This document shows positions 1 through 62,379 of a stretch of 62,379 nt of DNA, in pieces. The notes under the pieces were generated by a model. That model made no database searches and was not told the origin of the DNA. It worked only from the letters and a program-made list of their open reading frames with translations. Position 1 is the first letter of the stretch, and the number at the start of each line of letters is the position of its first letter. Origin of the DNA: Akkermansiaceae bacterium (lineage in GTDB: Bacteria > Verrucomicrobiota > Verrucomicrobiia > Verrucomicrobiales > Akkermansiaceae); NCBI GenBank assembly GCA_028822935.1, contig JAPKCM010000025.1, forward strand, positions 1-62,379. The letters are read 5' to 3'. The position numbers and the translations under genes are program-made.

Positions 1-698
1 GTGACGCAAAGCCCGCAGGTGACGCAAAGCCCGCAGGTGACGCAAAGCCCGCAGGCGCAGCAGCACCAGCAGGCGGTAACAATAGCCCTAGTGGCGACAA
101 CCGTGGTGGCGGTGGCGGATTCAACCGTGGTGGCGACAACCGCGGTGGCGGATTTAATCGTGGTGGTGGAGGACGTGGTCCTCGCCGCGAACCACCCCCA
201 GCACCTACTGATAAGGACGGAAACGAGCTTACGGAAAAGGTCGTTTTCATTAACCGCTGTTCCAAGGTGGTAAAGGGTGGACGTCGTTTCAGTTTCTCTG
301 CTCTCGTTGTCTCCGGCAATTCCAAGGGAAGTGTCGGAGTCGGATTTGGTAAGGCAAATGAAGTTGCTGAGTGTATCAAGAAGGCTTCTGGCATTGCCAG
401 TAGAAGTCTTAAAAAGGTGAATCTTAGCGGAACAACGATCCCTCACGAAATCTATGCAGAATTCGGTGGCGGGAAGGTTCTTCTTAAGCCTGCTTCTCCC
501 GGAACCGGCGTCATCGCTGGTGGTGGAGTGCGTGCAGTTTGCGAAGCAGTGGGAATCACTGATGTTCTCGCAAAGTCTCTCGGATCCAACAATCACGCGA
601 ACGTGGTGAAGGCAACTCTCAAGGCCCTTAGCGAACTCCGCACCCGCGATCAAGTCTTTGCCCTTCGCGGCAGGACTAAAAATGAGAAAGCGATCTAA
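1..698 (+). CDS. rpsE: 30S ribosomal protein S5, 5'-partial, with Gly/Arg-rich N-terminal extension
   Basis: Component of the small ribosomal subunit that helps set decoding accuracy. The frame is open from base 3, so the true start lies before the window. The conserved S5 body begins near base 231 ([19 protein letters not shown]) and runs to the stop at 696-698, with the typical motifs [21 protein letters not shown] and [12 protein letters not shown]. Ahead of it are at least 76 codons of low complexity: three DAKPAG hexapeptides (3-56), then a Gly/Arg/Asn-rich stretch with GGGFNRGG-type repeats (about 75-180) and a Pro-rich linker. Ordinary S5 proteins have no such extension. Another frame is also open over 1-273 but encodes no S5 sequence. 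The next gene is rplO, 52 bp downstream; rpmD, often found between them, is absent. Confidence 0.93.
3..56 (+). repeat. 18-bp tandem repeat, three units, inside rpsE
   Basis: Three direct copies of an 18-bp unit at 3-20, 21-38 and 39-56; the third differs only in its last base. In the rpsE frame each unit encodes Asp-Ala-Lys-Pro-Ala-Gly. The array may continue upstream of the window. The near identity suggests recent slippage, so copy number may vary between strains. Confidence 0.9.
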
Positions 699-750
699 AT
701 TAGAGGACTTCTCAATCGTTCATTAGTAAAATATTAAATCATTCATTTCC

Positions 751-1194
751 ATGAATCTCCATAATCTCTCTCCCAATCCTGGGGCAAAACATCGTCGTAA
801 GCGTTTAGGTTGCGGTGAAAGCTCTGGCCTTGGTAAGACCTCGGGTCGTGGCCACAAAGGACAAAAGTCCCGCTCCGGCGGTGGTGTTCGTCCTGGCTTC
901 GAAGGTGGCCAGATGCCCCTTCACCGTCGTCTTCCTAAGCGTGGATTTAGTAATCTCCAGTTCCGCGACACCGTTGCAATCGTGAACGTTTCTCAGCTTG
1001 AGGAATTTTTCGATGATGGTGCCGACGTCAATGAGGCCGCTCTTCGTGATGCTGGCCTCATTAAGGGACAGGCTGACAAGATCAAGCTTCTTGGTCAGGG
1101 TGAACTCAGCAAGAAGCTGAAGGTCACTGTTGATCTTGCAAGTGCTTCCGCTAAGGAAAAGGTCGAGAAGGCAGGGGGCTCCGTCGAGCTCTAA
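751..1194 (+). CDS. rplO: 50S ribosomal protein L15
   Basis: Large-subunit ribosomal protein that binds 23S rRNA late in assembly. At 147 aa it has the usual length. The N-terminal basic region (MNLHNLSPNPGAKHRRKR), the GLGKTSGRGHKGQKSRSG signature and the FEGGQMPLHRRLPKRGF motif are all present. It lies between rpsE and secY as in other bacterial spc operons. The 20 bases before the ATG (attcatttcc) contain no purine-rich Shine-Dalgarno sequence. Confidence 0.97.
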   Translation: MNLHNLSPNPGAKHRRKRLGCGESSGLGKTSGRGHKGQKSRSGGGVRPGFEGGQMPLHRRLPKRGFSNLQFRDTVAIVNVSQLEEFFDDGADVNEAALRDAGLIKGQADKIKLLGQGELSKKLKVTVDLASASAKEKVEKAGGSVEL

Positions 1195-1217
1195 GCTGCT
1201 TGCGATTCACAAACCCT

Positions 1218-1670
1218 GTGAACACTTCCTTATCACGCTTTACAACGTTGGGCCCGATTTCCCGGGCTGCAGCGTTTTTTGCGTTTTTACTTTTCTCGTT
1301 ATTGACCACTTCCTGCGAAAAGAAAGTATCCCACCAAGCGCTCATGAAAGAGCAGGCCGGGATCTATCAGGAAATGGCTTTGATTCTCCAGGAGATGTCT
1401 CTCGATGGGCAGATCAATGAAGGAGAGGGAAAGCTCAACGGTTTGATCGCTGCTTTTCAAGCAAATCGCTCAACTCTCGCAGGCCTTCCCAAACCAAACG
1501 AAGAGGATCAATTGAAACTGGCAGCTCTCCCCGAGTTGTCTGAAGGTCACAAGGTCTTTTTCGAGGCCCAAAGCGCCTTTTTTAGTTCCGAGCATTCTTC
1601 ACCTAAGATTTCCAACATACTTTCCGGACTCCACGAATCCACTGCGGTAGCAGGGGAGGGAGGTCCCTAA
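1218..1670 (+). CDS. small putative lipoprotein between rplO and secY
   Basis: I do not recognise a named family. A hydrophobic segment (AAAFFAFLLFSLLTTSC) ends in a lipobox-like LTTSC, which suggests signal peptidase II cleavage and lipid anchoring. The roughly 115 residues that follow are mostly helical and charged, with no catalytic motif. The frame opens just after the rplO stop. Start candidates are GTG at 1218 (chosen) and TTG at 1200; neither has a clear ribosome binding site. The gene ends 26 bp before secY, so it probably shares the ribosomal operon transcript. A lipoprotein at this position is not part of the classical spc operon, and whether it assists SecY is unknown. Confidence 0.65.
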   Translation: MNTSLSRFTTLGPISRAAAFFAFLLFSLLTTSCEKKVSHQALMKEQAGIYQEMALILQEMSLDGQINEGEGKLNGLIAAFQANRSTLAGLPKPNEEDQLKLAALPELSEGHKVFFEAQSAFFSSEHSSPKISNILSGLHESTAVAGEGGP

Positions 1671-1696
1671 CTAACTCTCAAAGATTCCCAACGAAT

Positions 1697-3202
1697 ATGA
1701 TTTCCGCATTCGCAAACACTTGGAAGATCCCCGAACTCCGGGATCGCATTCTGTTCACCATGGCGATGATTGTCATCGTCCGTCTTGGCGTGGCCATACC
1801 GCTTCCCGGCGTGAACATGGAGGTGATCTCCACCTGGCTTGATATCCAGGCGAAAGACAACGCGGACGGGGCAGGGGGTGGCATTGGTGCCATCCTGAAC
1901 GTTTTCTCCGGTGGAGGACTCCAAGCGATGGGACTCTTCTCACTGGGAATCATGCCCTATATTTCGGCATCGATTATGATGCAGCTTTTGAGCGCGGTGG
2001 TCCCCAAGTTAGCCCGCCTTAAGAAGCAGGATGGCGGACAGCAGAAGATTAACTCTTATACCCGCTACGTCACCATCGTCATTGCGACAGTGCAGGGTTT
2101 CTTCCTCGCTAAGTCTCTCGATAACCCAGAGAGTAATTTCCTTCTTCAGGGTATCGGAAAAGCGATCACCCAGGTCGGATCACCTTTGATTCCCGAATAT
2201 GGTCCCGGATTTATCGCGATGACGGTTCTCATCATCGTTTGCGGAACACTCTTCCTCATGTGGGTGGGTGATCAGATTACGGAGCGTGGTATTGGAAACG
2301 GAATTTCCCTAATCATCTCAGTGAACATTATTTCGGCCCTTCCGGGTGTGATCGTCACTCTCTGGGATACCTTCGTAGTCAAGCGCGCTGGAAATGCCTT
2401 TAGTCCGCTTCTGATTGTTCTTCTTGTGGTTCTCTTCCTTCTTGTCATTGCTGCGGTAATCGCGATCACCCAAGCTCAACGGCGAATAGCGGTGCAGTAT
2501 GCCCGTCGGGTTGCCGGCCGTCGTGAAATGGCAGGGGGCACTCAGTATCTTCCTCTCAAGGTGAACTATGCTGGTGTGATGCCCGTTATTTTCGCAACTG
2601 CCATTCTTCAGCTGCCAGCCACGATCATCGGTGGAATGTTCCCGAATAGTGATGCAGTGCGCACGATGATGGATCTGCTGTCTCCCAACGATATTTGGTT
2701 CTACATCATCTCTGGAACAATGATCTTCTTCTTCAGTTTCTTCTGGGTTGCGACGATGTTCCAGCCCAGTGAGATTGCCGAGAACTTGAAAAAAGGCGGA
2801 GGATACATTCCCGGTGTTCGTCCCGGAAAGCCAACCTCCGATTTCCTCGACTACACGATGACGCGTCTCACCTTCGCGGGTGCTATGTTCCTGACTCTCA
2901 TCTTCATGCTTCCTTACTTTATCGGGCTCGCTCTCGATCTTGGGGCTAATAGTCTCGTGACCTCGTTCTTTGGTGGCACCAGTCTACTCATTCTCGTCGG
3001 TGTTCTGTTGGACATGATGCGTCAAATTGAGACCCATCTTCTTCAGCGGCACTACGACGGTTTCCTTCGTAAGGGCAAGATCAAGGGGCGCAACCAACGG
3101 GCTGCTGCCGGGGCGCAGGCTTCCAGTTCCTCAGTCATCTATCTCTGGACCATCTTGGCTGTCATTATCCTCGTGGCTATCGTGGCTTCGCTCTACAACT
3201 AA
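1697..3202 (+). CDS. secY: protein translocase subunit SecY
   Basis: Central pore of the Sec translocon in the cytoplasmic membrane. The 501-aa product has about ten hydrophobic segments. Landmarks are the N-terminal ELRDRILFTMAMIVIVRLG, the TM2 region GIMPYISASIMMQLL, GNGISLII, and the C-terminal cytosolic motif RPGKPTSDFLDYTMTRLTFAG. It is longer than the 443-aa E. coli protein because of an insert in the first periplasmic loop (WLDIQAKDNADGAGGGIG), a longer region around residues 130-160 and a C-terminal tail. The ATG follows a pyrimidine/adenine-rich leader without a Shine-Dalgarno sequence. adk starts 8 bp after the stop. Confidence 0.97.
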   Translation: MISAFANTWKIPELRDRILFTMAMIVIVRLGVAIPLPGVNMEVISTWLDIQAKDNADGAGGGIGAILNVFSGGGLQAMGLFSLGIMPYISASIMMQLLSAVVPKLARLKKQDGGQQKINSYTRYVTIVIATVQGFFLAKSLDNPESNFLLQGIGKAITQVGSPLIPEYGPGFIAMTVLIIVCGTLFLMWVGDQITERGIGNGISLIISVNIISALPGVIVTLWDTFVVKRAGNAFSPLLIVLLVVLFLLVIAAVIAITQAQRRIAVQYARRVAGRREMAGGTQYLPLKVNYAGVMPVIFATAILQLPATIIGGMFPNSDAVRTMMDLLSPNDIWFYIISGTMIFFFSFFWVATMFQPSEIAENLKKGGGYIPGVRPGKPTSDFLDYTMTRLTFAGAMFLTLIFMLPYFIGLALDLGANSLVTSFFGGTSLLILVGVLLDMMRQIETHLLQRHYDGFLRKGKIKGRNQRAAAGAQASSSSVIYLWTILAVIILVAIVASLYN

Positions 3203-3210
3203 TAGGAACG

Positions 3211-3843
3211 GTGCCAACACAATCCCTTGTCTTCCTCGGAGCTCCGGCATCGGGGAAGGGGACACAGGGGAGAAGACTCGCCGAGCTTGGTGGGTTTTCT
3301 TATTTAAGCACCGGGGGACTCTTGAGAACTGCTCTCCGTGAAGGAACGGCGTTGGGAGAAAAAGCGCGGCCCTTTCTTGACCGGGGCGAATATGTTCCCG
3401 ATGAGGTGATGCTTCCTATGGTGATTGAATGGCTCGGTGCGTTGAAGGGGGCCGCAATTCTTGATGGATTTCCCCGGACTTTAGCGCAGGCTGAAGCACT
3501 GGATAGGACTTATCTTGAGATGGGACATCCTTTACCTCATTCGGTGTTTCTTGATGTTCCTCAAGAAGAACTTCGCCGTCGCGTCACCGGGCGGCTCGAA
3601 TGTGTCAGCTGTCACTGGGTGACTTCTCGCGGGGCTTTTGAGGTCTGTTCCAAATGCGGAGGAAAGATGGCTCCTCGTGCTGATGACGACGTTGTCCGCT
3701 TTGAAAATCGTCTCAATGAGTTTGAAAGATTGACCTTTCAGCTAGTCCGCTTCTATGAAGAGCAGGGACGACTGACTTTGATCGAGGCACTTGGTTCCCC
3801 CGAGGACATTCACACGGAACTTCGTCTAAAAATTTCACTGTAG
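3211..3843 (+). CDS. adk: adenylate kinase, zinc-LID type
   Basis: Interconverts ATP + AMP and 2 ADP in the cytosol. The P-loop is GAPASGKGTQ near residue 10. DGFPRTLAQAEAL carries the NMP-binding Arg. The LID domain has two Cys pairs (CVSC and CSKC), which should bind a structural zinc as in Gram-positive enzymes. Length 210 aa is normal. The AMP-binding motif usually written STGD(L/M)LR reads STGGLLR here, so the conserved Asp is Gly; the Thr and Arg are kept. Start is GTG at 3211, just after secY. The secY-adk-map order is the common bacterial arrangement. Confidence 0.95.
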   Translation: MPTQSLVFLGAPASGKGTQGRRLAELGGFSYLSTGGLLRTALREGTALGEKARPFLDRGEYVPDEVMLPMVIEWLGALKGAAILDGFPRTLAQAEALDRTYLEMGHPLPHSVFLDVPQEELRRRVTGRLECVSCHWVTSRGAFEVCSKCGGKMAPRADDDVVRFENRLNEFERLTFQLVRFYEEQGRLTLIEALGSPEDIHTELRLKISL

Positions 3844-3852
3844 CCAACTACC

Positions 3853-4665
3853 ATGGGTAAGAGATCTAGAATTCCAATTAAGACTCCTCAGGAGATTGAT
3901 CGTATGCGTGCCGCTGGAGCTCTTGCAAGCGAGGTCTTGCAAACAACGGCCAAATTCATTGAGGCAGGAAAGTCGACTCTTGAAGTCGATCAGTTCGCGA
4001 TGGAAAAGATTGCCGAGCTGGGAGCGAAGAGTGCCTTCTACAAATATCGTGACTTTCCCGGCCAGATTTGTATTTCGATGAACGAAGAGGTGGTTCACGG
4101 AATTGGAGGTGACCTCGTAATTAAAGATGGGGATCTCGTGAAGATCGACGTTGGAATTAAGCTACATGGCTGGATTGGTGATAATGCGGTCACGGTTCCG
4201 GTAGGAAAAATTAATGGGGAGCAAAAACGGCTCCTCGCAGCGACCGAAGAATCACTATTCATCGCAATCAGCCATGCACGCGATGGCGAGCGGCTTTCAG
4301 ATCTTTGCGGGTCGGTAGAAGAGTATGTCAATCGACATGGATTTACGGTCGTTCGCGATCTCGTTGGTCATGGTGTGGGGCGCCAGCTTCACGAAGAGCC
4401 GCAGGTGCCAAATTATCGTCCTCCGGGGAAGTCTCCTGTTTTGAAGGCTGGAATGATTCTCGCGATTGAGCCGATGGTGAATGCCGGAGTGGGGAGCGTC
4501 GATTGGTTGGATGATGGCTGGACTGTCGTGACGTCAGACCGTCGACCCTCGAGTCACTTTGAGCACACTGTTCTGATCACAAAAGGGGAGCCTGAAATAT
4601 TGACCTGGAGGCCTAGAACAGCGTTGCCTGCGCAACTAGGTATTCCGCCATTCTCGTCAACTTAA
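3853..4665 (+). CDS. map: methionine aminopeptidase, type I
   Basis: Removes the initiator methionine from nascent proteins. Pita-bread fold residues are visible: the active-site His in VVHGIGG, Asp in KIDVGIKLHGWIGDNAV, the metal-binding His in GHGVGRQLHEEP, and the two Glu in AIEPMVN and FEHTVLI. The N-terminal IKTPQEIDRMRAAGALA is typical. The last ~18 codons (from about 4612) overlap the 3' end of an IS4-type transposase remnant on the opposite strand, so this tail and its stop codon are probably supplied by the insertion. The catalytic core ends before that, and the enzyme is expected to be active. It is 9 bp downstream of adk. Confidence 0.95.
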   Translation: MGKRSRIPIKTPQEIDRMRAAGALASEVLQTTAKFIEAGKSTLEVDQFAMEKIAELGAKSAFYKYRDFPGQICISMNEEVVHGIGGDLVIKDGDLVKIDVGIKLHGWIGDNAVTVPVGKINGEQKRLLAATEESLFIAISHARDGERLSDLCGSVEEYVNRHGFTVVRDLVGHGVGRQLHEEPQVPNYRPPGKSPVLKAGMILAIEPMVNAGVGSVDWLDDGWTVVTSDRRPSSHFEHTVLITKGEPEILTWRPRTALPAQLGIPPFSST

Positions 4666-5262
4666 GAGCGTGAGCCAAGTAAGGATCAGCGGTTGGCTGT
4701 CGTTGTGGGGGTCCATTCGGACGTCGAGCCAGCTGGGATCGTAGTGTTCCACCCGCGCCAAGATGGAACTTTCTATTATGAATTCCTCGAAGTCACTGAA
4801 GGTTTTTTCCAAGCTCACTTGTCCTTTGTTTCTTTCAAATTTCGCCCGTAGCAGTTCGACGATTCCCAGTGCCAGAACTTGATAGATCATTGCCACCAAG
4901 ACGAGGGCCTGCAGATGATGTTCGTTGCTCTTGCGATCCAAGGCGCTGGAAAGACTCATCCCCTGTTTCCACGCACGGAAGATGATCTCGATGTTCCAGC
5001 GGCAAGTGTAGAGGTCCGCCACTGCTTGCGTATCCATCTTTTCGGCCGGGACATTGGTCGCGACAAGGTGCCAGCGGCACCGCTCCTTCTGCGCGGCGGT
5101 GAGGGTATGGCGCCTTTTATGGGCATTTTCTGTCACTTCGCGAAGGTTCTTTTCGGCGATCTCGGGCTTTGTCGTGATCGCCACAAGGCGCGCGGGCTTG
5201 GCTCCTTTGCCAAGGGTGACCTGCATATCGATGGTCGAGGCCTGGTGCATGACCATGGGTGT
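4613..5262 (-). mobile_element. IS4-family transposase remnant (C-terminal half, frameshifted)
   Basis: The minus strand from 5256 down encodes the C-terminal half of a DDE transposase. The IS4 signature Y-x2-R-x3-E-x6-K is present (YTCRWNIEIIFRAWK), carrying the catalytic Glu, but the N-terminal half with the two catalytic Asp residues is missing. An in-frame TAG lies at 5263-5265. The frame ends at 4657, but the adjacent frame continues with a good transposase C-terminus (DPYLAHALKLTRMAEYLVAQ, stop at 4613), so a ±1 indel occurred near 4690-4720. The element is dead. No terminal inverted repeats or target duplications could be identified. Confidence 0.82.
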
Positions 5263-5355
5263 CTACGCCGTGGTGCCAAACCGCTAGAGTGTCGCCAGAT
5301 CTTTTACGTTCAGTTTACACAGTGTTGCTTCCTCATCGATTACGGTGTGGAAGTA

Positions 5356-6489
5356 ATGAAAAGAAAACACCTCCTTGTCCTACTCGCTGGTTCCCTAATC
5401 AGCCCTCTCTCCGCTCATAAAGTTGCACCCGGGGGGAAAAAGGAATGCAAGGTTCAGATCGCGATTCTTCTCGATACCTCAGGGAGTATGAATGGACTGA
5501 TCGAGCAAACCAAAACGCAGCTGTGGAAAGTCGTTAATACCTTTATCGAGGCCAAGAAAGCCGGGCAGGTTCCTTTTGTGGAAGTTGCGCTCTACGAATA
5601 TGGGAACAGCCGGCTCGACCACAAGGCCCATTGGGTTCGTCAGATTCAACCGTTAACGCGAGATCTCGATCAAGTGAGCGAAGATCTCTTTGGTCTCACA
5701 ACCTCGGGCGGGGATGAGTTTTGTGGTGCGGTGATCACGCGAGCGACGGCAGATCTTAAGTGGGATCCTTCACCTCAGGTTTACAAAGCGATCTTCATTG
5801 CGGGTAACGAGCCCTTCAATCAGGGGCCCATTCAACCTCAGGAAGCCTGCCGCGAGGCGATAGGAAAAGGAGTGGTGGTCAATACGATCCACTGCGGAGC
5901 GGAGAACGTTGGTCTTTCCGGCGGTTGGAATACCGGACAGTTGATCGCGGAGGGTAGCTTTTTGGTCATCAATCATAATGCCGCGGTGGCACACATCTCC
6001 GCGCCTCAGGACGCGCAAATCATGAAGCTCAATACTGCGATCAACGGGACCTATATCCCATATGGTAAAATCGGAGCGACGAAGAAAAATCAACAAATCG
6101 AGCAAGACGGAAACTCGGTGAAGAAAGAAAAAGCGGGTGCTCATGTGCAACGTGCCGTCACCAAGGCGACCTCTAATTACTGGAACGCAAGTTGGGATCT
6201 CTGTGATGCCTGTCATGCAGGAACAGTGGACTGGACCAAAGTGAAGGCCGCAGATTTACCCGAAGCGATGCGTAAACTCGACATCGAAGGGCGCAAAAAA
6301 TATGTCGCTGAGCATCAGGCCAAACGCGATGCCTTAAGGAAGAAAATTCAAGAACTCAACAAAGCCCGTACTGCCTTTGTCGCCAGGAAGGGAAAGGAAC
6401 TTGCGCAGGAAAATACGCTGGATTTTGCCGTCGCAAAAACCGTGCGTGAACAAGCGATGAAAAAAGGGTATCAATTCGAAGAGAAGTAA
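5356..6489 (+). CDS. exported von Willebrand factor A domain protein with a CxxCH motif
   Basis: Signal peptide KHLLVLLAGSLISPLSA, then a VWA domain with the metal-ion-dependent adhesion motif DTSGS (near residue 40) and a later Thr/Asp-containing stretch (TTSGGDEFCGAV). The C-terminal third is helical and charged, with a possible coiled coil. Residues 283-287 are CDACH (6202-6216), a form that can attach c-type heme in exported proteins, although a single motif may be chance. I chose the ATG at 5356 because the open frame upstream of it (back to 4879) is antisense to the transposase remnant. Substrate and partner are unknown. The gene lies 14 bp before a two-component regulator gene. Confidence 0.82.
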   Translation: MKRKHLLVLLAGSLISPLSAHKVAPGGKKECKVQIAILLDTSGSMNGLIEQTKTQLWKVVNTFIEAKKAGQVPFVEVALYEYGNSRLDHKAHWVRQIQPLTRDLDQVSEDLFGLTTSGGDEFCGAVITRATADLKWDPSPQVYKAIFIAGNEPFNQGPIQPQEACREAIGKGVVVNTIHCGAENVGLSGGWNTGQLIAEGSFLVINHNAAVAHISAPQDAQIMKLNTAINGTYIPYGKIGATKKNQQIEQDGNSVKKEKAGAHVQRAVTKATSNYWNASWDLCDACHAGTVDWTKVKAADLPEAMRKLDIEGRKKYVAEHQAKRDALRKKIQELNKARTAFVARKGKELAQENTLDFAVAKTVREQAMKKGYQFEEK

Positions 6490-6503
6490 GATGCTTCACG
6501 TCC

Positions 6504-7190
6504 ATGTCCATTCCTACGATTTTAGTTGTTGAAGATGACGCCGCAGTTCGTCGTGGCGTCGTCGATGCACTCACCTTTTCCGGATACCAGGTTCTCGCTG
6601 CGAGTGATGGTGCGGAAGGACGTGAACTGGCGCTGACGGCGCACTATGATTTGCTCCTGTTGGATCTCATTCTTCCTCACTTTACGGGCTTCGATATCCT
6701 CGAAGCCCTGGGGAAGGTGAGGGCTGGACAAGCGGTGATTATTCTTTCCGCAAAAGGGGAGGAAAATGATCGTGTGAAGGGGCTTAAGATGGGGGCTGAT
6801 GACTACGTTGTGAAGCCCTTCAGCGCTCGCGAACTTTTGGCCCGGGTAGATGCTGTGTTGCGCCGCGCGACCGAGAGGCAGCCGTTGGTAACCAGCCTGG
6901 AAGTGTGTGGCAGAGTGATCGATCTCAAGAGGGCGGAGATCCGCATCGCGGACGAAAAAGAGAACCTCTCGGAGAGAGAGGTCAGTTTGCTTCGCTATTT
7001 TCTCGCGAATCCGGATCGACCGGTGCCGCGCGATGAATTGCTGCGACATGTCTGGGGGATTGACCCTCATAAGATCGAAACACGCACCGTCGATATGCAC
7101 ATCGCCCACCTTCGCAAGAAGCTGAGGGATGACACTCAGGAAATCTTAGAAACCGTTCGAGGTCGCGGATATCGCCTCGCCTCGTCATGA
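6504..7190 (+). CDS. OmpR/PhoB-family response regulator
   Basis: 228 aa. The N-terminal receiver domain has the acidic pair VEDD, the phospho-acceptor Asp in LLLLDLILP, the Thr/Ser switch (ILSAKG) and Lys in VVKPFSARELLAR. The C-terminal winged helix (about 130-228) has LSEREVSLLRYF and the recognition region RTVDMHIAHLRKKL ending RGRGYRL. It should be phosphorylated by the kinase encoded immediately downstream, whose start codon overlaps its stop (ATGA), and bind promoters as a dimer. Targets are not evident; no obvious direct repeats were seen next to it. Confidence 0.94.
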   Translation: MSIPTILVVEDDAAVRRGVVDALTFSGYQVLAASDGAEGRELALTAHYDLLLLDLILPHFTGFDILEALGKVRAGQAVIILSAKGEENDRVKGLKMGADDYVVKPFSARELLARVDAVLRRATERQPLVTSLEVCGRVIDLKRAEIRIADEKENLSEREVSLLRYFLANPDRPVPRDELLRHVWGIDPHKIETRTVDMHIAHLRKKLRDDTQEILETVRGRGYRLASS

Positions 7191-9028
7191 ATCGTTCGTG
7201 GGTCATCTGGTCCGTTCTCGTCGCTTGTGCAGTCGTGATTTTTGGCACGATGGCTTGGATGACTCGTGGCGTAATTCGATCGGAGGAAGATCGCTTACGG
7301 GCGCAGGCCCAGGCTCAGGTTAGCGAGCGGGTGGGACTTGCGCTCTCGAGGATGGACACGATTGGAGCGGCTCTTTTGGTGGTGGAGAACCAACGGCCTC
7401 CACTTCACTACGAGGCCTTCTTTTCTCCCGATGACGTTTTCACGGCCCAGGCGCTCAATCTCAAAGACAGTCGAATTCTTCAAGCTTCGCCACTTTTGAC
7501 GGAAGAGGATGAGCTGGTGAATTTGCACTTTGAAATTCGTCCGGACCGCACCATTCATTCTCCGCAGGTGCCTTCAGAGAGGCAGCGGCATCTCGTTAGC
7601 GAGTATGGTGTGACTCCTGAAATTCTCGAAAAAAATAAGGTGGTATTCAATGACCTTGCTCTTTTGCTGGGTGACAAACAGGTGCCCGTAATTCCGCTTC
7701 TTTGCGAGGCCTGTCATAGTGTTGAAACATGGAATCGTCCTTCAGCTGGTGCGGTTGCGATCGGGAATTCCTGGGTTTTTGAAAACTGGGGAGTGGTTCC
7801 TCAAACGCCTTTGGATCAGACAAATTACAGCAATGCGCTTCAGACAACCGAGAAGGAACTTCGTTCTCAGGTCGTCTCCAAGGAGATTAAGAAAGCGGGC
7901 AATCGATCTTCTAAAAAACAGCAGCGAGAGATCGAAATTCCTGTAGCTTCTAAAACGGGGGCTCGCGAAGAATTGGCAAGTCTGACGCCCTTTCAACCGG
8001 TGTGGGTAAAAGAGGAGCTTTTCCTCGTGCGGCAGGTTAGGGGCAGTCGTTCGAATAAATACCAAGGCGTTTGGTTAGACCATGCGAAGCTCGAGGAAGA
8101 GCTGGCAAAGCAAATTCCGTCCGAGCTTACGGGGGCACGATTGATTCCCTTAATCACTAAGAATGATGATCCCATGGGCTTGGTCACTCTTCCGTGGCAA
8201 CTGGATACTTTACCGTTGGTGATTCCTCCTTTGGCGTTAACTAGTCCGGTTTACAAAACCCTTATGTTGGCTTGGGTCGCAGCTCTTATTTCGCTGGCGG
8301 CTCTGGGACTACTTCTTCGAGCAGTTCTGAAATTGAGCGAACGTCGTGCGGCTTTTGTTTCCTCGGTGACTCATGAATTGAGAACCCCGCTGACTACCTT
8401 CCGGCTTTACTCGGAAATGTTGGCTGAGGGGATGGTGACGGATGGCGAACAAAAGCAGGAGTATCTCCAGACGATGCTCAGTGAGTCCGAGCGACTGAAT
8501 CATTTGGTGGAGAACGTCCTTTCCTATGCGCGCATTGAGCGAGGAAATGCGCGTTCTAATTTCGAGACTCTTTCGGTGGCCGATCTCATTGAGCGGATCC
8601 GCCCGGTGCTCCAAAGGCGAGTGGATCAGGTGAACGCAGCACTTTCGATTGATCTCGATGACGATTTGGGAAGTCTAAAAACCGATGTCACGGCAGTGGA
8701 GCAGATCCTTTTCAACCTCATCGACAATGCCTGCAAATATGGTCTACCAGAAAGTGGTGGAGGTCATATCAGCCTCAACGCGAAAAGAACCAAGAGAGGA
8801 TTGATTTTCGAAGTCAGTGACGAGGGCAGGGGGATTGCGGCTCACGAGCGGAAGCGCCTCTTCAGGGCTTTTCATAAATCCGCTCAGGATGCGGCCCTCT
8901 CGAAACCCGGGGTGGGACTTGGCTTGGCGCTTTGTCGTCGCCTCGCCCGAGCTTTGGGAGGTGAACTACGGCTTGCCAAGGAAGCAGGAAAGGGCGCAAG
9001 CTTCCTCCTGACGATTCCTTCTTCATGA
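7187..9028 (+). CDS. membrane sensor histidine kinase with CxxCH in its periplasmic domain
   Basis: 613 aa. TM1 near residues 5-25, a large extracytoplasmic domain, TM2 near 355-380, then HisKA with the phospho-acceptor His in SSVTHELRTPLTTFR and an HATPase domain with N box (FNLIDNACKYG), G1 (VSDEGRGI) and G2 (GVGLGLALCRRL). The sensor domain contains CEACH at residues 173-177 (7703-7717), a canonical c-heme attachment form in the right compartment. The signal could therefore be redox or gas related, but this is inference. It overlaps the response regulator by 4 bp and the following DUF3820 gene by 4 bp, so the three genes form a translationally coupled operon. Confidence 0.93.
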   Translation: MNRSWVIWSVLVACAVVIFGTMAWMTRGVIRSEEDRLRAQAQAQVSERVGLALSRMDTIGAALLVVENQRPPLHYEAFFSPDDVFTAQALNLKDSRILQASPLLTEEDELVNLHFEIRPDRTIHSPQVPSERQRHLVSEYGVTPEILEKNKVVFNDLALLLGDKQVPVIPLLCEACHSVETWNRPSAGAVAIGNSWVFENWGVVPQTPLDQTNYSNALQTTEKELRSQVVSKEIKKAGNRSSKKQQREIEIPVASKTGAREELASLTPFQPVWVKEELFLVRQVRGSRSNKYQGVWLDHAKLEEELAKQIPSELTGARLIPLITKNDDPMGLVTLPWQLDTLPLVIPPLALTSPVYKTLMLAWVAALISLAALGLLLRAVLKLSERRAAFVSSVTHELRTPLTTFRLYSEMLAEGMVTDGEQKQEYLQTMLSESERLNHLVENVLSYARIERGNARSNFETLSVADLIERIRPVLQRRVDQVNAALSIDLDDDLGSLKTDVTAVEQILFNLIDNACKYGLPESGGGHISLNAKRTKRGLIFEVSDEGRGIAAHERKRLFRAFHKSAQDAALSKPGVGLGLALCRRLARALGGELRLAKEAGKGASFLLTIPSS

Positions 9029-9351
9029 GCCAATTTACCGAGATCGACCGCGACGACTTCCGCAACCTCTTAAACGAGATTGCGGGTGCCTACATGCCTT
9101 TTGGAAAATACGGTCCGAAGGACTATCCGCCCCGAGGAGTGCCGCTCACCGATTTGCCACCGGAATATTTTGGCTGGTTCATGGAACGCGGGTGGCCAAA
9201 GGGGCGGCTTGGGGAATTGATGGCGGTTGTTGCGGAAATCAAGTCGACGGGTGCCGACCATGTCTTCGAGCCGATTCGTCGGGCGCGGGGAGGAAGGGTT
9301 TCAGTTCGGAGACGTCGTCCCAATACCGATTTTGATTTGGGCGACGAGTGA
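9025..9351 (+). CDS. DUF3820-family small protein
   Basis: 108 aa, start overlapping the kinase stop (ATGA). The core MPFGKYG...PLTDLPPEYFGWFMERG..KGRLGELMAVV matches the DUF3820 family (described in databases as a putative quorum-sensing-regulated virulence factor; biochemical role not established). The Arg-rich C-terminus (RRARGGRVSVRRRR) lies in the stretch where the gene overlaps the 3' end of the convergent decarboxylase pseudogene by about 50 bp, so it may be an accidental extension. No membrane segment. Confidence 0.8.
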   Translation: MSQFTEIDRDDFRNLLNEIAGAYMPFGKYGPKDYPPRGVPLTDLPPEYFGWFMERGWPKGRLGELMAVVAEIKSTGADHVFEPIRRARGGRVSVRRRRPNTDFDLGDE

Positions 9352-10864
9352 GCGGATCTTTTTAAGGAGAGCTTCAAGGATCTCGGGAGTGATGAAGGGA
9401 TTCATCAGGGCGCTGCGGAGGTAAGTGCGTCCATGTTTTGTGACTTGGACGATAAAGAAGTCGCCGGTGTCGATGAGTTGTTTTCGGACGCGTTGATTGA
9501 GTTGGTCGATGTCCTCGTCGTTTCCTTGTTTCGGTTGATAGCGATAGCAGAGAATGTTGGGCTTCGGCTCACAAAGGAGAACGAAGTCATCGGCTGCCTT
9601 GATCAGATCAGCAAAGTAGCGCGTCATTTCGAGACTGTGATCGAGGTAGTTCTCGAAGAGCCCGTTTTGCCCCGCCTCTAAGAGAGCATAGGCGCGAAGT
9701 CCGAGCATGGGGCGGGTGCATTCGAGCGTGCGCTTGGCGGCATTCCACCATTCAGGGGTCTCATTTTTTTACCAGAGGTAGTCGGCCTTTTGAGCGAAGC
9801 TCCCGAAGGAATCTTTGCCATTTTTGAAGAGAACCGCTGTCAGGGGGCTGGAACCGAGAAGCATCTCGTGGAAATCAATGACGACGGAGTCTGCTCGCTC
9901 AATTCCCTGGAGGAGGGGACGTGCCTTTTCTGAAAAGACGAAACCTCCGGCGTGCGCGGCATCGACACGGAACCAAAGATTCTCGGCTTCGCAAAAGTCG
10001 GCAATCTCATCGAGAGGATCAAAGCTGCCCGTGGCAGTGGAGCCGGTACTTCCAATAATTCCGATCACCCGGACACCGCGGCTTTGGGCTTCCTTCACGG
10101 TATGGGGGAGAAGATCGACACGCATGCGATAGCAGTCATCGGCTTTGGCTTGAATGACTCCGGCGTCGCCCCAGCCCATAATTTTCACGGCCCGTTCGAG
10201 ACAGTAATGTGTTTCTTCAGAAACAATTACGGAGACTGGCTGATCAAGGTCGCCGCTGTCCTAGTTCGTGGTCATCCGTTGGCGCATGGCGAGCAGTGCG
10301 GTAAGATTTCCAAGGGAGCCTCCGGAGGTGAGAATGCCATCGGCTTCAGTGCTCATTCCGGCTCTTAAGGCCAACTCTTTAAGGACAACCCGCTCCATCG
10401 CGGTTGCAGGATTGCTGACTGCCGACCATATCGATCAGGGCGATTTCCGGCAGAACCGGGCCTACTTGATGGCCCAGATTATGGGGATGGTGGGTCCGAA
10501 AGCTGGTTTGAAGAGCTTCTCAAATGAGGTCATCCGGAGATTGATCGGTGGAATGCAGCCTTGCTTCCCAAAAATGGGCCGCTTCTTCGGGAGTTTGGGC
10601 ACTTCTGACCGGGACCTGCGCCTTTCTTGTTTCGTCCAGCGAATCGGCCAGGAGGTCGACAATTTTATGTCTTAAAGCGCGAAATTTCTCGGGGTCGAAT
10701 GCTTTATCGACTGAGCAATCGGTGGAATCAGGCTGGTCCTTTATTGTTTGGTCAAATTCTAGTGAGCATCGACGGAATCGCCAATTGTTTCTCGTGAGAT
10801 AGGACGTCGGGGTGGTGCCGCTTTCCTGGTGAAACAATAAATAGCCTGATTTGACGAATCTCAC
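9301..10864 (-). pseudogene. broken group II PLP-dependent decarboxylase
   Basis: Three minus-strand segments together match an aromatic/diaminobutyrate-type decarboxylase: an N-terminal part ending QSPDDLI, a middle part with HPHNLGHQVGPVLPE, VIVSEETHYC and FRVDAAHAGGFV, and a C-terminal part LGLRAYALLEAGQ...YLRSALMNPFIT. The frame is cut by TGA (10520-10522), a frameshift near 10410-10440, TAG (10261-10263) and TAA (9769-9771). The PLP-binding Lys expected in the motif His-Lys-Met is Glu here (codon at 9865-9867, DFHEMLL). Sequence between the lesions is still well conserved, so decay is fairly recent. Exact 5' end uncertain. No functional product is expected. Confidence 0.9.
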
Positions 10865-10911
10865 TGGTCGATATTGTCAAGCTGGGCTAGGTTTTCGCAG
10901 ACACTACATCT

Positions 10912-12342
10912 ATGGGAGAATTTTTTTTAGCCGCCTTGTTGATCCTCGTTGTTATCGCGCTGTTCAACTTCATCATTTTCTTTCACGAATTGGGCCATTT
11001 CCTTGCTGCCCGATGGCGGGGAGTGCACGTAGACCGTTTTCAAATCTGGTTTGGTAAGCCGATCTGGAAGAAGGAACACAATGGGGTCCAATATGGTCTT
11101 GGCTGGCTGCCTTTCGGAGGATTTGTGGCCTTGCCCCAGATGGCTCCGATGGAATCGATCGAAGGAGAAAACAGCGAGGGTCGGAATCTCCCGAAGATCA
11201 AGCCACTCGATAAGATCATCGTCGCCTTTGCCGGGCCGCTTTTTAGCCTCCTTCTGGCACTTCTGACTTCATTGATCGTCTGGCAGGCCGGCAAGCCGAC
11301 CGATGCGATTGTTAGCACGGTGGTGGGTGGAGTCGTGAAGGATAGTCCGGCTGAGAAGGCGGGAATTCTTCCCGGGGACAAGATTCTCGAAGTCAATGGG
11401 GAGCCCGTGATTTGGTTTGCAGGAGACTTTGAAGCGATCACCGAGCGTATCATGCTGAACGAGGGGGACACGGTAAGCTTCAAGATCGAACGCGATGGCA
11501 AGGTTCTCGACGAGGAAATCATCTCGAAATTCGAAATTGCGGAAACTCCATTTTATCAGCGAAGAGCGCTTCCAAAAGTAGGGATCTCGTATTCTGGACC
11601 GCTCATCGTAAAGGCTCTCAGTGAGGGTGAAAATGAAAGTCCGGCGGACCGTGCGGGAATTGAGGCGGGGGACCAGATCACCGAACTCGATGGAGAAGCG
11701 ATCTACGGACCGATGCACTTCAGTAGTTTGTTGGAGAAGAAAGGAAGTGCTGAGGTGATGCTCACCGTGCTTCGGTCCGGTGAGACTCTCAAGATTCCGA
11801 TCACGCCTCTGGTGCCGGTTGAGCCGAAAAGCCTGGGCCGTCCGATGCTCGGCATCGTTTGGGATATGGATAAGATCTTCTCGACCATCTTCACCAACCC
11901 ACTTCCTTTTGAGCAGATCGGAGACAGCTTTAACAATATGGCGGTGACCTTGAAAGCGGTGACCTCATCTACTTCCAATGTCGGAGTTGATCAGTTAGCC
12001 GGACCTGTGGGCATTGCCAAAGCAAAGTTCCAGCTCCTTAGTAGCCCCAATGGATGGCTTAAGGTACTCTGGTTCTTCGTCTTCTTCAATGTGAACCTCG
12101 CGGTGCTGAACATGCTTCCGCTTCCTGTTTTGGATGGGGGACACATCGTGCTCGCGATTGGCGAGCTGATCTTCCGACGTCCGATGGAGGGCCGAGTTCT
12201 CGAGGTCGTCCAAACCGTTTTCGCGCTCACTCTCATCTCCTTCATGTTGTTCATCACGACCAAGGATATTGGCGATAGTATTCCATCGGGTAGTTCCGGT
12301 GGAGAGGATGCCAAATTAGTTTGGCCACCGCCCGCCGAATAA
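10912..12342 (+). CDS. rseP: RIP metalloprotease RseP / site-2 protease
   Basis: Intramembrane zinc protease that cleaves regulatory membrane proteins, classically an anti-sigma factor. 476 aa. The zinc motif HELGH lies in the first membrane segment, the second metal ligand is in LPLPVLDGGH near the C-terminus, and two PDZ domains lie between (VVKDSPAEKAGILPGDKILEVNG and ESPADRAGIEAGDQITELDG). Its usual neighbours (dxr, bamA) are absent; the PIN/TRAM gene follows after 17 bp. An ECF sigma factor is encoded 33 kb away, but a link is only speculative. Confidence 0.95.
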   Translation: MGEFFLAALLILVVIALFNFIIFFHELGHFLAARWRGVHVDRFQIWFGKPIWKKEHNGVQYGLGWLPFGGFVALPQMAPMESIEGENSEGRNLPKIKPLDKIIVAFAGPLFSLLLALLTSLIVWQAGKPTDAIVSTVVGGVVKDSPAEKAGILPGDKILEVNGEPVIWFAGDFEAITERIMLNEGDTVSFKIERDGKVLDEEIISKFEIAETPFYQRRALPKVGISYSGPLIVKALSEGENESPADRAGIEAGDQITELDGEAIYGPMHFSSLLEKKGSAEVMLTVLRSGETLKIPITPLVPVEPKSLGRPMLGIVWDMDKIFSTIFTNPLPFEQIGDSFNNMAVTLKAVTSSTSNVGVDQLAGPVGIAKAKFQLLSSPNGWLKVLWFFVFFNVNLAVLNMLPLPVLDGGHIVLAIGELIFRRPMEGRVLEVVQTVFALTLISFMLFITTKDIGDSIPSGSSGGEDAKLVWPPPAE

Positions 12343-12359
12343 TCGAAATTGTAATTTAA

Positions 12360-13427
12360 ATGAACCCATCACCTCCATCGGTTAACATCGCGCGTTTGCT
12401 TTATCTCGTGCTCTGCGAGTTGGCAGGTTTGGCGATTGCGCTGAGTTCTCCGGACATTCCCCTCTGGGCGGGATTGTTTGGTGGCTTGATGGTGGCGGGT
12501 TTCTTTATCTTTGTGGAAAGCCTTTCCAAGGGCTTCACCTTGCGAGGGTTTTCAACAGCGACCTTTGGCCTCGCGGTTGGTCTTTTCTGCGCCTTTCTCC
12601 TGAACCGGGTCGGGATTGAAAAACTGGTCCTCGTCTCGGTGCGCGATATCGGCGGAGAGTCAGGGGATCTCGGTGAGGCACTCGCACTTGCTCTGAATGT
12701 CACTATTTATGCCAGTCTGGCCTTCATCGGGGCAGTCCTAGCGCTGCGGAGTAATCGAGAAGACTTTGCCTTTATTATTCCTTACGTTCGTTTCCGTCAG
12801 GACGCAGCTTCCGGGCAGCCACTTCTTTTGGATGCCGAGGTCATCATCGATGGCCGCGTAGGGCCGCTCATGAGCGCGGGCTTCTTCACGGGCCGTCTTA
12901 TCTTACCGCAGTTTGTCCTCGATGAACTTCAGTCGATGGCGAATTCGCCGTCGCCCGGAAAACGTCAGCGCGGACAGCGCGGACTCGAAGTTCTCGAGGA
13001 GATGAAGGCCAATCCTGGTATTCCTATTTCGATCCATGACTCAGCCGGAGTGGCGGAGGATGATTCGTTCCAGGGGCGTTTGGTACAAGCTGCCAAGATT
13101 CTTGGCGCACGGCTCATCACGACGGAAGAAAATTTAACTAAGATCGCCCATCTTCAAGGAGCGAGCATCATCAATCTTAACGCTCTTTCGGAGGCGCTTC
13201 GTCCCAAGGTTGTGGTTGGTGAGACGGTGCGACTTGCGCTGGTGCGAACCGGTAAGGACGATCACCAAGGGGTAGGCTATTTGCCGGACGGAACGATGAT
13301 TGTCGTGAATCACGCTATTTCCAAAATTGGGACCACGCAGGATGTCACGGTCATCAGTACCTTGCAGACGAGTGCCGGCCAGATGGTTTTTGCAGAGCTT
13401 CTTGAGAATGTAGGTGATTTGTCGTGA
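12360..13427 (+). CDS. YacL-like membrane protein with PIN and TRAM domains
   Basis: 355 aa. Four hydrophobic segments occupy about residues 1-130. A PIN nuclease-like domain follows (LLLDAEVIIDGRVGPL, PQFVLDELQSMA, KRQRGQRGLEVLEEM, LITTEENLTKIA) with acidic residues that could bind metal. A C-terminal TRAM RNA-binding domain has GKDDHQGVGYLPDGTMIVVNHA. The order matches the Bacillus YacL family, whose function is still not settled. It overlaps xseA by 4 bp (GTGA). Confidence 0.88.
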   Translation: MNPSPPSVNIARLLYLVLCELAGLAIALSSPDIPLWAGLFGGLMVAGFFIFVESLSKGFTLRGFSTATFGLAVGLFCAFLLNRVGIEKLVLVSVRDIGGESGDLGEALALALNVTIYASLAFIGAVLALRSNREDFAFIIPYVRFRQDAASGQPLLLDAEVIIDGRVGPLMSAGFFTGRLILPQFVLDELQSMANSPSPGKRQRGQRGLEVLEEMKANPGIPISIHDSAGVAEDDSFQGRLVQAAKILGARLITTEENLTKIAHLQGASIINLNALSEALRPKVVVGETVRLALVRTGKDDHQGVGYLPDGTMIVVNHAISKIGTTQDVTVISTLQTSAGQMVFAELLENVGDLS

Positions 13428-14764
13428 GTAAGGTCAAAGCAATTTCGGTGACCCAGCTTTCCCGGAGGATTCGTAATCTTCTCGAGATTGAGATCGGTGA
13501 GATTTGGGTAGAGGGCGAAGTGAGCAACTTACGGAAGCAGTCGAGTGGTCATTGGTATTTCTCTCTGAAGGACCAGAGCGCACAGATTTCCTGTGCTATG
13601 TTTAGCGCCAAGAGGCGGGAGGGAGCTGAAGTGATCGAAGACGGCGCGAAGGTGCAGATTTTTGGCGAGACTAGTTTTTATGAAGCGCGTGGAAGCACCC
13701 AGCTCATCGTTCGTAAAGCGCAAGCGGTGGGCGTGGGGGACCTTCAGGCGCGCTTTGAAGAACTAAAGAAAAAGCTGGATAGAGAGGGGCTTTTTTCGGC
13801 TGAGAGAAAGCGCAAGCTGCCTTATTTTCCAAAGGTGGTTGGGATTGTCACATCGCCGACTGGCGCGGCGCTGCAAGACATGCAGAACGTTCTCTCGCGG
13901 CGCGCTCCTTGGCTGACGGTCGTTGTTTTCCCGGCGGCGGTGCAGGGAAAGGGAGCGGAGCGGGGAATTGCAAAGGCCATCGCACGAGCCGGAAAAGCAG
14001 AGAAAGAAGGCCTACCCCAACCTGAGGTTCTTATCGTGGCTCGCGGTGGAGGTTCGCTGGAGGACTTGTGGAATTTTAACGAAGAAGTGGTCGCTCGTGC
14101 GATCGCCGCTTCTCCGATCCCAGTAATCAGCGGAGTGGGGCATGAAATCGATTTTACAATCGCCGACTTTGTGGCAGATCTCCGGGCTCCCACGCCCAGT
14201 GCGGCTGCCGAATTGGTGGCGCCCGATCGTGCGGAGTTGCTGAAGAAGTTATCGGATCAACAGGCTCGTGTGACTCACTTGGTGGCCGATCGGCTTCAGC
14301 GGAATTTTGAACGACTTTCCTATCTCGAAAAAGGACCTCTGGGGCAGTCGGCTGAGCGAGTGCTTCGGGAGCCGATGTTTCGGCTCGATGAGGCGGCAGG
14401 TCGTTTCGAAAGAACGGTGGAGGAGTCGCTTAAAAAGCGTGAAGCCCGCGTGGCGGAGTTCGAAGCGAATTGGAGATATTTTCACCCGCTCGAAATGCTC
14501 CGCGCTCGTGAAGAGCGTCTCAAGATCAAGCAAGAAGGATTCGAGCGCGCAGTGGAAGAGGCCTTGCGAGGCCGTGAGGAGAAGGTGGCGAAGCTAGCAT
14601 CATTGGTGAAGGCTTATGGCCCGGGGGAAACTCTGGAACGTGGCTTCTCGATCACTTTTTCCGAGAGCGGCGACATCATCCACGATCCCAAGGATGTCTC
14701 ACCGGGGGAACGATTGGAAACGATGGTCCACGGCGGAAGCATCGCAAGCACGGTAGATAAGTAG
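13424..14764 (+). CDS. xseA: exodeoxyribonuclease VII large subunit
   Basis: Catalytic subunit of a single-strand DNA exonuclease that cuts from both ends. 446 aa. N-terminal OB fold (WVEGEVSNLRKQSSGHWYFSLKD), then the conserved region GIVTSPTGAALQDM, ARGGGSLEDLWNFN and ISGVGHEIDFTIADFVADLRAPTPSAAAE, followed by long coiled-coil helices to the end (GFSITFSESG). Start GTG at 13424 overlaps the preceding stop. The small subunit xseB, often next to it, is not found immediately downstream. Confidence 0.95.
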   Translation: MSKVKAISVTQLSRRIRNLLEIEIGEIWVEGEVSNLRKQSSGHWYFSLKDQSAQISCAMFSAKRREGAEVIEDGAKVQIFGETSFYEARGSTQLIVRKAQAVGVGDLQARFEELKKKLDREGLFSAERKRKLPYFPKVVGIVTSPTGAALQDMQNVLSRRAPWLTVVVFPAAVQGKGAERGIAKAIARAGKAEKEGLPQPEVLIVARGGGSLEDLWNFNEEVVARAIAASPIPVISGVGHEIDFTIADFVADLRAPTPSAAAELVAPDRAELLKKLSDQQARVTHLVADRLQRNFERLSYLEKGPLGQSAERVLREPMFRLDEAAGRFERTVEESLKKREARVAEFEANWRYFHPLEMLRAREERLKIKQEGFERAVEEALRGREEKVAKLASLVKAYGPGETLERGFSITFSESGDIIHDPKDVSPGERLETMVHGGSIASTVDK

Positions 14765-14770
14765 CTTAGC

Positions 14771-15325
14771 CTACACCATGCCAAGTTGCATTTTCCCCTC
14801 TTCGGAAATCATGTCCTGATTCCAGGCGGGGTCCCAGACGAGTTCGACTTCGGCGTTGTTGATTTCGGGGAGGCTCATGATGCGAGCCTGGGCGTCGGCC
14901 GCAATGACGGGGCCCATGCCGCAGCCAGGTGCCGTGAGAGTCATTTTAACGAGGACGTCGGTGCCTTCTTCGCCATCTTCGGGGACCTGTAATTTGCAAT
15001 CGTAGACGAGGCCCAGATTGACGATGTCGACGGGGATTTCAGGGTCAAAGACTTGCTTCATTTGGTGCCAAACCTGTTCCTCGAGTGGGAGGTCTTGGAT
15101 CGCTTCTTGCTCTTTCTGCTGCGCGGCGACTTCTTCCTTATTAACTCCGAGGGCATCGGTGTCTTCTGAGGAGATTCGTGCGAGGCCAGCGGAGGTGGCG
15201 ACGGTGTAGGTGCCACCGAGGGTCTGGGTAATAACGACGGGGGTTCCAGCCGGAAGGGTGATGGTGTCACCGGAGGGGATCTGGATGGCGTCGACTTCGC
15301 GGGTCAGGCTGACTTCTTCGTTCAT
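14771..15325 (-). CDS. sufT: SufT-family Fe-S cluster assembly factor (MIP18/DUF59)
   Basis: Probable role in maturation of Fe-S proteins. The N-terminal region VDAIQIPSGDTITLPAGTPVVITQTLGGTYTV is typical of SufT. The DUF59 domain follows with DPEIPVDIVNLGLVYDC and the Cys motif TAPGCGMG. I chose the ATG at 15325; an alternative ATG at 15364 overlaps the upstream stop as TAATG, preceded by GGAAA, and would add a 13-residue tail that looks unconserved. It is downstream of the PQQ propeller gene on the same strand. The other suf genes are not here, but IscA- and IscU-type genes lie at 48.4 and 52.9 kb. Confidence 0.88.
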   Translation of the reverse strand: MNEEVSLTREVDAIQIPSGDTITLPAGTPVVITQTLGGTYTVATSAGLARISSEDTDALGVNKEEVAAQQKEQEAIQDLPLEEQVWHQMKQVFDPEIPVDIVNLGLVYDCKLQVPEDGEEGTDVLVKMTLTAPGCGMGPVIAADAQARIMSLPEINNAEVELVWDPAWNQDMISEEGKMQLGMV

Positions 15326-15363
15326 GGAGTGAGATTCGATGATGCACGCCGGAGCGCAAGGCA

Positions 15364-16587
15364 TTATTTTCCGAGCTTGTAGAGGAACTCCTGTCGGTCG
15401 CCTTCGTTGACAAAGCCCGCTCGGATGAAGATCTCGTCCTCGACGATGACGGGAGAGGCATAGGTGTCATCGCCGAGCTTGTTTTCAGCGATTTTTTGGA
15501 AGCCCTCGGGGCTCGCTTTATAAACCACGGTGACGCCTGTTTTGATGGTCGAGAAAATGAGATTCTTGGCGAAAGTGGGAGAGGCCATCACTCCGCCGCG
15601 GCCGAGGCGCTCCTTCCACATTTCTTTACCGTCTTCCGCGCGCCAGCAGAATCCCACGCCCTTGTCGGTCACGGCGTAAATGTAGCCATCGTGGGCAAGA
15701 AGCGACTGCTCGTAGCATCGCTCGCTATTGCTCCAAAGAACTTCTCCTGATCCGTCGGCTTTCACTCCGGCGGTCTCGTTTTTTGGGAAGCCCCCACTGG
15801 CGAAGACCGCATCGTCGGTCCAGACGATGGTACCGCAGGTCGAGAGGGGTTTGAGAGGAGCGTCCCAGTTCAATTTGCCACTGAGAGGATCGAAGCTTTG
15901 AATTTTTCCGATTCCGGAGATGAAGAGTTGCTCTTTCCCGGCGACCTTGGCGACGACCGGGGAGGACCAATTGTCGTGTCCTTCGCGAGGCGTGCGCCAT
16001 TTTTCCTCTCCGTTGTCAGCGTCGAGGGCAATCAATGAGCCCTTTTTTATGGTGCCGATGGAGACGATGAAGAGCCCCTTGTGAAGAGTGGGAGTGGAGC
16101 CGTAACCAAACTCGAAGTGGGGCTTGTAAGAACCGACTGATTTGGACCAGATGATCTCACCGGTCCGGCTGACGGCGGAGATGTTGATATTACCGCCGTT
16201 TTCAAAGGTGGTGAGGAGGTGTTTGCCGGTCCATTGAGCCGTTGCCGAAGCGCGGCTGTTTTCACCATGGACCTTGGTGGGGAGTTCTCCCTGATGAATG
16301 GTTTTGTTCCAAAGGATCTTCCCGCTCTTCCGGTCGAAGGCGATCAACGATTGGCGTTCCTTTTCAAGATCGCAGGTGGTGAGAAAGACCTCGTTGCCAA
16401 CGACAATGGGAGTGGAATGGCCACGGCCGGGAATGGCGGTTTTCCAGCGGACGTTTTTTTCGGCTGACCATTTGGTAATTGGAACCGCTTGAGCCGAGGC
16501 TTTGTTGTCACGAGAGATTCCCCTCCACTGGGGCCAGTCTTCGGCATAGGCAGGAAGGAAGAGTAAGAGAGCGAGTAGCAGCTTCAT
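15364..16587 (-). CDS. exported PQQ-like beta-propeller protein
   Basis: 407 aa with signal peptide KLLLALLLFLPAYA, so periplasmic or outer-membrane associated. The mature start EDWPQWRG is characteristic of the PQQ/WD40-like propeller proteins abundant in Planctomycetes and Verrucomicrobia. Blade motifs recur (LIAFDRKSGKILW, LIALDADNGEEKW, CWRAEDGKEMW). No catalytic residues for PQQ dehydrogenase activity are evident, so it is probably a BamB-like or binding propeller. The sufT frame begins at its stop codon. Confidence 0.88.
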   Translation of the reverse strand: MKLLLALLLFLPAYAEDWPQWRGISRDNKASAQAVPITKWSAEKNVRWKTAIPGRGHSTPIVVGNEVFLTTCDLEKERQSLIAFDRKSGKILWNKTIHQGELPTKVHGENSRASATAQWTGKHLLTTFENGGNINISAVSRTGEIIWSKSVGSYKPHFEFGYGSTPTLHKGLFIVSIGTIKKGSLIALDADNGEEKWRTPREGHDNWSSPVVAKVAGKEQLFISGIGKIQSFDPLSGKLNWDAPLKPLSTCGTIVWTDDAVFASGGFPKNETAGVKADGSGEVLWSNSERCYEQSLLAHDGYIYAVTDKGVGFCWRAEDGKEMWKERLGRGGVMASPTFAKNLIFSTIKTGVTVVYKASPEGFQKIAENKLGDDTYASPVIVEDEIFIRAGFVNEGDRQEFLYKLGK

Positions 16588-16652
16588 TGCGGGGAATATG
16601 TCGATTCTTCAGCGATAAGCAAAGAGAGAGATTTACATGTTAAAGCGTGCCG

Positions 16653-17615
16653 ATGTTTAAGAGACTATCGGGGATGGTTTCACGCGTCGTAAATCTTTTT
16701 TGGCTATGGACTCTTCTTGGAACGGCGTGGGCTTGGTTTTTTCCTACGCATTTCACTTGGTTTTTGAATGCGATTCCAGGAACGGAGTTGAAATGGATTC
16801 CGGTGGGGCTCGGGGTCATCATGTTGGGAATGGGAATGACCCTGACTTTTCGTGATTTCCGGGAGGTGCTAAAGATGCCGAAGTGGGTGGCATTGGGAGT
16901 AGGGGCCCAGTTTTTGATCATGCCTTTGATTGGGTGGAGTGTGGCCACTCTATTTGCGCTTCCGGATCAGTTTAAGCTAGGGATTATTTTGGTGAGCTGC
17001 TGTCCGGGAGGGACGGCTTCGAATGTCGTGACCTATTTGGCTAAGGGGAACCTCGCCTTGAGCGTGATGATGACGATGTGCTCGACGCTTTTGGCGATCG
17101 GCTTGACTCCCTTTTTGACGAAGGTCTACGCCTCTGCGGTTTTTGAATTCGAGGCGATCCCAATGGTGATCTCGATGGTGATGATCGTCTTGCTTCCTAT
17201 CTTGGTGGGATTGATTCTGAATTCTGTCGCCGAGAAAAAATTGGCGCGCATCAAAGAGGTTTCACCCTTGATTTCAGTTCTGGTGATCGTGTTGATTGTT
17301 GCTGCGGTTGTGGGTGCAACAAAGAGCAGTATTGTCAGTCATTGGAAAACCCTTCTTCCTGCGGTCTTTCTTGTTCATGCTGCGGGATTTTCGATGGGCT
17401 ACCTATGGGGGTGGTTGTTTAAACTGAACGCGAAGGAATGTCGGACGTTCTCAATCGAAGTGGGGATGCAGAACTCAGGGCTTGGTTCGCAGTTGGCGAA
17501 GACTCATTTTACTTTACTGGCCGCCGCTCCGTGTGCGATCTCGGCGTTTTACCACTGCATGATCGGGAGCCTTCTCGCGAGTATTTGGCGACGGCGGTCA
17601 TCAAAAGATCACTGA
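16653..17615 (+). CDS. bile acid:sodium symporter (BASS) family transporter
   Basis: About 320 aa with nine to ten membrane segments. The signature region GVGAQFLIMPLIGW...LVSCCPGGTASNVVTYLAKGNLALSV fits the SBF/BASS family, including the PGG(T/x)ASN ion-binding motif, and the C-terminal EVGMQNSGLGSQLAKTHF is also typical. The substrate is probably an organic anion but cannot be predicted. ATG at 16653 was chosen; GTG at 16647 adds two residues. It is divergent from the PQQ propeller gene. A hairpin with a T run lies about 140 bp downstream. Confidence 0.9.
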   Translation: MFKRLSGMVSRVVNLFWLWTLLGTAWAWFFPTHFTWFLNAIPGTELKWIPVGLGVIMLGMGMTLTFRDFREVLKMPKWVALGVGAQFLIMPLIGWSVATLFALPDQFKLGIILVSCCPGGTASNVVTYLAKGNLALSVMMTMCSTLLAIGLTPFLTKVYASAVFEFEAIPMVISMVMIVLLPILVGLILNSVAEKKLARIKEVSPLISVLVIVLIVAAVVGATKSSIVSHWKTLLPAVFLVHAAGFSMGYLWGWLFKLNAKECRTFSIEVGMQNSGLGSQLAKTHFTLLAAAPCAISAFYHCMIGSLLASIWRRRSSKDH

Positions 17616-17686
17616 AGCGTCACCAAGAGGTCTTTTTTCTCCTTGAGAAATAACGAGCGGAGGGATGTTCATCTGAAGGCGCTGCG

Positions 17687-17781
17687 GGAGGAGCCTTTGA
17701 AAGGCCTCTTCCTATGCTCTTCGGGCTACGGCAGACGAGACGTGCGAAGCTAAGCGGCGAGGGCGCCGCGACTCTTTTTTT
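17687..17781 (+). terminator. terminator-containing intergenic repeat, copy 1
   Basis: An imperfect palindrome at 17687-17712 is followed by a segment shared with 20503-20579. The core TGCGAAGCTAAGCGGCGAGG (from 17743, continuing GCGCC) is identical for 25 bases in both copies. Within it GCGGCG-AGGG-CGCCGC (17754-17769) forms a perfect 6-bp stem, followed by a T run at 17775-17781, i.e. a rho-independent terminator for the BASS gene. The rest of the stretch between the BASS gene and the PSD1 pseudogene shows nothing else. Confidence 0.75.
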
Positions 17782-17811
17782 GAATTTGTGGCTTGGAGTT
17801 TTTTTAGAGTT

Positions 17812-18960
17812 TTAATTCTTGGTCATCGTTTCGTCGAGGTTGAGGAGGGTTTGGGCGACAGCGGTGGCGGCTGCCAGGTGGACGGGGTTGTGGGTTTTTA
17901 GGTCCAAGGGGAGGGGTTTGTAGGTGGTGATGAGTTCGGTGGCGGACTCGGGGGTGATGGCGGTTTTTTGTTGATCGAAGAGGGTTTGGAGGATTTGCAG
18001 TTCGTCCTTGTTGGGTGGGCGGGAGCCGAGGGCGACGGCGGCTTCGACGGACATCGATTCGTTGAGGGTGACGAGGGACTGGAGTGGGGTCGTTGAGGTG
18101 GTGCGGCGGACGCAGGCGGCGTCGCCGGTGGCGGCATCGAATGCGGCGAGCATGGGGTAGGGGACGCTGCGGAAGCGGAAAGTGTAGAGGGCGCGGCGGT
18201 AGCGCTGGGAGTCCATCTCAGTGTGCCAAATCTTAGGGCCGTAGGAGACGGGTTTTTGGAAGAGGAAGTCGGGGGCGGGAGGGAAGACGCAGCGGCCACC
18301 GAGTTCGAGATTGATGAGTCCGCTGGTGGTGAGTTGGATGTCGCGGATGGTTTCGGCAGGGACGCGGAGGCGGGGGCCGCGGGCGAGCAGGCGGTTTTTG
18401 GCGTCCTTTTCGCGAAGGATCGATTTGTGCTTTGAGTCCTGCTGATAGGTAGCGCTGGAGGTGATGAGTCGGTGGATGTGCTTCATGTTCCAGTCGTTCT
18501 CCATGAGTTCGACGGCGAGCCAGTCGAGGAGTTCGGGGTGGGATGGACGGGGGCTTTGGAGGCCGAAATCTGCGGGAGTTTCGAGGAGACCGATGCCGAA
18601 GTAGGATTGCCAGACGCGGTTGACGAGGGTGCGGGCGGCGGTGGGTGAGTCGGGGGCGACGAGCCACTTGGCGAAGGTAAGTCGGGATTGTGGGTCACCT
18701 TTGGGAAGTGGATTAAGGAAGGCGGGGACGTGGGGAGTGACCTCGTGCTTGGGTTTGGTTTGTTCACCACGTTCGAAGAGGCGGATGACGCGGGGCTTTT
18801 CGACAGCTTTGGCGACGAGTGCGGTAGCGGGAACGGGGTGGGTTTTCCAGAGTTGCTCGATCTCGTTGTTGTAGGGGGGAGAGTGAAGGTGAGGGCCAAG
18901 GTAAGGACGAAGGTGCGCATGCTGGGTGGAGGATACGCAGGGATGCGTCGTCTTTTTATG
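17812..18960 (-). pseudogene. PSD1 (DUF1553) protein remnant, 5' truncated
   Basis: An open frame from 18960 to the stop at 17812-17814 encodes only the C-terminal part of a Planctomycete/Verrucomicrobia PSD1 protein: VTPHVPAFLNPLPKGDPQSR, RTLVNRVWQSYFGIGLLETP, HPELLDWLAVEL, HRLITSSATYQQ, NRLLARGPRLRVPAE and TTPLQSLVTLNE. Full-length relatives are near 800-1000 aa and begin with cytochrome-like PSCyt1 and PSCyt2 domains, absent here. There is no good start in this frame before ATG 18504. A signal-peptide-like start (ATG 18920, MRTFVLTLALTFTLP) exists in a different frame, so the gene looks like an internal deletion joining its two ends out of frame. Confidence 0.82.
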
Positions 18961-18991
18961 TCAGACAGATTAAATTTTGTTGGGGGAGAAT

Positions 18992-19010
18992 CAGAGGCAA
19001 AGAGCCTCTG
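18992..19010. repeat. short hairpin upstream of pyk
   Basis: CAGAGGC and GCCTCTG form a perfect 7-bp inverted repeat around a 5-nt loop. It sits between the start of the PSD1 remnant and pyk. No T run follows on either strand, so it may be a repeat fragment or a regulatory hairpin rather than a terminator. Confidence 0.5.
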
Positions 19011-19083
19011 CTACTAAGGGTGATGAAGGTGATTGATGGTGGGAAGTCTTGTTGGATATTTGAAGGCGTGGCAGGATTTGGGC

Positions 19084-20490
19084 ATGCCGAAGATGAGGAA
19101 GACGCGGATTATTTGTACTTTGGGGCCGGCAACGGAGTCGCCTGAGAAGTTGAGGGAGATGATTGCGGCGGGGGCAGATGTGTTTCGGCTAAATATGAGC
19201 CATGCGCGGCACGATTGGTGTCGTGAGATTGTGGTGCGGATTCGCGAGGCTTCGAAGGAGGTTGGGCGCACGGTGGGGATTCTTTTTGATCTGCAGGGGC
19301 CGTCGATTCGGACGGGAGATGTCGAAGGAAAGATCGAGCTGACGAAGGGGGATCAGGTGGAGTTTCGGGTGGAGGGATCGGAGCCATCAATCGAGAAGTC
19401 GACGACGGTGAACTATGCGGGGTTGATGAAGGATGTCTCGGAGGGAGACGAGCTGACGGTGGATAACGGTGAGTTGCTGATGAAGGTGGGCCGGATGGCG
19501 GAGGATCGCATGATTTGTGAGGTGCTCACGACGGGATCGATGGGGTCGCGGAGGCACATTAATTTGCCGGGGGTGCGCTTGAATCTACCGGCGCTGACGG
19601 AGAAGGATCATGCGGATTTGAAGGTGGCTGCGGAATGCCACGCGGATTTTGTGGCAGGATCATTTGTGCGGGATGCGGGGCACGTGCGTGAGTTGCGTGC
19701 GGCGCTGAAGGCGGAAGGCGGGACGGCGCAGATTGTTTCGAAGCTCGAGGATCAGGAGGGAATGAAGCATTTGGATGACATCATACGGGAGTCGGATGTG
19801 ATCATGGTGGCGCGAGGTGATTTGGGGATCGAGGTGCACGTGGAGGAACTGCCGATTATTCAGCGGCGGATTGTGAAGCGGTGCCATAAGATTGGGCGCA
19901 GGGTGATCGTGGCGACGCATATGCTGGAATCGATGATCAACAGTCCGACGCCGACGCGCGCGGAGGTGACGGATGTTTCGAATGCGGTTTATGAAGAAGC
20001 CGACGCGATCATGTTGTCGGGTGAAACGACGGTGGGAAAATATCCGGTCCGTTGTGTGGAATTGATGGACCGGGTGGCGCGACGGATCGAGAGATCGGGC
20101 GCGCTGGGGTTTGGTGACGAGGCGTCGCTGAAGACGGAGAAGCAGAAGACGATTAAGGCGGCGCTGGGGCTCGCGGATTCGATTCCGGATGCGCTCGTGA
20201 TGGTGTTTACGAAATCCGGAGCAACAGCGCACCAGGCGGCCTTGTTAAGGCCGAAGGCGGCGATTTTTGCGTTTACGCCGGATGCGCACGTGTGCCAGGC
20301 GCTGACATTGTCGCGGGGCGTGAGGGCGTTTGAAGTGCCGTTTTCGGAGATGCCGCGGGATACGATTTCGAGTGCGGTGGAATTGCTGACGAGTCAGCGG
20401 GATGTGGCGAAGGGGACGCCTTTGGTGGTGGTGTCTGATATTTTACATCAAGATCACGCGGTGGATTCTATTTTGTTGGTGCATGCGTGA
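19084..20490 (+). CDS. pyk: pyruvate kinase
   Basis: Final step of glycolysis, phosphoenolpyruvate + ADP to pyruvate + ATP. 468 aa from the ATG at 19084 (MPKMRKTRIICTLGPATE), which matches where pyruvate kinases start; an in-frame start at 19033 would add 17 unconserved residues. Visible motifs: FRLNMSHA, FDLQGPSIRTG, the catalytic region IVSKLEDQEGM (Lys), VARGDLGIEV and VATHMLESMINSPTPTRAEVTDVSNAV. A C-terminal alpha/beta domain follows. A copy of the intergenic repeat follows the stop codon. Confidence 0.96.
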   Translation: MPKMRKTRIICTLGPATESPEKLREMIAAGADVFRLNMSHARHDWCREIVVRIREASKEVGRTVGILFDLQGPSIRTGDVEGKIELTKGDQVEFRVEGSEPSIEKSTTVNYAGLMKDVSEGDELTVDNGELLMKVGRMAEDRMICEVLTTGSMGSRRHINLPGVRLNLPALTEKDHADLKVAAECHADFVAGSFVRDAGHVRELRAALKAEGGTAQIVSKLEDQEGMKHLDDIIRESDVIMVARGDLGIEVHVEELPIIQRRIVKRCHKIGRRVIVATHMLESMINSPTPTRAEVTDVSNAVYEEADAIMLSGETTVGKYPVRCVELMDRVARRIERSGALGFGDEASLKTEKQKTIKAALGLADSIPDALVMVFTKSGATAHQAALLRPKAAIFAFTPDAHVCQALTLSRGVRAFEVPFSEMPRDTISSAVELLTSQRDVAKGTPLVVVSDILHQDHAVDSILLVHA

Positions 20491-20502
20491 TGAGATTTGA
20501 AA

Positions 20503-20579
20503 ATTGAGAGGCTTTCTCCTCCGCTCTGTGAGCTAAGGCGGATACTTGCGAAGCTAAGCGGCGAGGGCGCCACGACTCC
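20503..20579 (+). terminator. terminator-like intergenic repeat, copy 2
   Basis: Similar over about 70 bp to the sequence at 17697-17774. The 25-base core at 20547-20571 is identical. The stem GCGGCG-AGGG-CGCCAC (20558-20573) has one mismatch compared with copy 1 and is followed by only CTCCTTTA, so termination may be weaker. It lies between the pyk stop and the stop of the convergent gene on the minus strand. Confidence 0.65.
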
Positions 20580-20580
20580 T

Positions 20581-21117
20581 TTACTGCTCTGGTTGGGGGA
20601 GGGGCCAGATGGGGTCGTCTTCGGTAAATATTTTTTTGTCGAGGCCGGCGGAGCGGAGTTCGAAGCGGTCGTGGGAGATGGTGTGGATATGGATGGGGAT
20701 ACCCCAGCGATCGATGATCATTTTTTCCTCGTTGAAGATGTGGGAGTCGGGCGAGACGAAGGGGGTTTTGTAGTCGTTCTTGCCGCGGAGGAGGTCGGCG
20801 AGGTCTTCGTTGATGGCATACTGGCGGGTGTCGCGACTTTTTAGGAGAAGGAAGACGTTGGTGAGGTAGTTGTAGAAGAGTTTGATGTCTTCTTTTCCGT
20901 CGGAGGAAGGTGAGGCGTAGTCGGCGAGGATACGGTCGCCCATGGCTTGTTCGGGATACTCGCGGGTGGGAGGGATTTGGTCGGCGGGCGGGGGGACGGA
21001 TTGCCCGGTGGGTTCGGGTTCCGGGGTCGGCTTTGAATCAGGGAGGGAGTAGACGAGGAGCCAGAGGAGGCCGAGAATGAAGCCGATTGTGAGGATAAGG
21101 AGGAGGTGTTTGCGCAT
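20581..21117 (-). CDS. membrane-anchored protein with pseudopilin-like C-terminus
   Basis: 178 aa. One N-terminal membrane segment (LLLILTIGFILGLLWLLVYSL), a Pro/Glu-rich linker, then a small globular domain. The C-terminal part, with DRWGIPIHIHTISHDRFELRS-type sequence and the loop GLDKKIFTEDDPIW, resembles the GspG pseudopilin C-terminus (D-x-WG-x-P and an acidic, calcium-loop-like end). It lacks the prepilin leader, so it is not a classical pseudopilin. No partner genes are nearby; function unknown. Confidence 0.7.
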   Translation of the reverse strand: MRKHLLLILTIGFILGLLWLLVYSLPDSKPTPEPEPTGQSVPPPADQIPPTREYPEQAMGDRILADYASPSSDGKEDIKLFYNYLTNVFLLLKSRDTRQYAINEDLADLLRGKNDYKTPFVSPDSHIFNEEKMIIDRWGIPIHIHTISHDRFELRSAGLDKKIFTEDDPIWPLPQPEQ

Positions 21118-21291
21118 GGGAGTTGAGGGTTTTGGACGAACGCGAATTTAGCGGATGGGGCTAATCTTCGTTGGCGGGACAGAGGGTTGAAAGTTGCCTA
21201 AAGGCTATCTCCACGGCGTTCCGGGTCACGCTTCATATTACTCCATGTTGGGGAGGGTGGACATGTGCGGGAGCTTGGTTAGGTTTGGAGA

Positions 21292-23457
21292 GTGAATTTT
21301 CGACTGACTAGTGACTACCGCCCGAAGGGGGATCAGGAGCAGGCGATTGCGAAGCTGGTGAAGTCGGTCAAGGCGGGGAACCGGCATCAGACGCTCCTTG
21401 GGGTGACGGGGTCGGGGAAGACCTTCACGATGGCGAATGTCATTGAGGAGATTCAGCGACCGACGCTGATCATGAGTCACAATAAGACGCTGGCGGCGCA
21501 GCTTTACTCCGAGTTTAAGAACTTTTTTCCGGACAATGCGGTGGAGTATTTTGTGTCGTATTTCGATTACTACCAGCCGGAGGCCTACATTCCGCGGTCG
21601 GATACTTATATTGAGAAGGATTCGTCGATCAACGAGGAGATTGAGCGGCTGCGGTTGAGCACGATGGGGTCGTTGATCACGCGACCGGATACGATTGTGG
21701 TGGCGTCGGTGAGCTGTATCTACGGTTTGGGAAATCCGGAGGATTACAAGGCCATGATGTATGGCGTTCGGAAGGGGATGGAGATCGGGCGGGATGATTT
21801 TTTGCACGAGTTGGTGAACCTGTTGTTTGAGCGGAACGATATTGCGTTTCAGCGGGGGAACTTTCGGGTGCGGGGAGATGTGGTGGAAGTGCGGCCGGCT
21901 TATTTGGAGGATACCGCAATTCGGGTGGAGTTTTTTGGCGATGAGATCGACCGGATTTCCGCGATCGATGTGATGAGCGGACACGTAATCGATGAGGTGA
22001 CGAATTACGTCTTTTATCCAGCGAAGCAGTTCGTGAGTTCGAAGGAGAAGCTCAAGACGGCGATGGTGGCGATTCGGCAGGAGTTGAATGATCGAATTGC
22101 GTGGTTTGAGAAGAACAACAAGTTGGTCGAAGCCCAGCGGATTCGAATGCGCACCGAGTATGATCTGGAGATGATGCAGGAAATGGGATTTTGCCAGGGG
22201 ATTGAAAATTACTCGCGGCATATCACCGGGAGAAAAAAAGGGGATCGTCCCTACACGTTGCTGGACTTTTTTCCGGATGACTATCTCCTGATGGTGGATG
22301 AGAGTCACGCATCACTGCCGCAGGTGCGGGGGATGTTTGAGGGGGATAAGAGTCGGAAGTCGGTCTTGGTTGATCACGGGTTTCGTTTGCCGAGTGCGAT
22401 GGATAACCGGCCGCTGCGATTTGATGAATACATGAAGATGACGAATCAGCGCCTCTACGTGAGTGCGACGCCGGGGCCGTTTGAGATCGTGAATTCGAGG
22501 CCGGATAATCCCAAGTTTATTCCGATCAAGGGCCGCAAGGATCCCGACTTTGATTCTGGATTTGCGAAACGTCTTAACCGGACGATCAAAGCAAGCGGTT
22601 CGGCGCAGGACCCAGATGATTTCAATGTGGGTCGTGCGGGTCAGCAGTTGATTGTGGAGCAGATTATTCGTCCGACGGGACTGCTTGATCCGATACTGAC
22701 GATGCTGCCGCTCAAGGCGCAGATTGATGATACGATTGAGCTGTGTCGTCAGCGGGTCGAAAAGGGAGAGCGGGTGCTCGTGACGACGTTGACGAAAAAG
22801 ACGGCAGAGGACTTGGCGGAGTATTTGCAGGGAGTGGATTTAAAATGCCGCTACATTCACGCGGATGTGGATGCGATTGAGCGGGTGGAAATTCTGCGGG
22901 CACTGCGGGCGGCGGAGTTTGATATCCTCATTGGAATCAACCTGTTGCGAGAGGGACTTGATTTGCCGGAGGTGTCGTTGGTTTGTATTTTGGACGCGGA
23001 CAAGGAAGGATTTTTGCGGAACGAGACGAGTCTCATTCAGACGGCGGGTCGGGCGGCGCGTCACTTGAATGGGGAGTGCGTGCTTTTTTGCGATACCGTG
23101 ACGGATTCGATCCAAGCGTTGATCAATGTGACAGAGCATCGTCGGCGGGTGCAGCAGGAGCATAATAAGAAGCACGGGATTACGCCGGAGAGTGTGGTGC
23201 GGGCGGTGCAGAAGAGTTTGCACGAGCGAGGAAAAGGGACCTCGGAGGGGGAGAAGGTGAACCAGTCGATGGTGGCGGAGGACGAGATGATCTACAATGC
23301 GGTTGAGGTGATTCGCGAGATGGAGGAGGAGATGCAGAAGGCGTCGGCGCGGCTGGAATTTGAGAAGGCGGCGCACTTGCGGGACCAGATCAAGGAGTTG
23401 AGGAAGCGGGCGGGGATTGAAGAGCCGGATCGGAAGCGGCGGGATGTGAAGTATTGA
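21292..23457 (+). CDS. uvrB: excinuclease ABC subunit B
   Basis: DNA damage verification subunit of nucleotide excision repair. 721 aa. Walker A GVTGSGKTFT, the beta-hairpin region FVSYFDYYQPEAYIPRSDTY, DESHASLPQ, helicase motif VSATPGP, INLLREGLDLPEVSLVCILDAD, QTAGRAARHLNG and the C-terminal UVR motif (EFEKAAHLRDQIKEL) are all present. Between VSATPG and VEQIIRPTG there are about 48 extra residues relative to the E. coli protein, in frame and charged. Start is GTG at 21292. No uvrA or uvrC lies nearby. Confidence 0.96.
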   Translation: MNFRLTSDYRPKGDQEQAIAKLVKSVKAGNRHQTLLGVTGSGKTFTMANVIEEIQRPTLIMSHNKTLAAQLYSEFKNFFPDNAVEYFVSYFDYYQPEAYIPRSDTYIEKDSSINEEIERLRLSTMGSLITRPDTIVVASVSCIYGLGNPEDYKAMMYGVRKGMEIGRDDFLHELVNLLFERNDIAFQRGNFRVRGDVVEVRPAYLEDTAIRVEFFGDEIDRISAIDVMSGHVIDEVTNYVFYPAKQFVSSKEKLKTAMVAIRQELNDRIAWFEKNNKLVEAQRIRMRTEYDLEMMQEMGFCQGIENYSRHITGRKKGDRPYTLLDFFPDDYLLMVDESHASLPQVRGMFEGDKSRKSVLVDHGFRLPSAMDNRPLRFDEYMKMTNQRLYVSATPGPFEIVNSRPDNPKFIPIKGRKDPDFDSGFAKRLNRTIKASGSAQDPDDFNVGRAGQQLIVEQIIRPTGLLDPILTMLPLKAQIDDTIELCRQRVEKGERVLVTTLTKKTAEDLAEYLQGVDLKCRYIHADVDAIERVEILRALRAAEFDILIGINLLREGLDLPEVSLVCILDADKEGFLRNETSLIQTAGRAARHLNGECVLFCDTVTDSIQALINVTEHRRRVQQEHNKKHGITPESVVRAVQKSLHERGKGTSEGEKVNQSMVAEDEMIYNAVEVIREMEEEMQKASARLEFEKAAHLRDQIKELRKRAGIEEPDRKRRDVKY

Positions 23458-23641
23458 ATGGGTTGCTTGGCTTCTTTTGCTTTTTCGATGGGGACCCTGA
23501 GCACCTTGTCGGAGTGAAACCAATGAATAAAATTATTGTGAGAGTTATTGCGAGGAGTCCCCATAAGTTTTTCTTTTTGGTTGCCGACGATTCGAAAGAT
23601 CGGGCATTGCTCTGAGGGGGATCGGCGGTAGGTTCTTCGCT

Positions 23642-24556
23642 GTGAAAGCAGGAGTTCTTAACTTCCCTGATCGGCGGGAGAGTCCGACGATTGATCAAGT
23701 CGGCGTTGAAGAGCGTGCGAAGCGTTTTTGTGCCCGGAGCATTAAGAAGGAGACGAAGATGTCTGCTCTGAAGCTCGCGGTGACGATGTTGGACGTGACG
23801 ACTCTGGAAGGAGCGGATTCGGTGGGGAAGGTGCGGCAGATGTGCCAGAAGGCGAGGCAGCCGCTCCCGGGTGATCCTTCAGTGGGGCCAGCGGCGGCAG
23901 TTTGTGTTTATCCGAGGATGGTGAAGACGGCGGCGAAAGCGGTCGAAGGATCCAGTGTGCTGGTGGCGTCAGTGGCGACGCAGTTTCCATCGGGGCAGAT
24001 GCGTTTGAAGGAACGCCTTGCGGAGGTGCGTTATGCGGTGGGTGAAGGAGCGGATGAAATCGATATGGTGATTTCGCGCGGACAGTTTTTGCAGGGCGAG
24101 TATCGCGCGATCTTTGATGAGGTGGCGGCTTGTAAGGAAGCTTGCGGAGGTGCGCACTTGAAGGTGATTTTAGAAACAGGTGAGCTAACGACGTATGACA
24201 ACGTGCGTTGGGCCAGTGATATCGCGATTGCCGCCGGGGCTGACTTTATCAAAACCTCGACCGGGAAGGTGCCCATCGCGGCCACGCTTCCGGTGACGCT
24301 GGTGATGCTTCAGGCGATCGAAGATCATTATGACCGCACGGGCAAAATGGTGGGGATGAAGCCTGCGGGTGGCATCAGTAATGCGAAGCTCGCGATTCAG
24401 TATCTCGTGATGGTGCGTGAAGTGCTGGGCGAGAAATGGCTTACAAATAAGTGGTTCCGCTTTGGGGCGAGCTCACTGACGAACGATCTGCTAATGCAGA
24501 TTCGCAAACAAGAAACCGGTCGTTACCAGAGCGGGGATTATTTTACGAAGGACTAA
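23642..24556 (+). CDS. deoC: deoxyribose-phosphate aldolase (eukaryote-like subfamily)
   Basis: Cleaves 2-deoxyribose-5-phosphate to glyceraldehyde-3-phosphate and acetaldehyde. 304 aa. The long N-terminal helix region (GVEERAKRFCARSIKKE), AVCVYPRMVK, DEIDMVISRGQFLQGEY, the Schiff-base Lys in FIKTSTGK and the second Lys in GMKPAGGI are visible. The length and N-terminus are closer to the human-type enzyme than to the 220-259-aa bacterial type. GTG 23642 is chosen because the extension is conserved in that subfamily. The aldehyde dehydrogenase gene starts 4 bp later. Confidence 0.93.
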   Translation: MKAGVLNFPDRRESPTIDQVGVEERAKRFCARSIKKETKMSALKLAVTMLDVTTLEGADSVGKVRQMCQKARQPLPGDPSVGPAAAVCVYPRMVKTAAKAVEGSSVLVASVATQFPSGQMRLKERLAEVRYAVGEGADEIDMVISRGQFLQGEYRAIFDEVAACKEACGGAHLKVILETGELTTYDNVRWASDIAIAAGADFIKTSTGKVPIAATLPVTLVMLQAIEDHYDRTGKMVGMKPAGGISNAKLAIQYLVMVREVLGEKWLTNKWFRFGASSLTNDLLMQIRKQETGRYQSGDYFTKD

Positions 24557-24560
24557 GAAG

Positions 24561-26021
24561 ATGGCTAAGACAGAACCAGGACCACACAATTTCGTTTTCG
24601 GTAATTACGCTCCGGCTCCGGAGTCGAAGAATCACTTTAAGATTAAGAAGAGCTACGACCTTTTCATCGGCGGCAAGTGGGTGAAAGCGCCCAAGCAGTT
24701 TGAAACGAGCAATCCGGCGACGGGTGAAGTGATTGCGAAGGTCGGTGAGGCCGGGAAGAAGGAAGTGGGGCAAGCCGTGAAGGCTGCGCGCAAGGCTTTC
24801 GAGGGCGAGTGGGGTCAGCTTTCGGGTGCGGAGCGCGGGAAGTATCTTTTTCGGATTGCGCGTCTCATTCAGGAACGTTCGCGCGAACTGGCGGTGGTGG
24901 AGTCGATGGACGGCGGGAAGCCGATTCGAGAGAGCCGCGATGTCGATATTCCTTTGGTGGCAGCCCATTTTTTCTATCATGCGGGTTGGGCGGACAAGCT
25001 CAACTACGCCTTCCCGGGAGTGAAGCCGAAGCCTCTTGGGGTGGTGGGGCAGGTGATTCCCTGGAACTTTCCGCTCCTGATGGCGGCATGGAAAATTGCT
25101 CCGGCGCTTGCGTGCGGAAACACGGTGGTGCTGAAGCCGGCGGAGACGACGCCGCTGACGGCGCTGAAGCTGGCAGAGATTTTTGAGGACGCGGGACTTC
25201 CGCCGGGAACGGTCAATATTGTGACTGGTGCTGGTGAGACGGGTCAGGCGTTGATTGAGCATCCGGACGTCGACAAGGTCGCCTTCACGGGATCGACGGC
25301 AGTGGGCAAGGCGATTCGCCGGGCGATTGCGGGGACGGATAAGAAGTTCACCCTCGAGTTGGGCGGCAAGGCCGCGAATATTGTTTTCGAAGACGCGCCG
25401 ATCAATGAAGCGGTCGAAGGGATCGTGAGTGGCATCTTTTTCAACCAAGGCCACGTCTGCTGTGCCGGCTCTCGCTTGTTTGTGCAGGAGAGCATTGCCG
25501 ACAAGGTGATCAAGAAGCTAAAAAAGCGGATGGAGACGCTCATCGTGGGTGATCCGCTTGATAAGAATACCGACATTGGTGCGATCAACTCGGCGGAGCA
25601 GTTGGAGCGGATCAAGGCGCTCGTGAAGGCGGGTGAGAAGGAAGGCGCGTGTATTTGGCAGCCGGAAGGGCGACTTCCGAGGAAGGGGAATTGGTTTAAG
25701 CCGACGCTTTTTACAGAGTGCGCGCAGAGTCATCGGATCGTGCAGGAGGAAATCTTCGGGCCGGTGCTCGCGATTCAGACCTTCCGGACTCCGCAGGAGG
25801 CTCTCGAGAAGGCGAACAACACGCCATACGGTTTGAGCGGTGGCGTTTGGACTGACAAGGGTTCCAAGATTTTCAAGATGACGACCGGGCTGAAGGCTGG
25901 CGTGGTCTGGGCCAATACCTTTAATAAATTCGATCCGACCTCGCCCTTTGGTGGCTACAAGGAAAGTGGCATTGGCCGTGAAGGCGGTGTCCACGGGCTG
26001 GCGGCATATCTCAACTTCTAA
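24561..26021 (+). CDS. aldehyde dehydrogenase, catalytic
   Basis: NAD(P)-dependent oxidation of an aldehyde to the acid. 486 aa. Rossmann-fold region VIPWNFPLLMAAWKIAPALA, FTGSTAVGKAI, the general base Glu in LELGGKAANIVFEDA, the catalytic Cys in FNQGHVCCAGSRLFV, and the C-terminal PFGGYKESGIGREGG. Because it follows deoC by 4 bp, acetaldehyde from the aldolase is a sensible substrate (inference). A shorter ALDH-like gene follows after 11 bp. Confidence 0.95.
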   Translation: MAKTEPGPHNFVFGNYAPAPESKNHFKIKKSYDLFIGGKWVKAPKQFETSNPATGEVIAKVGEAGKKEVGQAVKAARKAFEGEWGQLSGAERGKYLFRIARLIQERSRELAVVESMDGGKPIRESRDVDIPLVAAHFFYHAGWADKLNYAFPGVKPKPLGVVGQVIPWNFPLLMAAWKIAPALACGNTVVLKPAETTPLTALKLAEIFEDAGLPPGTVNIVTGAGETGQALIEHPDVDKVAFTGSTAVGKAIRRAIAGTDKKFTLELGGKAANIVFEDAPINEAVEGIVSGIFFNQGHVCCAGSRLFVQESIADKVIKKLKKRMETLIVGDPLDKNTDIGAINSAEQLERIKALVKAGEKEGACIWQPEGRLPRKGNWFKPTLFTECAQSHRIVQEEIFGPVLAIQTFRTPQEALEKANNTPYGLSGGVWTDKGSKIFKMTTGLKAGVVWANTFNKFDPTSPFGGYKESGIGREGGVHGLAAYLNF

Positions 26022-26032
26022 TTTCTTCCGAC

Positions 26033-26869
26033 ATGACGATCAAAAAAACCTACAAGCTTTTCATTGGCGGAAAGTTTCCCCGGACCGAATCCGGTCGCGT
26101 GCTCGACGTTCGCGGAAAGGATGGCGAACTCCTGGCGAATGCCTCCTGGGCGAGCCGGAAAGATTTCCGTGAAGCGGTGGTGGCGGCGCGCAAGGCGAGC
26201 GGTGGCTGGGGAAAGGCATCGGCTTATCTTAAGGGGCAGATTCTTTATCGGATCGCAGAGATGCTCGAAGGGCGGCGTGCCCAGTTTGTGGTGGAACTTG
26301 TTGCGCACGGGATTTCTGAAGAAAGAGCTGAGAAGGATGTTTCGGAAGCGATCGATCTCTTGGTCCACTATGGAGGGTGGAGCGATAAGTATCAGGCGCT
26401 CTTTTCGTCGGCGAACCCGGTGGCGTCGTCGCACTTTAACTTTTCGGTTCCCGAGCCGACCGGGGTGGTGGGGATTATTGCTCCCAGGCGGGGAAGTTTG
26501 CCTGAGTTGGTCTCGGCCTTGGCTCCGGTGATTGTGGGAGGAAACTCCGCGATTGTGCTGGCTGGGGAGAATGCGCTGACGGCGATTACCTTTGCAGAAG
26601 TCCTTTCGACCTCAGACGTGCCGGCAGGCGTGGTGAATATTCTGACCGGGAAGCGCGCCGAGTTGATTCCTGAGTTTGCGAAGCATATGGATGTGAATGC
26701 GGTGCTGCTCTGCTCGAACGATAAAGATGAGAAGAAGTTGCTTGATCTGGAGTCGGCTGAGAACCTCAAACGAGTGAGTCATCAGAAGGACGCACCTTTG
26801 AAGGAAAGCCCGTATCATATTCTTGATTTCCAGGAAGTTAAGACGACTTGGCATCCGATTGGAGTTTAG
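26033..26869 (+). CDS. short ALDH paralogue without catalytic domain (pseudoenzyme)
   Basis: 278 aa. Homologous to the N-terminal coenzyme-binding half of aldehyde dehydrogenases: YKLFIGGKFPRTESGR, VGIIAPRRGSLPELVSALAPVIVGGNSAIVL, LSTSDVPAGVVNILTG. There is no catalytic Cys and no LELGGK motif, and the C-terminus is replaced by a short charged tail. The frame is intact with normal codon use, so it is not a fresh truncation. ALDH16 proteins carry an active domain followed by an incomplete one; here two adjacent genes would give the same arrangement. A structural or regulatory partner role is inferred. Confidence 0.88.
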   Translation: MTIKKTYKLFIGGKFPRTESGRVLDVRGKDGELLANASWASRKDFREAVVAARKASGGWGKASAYLKGQILYRIAEMLEGRRAQFVVELVAHGISEERAEKDVSEAIDLLVHYGGWSDKYQALFSSANPVASSHFNFSVPEPTGVVGIIAPRRGSLPELVSALAPVIVGGNSAIVLAGENALTAITFAEVLSTSDVPAGVVNILTGKRAELIPEFAKHMDVNAVLLCSNDKDEKKLLDLESAENLKRVSHQKDAPLKESPYHILDFQEVKTTWHPIGV

Positions 26870-26893
26870 GAGGTTTTTTCCTTTTCCTGTGCC

Positions 26894-26908
26894 TGCTGTC
26901 GGACAGCA
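26894..26908. promoter_or_regulatory. 15-bp palindrome before the propeller gene
   Basis: TGCTGTC-G-GACAGCA is a perfect 7-bp inverted repeat with a single central base, ending 10 nt upstream of the ATG at 26919. It could be a dimer-binding operator or a small hairpin over the start region. Regulator unknown. Confidence 0.45.
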
Positions 26909-26918
26909 TGACTGAGTT

Positions 26919-27935
26919 ATGAAGATTGCTTCCTTTATTGTCTGTTTTGTTTTTAGTTCGTTTGCGAAAGCCCATGAAGGGCATGACCATGCGGTTGGGG
27001 TGGGTCATGTGATTACTACTGCGACCGAAACGGGAGCGGAGGGTCATCGATATGTGACAGTCCCTGGTTGGGGCGCGATGCCTGAAGGGAAGAGCATTGG
27101 TGCGCTGCACGGCGATCTCACTCTTGATAAGGCGGGGAACGTTTATGTGGCGACGATTGGGGGACCCGGGGTGGTGCAGTTTGACCGCTTTGGGAAGTTT
27201 GTCCGGACCTTGAAGAATGGACTCAACGGGATGCACTCGCTCACGACGGTCGAGGAGAAGGGAAAGGAATTTATCTGGGGATCGCAGACGGGGAAGAGTC
27301 GGGCGGTGAAATTTGACCTGGAGGGGAATGTCGTGACGACTCTTCCGAACGAGAAGACGGGTGAGCTTGAGGGCGGGATGAATGGGCTTACCGAGACTTT
27401 GGTCGGGCCTAGTGGTGATGTTTATTTTTTCATGGGATATGGCTCGAAGAAGATTCACCGCTTGAAATCTGATGGCGCTTTGGTGAAGACCTACGGCGGA
27501 GTCGGGACGGGGAAGGATCAGTTTACGGCCTGCCACGGTGCGGCGATTGATCTTCGGTATGACGAGCCGCGGTTTCTGGTTTGTGATCGGGATGGTCGTC
27601 GGATGATGCACCTGACGATGGATCTGGAGTGGATTGGTCTCTACGGACCCCAGCCGCTTCGACGTCCAGCTGATGTGGATGTGCAGGGTGATTTGGCGGT
27701 GGTGGGAGATATCGAAGGTCGCCTCGTGTTGATGGATAAAGACGGTAAAATTGTTTCGGCTCTTCTGGATAACCCGGATAAGAAGCAGTGGGCAACGAAC
27801 GGTGTTCCGGCGAAGGACCTGCACGATTCGGCGTTTTCGGCTCCCCATGGAGTGAAGTTTGGCCCGCAGGGTCAGCTTTTTTGCACCGAATACAGCAAGG
27901 TTGGGCGGGTCATCGCTCTTTACCCTCTGAAATAG
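26919..27935 (+). CDS. exported NHL-type beta-propeller protein
   Basis: 338 aa. Signal peptide KIASFIVCFVFSSFAKA followed at once by a His-rich HEGHDHAVGVGH segment that could bind metal. The rest looks like NHL/six-blade propeller repeats (DKAGNVYVATIGGPGVVQFDRFG, SGDVYFFMGYGSKKIHRL, PHGVKFGPQGQLFCTEY). Such folds occur in lyases and binding proteins; the reaction is unknown. It lies between the ALDH pair and a hydrolase gene on the same strand. Confidence 0.8.
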   Translation: MKIASFIVCFVFSSFAKAHEGHDHAVGVGHVITTATETGAEGHRYVTVPGWGAMPEGKSIGALHGDLTLDKAGNVYVATIGGPGVVQFDRFGKFVRTLKNGLNGMHSLTTVEEKGKEFIWGSQTGKSRAVKFDLEGNVVTTLPNEKTGELEGGMNGLTETLVGPSGDVYFFMGYGSKKIHRLKSDGALVKTYGGVGTGKDQFTACHGAAIDLRYDEPRFLVCDRDGRRMMHLTMDLEWIGLYGPQPLRRPADVDVQGDLAVVGDIEGRLVLMDKDGKIVSALLDNPDKKQWATNGVPAKDLHDSAFSAPHGVKFGPQGQLFCTEYSKVGRVIALYPLK

Positions 27936-27957
27936 ATTCTCACGAAAACAACGATTT

Positions 27958-28791
27958 ATGATTCAACTCGAAGATAATTTTGACGACATCATCGGTAAGA
28001 CCCTGCGGGGCACGGGGATGGCAGACGGTGTCCTTTCCTTCCTTACGGGAGTGGAGACGGATGTCATTGAAAAGCTGAAGGGCGGCGACTTTGACGAAGC
28101 AGCGGTGCGGGCGATTGCTCCTTCGTTGGGGCTTGATGGGAACACCTTGGTCGAGCGGGCGAACGGGTCGTGGCAACCGGAGGAGGTCGAACTTGCCGGG
28201 TTGGCTCAATTCAACACGCTATTCGACGACGATCCTGAAGATCCGATGACGGTGAATGCCTATCTTGTTTGGGATCCTCAGACCAAGGAAGCGGCTCTTT
28301 TCGATACCGGAGCGAACGCAGACGGAGCCCTAGCCAAGGTGGCGGAACTCGGGCTCGAACTGAAGGCCCTCTTTTTGACACACACTCACCTCGATCACAT
28401 CATTGATCGGGACAAGGTGACGGCGGCGCATCCGAACGCAGCGGTTTATGTGAATGGCATGGAGCCTGTCGATAGCGCAACTCGTTTTGCCTCGGGTGAT
28501 TCATTTTCGGTCGGGACGCTCCGTGTTTCCACTCGCTTAACCTGGGGACACTCGCCAGCAGGAACCACCTATGTGGTGCATGGCTTGGATCGTCCGGTTG
28601 CCATTGTGGGAGACGCCATTTTTGCTCAATCGATGGGCGGTGGGGTGGTTTCCTATCATGATGCCCTTGCCACCAATCGTGGTGAGATTTTCACTCTCGA
28701 AGACCAGACCGTGATCTGTCCGGGACACGGGCCGATGACCTCCGTGGGCGAAGAGAAAGCGCACAATCCTTTCTATCCAGAATTTAAATAA
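27958..28791 (+). CDS. metallo-beta-lactamase-fold hydrolase with N-terminal helical domain
   Basis: 277 aa. The MBL domain starts near residue 85 and has THTHLDHI (zinc site), a glyoxalase-II-like GHSPAGTTYVVHG, the metal-bridging Asp in IVGDAIFAQS, and CPGHGPMT. The first ~70 residues are all helical, with the pattern SFLTGVETDVIEKLKGGDFDE then RAIAPSLGLDGNTLVE, which resembles an XRE-type helix-turn-helix. Substrate unknown; glyoxalase- or persulfide-dioxygenase-like activity is possible. It is 22 bp after the propeller gene. Confidence 0.85.
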   Translation: MIQLEDNFDDIIGKTLRGTGMADGVLSFLTGVETDVIEKLKGGDFDEAAVRAIAPSLGLDGNTLVERANGSWQPEEVELAGLAQFNTLFDDDPEDPMTVNAYLVWDPQTKEAALFDTGANADGALAKVAELGLELKALFLTHTHLDHIIDRDKVTAAHPNAAVYVNGMEPVDSATRFASGDSFSVGTLRVSTRLTWGHSPAGTTYVVHGLDRPVAIVGDAIFAQSMGGGVVSYHDALATNRGEIFTLEDQTVICPGHGPMTSVGEEKAHNPFYPEFK

Positions 28792-28803
28792 ACACACATT
28801 ACT

Positions 28804-29706
28804 ATGAGTAAAGTAGCATTTGTCGGCGTAGGCCGCATGGGAGCCAATATGGCTCGACACCTTCAGTTGGACTGTGGACACGACGTGACCGCTGTCTATG
28901 ACGTGAACAAAGAAGCCTCGGCAGAGATCGCAGGTGAGCTCGGAGCCAAGGACTGCGCGACGCTTGCGGAAGTGACCGAAGCCGCAGAAATCATCTTTAC
29001 GGTGGTCACGAATGACAACGCGATGCGGGCGATCTTCCTTGGTGAGGGAGATAAATTGCTTTCCGGGTCGGCTGGGAAGACGTTCGTGAACTGCGCGACC
29101 CTTTCACCGGGGATCCATAAAGAGGTTTATGCTGCGGGCAAAGCAGTGGGTGCTGAAGTGCTCGAAGGAGCGATGGCGTCTTCGATTTCCCAGGCACGTG
29201 AAGGAAAACTCTTCCTCATGATTGGGGGAGATGAAGAGGTCTTCAATAAGCACAAAACGCTTCTCGAAGAACTTTCGGTGAACCTGAGTCTTTGTGGTCC
29301 GATTGGTAAAGCTGCGGAAGTGAAGGCTCTCGTGAACATGGTGATGAACATCAATACTGCTGGTCTTGCCGAAGGTCTTGGTCTTGCGGACGCGCTTGGG
29401 CTCGATCTCAAGATGGTCTGCGATATTTTCTCTCAAACTGGTGCCAACAGCCGGGTGCTTGAGACGGATGCCGAGGACATGATTGACCGTGATCACGAGT
29501 GTTGGTTCTCCGCTGAGCACGCCGCGAAAGATTCCGGGATTGCCGGGGATATCGCGAAAGAGCTGGGCTTAAGCCTTCCTGTGAACGACGCCACCAAGGC
29601 TCAGTATGACAAGATGGTGACCTCAGGCCTTGGGGAGCTCGATAAGTCGGGTATTGCTGAGTTGACCTTTAAAGGTCGTGGTCCAGCGGCTAGCGATAGT
29701 TGTTGA
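28804..29706 (+). CDS. beta-hydroxyacid dehydrogenase (3-hydroxyisobutyrate dehydrogenase family)
   Basis: 300 aa, NAD(P)-dependent. N-terminal Rossmann motif VAFVGVGRMGANMARHL. Substrate-binding stretch EGAMASSISQAREGKLFLMIGG, and the catalytic Lys probably in GKAAEVKALVNMVMN. The C-terminal helical domain continues through GLAEGLGLADALGLD. It could reduce a small carbonyl such as succinic or glyoxylic semialdehyde (family knowledge); the exact substrate is not predictable. It is the last gene before a hairpin terminator and probably co-transcribed with the preceding hydrolase. Confidence 0.92.
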   Translation: MSKVAFVGVGRMGANMARHLQLDCGHDVTAVYDVNKEASAEIAGELGAKDCATLAEVTEAAEIIFTVVTNDNAMRAIFLGEGDKLLSGSAGKTFVNCATLSPGIHKEVYAAGKAVGAEVLEGAMASSISQAREGKLFLMIGGDEEVFNKHKTLLEELSVNLSLCGPIGKAAEVKALVNMVMNINTAGLAEGLGLADALGLDLKMVCDIFSQTGANSRVLETDAEDMIDRDHECWFSAEHAAKDSGIAGDIAKELGLSLPVNDATKAQYDKMVTSGLGELDKSGIAELTFKGRGPAASDSC

Positions 29707-29714
29707 GGCTAAAA

Positions 29715-29742
29715 AATGAATCAGTTGGATTCATTAATTTTT
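29715..29742 (+). terminator. rho-independent terminator
   Basis: AATGAATC and GATTCATT form a perfect 8-bp AT-rich stem around a 5-nt loop, followed by a T run at 29738-29742. It lies 9 bp after the dehydrogenase stop. Confidence 0.7.
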
Positions 29743-29788
29743 CAAGGGCGGCGTTCTTCTGGGCGGCGCTTTTTTCGTGAGTCAGATT

Positions 29789-30154
29789 TCAAACGACCCT
29801 CACACCACGGTTGCCGCGCCATGCAATGACGGCCTTAGCGACAATGATAAGGGAAGAAATGAGGAGTCCTCCGTGGACGAGAGGAGCGGGAAGGGGCTCA
29901 TGCCGAAGCATTGCTGGAAAGAGTTCGTAGAGGGCGAGGAGAACGCCCGCGAAGGAAATGAGGGAAACCGCAATACGCCCGTGTTTACCCATTTTAAGGC
30001 AGAAGATGCCGCAAATCACGTAAAAGCCCCCAAAGAGAATCGCGAGGCTTGCGGAGGTGGCCTTAACCTCTTCGGGAGTGGCCGGAGGGGTAGGGAGAGT
30101 ATGGGCTCCGATTCCAAGAAGGAGGATGCCCAGGATGATTGAAAGCCATGCCAT
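29789..30154 (-). CDS. small integral membrane protein
   Basis: 121 aa with four hydrophobic segments (WLSIILGILLLGIGAHTL, LAILFGGFYVICGIFCL, IAVSLISFAGVLLALYEL, GGLLISSLIIVAKAVIAW). No family recognised. Short charged loops and an even helix spacing suggest a real four-helix membrane protein. It is convergent with the dehydrogenase gene and divergent from the tRNA. Confidence 0.65.
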   Translation of the reverse strand: MAWLSIILGILLLGIGAHTLPTPPATPEEVKATSASLAILFGGFYVICGIFCLKMGKHGRIAVSLISFAGVLLALYELFPAMLRHEPLPAPLVHGGLLISSLIIVAKAVIAWRGNRGVRVV

Positions 30155-30286
30155 ATCGTCATTTAGCCCTTTTTGAAGCTGGGCTTAAGCTAGCACTTCT
30201 TGAATCTTCGCCAACGACGAATCTTTTTCTCCTTGCATGCGCGGCGTTCCGCCCCTACGAATCCGCCGTCCTGAAACATTGGTAAA

Positions 30287-30362
30287 GGGGCGTTAGCTCA
30301 GTTGGTAGAGCACCTGCATGGCATGCAGGGGGTCAGCGGTTCGAATCCGCTACGCTCCACCA
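30287..30362 (+). tRNA. tRNA-Ala (anticodon GGC)
   Basis: 76-nt cloverleaf with encoded CCA. Acceptor GGGGCGT pairs with ACGCTCC, including the G3:U70 wobble pair that identifies alanine tRNAs. D arm GCTC...GAGC, anticodon stem CCTGC/GCAGG with loop ATGGCAT (anticodon GGC), and T arm AGCGGTTCGAATCCGCT. It stands alone between a membrane protein gene and rsfS. Confidence 0.97.
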
Positions 30363-30488
30363 GTTTTCCCATTGGCAACAAAAGCTGGTGATTCGGGAAG
30401 CAGGTGGGACCACAGGGTTTTGCATCACTTGTTTTAGCAACACCGGAGGCGCCTAATCGGCGCTGTAATCCTCTCGATCCAAGATAGA

Positions 30489-30863
30489 ATGAGTGACTCA
30501 GGAGAAAAATTAGCGTTGGCTTGCGCACACGCAGCCGATGAGACGAAGGCCGATGATATTCGGATTTTCGATGTGCGTGGGATTTCTACGATCACCGATT
30601 TCATGATCGTTTGCTCGGCGGCATCAATGCCGCACCTCAAAGCGATTAGCCGTGATATTGAGAAGAAAGTGGCCGAAGTGACGGGGGAGCATGCTTTCCG
30701 GACTGAGGGCAAGGCCGCAACCCGCTGGGTCGTTTTAGACTTTGTTGATGTCATGGTGCATATTCTTCATACTGAAATGCGTGAACTTTATGCCCTGGAA
30801 GATCTTTGGGGGGATGCGAAGCCGCTTCTCTGGCGTCCTGAGCCTGAAGACGATGAAGATTGA
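30489..30863 (+). CDS. rsfS: ribosomal silencing factor RsfS
   Basis: Binds L14 on the large subunit and blocks subunit joining when nutrients are scarce. 124 aa. Conserved features: DIRIFDVRGISTITDFMIVCSA, the TEGKAATRWVVLDFVDVMVHILH core and ELYALEDLWGDAK. The usual nadD neighbour is absent. cinA overlaps its last codons. Confidence 0.94.
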   Translation: MSDSGEKLALACAHAADETKADDIRIFDVRGISTITDFMIVCSAASMPHLKAISRDIEKKVAEVTGEHAFRTEGKAATRWVVLDFVDVMVHILHTEMRELYALEDLWGDAKPLLWRPEPEDDED

Positions 30864-32091
30864 GATTCTCAACACCGGGAGCGAACTCCTCCTGGGATCG
30901 ACTGCAAACACCCACGGAACGTGGATGGGTCAGGAACTGGCGAAGATGGGCCTGCGCGTGCAGCGGCAGACGACCGTTCCCGATGGTGTGGCGATTGAGC
31001 AAGCGCTCGCGGAATGTATTTCGCGGAGCGAGGCAGTGTTGGTCACCGGTGGCTTGGGGCCCACGAGTGACGATATCACACGCGAGGCTGCCGCGAAGGC
31101 TCTCGATGTGGAGTTGATGGTAGACGAAGCCGCGAAGCGCACGCTTTACGAATTTTTTGAGAAGAGGAAATACCCGATGGTGAAAGCGAATCTTCGCCAG
31201 GCAGAAGTTTTGGTGGGAGCGGATGTGATTCCTAATCCAAATGGCACTGCGCCGGGAATCTACACGCCGCCGCGACTCAGTGGTTCGGCGAATTGTGCTC
31301 TGTTTCTTCTCCCCGGACCACCGAGGGAACTCTATCCCATGTTTCATGCGGAAGTGGCACCTCGGCTGAAGGCGCTTTCTGGCGTGGAGACAATTTCCGA
31401 AGTCAGCGAGTTGCGATTCGCAGGGATTGGCGAAAGCAGTTTTCACGAGGGGATTGACGAAAAGTTGGCTGAGATCGAAGGGCTCGAAGTGGGCTACTGC
31501 GCTCGGTTGGGAGAGGTCGATCTTCGCCTTATTGGATCTCCAGAGGCCATTCAGGTTGGCCGGACGATTGCAGAGTCGGCTTTCAGTGATTTTTTGATCG
31601 GTGACGAGGGCTTTTCTCTTGAGGAAGTGGTGGTGCGGATGCTGACGGAGAAGGGGACGACCCTTGCGACGGCGGAAAGTTGCACCGGAGGGCTGATTGC
31701 TAGTCGTGTCACTGATGTTTCAGGTGCGAGTGCGGTTTTTACCCACGGGTTTGTGACTTATTCGAATGAGGCCAAACATCAATTGATCGGTGTTCAGGAG
31801 GAAACTCTGCGGAGGCATGGAGCGGTTAGTGAGGAAGTGGCCAGAGAAATGGCTCTGGGAGCCCAGCGGGTTAGTGGAGCTGATTTTGCGATCAGCGTGA
31901 CAGGAATTGCCGGGCCCACAGGAGGGACGGAAGAAAAGCCGGTCGGAACTGTTTGTTTTGGCATCGCAACGCCCACCGGAGTGGAAACCTTTCTCGAATG
32001 TCATCCACGAAGCCGGGCTGATTTTAAGCAACAGTCCAGTCAACGTGCTCTTGATCTCGTCAGGAGAGCGGTGAGGGATCTCAATTCCTAA
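30853..32091 (+). CDS. cinA: CinA family protein (ADP-ribose pyrophosphatase / NMN deamidase)
   Basis: 412 aa from ATG 30853 (KIEILNTGSELLLGS), overlapping the rsfS stop by 11 bp. The N-terminal MoCF-like domain has TGGLGPTSDDITREAAAK and NPNGTAPGI. The C-terminal CinA/PncC domain has TLATAESCTGGLIASRVTDV, VTYSNEAKHQLIGV and VTGIAGPTGGTEEKPVGTV. Family members hydrolyse ADP-ribose and deamidate nicotinamide mononucleotide in NAD recycling. Confidence 0.95.
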   Translation: MKIEILNTGSELLLGSTANTHGTWMGQELAKMGLRVQRQTTVPDGVAIEQALAECISRSEAVLVTGGLGPTSDDITREAAAKALDVELMVDEAAKRTLYEFFEKRKYPMVKANLRQAEVLVGADVIPNPNGTAPGIYTPPRLSGSANCALFLLPGPPRELYPMFHAEVAPRLKALSGVETISEVSELRFAGIGESSFHEGIDEKLAEIEGLEVGYCARLGEVDLRLIGSPEAIQVGRTIAESAFSDFLIGDEGFSLEEVVVRMLTEKGTTLATAESCTGGLIASRVTDVSGASAVFTHGFVTYSNEAKHQLIGVQEETLRRHGAVSEEVAREMALGAQRVSGADFAISVTGIAGPTGGTEEKPVGTVCFGIATPTGVETFLECHPRSRADFKQQSSQRALDLVRRAVRDLNS

Positions 32092-32112
32092 AGGCAGCGG
32101 CTTGAGGGCACG

Positions 32113-32145
32113 AAAAAGCCCCGAGGTGCATGACCATCGGGGCTT
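32113..32145. terminator. bidirectional terminator between convergent genes
   Basis: AAGCCCCGA and TCGGGGCTT form a perfect 9-bp stem. On the minus strand it is followed by a five-T run (A run at 32113-32117 on the plus strand), ending the gene at 32169. On the plus strand it follows cinA but has no strong T run. Confidence 0.75.
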
Positions 32146-32168
32146 GAAAGCTTATTAGAACAAGGGGT

Positions 32169-33680
32169 TTAGCCCCCTGTCTTCTGACTGGAAGGGAGGA
32201 AGCGGTAGTAAACTTCCAGCATCATGGTCGCCAGTGCAGTGCGGTAGTGATCCGAGACGTCGCCATTTCCAGCGAAGGCAGCTGCGACGGCTTTGATTTT
32301 TCCTTTACCGTTAGTGTTCACATTCTTAAACGAACCATCCTTTTTCTGGTTGTTGAGGACTTGATCGCGGAAGAGCGTGTTGTATTTCTTCCAATAGTCA
32401 CCACCATAATTGATCATGCACTGAGCTGCATAGTAGTGGCCGTAGATGTCCGAGTCAGGTCCTTCCCACTCAAACTTCATTTCTTTGCTAATGAAGCGGC
32501 AGGCTTTGCGGGCGACCGAGTGAGAGGATTTATCCCACATTTGGAAGCAAAGAGCTCCAACAGCGGCGAGAGTGGTTCCATCTTGTTCACCATGGAGAGA
32601 TGCATTTGAGTAGCCGATGGCACCAGATTTCATTTGCTTGCTCTCCATGTAGTCGAGGGCGAGGCGTGAGCACTTGCTCATATTCTTAAATTCAATTTTG
32701 GTGTGCTTGAGGGCCTTGAGGGCCTGAACGTGCCAGCCGACGATTGAGGTGTCTCCGCCACGGGAGTTGTCTTCCTTATAAGCATATTCCCAGCCGCCAC
32801 CTTGGTGCTGGCTGTTGATCATGAACTGACCAGAGGCTTGAACGGCATCTTCAAGATTAGGAATGTTCTCACCGAATGACTTCACGCACAGGGTGTAAGC
32901 TTCAGCAAGGGCGTAGACTGCAATGCCGTGCTCGTAGCACCAGTGGTCATCCTTGAAGTCGTCGGCGAGCTTGCCGTTGTTTTTCATCGACTTGTCGACG
33001 AGGAAGGTGACAGCGGCGAAAACGGTTTCGCCAAATTCTTCGGATTGGGCTGTTTCACAGTGGCCGAGGAAGGCAAGAAGGGCGAAGGAGGTCATGGACA
33101 CCTTGCGGCTTCCACACCAAGAGCCGTCCTTATTTTGCTTCTCCTTGAACCAGCGAAGCGCGTTGACCACGGCATCTTCACACTCCTTGGTGCCGCCATT
33201 GGACTCAAGACGAGAAAGGCGGTCGGCAAGTGAGCAACGCTGTTTCATGGTGACTGGAATGTTGCCAAATCCGCCACCGGCACCGTCGCCTCCGTCACCC
33301 CAACCTGAACCGAAGTCATCTCCGTCACCAAAGTTGGTGCTGGGATCAGGGACATCAACTTCAGGAACTGGAATTGCAGTGGGAGAAGCAGTGGTAGAAG
33401 CGATGACCTTCGCCATCGAAGAGGAGGGAGAAGAAGGCTTCCGCTGGGTATTGGTATTCACCTTGCGACGATCAAGATCTTCTTCCGTTTCCGCTCCAGC
33501 ACTATAGCTGACGATGGTGGGGATATCTTTCTTATCGAGACTGATTCCGATAATCAGTAAGATCACTGCGACTAGAGCCATCACAAGGAGGGCGATGACC
33601 AGGGAGCTGATCGTGGAGGTCCGGCGCTGAGCCTGGAGGCGCGCTTGGGCTTCGGGAGATAGTTGTGCGTGAAGACTCAT
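32169..33680 (-). CDS. membrane-anchored squalene-cyclase/prenyltransferase-fold protein
   Basis: 503 aa. An N-terminal cytoplasmic stretch is followed by one membrane segment (LVIALLVMALVAVILLIIG), a Ser/Pro/Thr-rich linker with a Gly/Asp-rich patch, and an alpha/alpha-toroid domain. Repeated motifs include ALRWFKEKQNKDGSWCG, FMINSQHQGGGWEY and VLNNQKKDGSF (QW-like motifs). The acidic DxDD motif of cyclases is not seen, so it is probably a binding or structural relative. Such proteins recur in Planctomycetes and Verrucomicrobia, with unknown function. Several Cys are scattered through the domain. Confidence 0.8.
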   Translation of the reverse strand: MSLHAQLSPEAQARLQAQRRTSTISSLVIALLVMALVAVILLIIGISLDKKDIPTIVSYSAGAETEEDLDRRKVNTNTQRKPSSPSSSMAKVIASTTASPTAIPVPEVDVPDPSTNFGDGDDFGSGWGDGGDGAGGGFGNIPVTMKQRCSLADRLSRLESNGGTKECEDAVVNALRWFKEKQNKDGSWCGSRKVSMTSFALLAFLGHCETAQSEEFGETVFAAVTFLVDKSMKNNGKLADDFKDDHWCYEHGIAVYALAEAYTLCVKSFGENIPNLEDAVQASGQFMINSQHQGGGWEYAYKEDNSRGGDTSIVGWHVQALKALKHTKIEFKNMSKCSRLALDYMESKQMKSGAIGYSNASLHGEQDGTTLAAVGALCFQMWDKSSHSVARKACRFISKEMKFEWEGPDSDIYGHYYAAQCMINYGGDYWKKYNTLFRDQVLNNQKKDGSFKNVNTNGKGKIKAVAAAFAGNGDVSDHYRTALATMMLEVYYRFLPSSQKTGG

Positions 33681-33851
33681 GGGGAAATTTTCGCTAGGGC
33701 TGAGAAGATTTTAGTAGATGGAACTGATTTGGCCAGAAAAGAAAAGGGCCACTTCTGTGAGGAGAAACGGCGAAGCTGAATTTTTCTTAGAAAAAAAGAG
33801 AAGAAATTATTTCGCGTTGCCAAAATATGACACGGCGGGGATGATTGAGAA

Positions 33852-34898
33852 GTGATTGAGAGCTTGCGGTTGGTTGATTTTCGCTGTTTTGAGCGAGTAG
33901 CGCTGTCACTTGCTCCCAAGGGGCAGATTTTTGTGGGAGAGAATGCGCAGGGAAAGACGTCACTGCTTGAAGCGGTCTGTCTTTTACTGCGGTTGCAGTC
34001 GCCTCGTGCCCGGCAAGTTCGGCAGCTCATTAGGGAAGGCGCTGCGGGCTTTGGGATCGCGGGGAGAGTGAATGGGCAGGATTTACAGCTTCGGGGAGAT
34101 CGGAAAGGTCTCTCGATGAAGCTCGATGGGGATGACGCTCCTGCTAGGAAGGATTACCTAAGGGAAAGCGGTTTGGTGGTTTGGATGGGAAACGATGATC
34201 TCGATTTGGTGCGTGGAGGAGGCGAGAGCAGGAGGAAGTATCTCGATTTTCTCGCATCGCAAGTGGACCCGGAATATCGCGACCATTGGATGCGCTACCG
34301 AAAAGCGCTCGCGGGCAGGAACAAGTATCTCAAAAGTCTCTCTCCTCGTGAGCCCGAAGTGAAGGCTTACACGCGTATGCTCATCGAGCATGGATCGGAA
34401 ATCGTCCGACATCGTGAAATTCTTTGTCAGGATCTGGCTCCACGAGCGGCAGAGAATCATGCCGGGGTGAGTGGGAAAGCTGAAGAATTGGGAATCGATT
34501 ATCTGGATCGATCAAAAGGAGATCTTGAGGCGGCTTTTCAGGAAGTGGAAGAGCGGGAAATGAGGCGGGGAGTGACGCTCGCCGGGCCGCATCGTGATGA
34601 TTTAACGCTGAGGATCATGGGACGATCTGCCCGCGAGTATGGTAGCGAGGGCCAGCAACGGACTCTGGCGTTGTCGCTCAAACTCGCTCAAGGAGAAGTT
34701 CTCCGTGATCGGGGGAAACGGAAGCCGGTTTACCTCATCGATGACGTCTTTGGTGAGCTGGATCCCGGGCGTCGGAACGCGCTGATGGAGAGGCTTCCGA
34801 CTGATGCTCAGAAGCTGATCACGACGACCAACCTTGATTGGTGGGAAAGCAGCGAGAGTTTGCCTGTGCTGAAAGTAGTCGACGGCAAGCTTGAGTAG
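33852..34898 (+). CDS. recF: DNA replication and repair protein RecF
   Basis: Loads RecA on gapped single-strand DNA. 348 aa, SMC-like ATPase. Walker A VGENAQGKTSLLEAV, signature region EYGSEGQQRTLALSLKLAQ, Walker B PVYLIDDVFGELDPGRR, and GPHRDDLTL. GTG 33852 is the start; a five-codon frame ATG-ATT-GAG-AAG-TGA at 33841-33855 ends across it and may couple translation. dnaA, dnaN and gyrB, common partners, are not present in this window. Confidence 0.94.
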   Translation: MIESLRLVDFRCFERVALSLAPKGQIFVGENAQGKTSLLEAVCLLLRLQSPRARQVRQLIREGAAGFGIAGRVNGQDLQLRGDRKGLSMKLDGDDAPARKDYLRESGLVVWMGNDDLDLVRGGGESRRKYLDFLASQVDPEYRDHWMRYRKALAGRNKYLKSLSPREPEVKAYTRMLIEHGSEIVRHREILCQDLAPRAAENHAGVSGKAEELGIDYLDRSKGDLEAAFQEVEEREMRRGVTLAGPHRDDLTLRIMGRSAREYGSEGQQRTLALSLKLAQGEVLRDRGKRKPVYLIDDVFGELDPGRRNALMERLPTDAQKLITTTNLDWWESSESLPVLKVVDGKLE

Positions 34899-34899
34899 C

Positions 34900-35673
34900 T
34901 TAGTCGTCTTGCAGGTCTCCGGGGCTGACGGAGTATTTCTTGGCGCAGCGAGGGCATTGAACGGAGATGGTGTCTTTGTCCCCGAAGAGTTCATCGGGTT
35001 TGTCTTTCCAAGCACTGAGGACGGGAAGGATTCTTTCCAAGGTGCAGCCGCAAGCAAACTTGAATCGTCGAGTTTCCAAGACCTTATGGGGAGCGTGCTC
35101 GGTGATCGTCTCCAGCTCCTTTGCGCTGAGTTGGGCGAACCATTCTTCATCGAAGTCTGGTTGCGCCGCGACCAAAGCAAAGTGATCTCCTGAAAGTTGG
35201 AAGGCCTTAGCGGGGCGTTGCTCGGATTGATCGTAAAAATGTTGGAGCCATTCCAAGGGTGAATTGCCTTCCATCTCGATGGTGGAAAGAGAGGCCTCGG
35301 CACCGGGGACGGTGGTTTGAGAGTAGAGGAAGTTGCGATCTGGTTCGCGGACATCCTTAGTGAACAGGCGGCCGGTGATATACTCACTGGTCGAAGAGCC
35401 GGTCGCGAAAAAGTTAGCGCGGGGGGCGCGAAGATTGGCGGTCCAGGCGATGGTTTCGGCCCAAGGCCGGGCGGTGAGATGCAAGGTGAGGGCCGCGAGT
35501 AATTCCTTGAGGGTGGAATCGAGTCCTGCGGGGTGGCGTTCCTTAATCTCCATCAAGTGAAGATAGTAGTCGGTGAAGATAGGGGTGAATTCTGCCCGCA
35601 AAAGAAGGCAGTTTTTTTCGCGGAGAAAAATAGATTCAACGGTGGTGAATTCTTCGACGGATGCTTGTTCCAT
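34900..35673 (-). CDS. hslO: Hsp33 redox-regulated chaperone
   Basis: Holdase activated by oxidation of its zinc site. 257 aa from ATG 35673. The C-terminal zinc centre has the pattern C-x-C (FACGCTLERIL) and C-x-x-C (QCPRCAKKYSV). The N-terminal domain contains LTLHLTARPWAETIAWTANLR and TGRLFTKD. The open frame extends further upstream but overlaps the methyltransferase 3' end; the chosen ATG lies 10 bp after that stop. Downstream it converges on recF with a 1-bp gap. Confidence 0.9.
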   Translation of the reverse strand: MEQASVEEFTTVESIFLREKNCLLLRAEFTPIFTDYYLHLMEIKERHPAGLDSTLKELLAALTLHLTARPWAETIAWTANLRAPRANFFATGSSTSEYITGRLFTKDVREPDRNFLYSQTTVPGAEASLSTIEMEGNSPLEWLQHFYDQSEQRPAKAFQLSGDHFALVAAQPDFDEEWFAQLSAKELETITEHAPHKVLETRRFKFACGCTLERILPVLSAWKDKPDELFGDKDTISVQCPRCAKKYSVSPGDLQDD

Positions 35674-35683
35674 GAGGTAGTGG

Positions 35684-36505
35684 TTAGAAAAGAGTGCGGT
35701 CGTTCTTAAGGGTGTCCAGACGTTCCCGGGCGACTTCGAGATAGCCTTCGTCGATCTCGAATCCGGTGAAGGAATCGATTCCGAGTTGATGCGCTGCGAT
35801 CGCCGAGGTGCCAATGCCCAGAAAGGGGTCAAGCAAATGAGTCGTTTCGTCAAGTCCGTGCAGTGTGAGACATTGTTCAACGAGGCCTACGGGAAAGCTC
35901 GCGGGATGGGGGCGATCCTTGTCTCGTGATTTGATGGTGTCGTAAGGAATGAACCAAGTGTTTCCACGGCAGCGCTTGTCACTGCCGCCGGTGTGCTTCC
36001 AGCGTGCGATATTAGATTTATCGGCATACTCGGCTCCGGCTTCCCGACGCTGAAGGGGAACTGCACCACTACCGGTGAGGTGGAAGACATATTCATGGCA
36101 GTCGTTGACGAAGCGCTTGGAGTTGATGGGCTTAAAATGACCCGCCGAAATCTCTTCGCCTTTTCGCGTCTTGATCGTGATCGATTTGACCCAGTGAAAG
36201 GTGTTTTGGAGGACAAAATTGGGCTTTTTTTCCGTCAGCGCGAGAACGAGCTGGTGAGGCATGAGGGGATTAGCAGGAGCTGCTCCGACATTGAGGAAAA
36301 ACGATCCTCCGGGTTTGAGGACACGTTTGATCTCTGTCGCCCATTCCTGGCACCAGGAGAGAAAGCCGCCGCGATCTCCGGTGTCGTCATAGGTCGAGTA
36401 GTTGATTCCCAGATTGTAGGGGGGAGAAGTGACGACGACGTCGACACAGGCCTCCGGCATATCGCGCAAGCCTTCAAGGCAATCTCGGTGTTGGAGTTCA
36501 ATCAC
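35684..36505 (-). CDS. DNA methyltransferase, beta-type N4/N6, no restriction partner
   Basis: 273 aa. Catalytic motif IV TSPPYNLGINY is near the N-terminus and the AdoMet-binding motif I DPFLGIGTSAIAAH near the C-terminus, the order of the beta group. TSPPY is common in N4-cytosine enzymes and in some N6-adenine enzymes. No endonuclease gene lies alongside, so it is an orphan; it may regulate genes or protect DNA. Start is GTG at 36505. It is upstream of hslO on the same strand and divergent from the TetR gene. Confidence 0.9.
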   Translation of the reverse strand: MIELQHRDCLEGLRDMPEACVDVVVTSPPYNLGINYSTYDDTGDRGGFLSWCQEWATEIKRVLKPGGSFFLNVGAAPANPLMPHQLVLALTEKKPNFVLQNTFHWVKSITIKTRKGEEISAGHFKPINSKRFVNDCHEYVFHLTGSGAVPLQRREAGAEYADKSNIARWKHTGGSDKRCRGNTWFIPYDTIKSRDKDRPHPASFPVGLVEQCLTLHGLDETTHLLDPFLGIGTSAIAAHQLGIDSFTGFEIDEGYLEVARERLDTLKNDRTLF

Positions 36506-36555
36506 TTAGAAATGATCTCCCAAGGAGGGTGAATGAGGGAGGAAAAAAATATTTT

Positions 36556-36600
36556 AAACATCTGCTTGAAAATCTTGAGAACGCATTTAAGCACTTGTTT
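36556..36600. promoter_or_regulatory. candidate TetR operator
   Basis: A 45-bp imperfect inverted repeat with half-sites AAACAnnTGCTTnAA and TTnAAGCAnnTGTTT, 12 of 15 positions matching. It lies in an AT-rich stretch between the methyltransferase start and the regulator ATG at 36608. The position fits autoregulation of the efflux operon by its TetR protein. Confidence 0.55.
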
Positions 36601-36607
36601 GAAATTT

Positions 36608-37255
36608 ATGAGCGCAGCCCAAGAGGAGGAACACGTTGGCACGAAGAGAGCACTTCTCGATGCTGCTGCAGCGCTTTTCGCGGAGAAGGGATTTGAGAAT
36701 GTCTCTCTCCGAGAGATCACCGGGCAAGCCGGGGCCAATGTTGCTTCAGTGAAATATCACTTTGGTTCCAAAGAGTCGCTTGTGGATGCGGTCGTGACCG
36801 GACTGGTCTCTCCCGTGAATCAAGCGAGGTTGAAGAACCTTGATTGTTTAGAGAGAGAGGGAGATCCGTCAGTAAGGAAGCTTCTGCATGGTTTTTTTGA
36901 CCCTTTGCTTACGCAGCTCACCGCAAGTGCCCTCAGTGAGCAATTGTTCTTCAAACTTATGGGGCGTTTGGTCAGCGAGCGATCCTACGAGTTGCCCGAG
37001 ATCCTGATGGCGCAGTTTCATGAGGTCGCTGGTCGCTATGTTCCGGCCTTCCAGCAGGCGACTCGAGGGAGTGATCCCAGGCACATTTTTTGGTCGATCC
37101 ATTTCTCTTTTGGAGTGATGTCGAATGTCCTGATGCATGGTGATTTGCTGAATAAGATTTCCAAGGGTCTTGTTGAGCGGGAGGAAATGGAGCGGACGAT
37201 GGAGCGAGCGATTAATTTTTGTGAGGTAGGATTTTTAAACGGAAGCCAAGGATGA
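36608..37255 (+). CDS. TetR-family regulator of the efflux operon
   Basis: 215 aa from ATG 36608 (MSAAQEEEHVGTKRALLDAA). The N-terminal HTH is clear: LFAEKGFENVSLREITGQAGANVASVKYHFGSKESLV. The C-terminal ligand domain is helical (LFFKLMGRLVSER). An alternative ATG at 36533 has a perfect AAGGAGG (36522-36528) and would add 25 residues encoded across the candidate operator; I prefer 36608 because TetR proteins rarely have such tails. Its stop overlaps the outer-membrane gene start (ATGA), so repressor and pump are one operon. Confidence 0.88.
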   Translation: MSAAQEEEHVGTKRALLDAAAALFAEKGFENVSLREITGQAGANVASVKYHFGSKESLVDAVVTGLVSPVNQARLKNLDCLEREGDPSVRKLLHGFFDPLLTQLTASALSEQLFFKLMGRLVSERSYELPEILMAQFHEVAGRYVPAFQQATRGSDPRHIFWSIHFSFGVMSNVLMHGDLLNKISKGLVEREEMERTMERAINFCEVGFLNGSQG

Positions 37256-38673
37256 AATTATTACCTCTCACATTAGTCTACTGCGCTTTGGTGGGCTGCG
37301 CCGTGACGGTGCCTGAATCGCGTATGAAGGAAGCCGGGGACCAAGCCCTAGGGAGATGGTCGGCCACGCGTGAGGGACAGGCGGGAATCGATACTCGCTG
37401 GGTCAGTCGTATCGGTGGAAGCGGTGGGGCCTCATTAGTTGATGAAGCGCTCTCGGCAAACCCGGATATGCGGGTGGCTGCGGAGAGAGTGAATCGGGCG
37501 ATTGCTACTTCGAGGACAGCGGGGGCGGCGATGAGACCGACGGTGGAAGCGGGGTTGAACGGGGCTCGATCGAAACAAGTTTTTGTCGGATTTCCTTTCG
37601 GTGACGGCGGCGTTCCTTCTTCACTTTCTGAAAATTACGGGGCAGGCCTATCGGTAAATTGGGAACCCGATATCTGGGGCTTCGCCCGCGCTGGGCAGTC
37701 TGCACTCATTGCTGATGCGCAATCCGAGGGGCAAAATTATCGCGCGGCGCGTGCTTCACTGGCAGCTCAAGTAATCAGGGCATGGTTGGCCCTTACGGAG
37801 GCGAACGAGCAGATCGTGCTTGCGGAGACCTCGGCCGAACTGTTTCAGCAAACGATGGATATTGTTCGGGATCGTTTTACCAACGCACTTGCGGAAGAAG
37901 GAGGTTCAGCTTCCCAGTTCCGCCTGGCGGAGAGTCAGTTTGAATCCAGTAAGGCGACTCTGACTCAGCGGAAGGGGGAGCGGGAGCAAGCGATTCGGCA
38001 GCTCGAGCTTCTTCTGGGGCGATATCCGGCCGGGGCGATTCGTTCTTCGGAAAAACTTCCGTCGATCCCACCGATGCCTCCTGCGGGATTGCCCTCGGAA
38101 CTTCTTTTGCGTCGGCCTGATATCCTCGCTGCCGAGCGCCGGTTTGCTTCTTCGGGAAGTCTGTTGAAGCAAGGTAAGGTGGCCTTTTATCCCAGCATCA
38201 AGATCACTGCGAGTGGCGGAACGACCACGGACTCTTTGAGTAATATTACCAATTCAGATTTTGGAGTCTGGAGGCTGGCGGGAGCGCTCAGTCAGCCGAT
38301 CTGGGCGGGGGGAGCCTTGCGCTCGGAATATTCCCGACTGAAGTCCGACGACCGCGCGGCACTCGCAAGTCTGCAGTCCACCGTTCTTAATGCCTTTGGT
38401 GAAGTCGAGCAGGCTCTTGTAGCGGACCGCTTCATGGCCCAGCGGGGAGAGGCAACGGCAGCAGCTTTAAAGAGTGCCACCGAGGCAGCGGAGGCAGCGA
38501 ATGCCGATTATGCCGGTGGCACCGGCGATGCCCTGACGCTCATCACCGCGCAATCAAACCGGATCACTTTAGCCTCACAACTGGTCACCTTACGGAGACT
38601 TCGTCTCGACAATCGGGTCAGTCTCCACCTCGCACTTGGCGGTGATTACCGCGTAGGAAAAAAATCTCCATGA
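37252..38673 (+). CDS. outer-membrane efflux lipoprotein, NodT/TolC family
   Basis: 473 aa. Signal sequence with lipobox ALVGC, so lipid anchored. The repeat structure of TolC-like channels is visible: VDEALSANPDMRVAAERVNRAIA, the second half LLLRRPDILAAERRFASSGSLLKQGKVAFYPSI and VLNAFGEVEQALV. It should form the outer-membrane exit duct for the pump encoded just downstream. Overlaps both neighbours by 4 bp. Confidence 0.93.
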   Translation: MKLLPLTLVYCALVGCAVTVPESRMKEAGDQALGRWSATREGQAGIDTRWVSRIGGSGGASLVDEALSANPDMRVAAERVNRAIATSRTAGAAMRPTVEAGLNGARSKQVFVGFPFGDGGVPSSLSENYGAGLSVNWEPDIWGFARAGQSALIADAQSEGQNYRAARASLAAQVIRAWLALTEANEQIVLAETSAELFQQTMDIVRDRFTNALAEEGGSASQFRLAESQFESSKATLTQRKGEREQAIRQLELLLGRYPAGAIRSSEKLPSIPPMPPAGLPSELLLRRPDILAAERRFASSGSLLKQGKVAFYPSIKITASGGTTTDSLSNITNSDFGVWRLAGALSQPIWAGGALRSEYSRLKSDDRAALASLQSTVLNAFGEVEQALVADRFMAQRGEATAAALKSATEAAEAANADYAGGTGDALTLITAQSNRITLASQLVTLRRLRLDNRVSLHLALGGDYRVGKKSP

Positions 38674-39818
38674 AATCTGTCGCCGCCATTACGCTCATTG
38701 TCTGTCTCGTCATCGTCCTGGTGAGTGGGGCTACTATTTCGATCCTCGAGAAATTCGCCCCGGAAGCAGAGAAAAAGGAAAATGTCGTCGTCGTTCCGGT
38801 GGTCGAGATCGAGGTCGTTCAGAAAGGCGATGTTGATCTCCTTCTCAGCAGCGAGGGGCTCGTCTCGCCTCGTCGTGATACCGTGCTTACCGCAGAGGTC
38901 ACGGGTCGGATCATCTCTGTCGATCCGCGCTTCGAAGTGGGGGAGGAGTTTAAGAAAGGCGACGTCATTCTTGAACTCGATGAAGTCAATTATCGGGCTG
39001 CGGTAGCGCAGGCGAAAGCGACGGTAGCCGACGCGGAACTTTTGGTGAAACAGGAAGAGGCCCGCAGCACTCAAGCGGCGCGCGATTGGAAGAAGATTGG
39101 CAATGGTAAGCCAGCGAGCGAGATGGTTCGCCGGGTTCCTTTTCTTGCGAGTGCGAGGGCTCGTCAGGTTTCCGCGGAAGCGATGCTTGAAAAGGCAAAC
39201 AAGGATTTGGCTCGAACGAGGATTCAAGCTCCCTTTGACTGTCGGGTTAGCGAAGCCCTCTTCGATATCGGGGCGACTGTTGTAACCGGCACGCGACTTG
39301 GTGAGGTTTACGACACCTCTGGATTTGAGGTGCGTCTGCCCTTTTCGCTTACCGATTTTTCAGAACTTCCTTCCGATGCGAAGGTGCAGATTTCCGCGAC
39401 GCTTGGTGGAACGGAATATCACTGGGATGCTAAAATTATCCGCACGGAAGGCGACGTGGATCGGACCACTCTTTCGGCCTATGTTATCGCTGAAATTGAA
39501 CCGAATCCCGAAGCGCCCGATGCTTTCAGGACGCCGCTTCCCGGAATGTTTGTGCGAGCTGTGGTCAGCGGAGCTCAGCTGAAAGGGGTGATTCCGGTTC
39601 CGCGAAATGCGGTGCGCGGGCGAGACCAGATCGCTGTGCTGAATGAGAAAAATGAACTCGAGTTGAGGACCTTGAAAATCAGGCGAAGCTCCGCTGATTT
39701 TGTCTACACGACCGGGGGCGTAGAAGCGGGGGAACGTGTTATTTTAACGAAGCAGGGACTCCCGGTGGTTGGGATGAAACTTGAGGCCGCTTCAACCGGA
39801 GAATTCCAGCCTAAGTAA
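38670..39818 (+). CDS. RND efflux periplasmic adaptor (membrane fusion protein)
   Basis: 382 aa. One N-terminal membrane helix (AAITLIVCLVIVLVSGATIS), a lipoyl-like barrel (TAEVTGRIISVDPRFEVGEEFKKGDVILELD), a coiled-coil hairpin (about residues 115-180) and beta-barrel domains (RTRIQAPFDCRVSEALFDIGATVV). It bridges the inner-membrane pump and the outer channel. Start overlaps the previous stop; the pump gene starts 3 bp later. Confidence 0.93.
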   Translation: MKSVAAITLIVCLVIVLVSGATISILEKFAPEAEKKENVVVVPVVEIEVVQKGDVDLLLSSEGLVSPRRDTVLTAEVTGRIISVDPRFEVGEEFKKGDVILELDEVNYRAAVAQAKATVADAELLVKQEEARSTQAARDWKKIGNGKPASEMVRRVPFLASARARQVSAEAMLEKANKDLARTRIQAPFDCRVSEALFDIGATVVTGTRLGEVYDTSGFEVRLPFSLTDFSELPSDAKVQISATLGGTEYHWDAKIIRTEGDVDRTTLSAYVIAEIEPNPEAPDAFRTPLPGMFVRAVVSGAQLKGVIPVPRNAVRGRDQIAVLNEKNELELRTLKIRRSSADFVYTTGGVEAGERVILTKQGLPVVGMKLEAASTGEFQPK

Positions 39819-39821
39819 GCC

Positions 39822-42800
39822 ATGGAAAAAGCGATTAAATGGTTCAGCGGTAATCATGTTGCGGCCAACTTTCTTATGCTTGCCGTTGTTGTGGCGGGCT
39901 TTACGACGTGGTTTCAGCTTCGAAAAGAGATCTTTCCCGAGACGTCTTTCGATGCCGTCGTTGTCAGTGTCCCGTATCCCAATGCCACTCCCGAAGAGGT
40001 GGTCAATGGCGTTATCATTCCGATGGAAGAAGCAATTTCGGATATCGAAGGAATCAAGCGCGTCACCTCAAATGCCAGTCGGAATATCGGAGCGCTTACG
40101 GTTCAGGTGGATACCGGATACGAGACGCGTAATGTCATGGATGACGTGAAGACGAAGATCGATGCGATCAGCAACTTTGCTGAAAATGCCGAACGTCCGG
40201 TCCATGAAGAACTCATCGTCAATCGCCAGATCCTTAGCTTGGCGATCAGTGCGGAGACCGACGAGGCGAGCTTGCGAGAGTATGCCGAGTCGATTCGCGA
40301 TGGCTTGTTGAATTATGAGAGTAAAAATGCGTCCGGATTTTCTGCCAAGATTCAGCGCTTTCTAAAAGGGACTCCCGAAATCAAGAAAGTGGAGTTGGCA
40401 TCGGTCCGCCCCTTCGAAATTTCCATCGAGGTTTCCGAAGACCAATTGCGCCAGTATGGCTTGTCCTTGAGTGATGTTGCTGCCGCTGTGCGAGGGGCTT
40501 CGTTGGATCTCCCAAGTGGTTCGGTGAAAACGTCATCGGGCGAGATTGTTGTGCGGGCCGTGGGTAAACGTTATCGCGGAGAGGACTTTCAAAATATCAT
40601 TGTAAGGACTCTTCCCGATGGCTCGGAAATTCGACTGGATCAGGTTGCCGAGGTGATCGACGGTTTCGAAGATGTGGAACTCACCTCGACCTTTAATGGG
40701 CGGGAGGCTGTTGTTCTTCATGTCTTCCGTGTGGGGGAGCAGGACACTCTGACGATTGCCGCTCTCGCGAAAGAATATCTCGCGCAAATGGACAAGCCTC
40801 CCGGAGTTGAGGTGGAAGTCTGGAACGATGCCAGCCTCATGCTGCAGGGCCGCCTTGATCTCCTAAAGAGGAACATTGGTTGGGGTTTGCTGCTCGTTCT
40901 TCTGGTGCTCGCGCTTTTCCTCCGTCCTAGTTTGGCCTTCCTCGTTGCTCTGGGAATTCCGGTTTCCTTTGCCGGTGGCATTTGGCTCATGCCGGAGCTG
41001 GGGGTGTCGATCAATATGATCTCGGCTTTCGCCTTCATCCTCGTGCTTGGAATCGTGGTCGATGACGCCATCGTGGTCGGTGAGAATGTTTACACGCGCA
41101 TTCAGGGTGGTGAGCATCCGCGCGAAGCAAGTTGGAAAGGGACGCATGAAGTGGGCGTGGTGGTGATTTTTGGAATTCTCACGACGATGGCAGCCTTCAC
41201 TCCGATGCTGGGACTCAGCGGAGTGAGTGGAAAAATTTGGCCCAATATCCCGCTGGTGGTCATTCCTGTTCTCGGTTTTTCGCTTCTGCAGTCGAAGTTC
41301 GTCCTCCCGGCCCACTTGGCACTTTTGAAGCCCACTTCGTCCGAGCCCAAACGGAATCCACTTTCGAAACTCCAGAATGCGATCTCCTCAGGCTTGCTGC
41401 ACTTTGTGGATGTTGTTTACACCCCATTTCTGGCGCTCTGTTTACGTTTTCGCTACATCGTTCTGGTGGCCTTTGGTTCGCTGGTGATTCTCTCCGTTGC
41501 TTTGGTCGCCAATAAATGGGTTCCGTGGGAGTTCTTCCCGAAGGTGGAAGGCGAAATCCTTTCGGCGAAACTTGAGATGCCTCTGGGCGCGCCCTTTTCG
41601 GAAACTCAGGAAGTGATTCGAAAGCTTGAGGAAGCAGCACTGCAATTGGGTCGTGAAATCACGGATAGAGAAGGAAACTCGATCGTGGTGAATGTTCTTG
41701 CGACTTCCGGGATGCAGCCTTTTCAAGGGGGCTTTTCTCCGGGTGGACCTCCGACAGGAACGCATCTGGGTGAAGTCACGCTGGAGCTGACGCCGGCCAA
41801 GGATCGCGATATTTCTTCAGGGGAGATCAAGGTGATCTGGCAGGAACTCGTTGGTAACCTGCCGGGCGTGGTGGCACTTAGCTTTAAATCGGAGACCGCT
41901 GGTGGTGGCAATGCCATCGATATCAATCTGACTGGAAACGATAGCGATGAGCTTGAGGATGCAGCCGAGTGGGCGACCGAGAAGCTGAAGGAATACAAGG
42001 GCGCGATTGAGATATCGAACTCGGATCGTCGGGGACGTGAGGAACTCATCGTTCGTGAGTTGACACCGCGAGGGAAAGCGCTTGGGTTCAATTTGGCGAA
42101 TGTCATGAGACAGGTCAGGGATGCTTTCTATGGAAACGAAGTGCAACGGCTTCAGCGCGGAAGGGACGAGGTCAAGGTGATGGTGCGCTATCCCGAGGAA
42201 GAGCGGCGTTCACTAGCGAACTTTGAACAAATGAAATTACGCACTCCACAGGGTGGGGAAGTCCCAATTTTGGAGATCGTTGAGCCTGACTATGGTCGGG
42301 GGCCAGCGACAATTTCCCGGGTTGATCGCTTCCGAACGATCAGTCTTAAAGGGGATGTCGATCTTGCTGGTGGCTACAACTCGAATGAAATCGTGGGTCG
42401 CTACACCAAGGAAGTGCTTGATGTCATCGGCGATAAGTTCCCCGGGGTTCGATACACCTATGAGGGCGAGCAGAGTGACCAGCGAGATAGCATGCGCGAG
42501 ATGAGTATCGGTTTTGTGGGAGCGCTTATGCTCATGTATGTGCTCATGGCCATTCCGCTAAAGAGTTACATTCAGCCTTTGATTGTGATGAGCGTGATTC
42601 CTTTTGGCATGGTGGGAGCAATCGCTGGCCATATTTTGCTGGGGCTAAATCTGAGTATCATGTCGATGTGCGGCATCGTGGCTCTTGCCGGAGTGGTGGT
42701 GAATGATTCACTTGTGCTGGTCGACTACGTGAACAGGCATCGTAAGAAAGGTCTCTCGGTTTACGAGGCCGCTACCCGAGCGGGGGCCCGTCGTTTCCGG

Positions 42801-43019
42801 CCGATTATTCTCACGTCGCTCACCACGTTCGCGGGGCTTATGCCGATGCTTCTGGAGACCGATATGCAGGCGAAGTTTCTGATTCCGATGGCGGTGTCAT
42901 TGGGATTCGGAATCCTTTTCGCGACGGCGATTACTTTGATTCTGCTGCCGTCTGTTTATCTCGTTCTTGAAGATATTCGGAGGCCATTCAGTAGGTCAAA
43001 GGATGGTTCCTCATCGTAA
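39822..43019 (+). CDS. RND efflux transporter, inner-membrane pump
   Basis: 1065 aa AcrB-like proton antiporter. TM1 at the N-terminus (AANFLMLAVVVAGFTTWF), the PETSFDAVVVSVPYPNATPEEVV porter start, the proton-relay Asp pair in LGIVVDDAIVVGENVYTRI (TM4), a second duplicated half with RRFRPIILTSLTTFAGLMPM, and about twelve membrane segments. Substrate could be drugs, metals or lipids; the sequence does not decide, though no metal-specific residues stand out. Final gene of the tetR operon, followed by a terminator. Confidence 0.95.
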   Translation: MEKAIKWFSGNHVAANFLMLAVVVAGFTTWFQLRKEIFPETSFDAVVVSVPYPNATPEEVVNGVIIPMEEAISDIEGIKRVTSNASRNIGALTVQVDTGYETRNVMDDVKTKIDAISNFAENAERPVHEELIVNRQILSLAISAETDEASLREYAESIRDGLLNYESKNASGFSAKIQRFLKGTPEIKKVELASVRPFEISIEVSEDQLRQYGLSLSDVAAAVRGASLDLPSGSVKTSSGEIVVRAVGKRYRGEDFQNIIVRTLPDGSEIRLDQVAEVIDGFEDVELTSTFNGREAVVLHVFRVGEQDTLTIAALAKEYLAQMDKPPGVEVEVWNDASLMLQGRLDLLKRNIGWGLLLVLLVLALFLRPSLAFLVALGIPVSFAGGIWLMPELGVSINMISAFAFILVLGIVVDDAIVVGENVYTRIQGGEHPREASWKGTHEVGVVVIFGILTTMAAFTPMLGLSGVSGKIWPNIPLVVIPVLGFSLLQSKFVLPAHLALLKPTSSEPKRNPLSKLQNAISSGLLHFVDVVYTPFLALCLRFRYIVLVAFGSLVILSVALVANKWVPWEFFPKVEGEILSAKLEMPLGAPFSETQEVIRKLEEAALQLGREITDREGNSIVVNVLATSGMQPFQGGFSPGGPPTGTHLGEVTLELTPAKDRDISSGEIKVIWQELVGNLPGVVALSFKSETAGGGNAIDINLTGNDSDELEDAAEWATEKLKEYKGAIEISNSDRRGREELIVRELTPRGKALGFNLANVMRQVRDAFYGNEVQRLQRGRDEVKVMVRYPEEERRSLANFEQMKLRTPQGGEVPILEIVEPDYGRGPATISRVDRFRTISLKGDVDLAGGYNSNEIVGRYTKEVLDVIGDKFPGVRYTYEGEQSDQRDSMREMSIGFVGALMLMYVLMAIPLKSYIQPLIVMSVIPFGMVGAIAGHILLGLNLSIMSMCGIVALAGVVVNDSLVLVDYVNRHRKKGLSVYEAATRAGARRFRPIILTSLTTFAGLMPMLLETDMQAKFLIPMAVSLGFGILFATAITLILLPSVYLVLEDIRRPFSRSKDGSSS

Positions 43020-43095
43020 GAGCGATTGGGGCTGCGGATTTACGGAGCGACCATGGGAGAGCTTGGCCTAGACTGAAGGAAAACTCATTTCCGCA

Positions 43096-43142
43096 AAAAG
43101 TGACACCCGGTGATCCACGAAGGAACCACCGGGTGTCGTTTT
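43096..43142. terminator. bidirectional terminator
   Basis: ACACCCGGTG (43103-43112) and CACCGGGTGT (43127-43136) form a perfect 10-bp stem. TTTT follows on the plus strand, and an A run at 43096-43099 gives a T run on the minus strand. It separates the pump gene and the convergent LysM gene. Confidence 0.85.
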
Positions 43143-43166
43143 GCCATATTCTTGCCTTGGAAAATC

Positions 43167-44048
43167 TTACTTAGGCACGTAGATCTCTGAGCCCCGTGCA
43201 AGGAGGGTGGCCCGGGGGTAATTCCACCCGTTGAGCGAATTCAGCTGCTCAGTGGAGGTGCGGTGCTTGGAAGCGAAGTCGGAGAATGTTGTTTCGCTGG
43301 TCAAAATGACCGAGGAAACGGGTCTCGGAGTGGCCGGCCCCGACTCCTCCATCTCAGAAGGAGTCGGGGCCGGAGTTGCCTCCATTTTAGCCACCGGCGG
43401 CGTTGGCGATTTCTTGCGAGTCGAGATCGGAGTTGCGGTGGATTTCTTGGAGGTGACGTTGCGGGTGCGTGCAGTTGTCGATGATTTTTTAGCGGAGCTG
43501 GAGCGGGTCTCAAGTGCAGCGGCCGGTGAACCGGAAACTTTCAGCTTTTGACCGCTCATGATACGCGCGGGGCTTATGCCAGGGTTGAGCTGAGTGAGCT
43601 TACCAACAGAAATGTCATTTACGCGGGCGATGCTGTAAAAGGTGTCGCCCTTCTTGATGGTGTGATTAGAGGGATTCGCTGGAGTGGCGGCCTTCTTCTC
43701 AGGAGCGGTCTTTGCGAAAGCCACTTTGCTGGTTTCTCCGACAATGAGTTCCTGTCCGACCTGCAGAAGGGAAGGATCGGAGATCTGGTTCCACTTGATG
43801 AGCTGAGTGTAGCTCGTCTCGTTCTGGCGAGCGATTGAGCTGAGAGTGTCGCCTGATTTTACGGTGTAGGTCGTCTTGTTGGATGAGGTCGCGGTAAGTT
43901 GCCCTTTCAATACCGAGATTTCGGTTTGGATGCAAAGGAGGTCTTTTTCCTTAGCTGAGATCTGTGACAGAATGCTGACCTTGGACTCTCCAGCTGCTGT
44001 GAGAGCGAGCACTGCAATAAGAGTGGAAGTGAGAGTAAATGTTTTCAT
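43167..44048 (-). CDS. exported LysM-repeat protein
   Basis: 293 aa with signal peptide (LTSTLIAVLALTAAG) and a short coiled coil. Two clear LysM domains bind peptidoglycan: YTVKSGDTLSSIARQNETSY and HTIKKGDTFYSIARVNDISV. A third, weaker copy lies at the C-terminus (TTFSDFASKHRTSTEQLNSL). A Ser/Thr/Lys/Pro-rich linker separates copies two and three. No enzymatic domain, so a wall-binding or structural role is likely. The 232-bp AT-rich gap upstream should hold its promoter and that of the sigma gene. Confidence 0.88.
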   Translation of the reverse strand: MKTFTLTSTLIAVLALTAAGESKVSILSQISAKEKDLLCIQTEISVLKGQLTATSSNKTTYTVKSGDTLSSIARQNETSYTQLIKWNQISDPSLLQVGQELIVGETSKVAFAKTAPEKKAATPANPSNHTIKKGDTFYSIARVNDISVGKLTQLNPGISPARIMSGQKLKVSGSPAAALETRSSSAKKSSTTARTRNVTSKKSTATPISTRKKSPTPPVAKMEATPAPTPSEMEESGPATPRPVSSVILTSETTFSDFASKHRTSTEQLNSLNGWNYPRATLLARGSEIYVPK

Positions 44049-44301
44049 GTCGAAATAGACTTTAAACCAAAGTTCGAATAATGGTCAACTTTATTTTTAA
44101 TATTTGTTAATAAACATACTCGGTTTTTCAAAAAACATGTAAATTGTTCTAATCATCAAGCGTTCTGGGTGATCGATGTCTTAAGAAAAAATGTAGCGGT
44201 GGAATAGAAGAGTCTAATAGTGGGAAAATAGATCTAAGGAAGATGGCTAGAGGATCGTTCCTAAGGTAATTCAAAACTGTATGGCAAAAGGAGAGGCGGA
44301 G

Positions 44302-44835
44302 ATGACAACGACGCACGATGACTTTGTGAGGCAGGCGCTCAAAGAGTTTGAGTCGCCGCTGATCGGGTATGCGGTCACCTTTCTTCACGATGTCGACCGT
44401 GCGAAGGATGTCGTGCAGGACACCTTCATTCGACTTTATCAGCAGGATATCGAGAAAGTGAGAGATGGGTTGAAGACTTGGCTCTTCACGGTTTGTCGAA
44501 ATCGGGCTCTAGATGTCCTGCGGAAGGAGAAGAGGGTTGTTGCCTTAAATGAGGATGAGTTAGCCCAAGTGGCCACTACTCGTCGAACCCCGGCCGAAAG
44601 AGTAGACCTTGAAGAACGAGTCGCTCAGATGAGGAGTGGGCTTGAGCGTCTCTCTGAAAACCAGCGGGAAGTCATTCTCTTAAAGTTCGAACAAGGACTC
44701 AGTTATCAGGAGATCAGTGAAGTCTCCGGCCTCAGCGAGGGGAATGTGGGCTTCCTGATCCACACCGGCCTCAAGCGACTCCGGGGATTCCTTCCCAAAG
44801 ACCTCACCGCCAATCTTACCCCCCAAACAGCTTAA
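44302..44835 (+). CDS. ECF-type RNA polymerase sigma factor
   Basis: 177 aa. Region 2 includes HDVDRAKDVVQDTFIRLYQ and LKTWLFTVCRNRALDVLRKE; region 4 includes SENQREVILLKFEQGLSYQEISEVSGLSEGNVGFLIHTGLKRLRG. ATG 44302 is preferred over 44281 because AAGGAG (44288-44293) stands 8 nt before it, one of few good Shine-Dalgarno sequences here. The next gene starts 4 bp after the stop and is probably its membrane partner. Confidence 0.92.
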   Translation: MTTTHDDFVRQALKEFESPLIGYAVTFLHDVDRAKDVVQDTFIRLYQQDIEKVRDGLKTWLFTVCRNRALDVLRKEKRVVALNEDELAQVATTRRTPAERVDLEERVAQMRSGLERLSENQREVILLKFEQGLSYQEISEVSGLSEGNVGFLIHTGLKRLRGFLPKDLTANLTPQTA

Positions 44836-44839
44836 GAAG

Positions 44840-46036
44840 ATGAAGATCACAAAAGACGATCCCCGTTTAACGGCCTTTGCTCTCGGTGAACTCCCGGAGC
44901 GGGAATATGCGGCGATGGAAGTCGCGCTTGCCCAGAATCCCCTGCTTATGAGGGAGGCGGAAGAGGTGGGAGGACTTGGTGCTTTGATCACCGAATCGCT
45001 TCGCGGCTCGAAGTTGACCTTGGGAGAGGATCGCTACGAAGAGATCTTTAGAGCGGGGAAGCGTCCTGATGCGGACGTCATTGTCCTTGAGAACCGGCGC
45101 AAGCGACGGAGCCAATCGTTTCTAGCGATCGGCGGAGTGGCGGCGGTAGTGACTTTGGGGTTTTATCTCTTGTCTAAGACGGTGGTCGATACTCCTGGCG
45201 GTCTTACTGGTATAGATTCCGGCGCGGGGGATTCTCAGGCGGCAAGAGGGAACGATGGAGATTTAGGGCCTTCGGATACTTCTGCGATTCTAACCGAAAG
45301 TGCGAGCAAGCGGCAGAGCTTCTCGGCAAAAAAGGTAATGGTGAACGAGCTGACCGCTTGGCCTCTTCCTCTCAACATGGGAAGGGTTGATCTACTCAAA
45401 TACGAACGCTCGCTCAGTAAGGGGATCCCGAAAGCGGTGAAGATCGAAGAATGGATCAATGCAGGGCAGGGCTCTTTTGAACCGATGGTAGAGGTAGCGG
45501 GTGTCAGCATGGCGGCCGAGTTGGGAGGCTGTCCCTGGGATGCAACAAAGCATCTCCTGTTGATTCAGGTGGCGGATATCAAACCCGGAGGATCGGCCCC
45601 GATCTTAAAAGGGAATCTTGTTTTGGAACAGAATCGGGTGATCTCAGCGCGTTTCCTTGCCAGTGCCGATCTCGAAGGAGAGGGTCCGGAGGAATCCATC
45701 TTTAAATCTGATTCCTCGACCGCTCTTCTTTACGAACTTGAACTGAGTCCGGGCGAAGGACGTGTGGCGGGTATTGATTTTGAGGTCGGCAGTCGAGGGG
45801 ATGACTCAAAGAGTTCTTACCTTCCAATCTTAGGAAAGAGCGAGAGTCCCTCACTCCATTTTGAGACTGCGGTGACGATGGCCCGATTTGCGAAAGTCAT
45901 GAATGACGGAGTTAAAGATGGGGAATGGGAGGAAATTGCCCAATTGGCCAACGCTCTTCTCGAAAAGGTGAGCGATTCTCATACCCGCTATGCTTTGGAT
46001 CTTATCTTGCTCACTGCTGAGGGGATCAAAAAGTAA
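44840..46036 (+). CDS. membrane protein with anti-sigma-like N-terminus and YfbK-like region, VWA domain missing
   Basis: 398 aa. The N-terminal cytosolic part (DDPRLTAFALGELPEREYAAME) resembles the short anti-sigma start found in Planctomycete and Verrucomicrobia sigma partners. One membrane helix follows (SFLAIGGVAAVVTLGFYLL). The exported part has the VWF_N-like stretch SLSKGIPKAVKIEEWINAGQ and CPWDATKHLLLIQVAD, then a DUF3520-like end (LHFETAVTMARFAKVMNDG, EIAQLANALLE). In YfbK a VWA domain lies between these; here it is absent. It is 4 bp after the sigma gene and overlaps the convergent gene by 11 bp. Confidence 0.78.
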   Translation: MKITKDDPRLTAFALGELPEREYAAMEVALAQNPLLMREAEEVGGLGALITESLRGSKLTLGEDRYEEIFRAGKRPDADVIVLENRRKRRSQSFLAIGGVAAVVTLGFYLLSKTVVDTPGGLTGIDSGAGDSQAARGNDGDLGPSDTSAILTESASKRQSFSAKKVMVNELTAWPLPLNMGRVDLLKYERSLSKGIPKAVKIEEWINAGQGSFEPMVEVAGVSMAAELGGCPWDATKHLLLIQVADIKPGGSAPILKGNLVLEQNRVISARFLASADLEGEGPEESIFKSDSSTALLYELELSPGEGRVAGIDFEVGSRGDDSKSSYLPILGKSESPSLHFETAVTMARFAKVMNDGVKDGEWEEIAQLANALLEKVSDSHTRYALDLILLTAEGIKK

Positions 46037-47636
46037 GCGTCTCGAGTAGGTCGGTGAGTTCGCGGGTCAACTGAAGTCGCTGCGGTTTGTCGAAGCCAAT
46101 CCAGAGGATCACGATTCGATCTTCGCGGAGGTAGATGTCCCAGTGATCGAACCTTGCGATTGAATAACCAGACAAGATGCCGGGAAGCGTCTTGGGGGCC
46201 GATTCGGGTGAAAAGGCAGGAAAGAAGGCGGCCGGCCGATTGAAGAGTTCACTTTCTCCATTCTCTACCTTGCGCACGAAGCAGGGAGTCGGGCGCTGTC
46301 CTCCTCCTAAAAGCGTGGCATAGGCGGTCGCCAATTCGAGAGGAGAGACGGTAAAATCTCCGCGGTAGAGATCGTCGCCTTTGCCGAATTGTCCATCGAG
46401 TCCGAAGCGCTTGAGAAGTCGGATCATTTCGGTGTCTCCAAGTTGCCGACCGGTAGTGACTGGTTTTCCGGGAACCGGGAGCTGATTGCGTTCCAAGGCA
46501 GCGGCGTTGATCAGGGGCTCTGCAAGGGAAATGCCCAAGCCTCGATGCATATCGAGGGCTCGATTGAATCCGGTCGGTTGTTCACCTAAGCACCCTACGA
46601 TTGCGAGGATATCACCGTTGCGGGGATCGAGAGCGATTGAAGCGGCTTGGCTACCACGGGGAAGGGGGAGATTGTTTAAGGTTTTTTCGATCTTCTTCTG
46701 AAGGTCGCGGTCGAGCGAGCAGGTAACTTTGAGACCGCCCTCGGTGATTTGCGAGGAATCGAGGACCATTTCCAGAGGTCTTCTCAAGGCTCGTTCCGCG
46801 TGGCCGGATGAAGGGAGTTCGTCATTCGGGTCGCGTAGCTCGAGAGGTTCTGCTTTGATGTTTCCAAGTGTCATCAGGTTGATTTTTTCTAAGGCGAGCA
46901 TGCGCTCCACAACTTCGTCACGTTGGCGGGTCGCTCCTTCCAGATTACGGAATGGACTGCAGGCGTGGGGCGCTCGAATGATGCCAGCGAGTAAGGCAGA
47001 TTGGCCGCGATTGAGTTGGGTGGCATCTTTTCCAAAGTAAGTGAGAGCCGCCTCTTCCAGTCCGTGACAGCCAGCACCGAAATAGATTCGATTGAGATAG
47101 TGAGTAAGAATCTCATCCTTGTTGAAATTTGATTCGATCCGAAAGGTGAGCGCGATTTCGAGCGCTTTGCGGCTGAGCGATTTTTTGGCCCGAAGGTCGT
47201 AGGTGTTCCGCGCGAGTTGCATCGTGAGAGTCGATGCCCCTTGGGTGAAATCGAAGTCCATGATGTTTCGGAGAGTGGCTCTTCCCAGACCACGTGGATC
47301 CACTCCGTTGTGGGTCATGAAGCGAACGTCTTCGCGGGCAAAAAGGGCATCTTTGAAAAAGGAAGGAAGTGCTTTGGCATCGACCAACCGTCGCTTGGTT
47401 CCATGGACGGTCCCGCACTCACGGCCTTCGCGATCGAAGAGGACGGTGCGGGCTGGCATCTTCGCGACTTTATCCAGATTGTATTTGCTCGCTTGATAGA
47501 AGAACCAACCCGCGACCAAGAGTGCAGGAATCAGAAGGGTGAGCGTGCTACGCCAAGCGAATTCCCAGACGCGTCGTAACCTCTGGCGCCAGATCATTCC
47601 GCGCATTCTTTGTTCCGAGGAGTTCCAGTTGCTCAT
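46026..47636 (-). CDS. GT51 peptidoglycan glycosyltransferase with degenerate transpeptidase domain
   Basis: 536 aa, PBP1-like. TM near residue 30-50, then the GT51 domain with the catalytic Glu in AREDVRFMTHNGVDPRG, GASTLTMQLARN and RIYFGAGCHGLEEAALTYFGKD. The second half aligns with a transpeptidase, but SxxK reads SLAE, no SxN is visible, and the KTG region (PGILSGYS) is lost. The protein should polymerise glycan strands but not cross-link them. It is the last gene of an iscA-like/hypothetical/GT51 operon. Confidence 0.88.
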   Translation of the reverse strand: MSNWNSSEQRMRGMIWRQRLRRVWEFAWRSTLTLLIPALLVAGWFFYQASKYNLDKVAKMPARTVLFDREGRECGTVHGTKRRLVDAKALPSFFKDALFAREDVRFMTHNGVDPRGLGRATLRNIMDFDFTQGASTLTMQLARNTYDLRAKKSLSRKALEIALTFRIESNFNKDEILTHYLNRIYFGAGCHGLEEAALTYFGKDATQLNRGQSALLAGIIRAPHACSPFRNLEGATRQRDEVVERMLALEKINLMTLGNIKAEPLELRDPNDELPSSGHAERALRRPLEMVLDSSQITEGGLKVTCSLDRDLQKKIEKTLNNLPLPRGSQAASIALDPRNGDILAIVGCLGEQPTGFNRALDMHRGLGISLAEPLINAAALERNQLPVPGKPVTTGRQLGDTEMIRLLKRFGLDGQFGKGDDLYRGDFTVSPLELATAYATLLGGGQRPTPCFVRKVENGESELFNRPAAFFPAFSPESAPKTLPGILSGYSIARFDHWDIYLREDRIVILWIGFDKPQRLQLTRELTDLLETLTF

Positions 47637-47648
47637 CGGGAAAGGGGG

Positions 47649-48389
47649 TTAGCGCATGACGGGCAGAGGTGCACCGACGTTTGCTGTTTCAGGAGGCTTA
47701 ACTTTGATCTGCTTTCCATCTGGAAGGGGATAGTTGTCTCCGCATAGGGGGACGACCGTGAGATAGAGAACCTCGCCGCCTTCGTAATCTGTCGAACTTA
47801 CATGAAGAATAGCGGCACAGTCGCGCACCTTTTCTAAAACGAGTGAGTCGCCAGGGGCGAAGAGTGCGCTTGCGTCGTCATCGGTTGGGAAAATGCACTC
47901 AATAAATACGGGGTAATCGAGAGAGTCCGACACCGAGTCCGGCTTTACCTGCGCCTGGGCTTTCACCACGATGCCTGATGGCAGGAAGTCCTCGTCGGTG
48001 AGTGTCCGGGTGGAGAGGATTTTGAATTCGCCCTTCACGTAAGTGAGGAACTCCGATTTGTCATAATTAGTGACGTAAGCCCGAAGTAACTCGTGGTTGA
48101 GAGCCTGGAGGTCTTCATTTTTAAAGCGCTCGAATTCCGCTTCCAGTTCCGGAGGATCAGCCGTCCGGCGGGGCTTGGGCGCTGAGGTAGGAATAAATTT
48201 TTCGAGCGGGTCCAGTCGGCCCACTTTGATCATGAGTTGATAGCTCTGGGCATTGGTGGGATCACGAAATAAGTTGAGGCAAATGATCCAAGAGGTGATC
48301 GCGAAGGCGATGGCGAGAATGTTGGCGAGCAGCCACCAGAAGAGAGGTGGACGGCTCTTTACAAACTCTTCGATTTCTTGCTTGGCCAT
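47649..48389 (-). CDS. membrane-anchored protein of unknown function
   Basis: 246 aa. One N-terminal membrane helix (FWWLLANILAIAFAITSWIICL) and an exported domain with no recognised family. Sequence includes RRTADPPELEAEFERFKNEDL (helical) and a beta-rich C-terminal half. Lies between the IscA-like gene (3 bp gap) and the GT51 gene (12 bp), so it may act with the cell-wall enzyme. Confidence 0.7.
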   Translation of the reverse strand: MAKQEIEEFVKSRPPLFWWLLANILAIAFAITSWIICLNLFRDPTNAQSYQLMIKVGRLDPLEKFIPTSAPKPRRTADPPELEAEFERFKNEDLQALNHELLRAYVTNYDKSEFLTYVKGEFKILSTRTLTDEDFLPSGIVVKAQAQVKPDSVSDSLDYPVFIECIFPTDDDASALFAPGDSLVLEKVRDCAAILHVSSTDYEGGEVLYLTVVPLCGDNYPLPDGKQIKVKPPETANVGAPLPVMR

Positions 48390-48392
48390 CCC

Positions 48393-48773
48393 TTACTTAC
48401 ACTGAGTGCCGTCAAGGGCAGGGTCGTATTCCGGCTTCTTGCCTTCTTCGCTCGGCTCGAAGGAAGTTCCGCAGCCGCATGAGCGAGCGGCATTTGGATT
48501 AAAAATTTTGAATCCGCGATCAGAGAGAGAATCGGTAAATTCGACCGAGCAACCGCGCAGAAAATCGAAGGAATCCGCGGCTACAATAAAACGGGTTCCT
48601 GCCAAATCGATGACTTCATCGCCTGCTTCAACCTCACCGACACGCATGGTGTAAGCTAAGCCGGCGCATCCTCCACGCTCTACTCCTAGTCGTAGGCCCG
48701 AGCCCTCCGGCGCGTCCTTGGCTTTGAGGAGCGCAATCAATTCTTCAGCAGCTTTATCGGTGACGGTGATCAT
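48393..48773 (-). CDS. HesB/IscA-type Fe-S carrier
   Basis: 126 aa. A-type carrier delivering Fe-S clusters to apoproteins. The three conserved Cys are present: ERGGCAGLAYTM and SCGCGTSF. A C-terminal tail of about 20 residues (EEGKKPEYDPALDGTQCK) extends beyond the usual end and holds an extra Cys. First gene of a minus-strand operon. Confidence 0.92.
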   Translation of the reverse strand: MITVTDKAAEELIALLKAKDAPEGSGLRLGVERGGCAGLAYTMRVGEVEAGDEVIDLAGTRFIVAADSFDFLRGCSVEFTDSLSDRGFKIFNPNAARSCGCGTSFEPSEEGKKPEYDPALDGTQCK

Positions 48774-48911
48774 TTGAACTTTTCTTGGCTTAAGCTTACG
48801 GCCAGTAAGCAGGAGTTCCAGCGTTCTTTTTATTCACAACATCTTGAATTTTTCGTGATCCGGCTTGTCAGAAGTCGCTTTGACCGTTTGACTTCTAAGA
48901 AGTTTTACTCA

Positions 48912-50405
48912 ATGTATTTTCTAGGGGTTGAATCAGCAACACGGGCGACACGAGCAATCGTAGTCGATCTCGATTCTGCATGTGTCGTCGCATCGGCGAC
49001 CGCTCCTCATAGTTTCATCGAAGGCTTGCCCGCAGGGCACCTCGAGCAGGATCCGGCTGATTGGGTCACGGCCCTTGATCAAGCGGTGCGGGGCTGCCTG
49101 CATCAACTGGGTCCGAAGAAAGACGAGGTTGTGGCAATGGCGGTAGGTGGCCAATCGAAGGGGATGGTTATTCTCGATCAGAAAAATCAAATTATCCGCC
49201 CTGCAAAGGTGGCGGGTGATCGCTCCACCGGAAAACAAGTCGACCAATTTAATAGAGAGTTTGGAGGACCTCCGGGATTGTGTGAACTCACAGGGAATGC
49301 ACTCGATGAGGATGGGCTCGCGGCGCAAATTCTCTGGCTGAAGGAACGTGAGCCCTACAATTTTCAAAAGGCGGCCTCGGTGATGCAGCCGCGCGATTTT
49401 CTCAACTACTGGCTGACGGGAGTTCCTCGTGCTGAGATGGGCGATGCTTCCCGGACTGGGCTTCTCGATGTGAAGACGGGGAATTGGCATGAGATGATCA
49501 TCGAGTTCATTGATCCGCGCCTTTTTGAAATGCTTCTGCCACTTGGTGGTGATGCTCCCTCCTTAGGCGGGCTTCGTAAGGAAGTGCTTCAAAGCTGGGG
49601 CCTCTCGCGGGAGATCTTGGTGAGTGCTGGCAGCGGGAGTGTGATGATGAGTGCGCTGGCAAGTGGCAGTTCCCACCTGGGAACAGCAGTGCTCGAACTC
49701 GGGGTTACTGGTGCGGTGTGGGGACTCTCGGCTCAACCTCACGTTGATCCCCGAAATGAGGTGTCGATGTGGTGTGATGCAACGCATCAGTGGTTGGCTC
49801 ATTTTGAAGAAGATCAGGCCGTTGCTTCTCTGGAAATGGTGCAGGATCATTACGGCTGGAACGGGCAACAAATGGAATTAGCAGCCTCTTCTTCGGAAAT
49901 AGGAGCGGGTGGCCTCATGGCGCTTCCATTGGGACACGGGACCAAGCATCAGAGCGGGGAAGGAATGTTTTACGGGATCACCATGAGGAACTTCACGCCG
50001 AGTAATATGGCCCGTGCGACGCTGGAGGGAATCGCGGTAAGACTTGCTTATGGATATCATCGGATGAGTGAATTGGGAATCGATTTTGGGACGGTCTGCG
50101 TCACTGGACGGGGAGCGGGTAGCCAATTTTGGAGACAGCTCATTGCCGATGTCTGCGGAGTGAAAAGCTACTCGCTTAAGAATCAAGAGGGGGCGGCGCT
50201 CGGTGCAGCGATCCATGCTGCGGTGGCATATTTTCAGCAGACCGGAGAGGGTCTTAGCTTTTCGGAAATGGCAGCCTACGCCGTGATCACCGACGAGGAA
50301 AGTTGGTGCGAGCCGGACGAGGGTCGTCATCAGTTCTATCTCAATCAACTTTCTAAACAGCAGTATCTCGCCGAGACCCTCATCGGGTCAGGATTCCTCG
50401 TGTAG
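48912..50405 (+). CDS. FGGY-family carbohydrate kinase homologue, catalytic residues lost
   Basis: 497 aa, most like xylulokinase (QDPADWVTALDQAV, VAMAVGGQSKGMVILD, PRDFLNYWLTG, LEGIAVRLAYGYHRM). The phosphate-1 motif DxGT reads ESAT (GVESATRATRA). The catalytic Asp region GGGDN of XylB reads AGSGSVMMS, so the base is Ser. The adenosine motif GGG reads TGRGAGSQFWRQLIADVCG. The reading frame is intact. It is therefore probably a pseudokinase with a sugar-binding or regulatory role. ATG 48912 is chosen; upstream codons are unconserved. Confidence 0.88.
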   Translation: MYFLGVESATRATRAIVVDLDSACVVASATAPHSFIEGLPAGHLEQDPADWVTALDQAVRGCLHQLGPKKDEVVAMAVGGQSKGMVILDQKNQIIRPAKVAGDRSTGKQVDQFNREFGGPPGLCELTGNALDEDGLAAQILWLKEREPYNFQKAASVMQPRDFLNYWLTGVPRAEMGDASRTGLLDVKTGNWHEMIIEFIDPRLFEMLLPLGGDAPSLGGLRKEVLQSWGLSREILVSAGSGSVMMSALASGSSHLGTAVLELGVTGAVWGLSAQPHVDPRNEVSMWCDATHQWLAHFEEDQAVASLEMVQDHYGWNGQQMELAASSSEIGAGGLMALPLGHGTKHQSGEGMFYGITMRNFTPSNMARATLEGIAVRLAYGYHRMSELGIDFGTVCVTGRGAGSQFWRQLIADVCGVKSYSLKNQEGAALGAAIHAAVAYFQQTGEGLSFSEMAAYAVITDEESWCEPDEGRHQFYLNQLSKQQYLAETLIGSGFLV

Positions 50406-50407
50406 CG

Positions 50408-51082
50408 ATGAGCAATGATATCCGAGGGAATTGGAAAACGATCTACGGCGGAAAGCTCGCAGGTTGGCTCATCTACCTCTTGGGATTTACCTTTCGGGTA
50501 GAGGTTAAAGGGTGGCGTGATGAATTCGCCGATCCTGATCGTCAGCTCATTCACGTTTTTTGGCACAACCGGATTTGCGGGCTCCTTCCGCTTTGGACGA
50601 AACGATTTAGAACGCGGGAGACCGTCGTGTTGGCCAGTGCGAGCAAGGATGGCGCGGCCATCGAAGCTGCGGTGGGAGTTTACGGAGTCGGATCGGTGAG
50701 AGGATCGAGCAGTCGACGGGGGGCTGCTGCCTTGATCGCGCTCAAGAAGGCGGCGAAGAGTGGGAAGGATCTCATTATCACGCCCGATGGTCCTCGTGGT
50801 CCCCGGTATTCGATGCAACCAGGTGTCATTAAGCTGGCGCAAACAACAGGGCTGCCGCTTCTTCCCATCTCACTTTATTTTGAAAACTGCTGGCGTCTGA
50901 AGACTTGGGATCGCTTTGTCATTCCCAAGCCCTTCAGTAAAATGACGCTCATTTTTCGGGAACCGCTTGAGATTCCCCGTCAGCTTGGTGAAGATGAATT
51001 CGAGACCGCGCGCTTGAATTTGCAAAAGATCCTGCTCGAAGGAATCGACGACCTCCCAGAAGATCATGCCGACAATCATTGA
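50408..51082 (+). CDS. DUF374 lysophospholipid-acyltransferase-like protein
   Basis: 224 aa. N-terminal hydrophobic helix ([15 protein letters not shown]), the acyltransferase His in [29 protein letters not shown] and [24 protein letters not shown]374 proteins are related to lipid A late acyltransferases and PlsC. The stop is 17 bp inside folD, so the two are translationally coupled. Starts 2 bp after the kinase homologue. Confidence 0.88.
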
Positions 51083-51929
51083 TGGAAAAGAAGTAGCCGC
51101 CCAGGTCCTCGCCGAGTGCGCGCAGGAAATCGTTGAGCTGAAATCTCAAGGGATTACTCCCGGCCTCGCCGTCGTCTTGGTGGGAGAAGATCCCGCCTCG
51201 AGGGTTTATGTGAGTTCCAAGGTGAAGAAGTGCGCTGAGCTGGGACTTCATTCTGAAAAAATCGTTCTCTCAAAAGAGGCGACTCAGGAGGAGGTGCTCG
51301 CTGTAGTGGAACGGCTCAATCTCGATCCTGCGATCCACGGAATTTTGGTTCAATCACCACCGCCCCCTCAGATCGATGAAGAGGCGATCGTGCGGGCAAT
51401 CAATCCAGCGAAAGATGTCGACGGTTTTCATCCTGAAAATGTTGCCAAACTGGCTCTCGAAGATTCTTCCGGATTTGTGCCCTGCACTCCGGCGGGCTGC
51501 ATGCGGCTTCTTGCGGCGGCAGGCGTAGAGACATCGGGCAAAGAAGCGATCGTTGTCGGTCGTAGCATGATTGTTGGTAAGCCGATGGCGCTCCTTTTGG
51601 TGGCAAAGGGAAGTGATGCCACGGTGACGATTGCTCATTCCCGGACTAAGAACCTCGCTGAGGTCTGTCGTCGCGCGGATATCGTGGTGGCGGCGGTTGG
51701 AATCCCTAATTTCATCAAAGCTGAGCACATCAAAGACGGCGCTGTCGTGATCGATGTCGGGATCAATCGAGTGGAAGATGCTTCGCGAAAAAGCGGCTAT
51801 CGTCTGTGCGGAGATGTAGCCTTCGAGGCGGTCGCTGACAAGACGCACGCCATCACGCCTGTTCCCGGAGGGGTGGGCCCAATGACGATCGCGATGTTGA
51901 TCAAGAATACCATCAAAGCGGCCCGCTAA
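51066..51929 (+). CDS. folD: bifunctional methylenetetrahydrofolate dehydrogenase/cyclohydrolase
   Basis: Interconverts methylene-, methenyl- and formyl-tetrahydrofolate. 287 aa. Conserved residues: Tyr and Lys of [61 protein letters not shown] and the end [15 protein letters not shown]. Works in the same folate pool as purU at 61.5 kb. Start overlaps the acyltransferase stop by 17 bp. Confidence 0.96.
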
Positions 51930-51935
51930 CTTTCG

Positions 51936-52868
51936 TTATTGGAATTGCAGCTTGAGTCCTTTTTGGGCCCAGTATTTCACGAGCTTGGCCTCGATTGCGC
52001 CGGCTTGCTCCGCGAGGAGAAGCCGGGGCAGCTCTTCCCGGTGGTCTCTCACTTTTTGCGCCGCTTCGAGGAATTTTTGGACTTCGCTGCGTCGCTTCTC
52101 TCCGCCATGGAAATAGAAGTGCGTCAAGAGAAGGGACGAGGAATAGAGTTCCATCACTTCGTAGTTCTCTCGTTTCGCAACGAGTCGGTTCCAGCCCCGC
52201 CAATCGAGATTAAGCAAGGTGGATAGCTTGATGACGCGATTTACCGGGATCTGCGGGTCGCTATGTTTCTTGATGCGATCCCGGACTTTTTGTTCGATTT
52301 TGGTGAAGTCGAATGTGCCGGCGTTTCCGTGGGTCGCCGCAAAATACTCGGCCACGCCCTCGAAGAACCAAGGCCGGGTCCGCCAGAGGAACTCATGCAT
52401 TTGCAAGTGAGCGAGTTCATGGACGAGGATGGAGTAGTCTGCCTTCGGGCCAAGGCGTGAACGGCCATTTGGATCGGGGTAGAATTGACTCCAGAGAAGG
52501 AGGACGGCTTTGCTGCGGCCGTTGTAAAACCCGGCTGCGCCTTGCGTTCCTCCGGCTTTGATAAAGGATTCTTCGTCGGCACAGATGAGGATGCGCGGGA
52601 GATCAGCTTGTGGAGGAGCTGAGAGAGGTAGGGGGATTTTCTCTAAAACGAGCGCGACCGATTCCGCGCTTTGAGTAAATTTTTGCAGCAGTGACGGCTT
52701 GAGTGCAAGTTCGCTATCGATGCGGTAATGTTTCGTGCGATAATGATGCAGGCCGTCTTTGACGCCGAGATCTTGATACTTTCCTTGAGAGGGTCCGGGC
52801 TTGAATCCGCGGGGCCATTCCTGACCCTGGAGCAAGCCGACGAGAAGGATGCTAAGAATTGCTCTCAT
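51936..52868 (-). CDS. exported metallopeptidase-like protein (HExxH)
   Basis: 310 aa. Signal peptide RAILSILLVGLLQG from ATG 52868; the frame continues upstream but overlaps the IscU-type gene. Zinc motif HELAHLQMHEF with downstream Glu in GVAEYFAATHG fits the gluzincin pattern of DUF1570/peptidase MA-like proteins. LPRILICADEESFIKAGG and GFYNGRSKAVLL are seen before it. Substrate unknown. Overlaps the IscU-type gene by 17 bp and converges on folD. Confidence 0.82.
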   Translation of the reverse strand: MRAILSILLVGLLQGQEWPRGFKPGPSQGKYQDLGVKDGLHHYRTKHYRIDSELALKPSLLQKFTQSAESVALVLEKIPLPLSAPPQADLPRILICADEESFIKAGGTQGAAGFYNGRSKAVLLLWSQFYPDPNGRSRLGPKADYSILVHELAHLQMHEFLWRTRPWFFEGVAEYFAATHGNAGTFDFTKIEQKVRDRIKKHSDPQIPVNRVIKLSTLLNLDWRGWNRLVAKRENYEVMELYSSSLLLTHFYFHGGEKRRSEVQKFLEAAQKVRDHREELPRLLLAEQAGAIEAKLVKYWAQKGLKLQFQ

Positions 52869-53319
52869 TGAGCGGGACGATTTTGATCTTGCCGCTTTGC
52901 GGCTGAAGGTTCCCCAGAAGAGTGTCGCTGGCCTTTTTTTGCGGAGCGTCTTTGCCATCGAGAGCGCTTTTGAGGGCTTGCTCAACGAGTTGGCCACAAT
53001 GAATTTTCATGGGAGGAAGAGGGCCGAGGTCACCGGAGAGTTCGTTAGGCTTTAGATTACGAGCTTCCTCGGGGGTCTTGCCCTTGAGCAGTTCGGTGGC
53101 CATTGACGCGACCGCAATCGCGGTTTGGCAGCCAAAGGCTTGGAAAGAGGCGCGGTCGATGACCTTCTTGCCATCCTTCTCCGTGAATTTGAGCCACATC
53201 CGGAGCATGTCGCCACAATCGGGAGAACCGACGGTGCCGACGCTATCGGCATCCGCCATTTCACCCACATTCTGGGGCTTGGAAAGGGCTTCTTTGGCAC
53301 GGTCTTCGAATTCGCTCAC
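52852..53319 (-). CDS. IscU/NifU N-terminal-type Fe-S scaffold
   Basis: 155 aa. Scaffold on which Fe-S clusters are built. The three Cys ligands and Asp are present in SPDCGDMLRMWLKF, FGCQTAIAVAS and KIHCGQLVEQALKSAL. The longer C-terminal tail is charged. Cysteine desulfurase and chaperone genes are not next to it. Start is 80 bp upstream of valS on the other strand. Confidence 0.92.
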   Translation of the reverse strand: MSEFEDRAKEALSKPQNVGEMADADSVGTVGSPDCGDMLRMWLKFTEKDGKKVIDRASFQAFGCQTAIAVASMATELLKGKTPEEARNLKPNELSGDLGPLPPMKIHCGQLVEQALKSALDGKDAPQKKASDTLLGNLQPQSGKIKIVPLNESNS

Positions 53320-53399
53320 ACTCTGAATTTAAGGCCAGTCGCAGATCATACAAGGGTAGGCTTGAAAAAGGGAGGAGCCTCTGTCATTTCCGGCCCGCG

Positions 53400-56093
53400 A
53401 TGTCTGAATTGCCCAAGGCCTATGAGCCCACCGAAGTCGAGAAGTCCTGGTATCAAGCTTGGCTCGACGCCCAGTGTTTCGAAGCAGATCCGTCTTCGGA
53501 GAAGACTCCTTACTCGATTGTGGCTCCTCCTCCAAATGTCACGGGGATTCTTCACCTTGGGCACGTCCTTAATAATACCATTCAGGACATCCTTGCACGT
53601 CGAGCTCGCCAGAAGGGCTGTGAGGTTCTTTGGCTTCCGGGAACTGATCACGCTGGCATCGCAACGCAGACCAAGGTCGAGCGTCAGCTTCGTGATGAAG
53701 AAGGGAAGACGCGCCGTGATGTCGGTCGCGAAGCTTTCCTTGAAAAGGTGTGGGACTGGAAAGAGAAGCACGGCGGGATTATCATCAATCAGCTCAAGCG
53801 TCTCGGCTGTTCCTGTGACTGGAGTCGCGAGCGTTTCACGATGGATGCCGAATATTCTGAGTGGGTCTCGAAAGTTTTCAGCGATCTTTTCAAAGAGGGT
53901 CTCATCTACCGAGGCAAGCGCATGGTGAACTGGTGCCCGGTTTCGCTGACCGCGCTTTCCGATGAAGAGGTGATCATGAAGCCTCAGAAGTCGAAGCTCT
54001 TCTACATGAAATACGAGCTGGTCGATGAGCCCGGACAGTTTTTAGAAATTGCCACGACGCGTCCCGAGACGCTCATGGGTGATGTGGCCGTAGCGGTGAG
54101 TCCAAAAGACGAGCGCTACGCTAAGTTCATTGGAAAAAAAGTGAAGCGACCTTTCCCGGCGGCTGAGATTCCGGTTGTGGCCGATGATCACGTGGATCCC
54201 GAGTTCGGAACGGGTGCGCTCAAGATCACGCCAGCCCACGACAAAGCCGACTTTGAAATCGGAATGCGCAATGATCTCGAGATTATCGACGTTTTCCATC
54301 CCGATGGCACCGTCAATTGCCCCGAGGTTCCTGATCTTGATGGCCTCGACCGTTTTGTGGCTCGTAAGAAAGCAGCCGCCAAGCTCGAGGAAATGGGCTT
54401 GATGATTAAAGTGGAGGAATACGACAATAATGTCGGTTTTTCTGAGCGTGCCGACGTGCCGATCGAGCCCCGTATTTCGATGCAGTGGTTCCTGAAGTAT
54501 CCCGCCGTGGAAGAAGCGAAGGCCGCGGTTGCCGATGGTGATATTTCTTACCGTCCTGCGCATTGGTCCAAAACCTATGCGAACTGGATGAATGGCATTC
54601 AGGATTGGTGCGTCTCGCGTCAGCTTTGGTGGGGTCATCGCATTCCCGTTTGGTATCGTAAGGAGAAAGAAGGAGAGCTGCAGAATGCGGAATCCCTCAC
54701 CTTGGCTGATCTTGAAACTGGAGATCTCCATGTGAGCACCGAGCCTCCGGCGGATCCTGAAAACTGGACTCAGGACGGCGACGTTCTCGATACTTGGTTT
54801 AGTTCTTGGCTCTGGCCTTTTGCGACGATGCAAAACGTGGGCGAGGAGTCTGATTTGGTGAAGAAATTCTACCCCACGAATGATCTCGTGACGGGTCCGG
54901 ACATCATCTTCTTTTGGGTCGCGCGCATGGTGATGGCGGGCTATTGCTTCAAAGATGAGCTTCCGTTTAAGAACGTCTTCTTCACGGCGATCATCCGCGA
55001 TATTCAAGGTCGTAAAATGAGTAAATCGCTCGGTAATTCGCCGGATCCGATTGATCTCATGGAGAAGTATGGCGCTGATGGGCTCCGCTTTGGCCTCATG
55101 CGCATTGCGCCCGTGGGCTCCGATGTTCGTTTCGACGAAGCGCAGATCGAGGAGGGCCGTAACTTCGCCAATAAAATCTACAATGCCTGCCGCTTCCGTC
55201 GTATGGCTGGAAGTGAGTTGTTCGGAGAGACGGACCTTAGCACGCTGACGCTGCGCCCTTACCATCTCGAAATTCTCGCGGGCTGCGATGATCTCGCAGT
55301 GAAACTGGAGGAAGCCTATGCGGATTACCGTTTCAATGAAGTCGGAGCCTTGCTCTACGATTTCCTCTGGGCTGAGTTCTGCGATAAGTTCCTGGAAGCG
55401 GTGAAGGGGGACCTTCGTGATGATGCTACCGAAGAAGCCGGGCGGGCCACACTCTCGGTCTTTGATGCCGTGATGGCTCGTTTCCTTCAGTGTCTGCATC
55501 CGTTCATGCCTCACCTCACTGAGGAGCTGACGGCGCGCATGGGATACATTTCCGAAGGAGATTTCCTGATGGAAAAAGAGCTACCGACGGAAACCCTTCT
55601 TTCTGGAATCTCAGCGGACCTTGTAAGGGCGGGACGCGAGCAGGCTACCGCAGTGTATGAAACAGCGAGCCGACTTCGAAATCTCAAAGCGGAATATCGT
55701 CTCGCGGCGCGCAAGGACGTTCGTTTTATTGCAAAGAGCGGTCCTGATTGGCTCGAAGCAGAGGCTGCCACCCTCTCGCTCCTTGTGGGGGCTGAGGGCG
55801 TCACTCGCGATGAATCTTACCTGCCGGAACAGGGAACTCCAGGTGCGGTGACTGCTGCCGGGGAACTCTTCATGCCTCTTGATGGCTTGATTGACGTGGC
55901 GGCAGAGCAAGTGCGTCTTGATAAGGAAATCGAAAAGATCGGAAAAGAAGTCAGCAAGTGTCAGAATAAACTCGGGAATGAAAGATTTGTCGCCAATGCC
56001 AAGCCGGAAGTAGTTGAGGTTGAGCGCCAACGACTTGAGGAGTGGCAGACTAATCTTGCTCAGCTTGAAAAAATGCGCGCCGATCTGGGATAG
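53400..56093 (+). CDS. valS: valyl-tRNA synthetase
   Basis: Charges tRNA-Val; class I synthetase. 897 aa. The HIGH-type motif reads HLGH in ILHLGHVLNNTIQD, and the KMSKS motif is intact (GRKMSKSLGNSPDPIDLM). The editing domain has TTRPETLMGDVAVAV and the DHVDPEFGTGALKITPAHD stretch. A C-terminal coiled-coil arm (EQVRLDKEIEKIGKEVSKCQ) is typical of ValRS. No T-box or Shine-Dalgarno is visible upstream. Confidence 0.97.
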   Translation: MSELPKAYEPTEVEKSWYQAWLDAQCFEADPSSEKTPYSIVAPPPNVTGILHLGHVLNNTIQDILARRARQKGCEVLWLPGTDHAGIATQTKVERQLRDEEGKTRRDVGREAFLEKVWDWKEKHGGIIINQLKRLGCSCDWSRERFTMDAEYSEWVSKVFSDLFKEGLIYRGKRMVNWCPVSLTALSDEEVIMKPQKSKLFYMKYELVDEPGQFLEIATTRPETLMGDVAVAVSPKDERYAKFIGKKVKRPFPAAEIPVVADDHVDPEFGTGALKITPAHDKADFEIGMRNDLEIIDVFHPDGTVNCPEVPDLDGLDRFVARKKAAAKLEEMGLMIKVEEYDNNVGFSERADVPIEPRISMQWFLKYPAVEEAKAAVADGDISYRPAHWSKTYANWMNGIQDWCVSRQLWWGHRIPVWYRKEKEGELQNAESLTLADLETGDLHVSTEPPADPENWTQDGDVLDTWFSSWLWPFATMQNVGEESDLVKKFYPTNDLVTGPDIIFFWVARMVMAGYCFKDELPFKNVFFTAIIRDIQGRKMSKSLGNSPDPIDLMEKYGADGLRFGLMRIAPVGSDVRFDEAQIEEGRNFANKIYNACRFRRMAGSELFGETDLSTLTLRPYHLEILAGCDDLAVKLEEAYADYRFNEVGALLYDFLWAEFCDKFLEAVKGDLRDDATEEAGRATLSVFDAVMARFLQCLHPFMPHLTEELTARMGYISEGDFLMEKELPTETLLSGISADLVRAGREQATAVYETASRLRNLKAEYRLAARKDVRFIAKSGPDWLEAEAATLSLLVGAEGVTRDESYLPEQGTPGAVTAAGELFMPLDGLIDVAAEQVRLDKEIEKIGKEVSKCQNKLGNERFVANAKPEVVEVERQRLEEWQTNLAQLEKMRADLG

Positions 56094-56144
56094 TGAAAAT
56101 TTAACTGTTCATCGTATAGGTGAATTAGTTGAATCCAACGAACA

Positions 56145-57290
56145 ATGATAAAGGATCAAGCCATCTCGAAAATCCCTGACTTAGGGAAGTTCAGCATTGA
56201 CTTGCTCGGCGCCGTGGGGATCGTAGATGTTTCCCAACTTGCCCAAGCTGACCCCGATATCCTGCATTTAGATCTGACAAAGGCAAACGGCGTGTTGGTC
56301 CTTCGGGAGAGCTCTCCATCGCCGAAGGAGGTGATCAGCTGGATTGAGAGCGCCCGGGAAATCACGGGGATCGAAGGCGCCCAATTTGATTCGGACCTCG
56401 ATCAACTCGCAGAGATCGAAGAAATACTGGTGGCCATTCCAGTTCATGGGAAGCGGCTCGCCGAGCAAGGGATCAAGGCGACTGATGTTCCGGTGATGGA
56501 AACGGTTGTCTCGGGAATGAAGGAAAAGAAGACACTCCCCAGAACTCAACCGATCACGAATCCGAAAAGGGAATTTCAGCCGGATGCAGACCCTGCAGAG
56601 AAATTGGTTTCCCTCCGTCGAAAAGTCCCGGAACGTCCTCCGTACAGCAAAAAGAATCCGCTCGCGATTCCCGAAGAAGTTACCCTTCTTCAAGACGTCC
56701 CGGAACGTCCTCCGTACAGCAAAAAGAATCCGCTCGCGATTCCCGAAGAAGTTACCCTTCTTCAAGACGTCCCGGAACGTCCTCCGGCCAGCAAATGGAA
56801 TTCGTTCGCGATTCCCGAAGAAAAGCCGCAAATCACCCCTTTGCTGTCGAAGAGAAAACAAGACGTTCGCGTTTCCGCGAGTAAGGGGCTGAACACGGGA
56901 AAAAAACTTCATTCACGAACCTTTATTAGGGGTGTCTTGAATCCCCATAAGTGGAGAATGCGGATTTCCTCTCTCATCACTTTGCTAATGTTTGCTCTGA
57001 TGCCTGCAAGTCTCGTCGCTCTGGGCATGGTGATGAAAACGAAGAATCTTTGGTGGTTCGTCGTGCCAGCAGTATTCCTCGTGACCTTTTTCTTCTATCT
57101 TACGGTCGCCTCTCGGATGAAGTGTCGCGTTTGTGGTCAGCCTGTTTTTTCACCAAAATACTGCCGCAAGCACATCAAAGCGCACCGGGTTCGAGTGTTT
57201 GGCTATATCATCCCAACGAGCGTTCACATGATCCTGTTTCACTGGTTCCGCTGTATTTATTGCGGGACCTCGGTGAGGCTGCGAAAATAG
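56145..57290 (+). CDS. membrane protein with helix-hairpin domain, internal 24-residue repeats and CxxC motifs
   Basis: 381 aa. The N-terminal ~60 residues resemble a DUF4332-like helix-hairpin domain (PDLGKFSIDLLGAVGIVDV). Residues 161-226 hold two identical 24-residue units (PERPPYSKKNPLAIPEE core) and a third, diverged. Two membrane helices follow (SSLITLLMFALMPASLVAL and WFVVPAVFLVTFFFYLTVA), then CRVCGQPVFSPKYC and CIYCGTSVRLRK, Cys pairs that may bind zinc. No family name; function unknown. Ends 4 bp before the convergent dtd stop. Confidence 0.75.
   Translation: MIKDQAISKIPDLGKFSIDLLGAVGIVDVSQLAQADPDILHLDLTKANGVLVLRESSPSPKEVISWIESAREITGIEGAQFDSDLDQLAEIEEILVAIPVHGKRLAEQGIKATDVPVMETVVSGMKEKKTLPRTQPITNPKREFQPDADPAEKLVSLRRKVPERPPYSKKNPLAIPEEVTLLQDVPERPPYSKKNPLAIPEEVTLLQDVPERPPASKWNSFAIPEEKPQITPLLSKRKQDVRVSASKGLNTGKKLHSRTFIRGVLNPHKWRMRISSLITLLMFALMPASLVALGMVMKTKNLWWFVVPAVFLVTFFFYLTVASRMKCRVCGQPVFSPKYCRKHIKAHRVRVFGYIIPTSVHMILFHWFRCIYCGTSVRLRK
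56625..56823 (+). repeat. 72-bp tandem repeats in a coding region
   Basis: Two 72-bp copies at 56625-56696 and 56697-56768 are identical; a third begins at 56769 and diverges after about 20 bases, with partial match to about 56823. Period is 24 codons, so changes in copy number keep the frame. Confidence 0.92.
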
Positions 57291-57293
57291 ATC

Positions 57294-57746
57294 TTACTCG
57301 CGATTTTTTGAATCCATCGTGATGGTGACCGGGCCGTCGTTCACGAGGGCGACTTGCATCTCGGCACCGAAGATCCCCCGGCCTACTTTGTTTCTGATTT
57401 CTACGGATATTTGTTCGCAGAATGCTTCGTAAAGAGGGATCGCCTGATTGGGGCGTGCGGCTTTAATGAAGCTGGGGCGATTTCCTTTCTTCGTGCTCGC
57501 GTGCAGGGTGAACTGACTCACCACAAGAGCTTCTCCACCTTGATCTACGAGCGCTTGGTTCATCTTGCCCTCGGAATCGGAGAAGACGCGCATTTTGGTG
57601 ATTTTCCCCACCAGCCAAGCGACATCTTCCTCCGTGTCTCTTTCTTCGATTCCCAGAAGAATTAGGAAACCCGCGTCGATCTTCGACACCTCTTTTTGAT
57701 TTACCGAGACCGAGGCTTCACTCACTCGCTGGAGAACGACACGCAT
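57294..57746 (-). CDS. dtd: D-aminoacyl-tRNA deacylase
   Basis: Removes D-amino acids from mischarged tRNA. 150 aa. Characteristic motifs: MRVVLQRVSEASVSV, VSQFTLHASTKKGNRPSF and the Gly-cis-Pro end NDGPVTITMDS. Normal length. Confidence 0.96.
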   Translation of the reverse strand: MRVVLQRVSEASVSVNQKEVSKIDAGFLILLGIEERDTEEDVAWLVGKITKMRVFSDSEGKMNQALVDQGGEALVVSQFTLHASTKKGNRPSFIKAARPNQAIPLYEAFCEQISVEIRNKVGRGIFGAEMQVALVNDGPVTITMDSKNRE

Positions 57747-57774
57747 GGGTGGAGTGAGTCATTTTTTTTGAAGA

Positions 57775-60441
57775 TCACAAGATCTGTTTCAGTTTGTCCT
57801 GCCAGCGGTTGTAGACGAATCCCAGCCCAAGAAGTCCTAATCCCAGGGTGATAAAGCTCAAGATACGGGGAAGCGGATCGAGTTGGATGATGTCGAACAG
57901 CATCACGTGTCCCAGAGTGGCACAAAGAATGATGAGGGAGGTGACCCGGAAGGGGCGACTCTTGCAAAGGAGGCCGGTGAGAAGGGCGAGGGTTCCAAGA
58001 ATTGCCCAGCTAGCGGCCCTTCCTGATGAATCGTTTTCTGTCGTGATCGTCAACCAAAGGACGAGCAGGGAGATGACCCCAAGGAGGTAGTGCTTGGGAT
58101 CTCGATCCTGATGGCAGGAAAAGAGGTGCAAGGAAAAGGGAGCTATTAAACCGAGGTAAACATGTCCTACGCTTGAGCCTTCCGCTTGAGCACTCACCCA
58201 AGCACTAATCACTCCGATGACATAAAAGGGAACGGCACAGCTGGAGACCAGTTTTCTGGGGTAAAGTCGATCAAGAAGAAGGAGCGCCACGGAACTCCAA
58301 GCAGCGAGAACAAAAGGTTCGGAGCGATCGTTGAAGAGGAATAAAATGAAGCTCAACCAGAATCCTGTGGCGAGTAGGAAGGTAAGGTTTTCCAGTGCCT
58401 TATGATCTTTTAGCCCACTTAGTTTTCTCAAAATGACGAGATGGCCCACAAGGATCGCAAGCCCGAATAGGATTGGGCCAATCTCGAAGGTGAAGGCTTC
58501 GAGGAGTCCTAGATGAAAAAGGAAAGGGAGGCTGGCATGGAGGCTGAAGCCCGTTTTTCTTACGAGCAAAGTTCCTAGGATGGGAACGACGAGATAGAGC
58601 AGCATGCGGATGCTCGATTCCGTGATCCCAAAGTGGATACTCATCGCGGATAGGGCGAGTCCGAATCCGAAGAAGAAGATGCTCAGGTGGAATCGAATCT
58701 CGCTCTCGGACGGCTTTGAGATATTCTTACTTTCTAACTGGTGGAGAAAAGAAAGGGCGAAGGCCATCGCTCCACCAGTGAGCAGGATCGCGGCGATCTG
58801 CTCGTTTAAGATCAGTCCTAGAAGCGCGCATGCTGATGCCAGGCAGCTCACCCAGTAGAAATCGAAGAAGAGCTTGAGCTGAAGTTTTCGGAGATGAAGG
58901 AGCGCCGAAATAACTCCTACGCCTCCCATCAAGAGCATCGTTTTCCCAGCTTCTAAATCTTGAAGCGCTCCGAAAGAGATCGTCAGGAACATCGCAATAA
59001 ATCCAATGAGACTCGCGAAGCAGGCTTTGTGGGCCTCTGTCTTTTCGGCCAGCCGGTGAAGAAGGGCGAAGGCAGCCCAGAGCGCTGCCGCGATTGCCCA
59101 AGCGAAGGTTGGAGTAAAGGAGTTCTGCCCCAAGGTCATAAAAATCGAGAGCGCGGCGATGCCATAGGAGGCAAGAGGGAGAAAGCGATTCGGAATTTTA
59201 AGATGAAGAGCGATCAAGATGACCGATTCGAGAAGCAAGGTGAGGAAGAGGTGATGTCCGGAAAGTTTTAAAATGATGCCGAGGGTGATGAGACTTAAGC
59301 CTTTGATGAGATGGAGCAAGACCGACTGCTTCGAAAAGCGGTTTCGCGCGAGGATCCCGATGGCGATGATCGCGCTACCAAGAATGAGGCAGAAGAGCCA
59401 GTGACCCTCAATCCAGCTTCGAGTGACTGGATTGATGGAATAGAGAAAAAAGAAGAGGCCATGATTGGCGGAGGTGAAGGCGCGATGTTCCGGGATCTTC
59501 TCAACGACGCTCAGACTCACAAAGAGAAGCCAGAAGATGATCAGGAAGTATGCGGCTCCAGGGTGGTGGGCCGGAGTGGTGAAGGCCCAAATGGCGTAAG
59601 AAAAGTAGCTCCCGGCTAAGGTGAGGAAGTGGAGTTCCTGCCAATCTTTTCGGCGGGCAATGAAGGAGGCTCCGATCGAAAGAATCAAGGCTGAGAGCCC
59701 CACCATCCACCCGAGTGGATTGAGGGATACGGCATAAAAGGCGAGCGCCAAACTGATCCCCAACATGAGACGCGAATTTTTCCGAAGGGACACGGCACCG
59801 CAGAAAATGGCCGTTAGAATGAGTAAAAGTGAGCCAATCACGGGAGAATGAATGACCCGGAGTGCCTCGACATTGGATGCGGCGTAGCTTGCGTAATAGA
59901 GACCCGCGAGCCCTCCGGCGGCCACAACGCGCCCGTAAGTCTTCAGCGAATCTTTCCATTGTTCGCAAAAGAGGCCGGCTCCGGTGAGCATTCCAGTGAA
60001 GAGGTAAAGAAGTCCAAGACGAATTCCTGGCCCCAGATCATGAATGTAGTTCTTATAGGTGTAAGAGCTGAGCAAAACGAGGCCGGTGGTGAGCAGAATG
60101 ATTCCAAGTCGCACGAACCAAACCCGACCTAGTTGCATTTCAAATCCTGCTGAGTAAGCGGGTAGGGAAGGGGGCTTGATCTCCGGAGCCATAGGAAGTG
60201 CAGAGATTTCCTTTTGTGGTTTGGGTCCTTCGGGCGCGATTGGTATTGGCGGGGGAGTCGAAATATGAAGCTTGGTGACTGTTGCGGTTTCGGCCTTAGG
60301 GACTGGTTTCTGATCTTGGATTTGCGCGGCGAGCGAGTCTCTTTTGATTTCTGAAAGGGTGGAGCCCAGCCGGGCGGCTTCTTGCCGGAGCCTTTGCAGA
60401 TCCTCTTCGGCTTGCGCGATTCGGTAGTTCAGAGATTTCAC
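57775..60441 (-). CDS. large DUF2339 integral membrane protein
   Basis: 888 aa. N-terminal coiled coil (AEEDLQRLRQEAARLGSTL), Pro-rich linker, then more than twenty hydrophobic segments. The start of the membrane part (FEMQLGRVWFVRLGIILLTTG) is typical of DUF2339, whose function is unknown. Its start is 97 bp from the divergent lysR gene, with the half-site array in between. Confidence 0.88.
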   Translation of the reverse strand: MKSLNYRIAQAEEDLQRLRQEAARLGSTLSEIKRDSLAAQIQDQKPVPKAETATVTKLHISTPPPIPIAPEGPKPQKEISALPMAPEIKPPSLPAYSAGFEMQLGRVWFVRLGIILLTTGLVLLSSYTYKNYIHDLGPGIRLGLLYLFTGMLTGAGLFCEQWKDSLKTYGRVVAAGGLAGLYYASYAASNVEALRVIHSPVIGSLLLILTAIFCGAVSLRKNSRLMLGISLALAFYAVSLNPLGWMVGLSALILSIGASFIARRKDWQELHFLTLAGSYFSYAIWAFTTPAHHPGAAYFLIIFWLLFVSLSVVEKIPEHRAFTSANHGLFFFLYSINPVTRSWIEGHWLFCLILGSAIIAIGILARNRFSKQSVLLHLIKGLSLITLGIILKLSGHHLFLTLLLESVILIALHLKIPNRFLPLASYGIAALSIFMTLGQNSFTPTFAWAIAAALWAAFALLHRLAEKTEAHKACFASLIGFIAMFLTISFGALQDLEAGKTMLLMGGVGVISALLHLRKLQLKLFFDFYWVSCLASACALLGLILNEQIAAILLTGGAMAFALSFLHQLESKNISKPSESEIRFHLSIFFFGFGLALSAMSIHFGITESSIRMLLYLVVPILGTLLVRKTGFSLHASLPFLFHLGLLEAFTFEIGPILFGLAILVGHLVILRKLSGLKDHKALENLTFLLATGFWLSFILFLFNDRSEPFVLAAWSSVALLLLDRLYPRKLVSSCAVPFYVIGVISAWVSAQAEGSSVGHVYLGLIAPFSLHLFSCHQDRDPKHYLLGVISLLVLWLTITTENDSSGRAASWAILGTLALLTGLLCKSRPFRVTSLIILCATLGHVMLFDIIQLDPLPRILSFITLGLGLLGLGFVYNRWQDKLKQIL

Positions 60442-60474
60442 TCATACAGGTTGCAACGGGTCATACTTTCTGTC

Positions 60475-60512
60475 GAATCGATAACAGAAATCGATTCATT
60501 GATTGAATCGAT
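60475..60512. promoter_or_regulatory. three evenly spaced palindromic half-sites before lysR
   Basis: GAATCGAT (60475-60482), inverted ATCGATTC (60490-60497) and GAATCGAT (60505-60512), each separated by exactly 7 bp. The second and third extend to a perfect 9-bp inverted repeat with a 5-bp spacer, and fit the T-N11-A pattern of LysR-family sites. Placed between the divergent DUF2339 and lysR starts. Confidence 0.7.
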
Positions 60513-60537
60513 GGTTTGACTCGCTATATTTACCTTT

Positions 60538-61431
60538 ATGAATATTCATCATCTGGAGCTTTTCTTCTACGTCGCGAAATTCGAGGGCATTACCGCTGCG
60601 GTCCGCAAGATGCCTTATGGGATTCAGCAACCCGCGGTGAGTGGTCAGCTTCTCCAGCTTGAGGAGAAACTCGGGGTGAAGCTCTTCAACCGTCGGCCCT
60701 TTGCTCTTACTCCTGCGGGCGAGGAACTTTACGACTACTGCTATCCTTTCTTTTCGCGTCTACGTGATGTGGAAGAGCGCTTGCGAGGAGAAGAGAGCCA
60801 GCATCTGCGATTGGCCGCTTCCGCATCCACGCTTCGGAATCATCTACCGGATGTTCTAGAAGATCTCAAAAAAGAGGAGCCGAACTTACGACTTTCACTG
60901 AAGGAGGTGGATCCCTCTGATGTCCATCATTTGCTGACGAGCCAGCAAGTCGATGTCGCGGTGAGCGTGCTCGCCGGGAAATTGGCGTCGGGACTTCGTT
61001 GCCTCCCATTGGTGGAGATTCCAGTCGCCTTGCTCGTTCCCTCATCGCTGAAGGCAAAGTCGCTGAGCGACCTGGTTGATGAGGATCCTTACAACCCGAA
61101 GCGATCGATCGGCAGGGAGCCCTTGGTGGGACTGCCGCCCCATGAAGTGCTTCAGCAATTGTTTCAGAACGAGTTCGAACAGCGAAAGATCACCTGGACC
61201 ACCAGTGTCGAGGTCAACTCGATGGAGGTGATTCGCGACTATGTCATCCGCGGGTTTGGGGTAGGACTGGGACTGATGATCCCTGGTGTGGAGATGCCGC
61301 AGGGGCTTAAGGCGATTCCTCTGAAGGAGTTCCCTCCCTTGGTGATCGGGGCCCTCTATCAAGGAAAGCCAAAGGTTTTGGTGACTCGGTTTTTGGCAAC
61401 AGCACAGAAACATGCCAAGAGTATGGCTTGA
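60538..61431 (+). CDS. LysR-family transcriptional regulator
   Basis: 297 aa. N-terminal winged HTH (HHLELFFYVAKFEGITAAV, QQPAVSGQLLQLEEKLGVKLFNRRPFALTPAGEEL). The C-terminal periplasmic-binding-like effector domain runs from about residue 90 (SQHLRLAASASTLRN). The half-site array lies 25-63 bp upstream of its ATG, so autoregulation and control of the divergent gene are likely. Effector unknown. Confidence 0.92.
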   Translation: MNIHHLELFFYVAKFEGITAAVRKMPYGIQQPAVSGQLLQLEEKLGVKLFNRRPFALTPAGEELYDYCYPFFSRLRDVEERLRGEESQHLRLAASASTLRNHLPDVLEDLKKEEPNLRLSLKEVDPSDVHHLLTSQQVDVAVSVLAGKLASGLRCLPLVEIPVALLVPSSLKAKSLSDLVDEDPYNPKRSIGREPLVGLPPHEVLQQLFQNEFEQRKITWTTSVEVNSMEVIRDYVIRGFGVGLGLMIPGVEMPQGLKAIPLKEFPPLVIGALYQGKPKVLVTRFLATAQKHAKSMA

Positions 61432-61464
61432 TTTATCCCCTAATCTAAGGCAATCAGCGACTCC

Positions 61465-62319
61465 ATGGACGAAGGACTCATTCTAAAACTCTCCTGCCCC
61501 GACAAACCGGGACTGGTTGCGCAAATTGCGTGCTATGCTTCCGAGTTTGAAGCAAATCTGGTGGAATTGAACCAATTTACGGATCGTGAACGCGGGAGAT
61601 TCTTTGCCCGTCTGGAGATCGATACTTCCAAACTTCAGGTTTCTGTTGATGATTTTGTTGCGGGATTTGACGTTCTTGGAAAATCAGTGGAGGCAGATTG
61701 GCACTTTCGCCGTCTTCCCTACAAGATGCGCACGGCGGTCCTCGTGACTCGCACCGATCATTGCCTGAACGAGATTCTCTGGCGCACCAAGCTGGGGGAA
61801 ATGCCGATCGAGATTACTTCCATCATTGGAAACCGAGGGGACTGCCAGGAAATGGCTGACAATGCAGGGATTCCATTTCATCACATCGAGATGAAGAAGG
61901 ACAAGGAAACAGGCTTTCGGGAGATCGAGAGTTTGCTGGAAGCTCAGGATGTTCAGCTCGTTGTTTTGGCCCGTTTCATGCAGATCATGCCGGACTGGCT
62001 TTGCCAGAAATATGAGGGACGGATGATCAATATTCACCATAGCTTTCTCCCAGCCTTCATTGGCGCGAACCCATACCGTCAGGCCTATGAGCGTGGGGTG
62101 AAGCTGATTGGGGCGACCTGCCACTACGTCACTTCGGAGCTCGATGCCGGGCCGATTATCGACCAAGAGGTCGAACCGGTGATGCATCACCACTCGGTAA
62201 ATGATCTTGTCCGCCTCGGTCGGGATTGTGAGCGCTCGGCCTTGGCAAAGGGAATCCGCTATCACGTGCACGACCGCACGATCATCGATGAGCAACGGGC
62301 CATCGTCTTTCCCGACTGA
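61465..62319 (+). CDS. purU: formyltetrahydrofolate deformylase
   Basis: Hydrolyses 10-formyl-THF to formate and THF, supplying formate for purine synthesis. 284 aa. N-terminal ACT domain (LSCPDKPGLVAQIACYASEF), then the formyltransferase-like domain with INIHHSFLPAFIGANPY (catalytic His) and ATCHYVTSELDAGPIIDQEV (catalytic Asp). It follows lysR by 33 bp. Confidence 0.95.
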   Translation: MDEGLILKLSCPDKPGLVAQIACYASEFEANLVELNQFTDRERGRFFARLEIDTSKLQVSVDDFVAGFDVLGKSVEADWHFRRLPYKMRTAVLVTRTDHCLNEILWRTKLGEMPIEITSIIGNRGDCQEMADNAGIPFHHIEMKKDKETGFREIESLLEAQDVQLVVLARFMQIMPDWLCQKYEGRMINIHHSFLPAFIGANPYRQAYERGVKLIGATCHYVTSELDAGPIIDQEVEPVMHHHSVNDLVRLGRDCERSALAKGIRYHVHDRTIIDEQRAIVFPD

Positions 62320-62326
62320 CTGACTG

Positions 62327-62379
62327 CTAGGAATTTTCTTTTTGGGTGGACTGCTGGAAGGCGTCGTCTAAGGGATCGG
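62327..62379 (-). CDS. possible 3' end of a minus-strand gene
   Basis: The minus strand reads DPLDDAFQQSTQKENS then TAG at 62329-62327. The composition is that of a charged protein tail, but only 16 codons are visible and nothing identifies the product. Confidence 0.3.
   Translation of the reverse strand, partial: DPLDDAFQQSTQKENS

Follow-up and report, generated by a model that had tools for sequence, protein, structure and literature searches.

The window analysed here is a 62,379-nucleotide stretch of DNA from a bacterium of the Akkermansiaceae. On its forward strand, positions 48912-50405 hold an open reading frame that runs from an ATG to a stop codon and encodes a protein of 497 residues, opening with MYFLGVESATRATRA. 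The sequence-only reading had described the frame as intact, and indeed it contains no internal stops. Both Pfam domains of the FGGY family (PF00370/PF02782) were found above their gathering scores, FGGY_N at 9e-38 with 130.7 bits (gathering score 28.8) and FGGY_C at 3.6e-17 with 63.2 bits (gathering score 27). Divergent from this gene lies a gene for an Fe-S biosynthesis protein (PF01521, IscA-like; 48393..48773, reverse strand). A gene for a DUF374 protein (PF04028; 50408..51082, forward strand) starts 2 nt past the FGGY stop, and is overlapped by 17 nt by folD, encoding methylenetetrahydrofolate dehydrogenase/cyclohydrolase (51066..51929, forward strand). From what we know of its family, we take the DUF374 protein to be an acyltransferase. 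Between positions 48600 and 52100, a single match to a sigma-70-like promoter (50916, inside the DUF374 gene) and a single match to a terminator (50239, inside the FGGY gene) were obtained, in each case no more than in shuffled sequence.

An AlphaFold2 model of the protein, with a pLDDT of 90.8, adopts the FGGY kinase fold. The best structural match is the xylulokinase 5vm1 (Z 46.3), E. coli XylB (2itm) scores Z 44.9, and the 50 structural matches listed are FGGY kinases, for example xylulose, gluconate and glycerol kinases (Z 37.8-46.3). The motifs were read in an alignment with E. coli XylB (2itm) and 16 relatives from the same order (L014-L029), in whose orthologues all the xylulokinase motifs are present. 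DxGT is ESAT in the window protein (residues 7-10; 48930..48941, forward strand), with Asp changed to Glu, Gly to Ala and the Thr retained. GGGDN is GSGSV (residues 240-244; 49629..49643, forward strand), the catalytic Asp now being Ser243, and the adenosine motif GGG is GRG (residues 399-401; 50106..50114, forward strand). All three replacements had been called from the sequence alone and are borne out by the alignment. In addition, GQQHG has become GQSKG, WCDTST has become AGDRST, and the GERTP loop has been lost, its shortened remnant (residues 342-347; 49935..49952, forward strand) forming the only stretch of the model with a pLDDT below 50. The protein thus lacks the catalytic Asp in GGGDN and, apart from the Thr, the DxGT motif that mark a XylB xylulokinase. 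That family (TIGR01312) is nevertheless its best curated match, at 305.4 bits, below the equivalog cut-off of 380; two other degenerate members scored 361 and 339 bits, and two intact relatives (L106 and L052) 549 and 551. As modelled, the protein is folded as a kinase whose active site has been abandoned. A sequencing or frame error was rejected as the source of these changes, given the open frame and the repeated finding of losses at these motifs in other genomes.

Orthologues were collected at E <= 1e-40 from 244 genomes of the window's GTDB family, drawn evenly from a larger group and covering 16 genera. A match was found in 70 of the 244 genomes and in 8 of the 16 genera; 69 of the 70 were read, the remaining one being a fragment at a contig end. 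The catalytic Asp is absent from 61 of these 69, seven are intact xylulokinases, and one (L258) has a lone Asp within an otherwise ruined motif. An alignment of orthologues had been proposed as a check on the sequence-only reading, and it shows the motif losses recurring, with degenerate copies in 7 of the 16 sampled genera. The nearest orthologue of the window protein (G007) shares 79% identity with it. Six of the seven intact orthologues belong to one genus (g28), and the seventh, in g29, lies away from DUF374. Compared with 27 intact proteins that all keep the residues in question, the 62 degenerate ones keep the catalytic Asp once, Trp101 and Asn244 never, Asp7 six times, the His of GQQHG once and the Thr of DxGT twice. 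Glu stands in place of the first Asp (position 7) in 54/62.

In a tree of 67 proteins, all 39 degenerate rows form one clade (bootstrap/SH-aLRT 100/99), and its sister is a group of five intact xylulokinases that likewise precede DUF374. The clade was retained, at 100/98, when 107 active-site columns were removed. A wider tree with 62 degenerate rows, made by a quick method in which long outgroup branches may attract, also gave a single clade (SH-aLRT 98); the placement of the long rows L011, L133, L246 and L258 is unsure. Convergent, repeated loss of catalysis was considered and is not supported, as the tree needs one change, even without the active-site columns. Given the shared loss of Trp101, Asn244 and nearly all the catalytic Asp residues within a single clade, the loss of the catalytic residues is, on this phylogenetic reading, a shared one that is old relative to the genera carrying it. 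Orthologues keeping the Asp residues had been named beforehand as what would speak against a pseudokinase. They do exist (7/69), but fall outside the degenerate clade; they therefore date the loss rather than contradict it, and the pseudokinase reading stands. With catalytic residues lost across the orthologues of an intact gene under selection, the assignment of the window protein and its clade as pseudokinases is well supported by the sequences.

The sequence-only reading had also placed a DUF374 acyltransferase and folD close behind the gene, an arrangement that holds across the family: among the 69 family loci read, DUF374 is directly downstream of the FGGY orthologue in 66, and folD lies within 1.6 kb in 59. 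The same FGGY-DUF374-folD set was seen in 4 of the 10 intact same-order relatives whose wider context was examined (L043, L047, L049 and L052). The adjacency is older than the loss of the catalytic residues, the intact xylB having the same neighbours, and is therefore not by itself a pointer to a partner, nor proof of a functional link. In two genomes, a rhamnulokinase-like gene is found directly upstream of the pseudokinase gene (L130:4720-6276 and L131:8417-9928). These are the only second FGGY matches beside the gene among the family loci surveyed for gene order, and a tandem pairing of a dead with an active FGGY protein was discarded as an explanation, the second gene reading by its motifs as an intact rhamnulokinase-like one. 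One genome (G019), with an estimated contamination of 6%, holds two DUF374-folD loci (L082 and L084).

The genome of the window also contains a separate xylA (TIGR02630, 662 bits, cut-off 533). Next after it comes a motif-intact FGGY kinase of the human XYLB type, which matches the human xylulokinase 4bc2 at E 2.6e-110; elsewhere the genome carries a rhamnulokinase-like gene that is also a motif-intact FGGY gene. The search for active paralogues that had been suggested thus yields two candidates, predicted from their motifs. After xylA and the XYLB-type xylulokinase, a sugar isomerase/epimerase-like gene was noted (G000:C83; L002:296-1351, reverse strand), whose curated matches (IolE-like) are far under cut-off.

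Presence of the two genes across the family was scored at 1e-75 and counted by hand. The XYLB-type kinase is present in 59/62 degenerate carriers and xylA in 51/62, with no xylA match in 11/62. The XYLB-type gene also occurs in 6/7 intact carriers and in 92/174 sampled non-carriers, and any association between it and the loss is confounded by kinship. The loss would have been affordable because a separate xylA and an intact XYLB-type kinase are present, and redundancy with that kinase probably permitted it; since intact carriers and non-carriers have the gene too, having it allows the loss without forcing it or, by itself, explaining it. Three degenerate carriers have neither xylA nor the XYLB-type gene, namely G015 (65% complete), G108 (98%) and G241 (95%). 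Carriers without xylA, or without both genes, speak against a role of the pseudokinase in the xylose pathway. The EITPR loop of the XYLB-type copy was read in five genomes with an intact-type operon xylB, a sixth (G095) being judged by a full-length match. Four copies (L169, L170, L171 and L174) keep GDNP and lack about 40 residues around this loop, and the L174 gene is, in addition, broken across two frames. At L172, with an N-terminal piece at L173, the loop is retained. Reciprocal decay of the XYLB-type copy where the operon xylB is intact is possible on these readings.

Pairwise dN/dS (NG86) lies between 0.024 and 0.096 in 12 of 14 degenerate pairs (two being undefined) and between 0.041 and 0.147 in six intact pairs, values that are reliable as a low order of magnitude only, dS being saturated in several pairs. 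Such low ratios mean that the protein is still constrained; by this measure, the degenerate clade is under purifying selection. The constraint is unevenly spread. Variability was examined at 28 hand-picked motif positions of the former sugar and phosphate site. The mean variability percentile at these positions is 0.63 in the degenerate clade vs 0.10 in intact proteins, where it is low by choice of positions, and in the degenerate clade they exceed the rest of the protein in variability (Mann-Whitney p = 0.006). Positions 243, 244, 82 and 10 are highly variable (percentiles 0.82-0.88). Conversely, the windows that most gain conservation in the degenerate clade relative to intact relatives are residues 438-457 (50223..50282, forward strand), residues 475-494 (50334..50393, forward strand), a C-terminal segment that includes most of a modelled helix (470-493), and residues 115-125. 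From intact to degenerate proteins, the percentile falls from 0.81 to 0.33 for window 484-494 and from 0.90 to 0.45 for window 438-448. These windows are the top of a scan that sets a family-level degenerate set against a taxonomically broader intact one, so the contrast is suggestive of newly constrained C-terminal segments, not proof of them.

Taken at sequence level, the gene encodes a conserved pseudokinase descended from the chromosomal xylulokinase of its bacterial order. The sequences show that in one lineage of the family three residues went together, namely the catalytic Asp, the Asn beside it and the substrate-site Trp, and that the gene stayed in the FGGY-DUF374-folD set under purifying selection. 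Sugar phosphorylation would be gone, a reaction that the human-XYLB-type xylulokinase beside xylA can take over. We infer that kinase activity is absent, both because this second xylulokinase can perform the reaction and because, in SePSK, activity depends on the corresponding residues: the part of the paper available to us (PMC4880283) gives D8A, T11A and D221A as each greatly lowering it. As related bacteria keep the dead version as a conserved gene, it probably has a different, non-enzymatic job. With less certainty, the protein would serve as an FGGY scaffold without catalysis of its own, in contact with another protein and most likely touching it via the newly constrained C-terminal segments; we give this reading a probability of about 0.5. 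The scaffold would modulate a partner rather than bind one fixed sugar, the co-encoded acyltransferase or FolD being hypothetical candidates. A variable former active site together with conserved C-terminal segments speaks for such a role, structural or in protein contact, rather than for a sugar sensor or a new enzyme. According to the accessible part of PMC6148475, the lipid A acyltransferase LpxJ belongs to DUF374. In its fullest and clearly more speculative form, the proposal would make the protein a long-established FGGY pseudokinase, found in at least seven genera of one family, that is now a protein-contact regulator of the DUF374 (LpxJ-like)/FolD operon.

The sequence-only reading had suggested a sugar-binding pseudokinase or regulator. 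Its pseudokinase half is upheld by the 62-protein clade with a single catalytic Asp and by purifying selection. The sugar-binding half fares worse: the 28-position site is variable, and the xylA match is missing in 11/62 carriers. A dead kinase whose cleft still takes a ligand (sugar, sugar phosphate or nucleotide) and that signals to another protein would account for the two-domain fold retained in the model, for Asp103 (kept in 61/62) and for the Glu of GERTP (48/62), the two exceptions to the variability of the pocket, although the window protein itself is without that Glu. The summed charge at nine positions of the pocket shifts as well: it is -3 in 26/26 intact proteins and averages -1.24 over 38 degenerate rows. 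At most other pocket positions, nevertheless, variability exceeds that of the remaining protein. The idea of an anionic ligand in a basic pocket looked promising in a first set, with a basic residue at position 83 in 31/38, and was dropped because the larger set has such a residue in only 38/62. We regard such a ligand-binding regulator as unlikely.

The scaffold reading also has to be set against decay. Within the window's genus, 9 of the 27 genomes have the FGGY gene. The IscA-like gene marks the corresponding site in relatives without it, and in 12 of the 27 it adjoins DUF374 with no FGGY match between, this check of the flanks covering 21 of the 27 genomes (the 9 carriers and these 12). 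Because the flanks stand side by side without the gene in those 12, the gene is dispensable: useful in some settings, not essential. Its absence is scattered, with five parsimony changes on a tree of folD and DUF374 (26 rows), where well-supported branches make two of the five unavoidable. In G033, from another genus, a 194-aa ORF (L186:1403-1984) corresponds to window residues 1-60 joined to 384-492 by an internal in-frame deletion, and this remnant still precedes DUF374 and folD. No internal stop occurs in 69 of the 70 family matches; the exception, in G273 (L254), has an internal TAG and an N terminus outside the open frame, through either decay of the gene or faulty assembly. The scattered absences, the remnant and the stop would fit a redundant relic that is being lost, retained for the time being as the head of an operon with possibly coupled translation. 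Against this stand dN/dS values no higher than those of intact kinases and the presence of degenerate copies in 7 of the 16 genera sampled; translational coupling alone would put no constraint on amino acids. We consider this account distinctly improbable.

The same purifying selection, and the Glu shared at position 7, would also fit an active site rebuilt for another reaction, but no new conserved polar set was found among the motif positions examined, and positions 243, 244, 82 and 10 are all highly variable, which leaves a new enzyme quite doubtful. Continued kinase activity, in which Glu7 and a further residue would stand in for the usual ones, is very improbable: the modelled fold is intact and Glu is a conservative change that could still bind metal, but four residues have gone together in the clade, the Asp acting as general base (kept in 1 of 62), Trp101 and Asn244 (0 of 62 each) and the His of GQQHG (1 of 62), and the score of 305 bits falls short of the XylB cut-off.

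Pseudokinases among the protein kinases keep their fold, have lost their catalytic residues and are encoded by conserved genes, and in these respects the window protein resembles them, albeit on an unrelated fold. To our knowledge, pseudoenzymes are well studied in protein kinases and little known in bacterial sugar kinases, and we know of no bacterial FGGY pseudokinase clade that has been described. A full-text search of open-access papers found no FGGY pseudokinase family, and the words 'inactive' and 'pseudo' do not occur in the part of PMC3245297 available to us. What is new here is therefore a pseudoenzyme in a kinase family for which none was found described, pseudoenzymes as such being known.

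Among known FGGY proteins, the window protein shares with bacterial XylB (E. coli 2itm/2nlx, and 5vm1) the full-length FGGY_N and FGGY_C domains and the fold, and it nests by tree and gene order among the intact xylulokinases of its order. It differs from them in its altered catalytic Asp, DxGT, GQQHG, WCD, GERTP and GGG motifs and in its score below the equivalog cut-off. Human-type XYLB (4bc2) likewise belongs to the FGGY family, and its ancestral function is presumed common; it shares only 25% identity with the window protein, however, and the XYLB-type copy is motif-intact and lies beside xylA. SePSK and AtXK-1 are also FGGY proteins of uncertain physiological role, and both hydrolyse ATP, according to the accessible part of PMC4880283. 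By the same source, SePSK has all three key residues, whereas the window protein, judged by motif, is without two of the three.

A single operon position thus shows an intact form, a selected dead form and scattered later losses, which makes the locus a natural experiment on an enzyme turning into a non-enzyme. It also holds a warning for annotation, as loose similarity could label such genes xylulokinase, when the gene that probably encodes this enzyme is at another locus. If the proposed regulation of the operon is true, the protein would act on an operon that joins envelope lipid acylation and one-carbon metabolism, a role taken up once a second type of xylulokinase had made the enzyme redundant.
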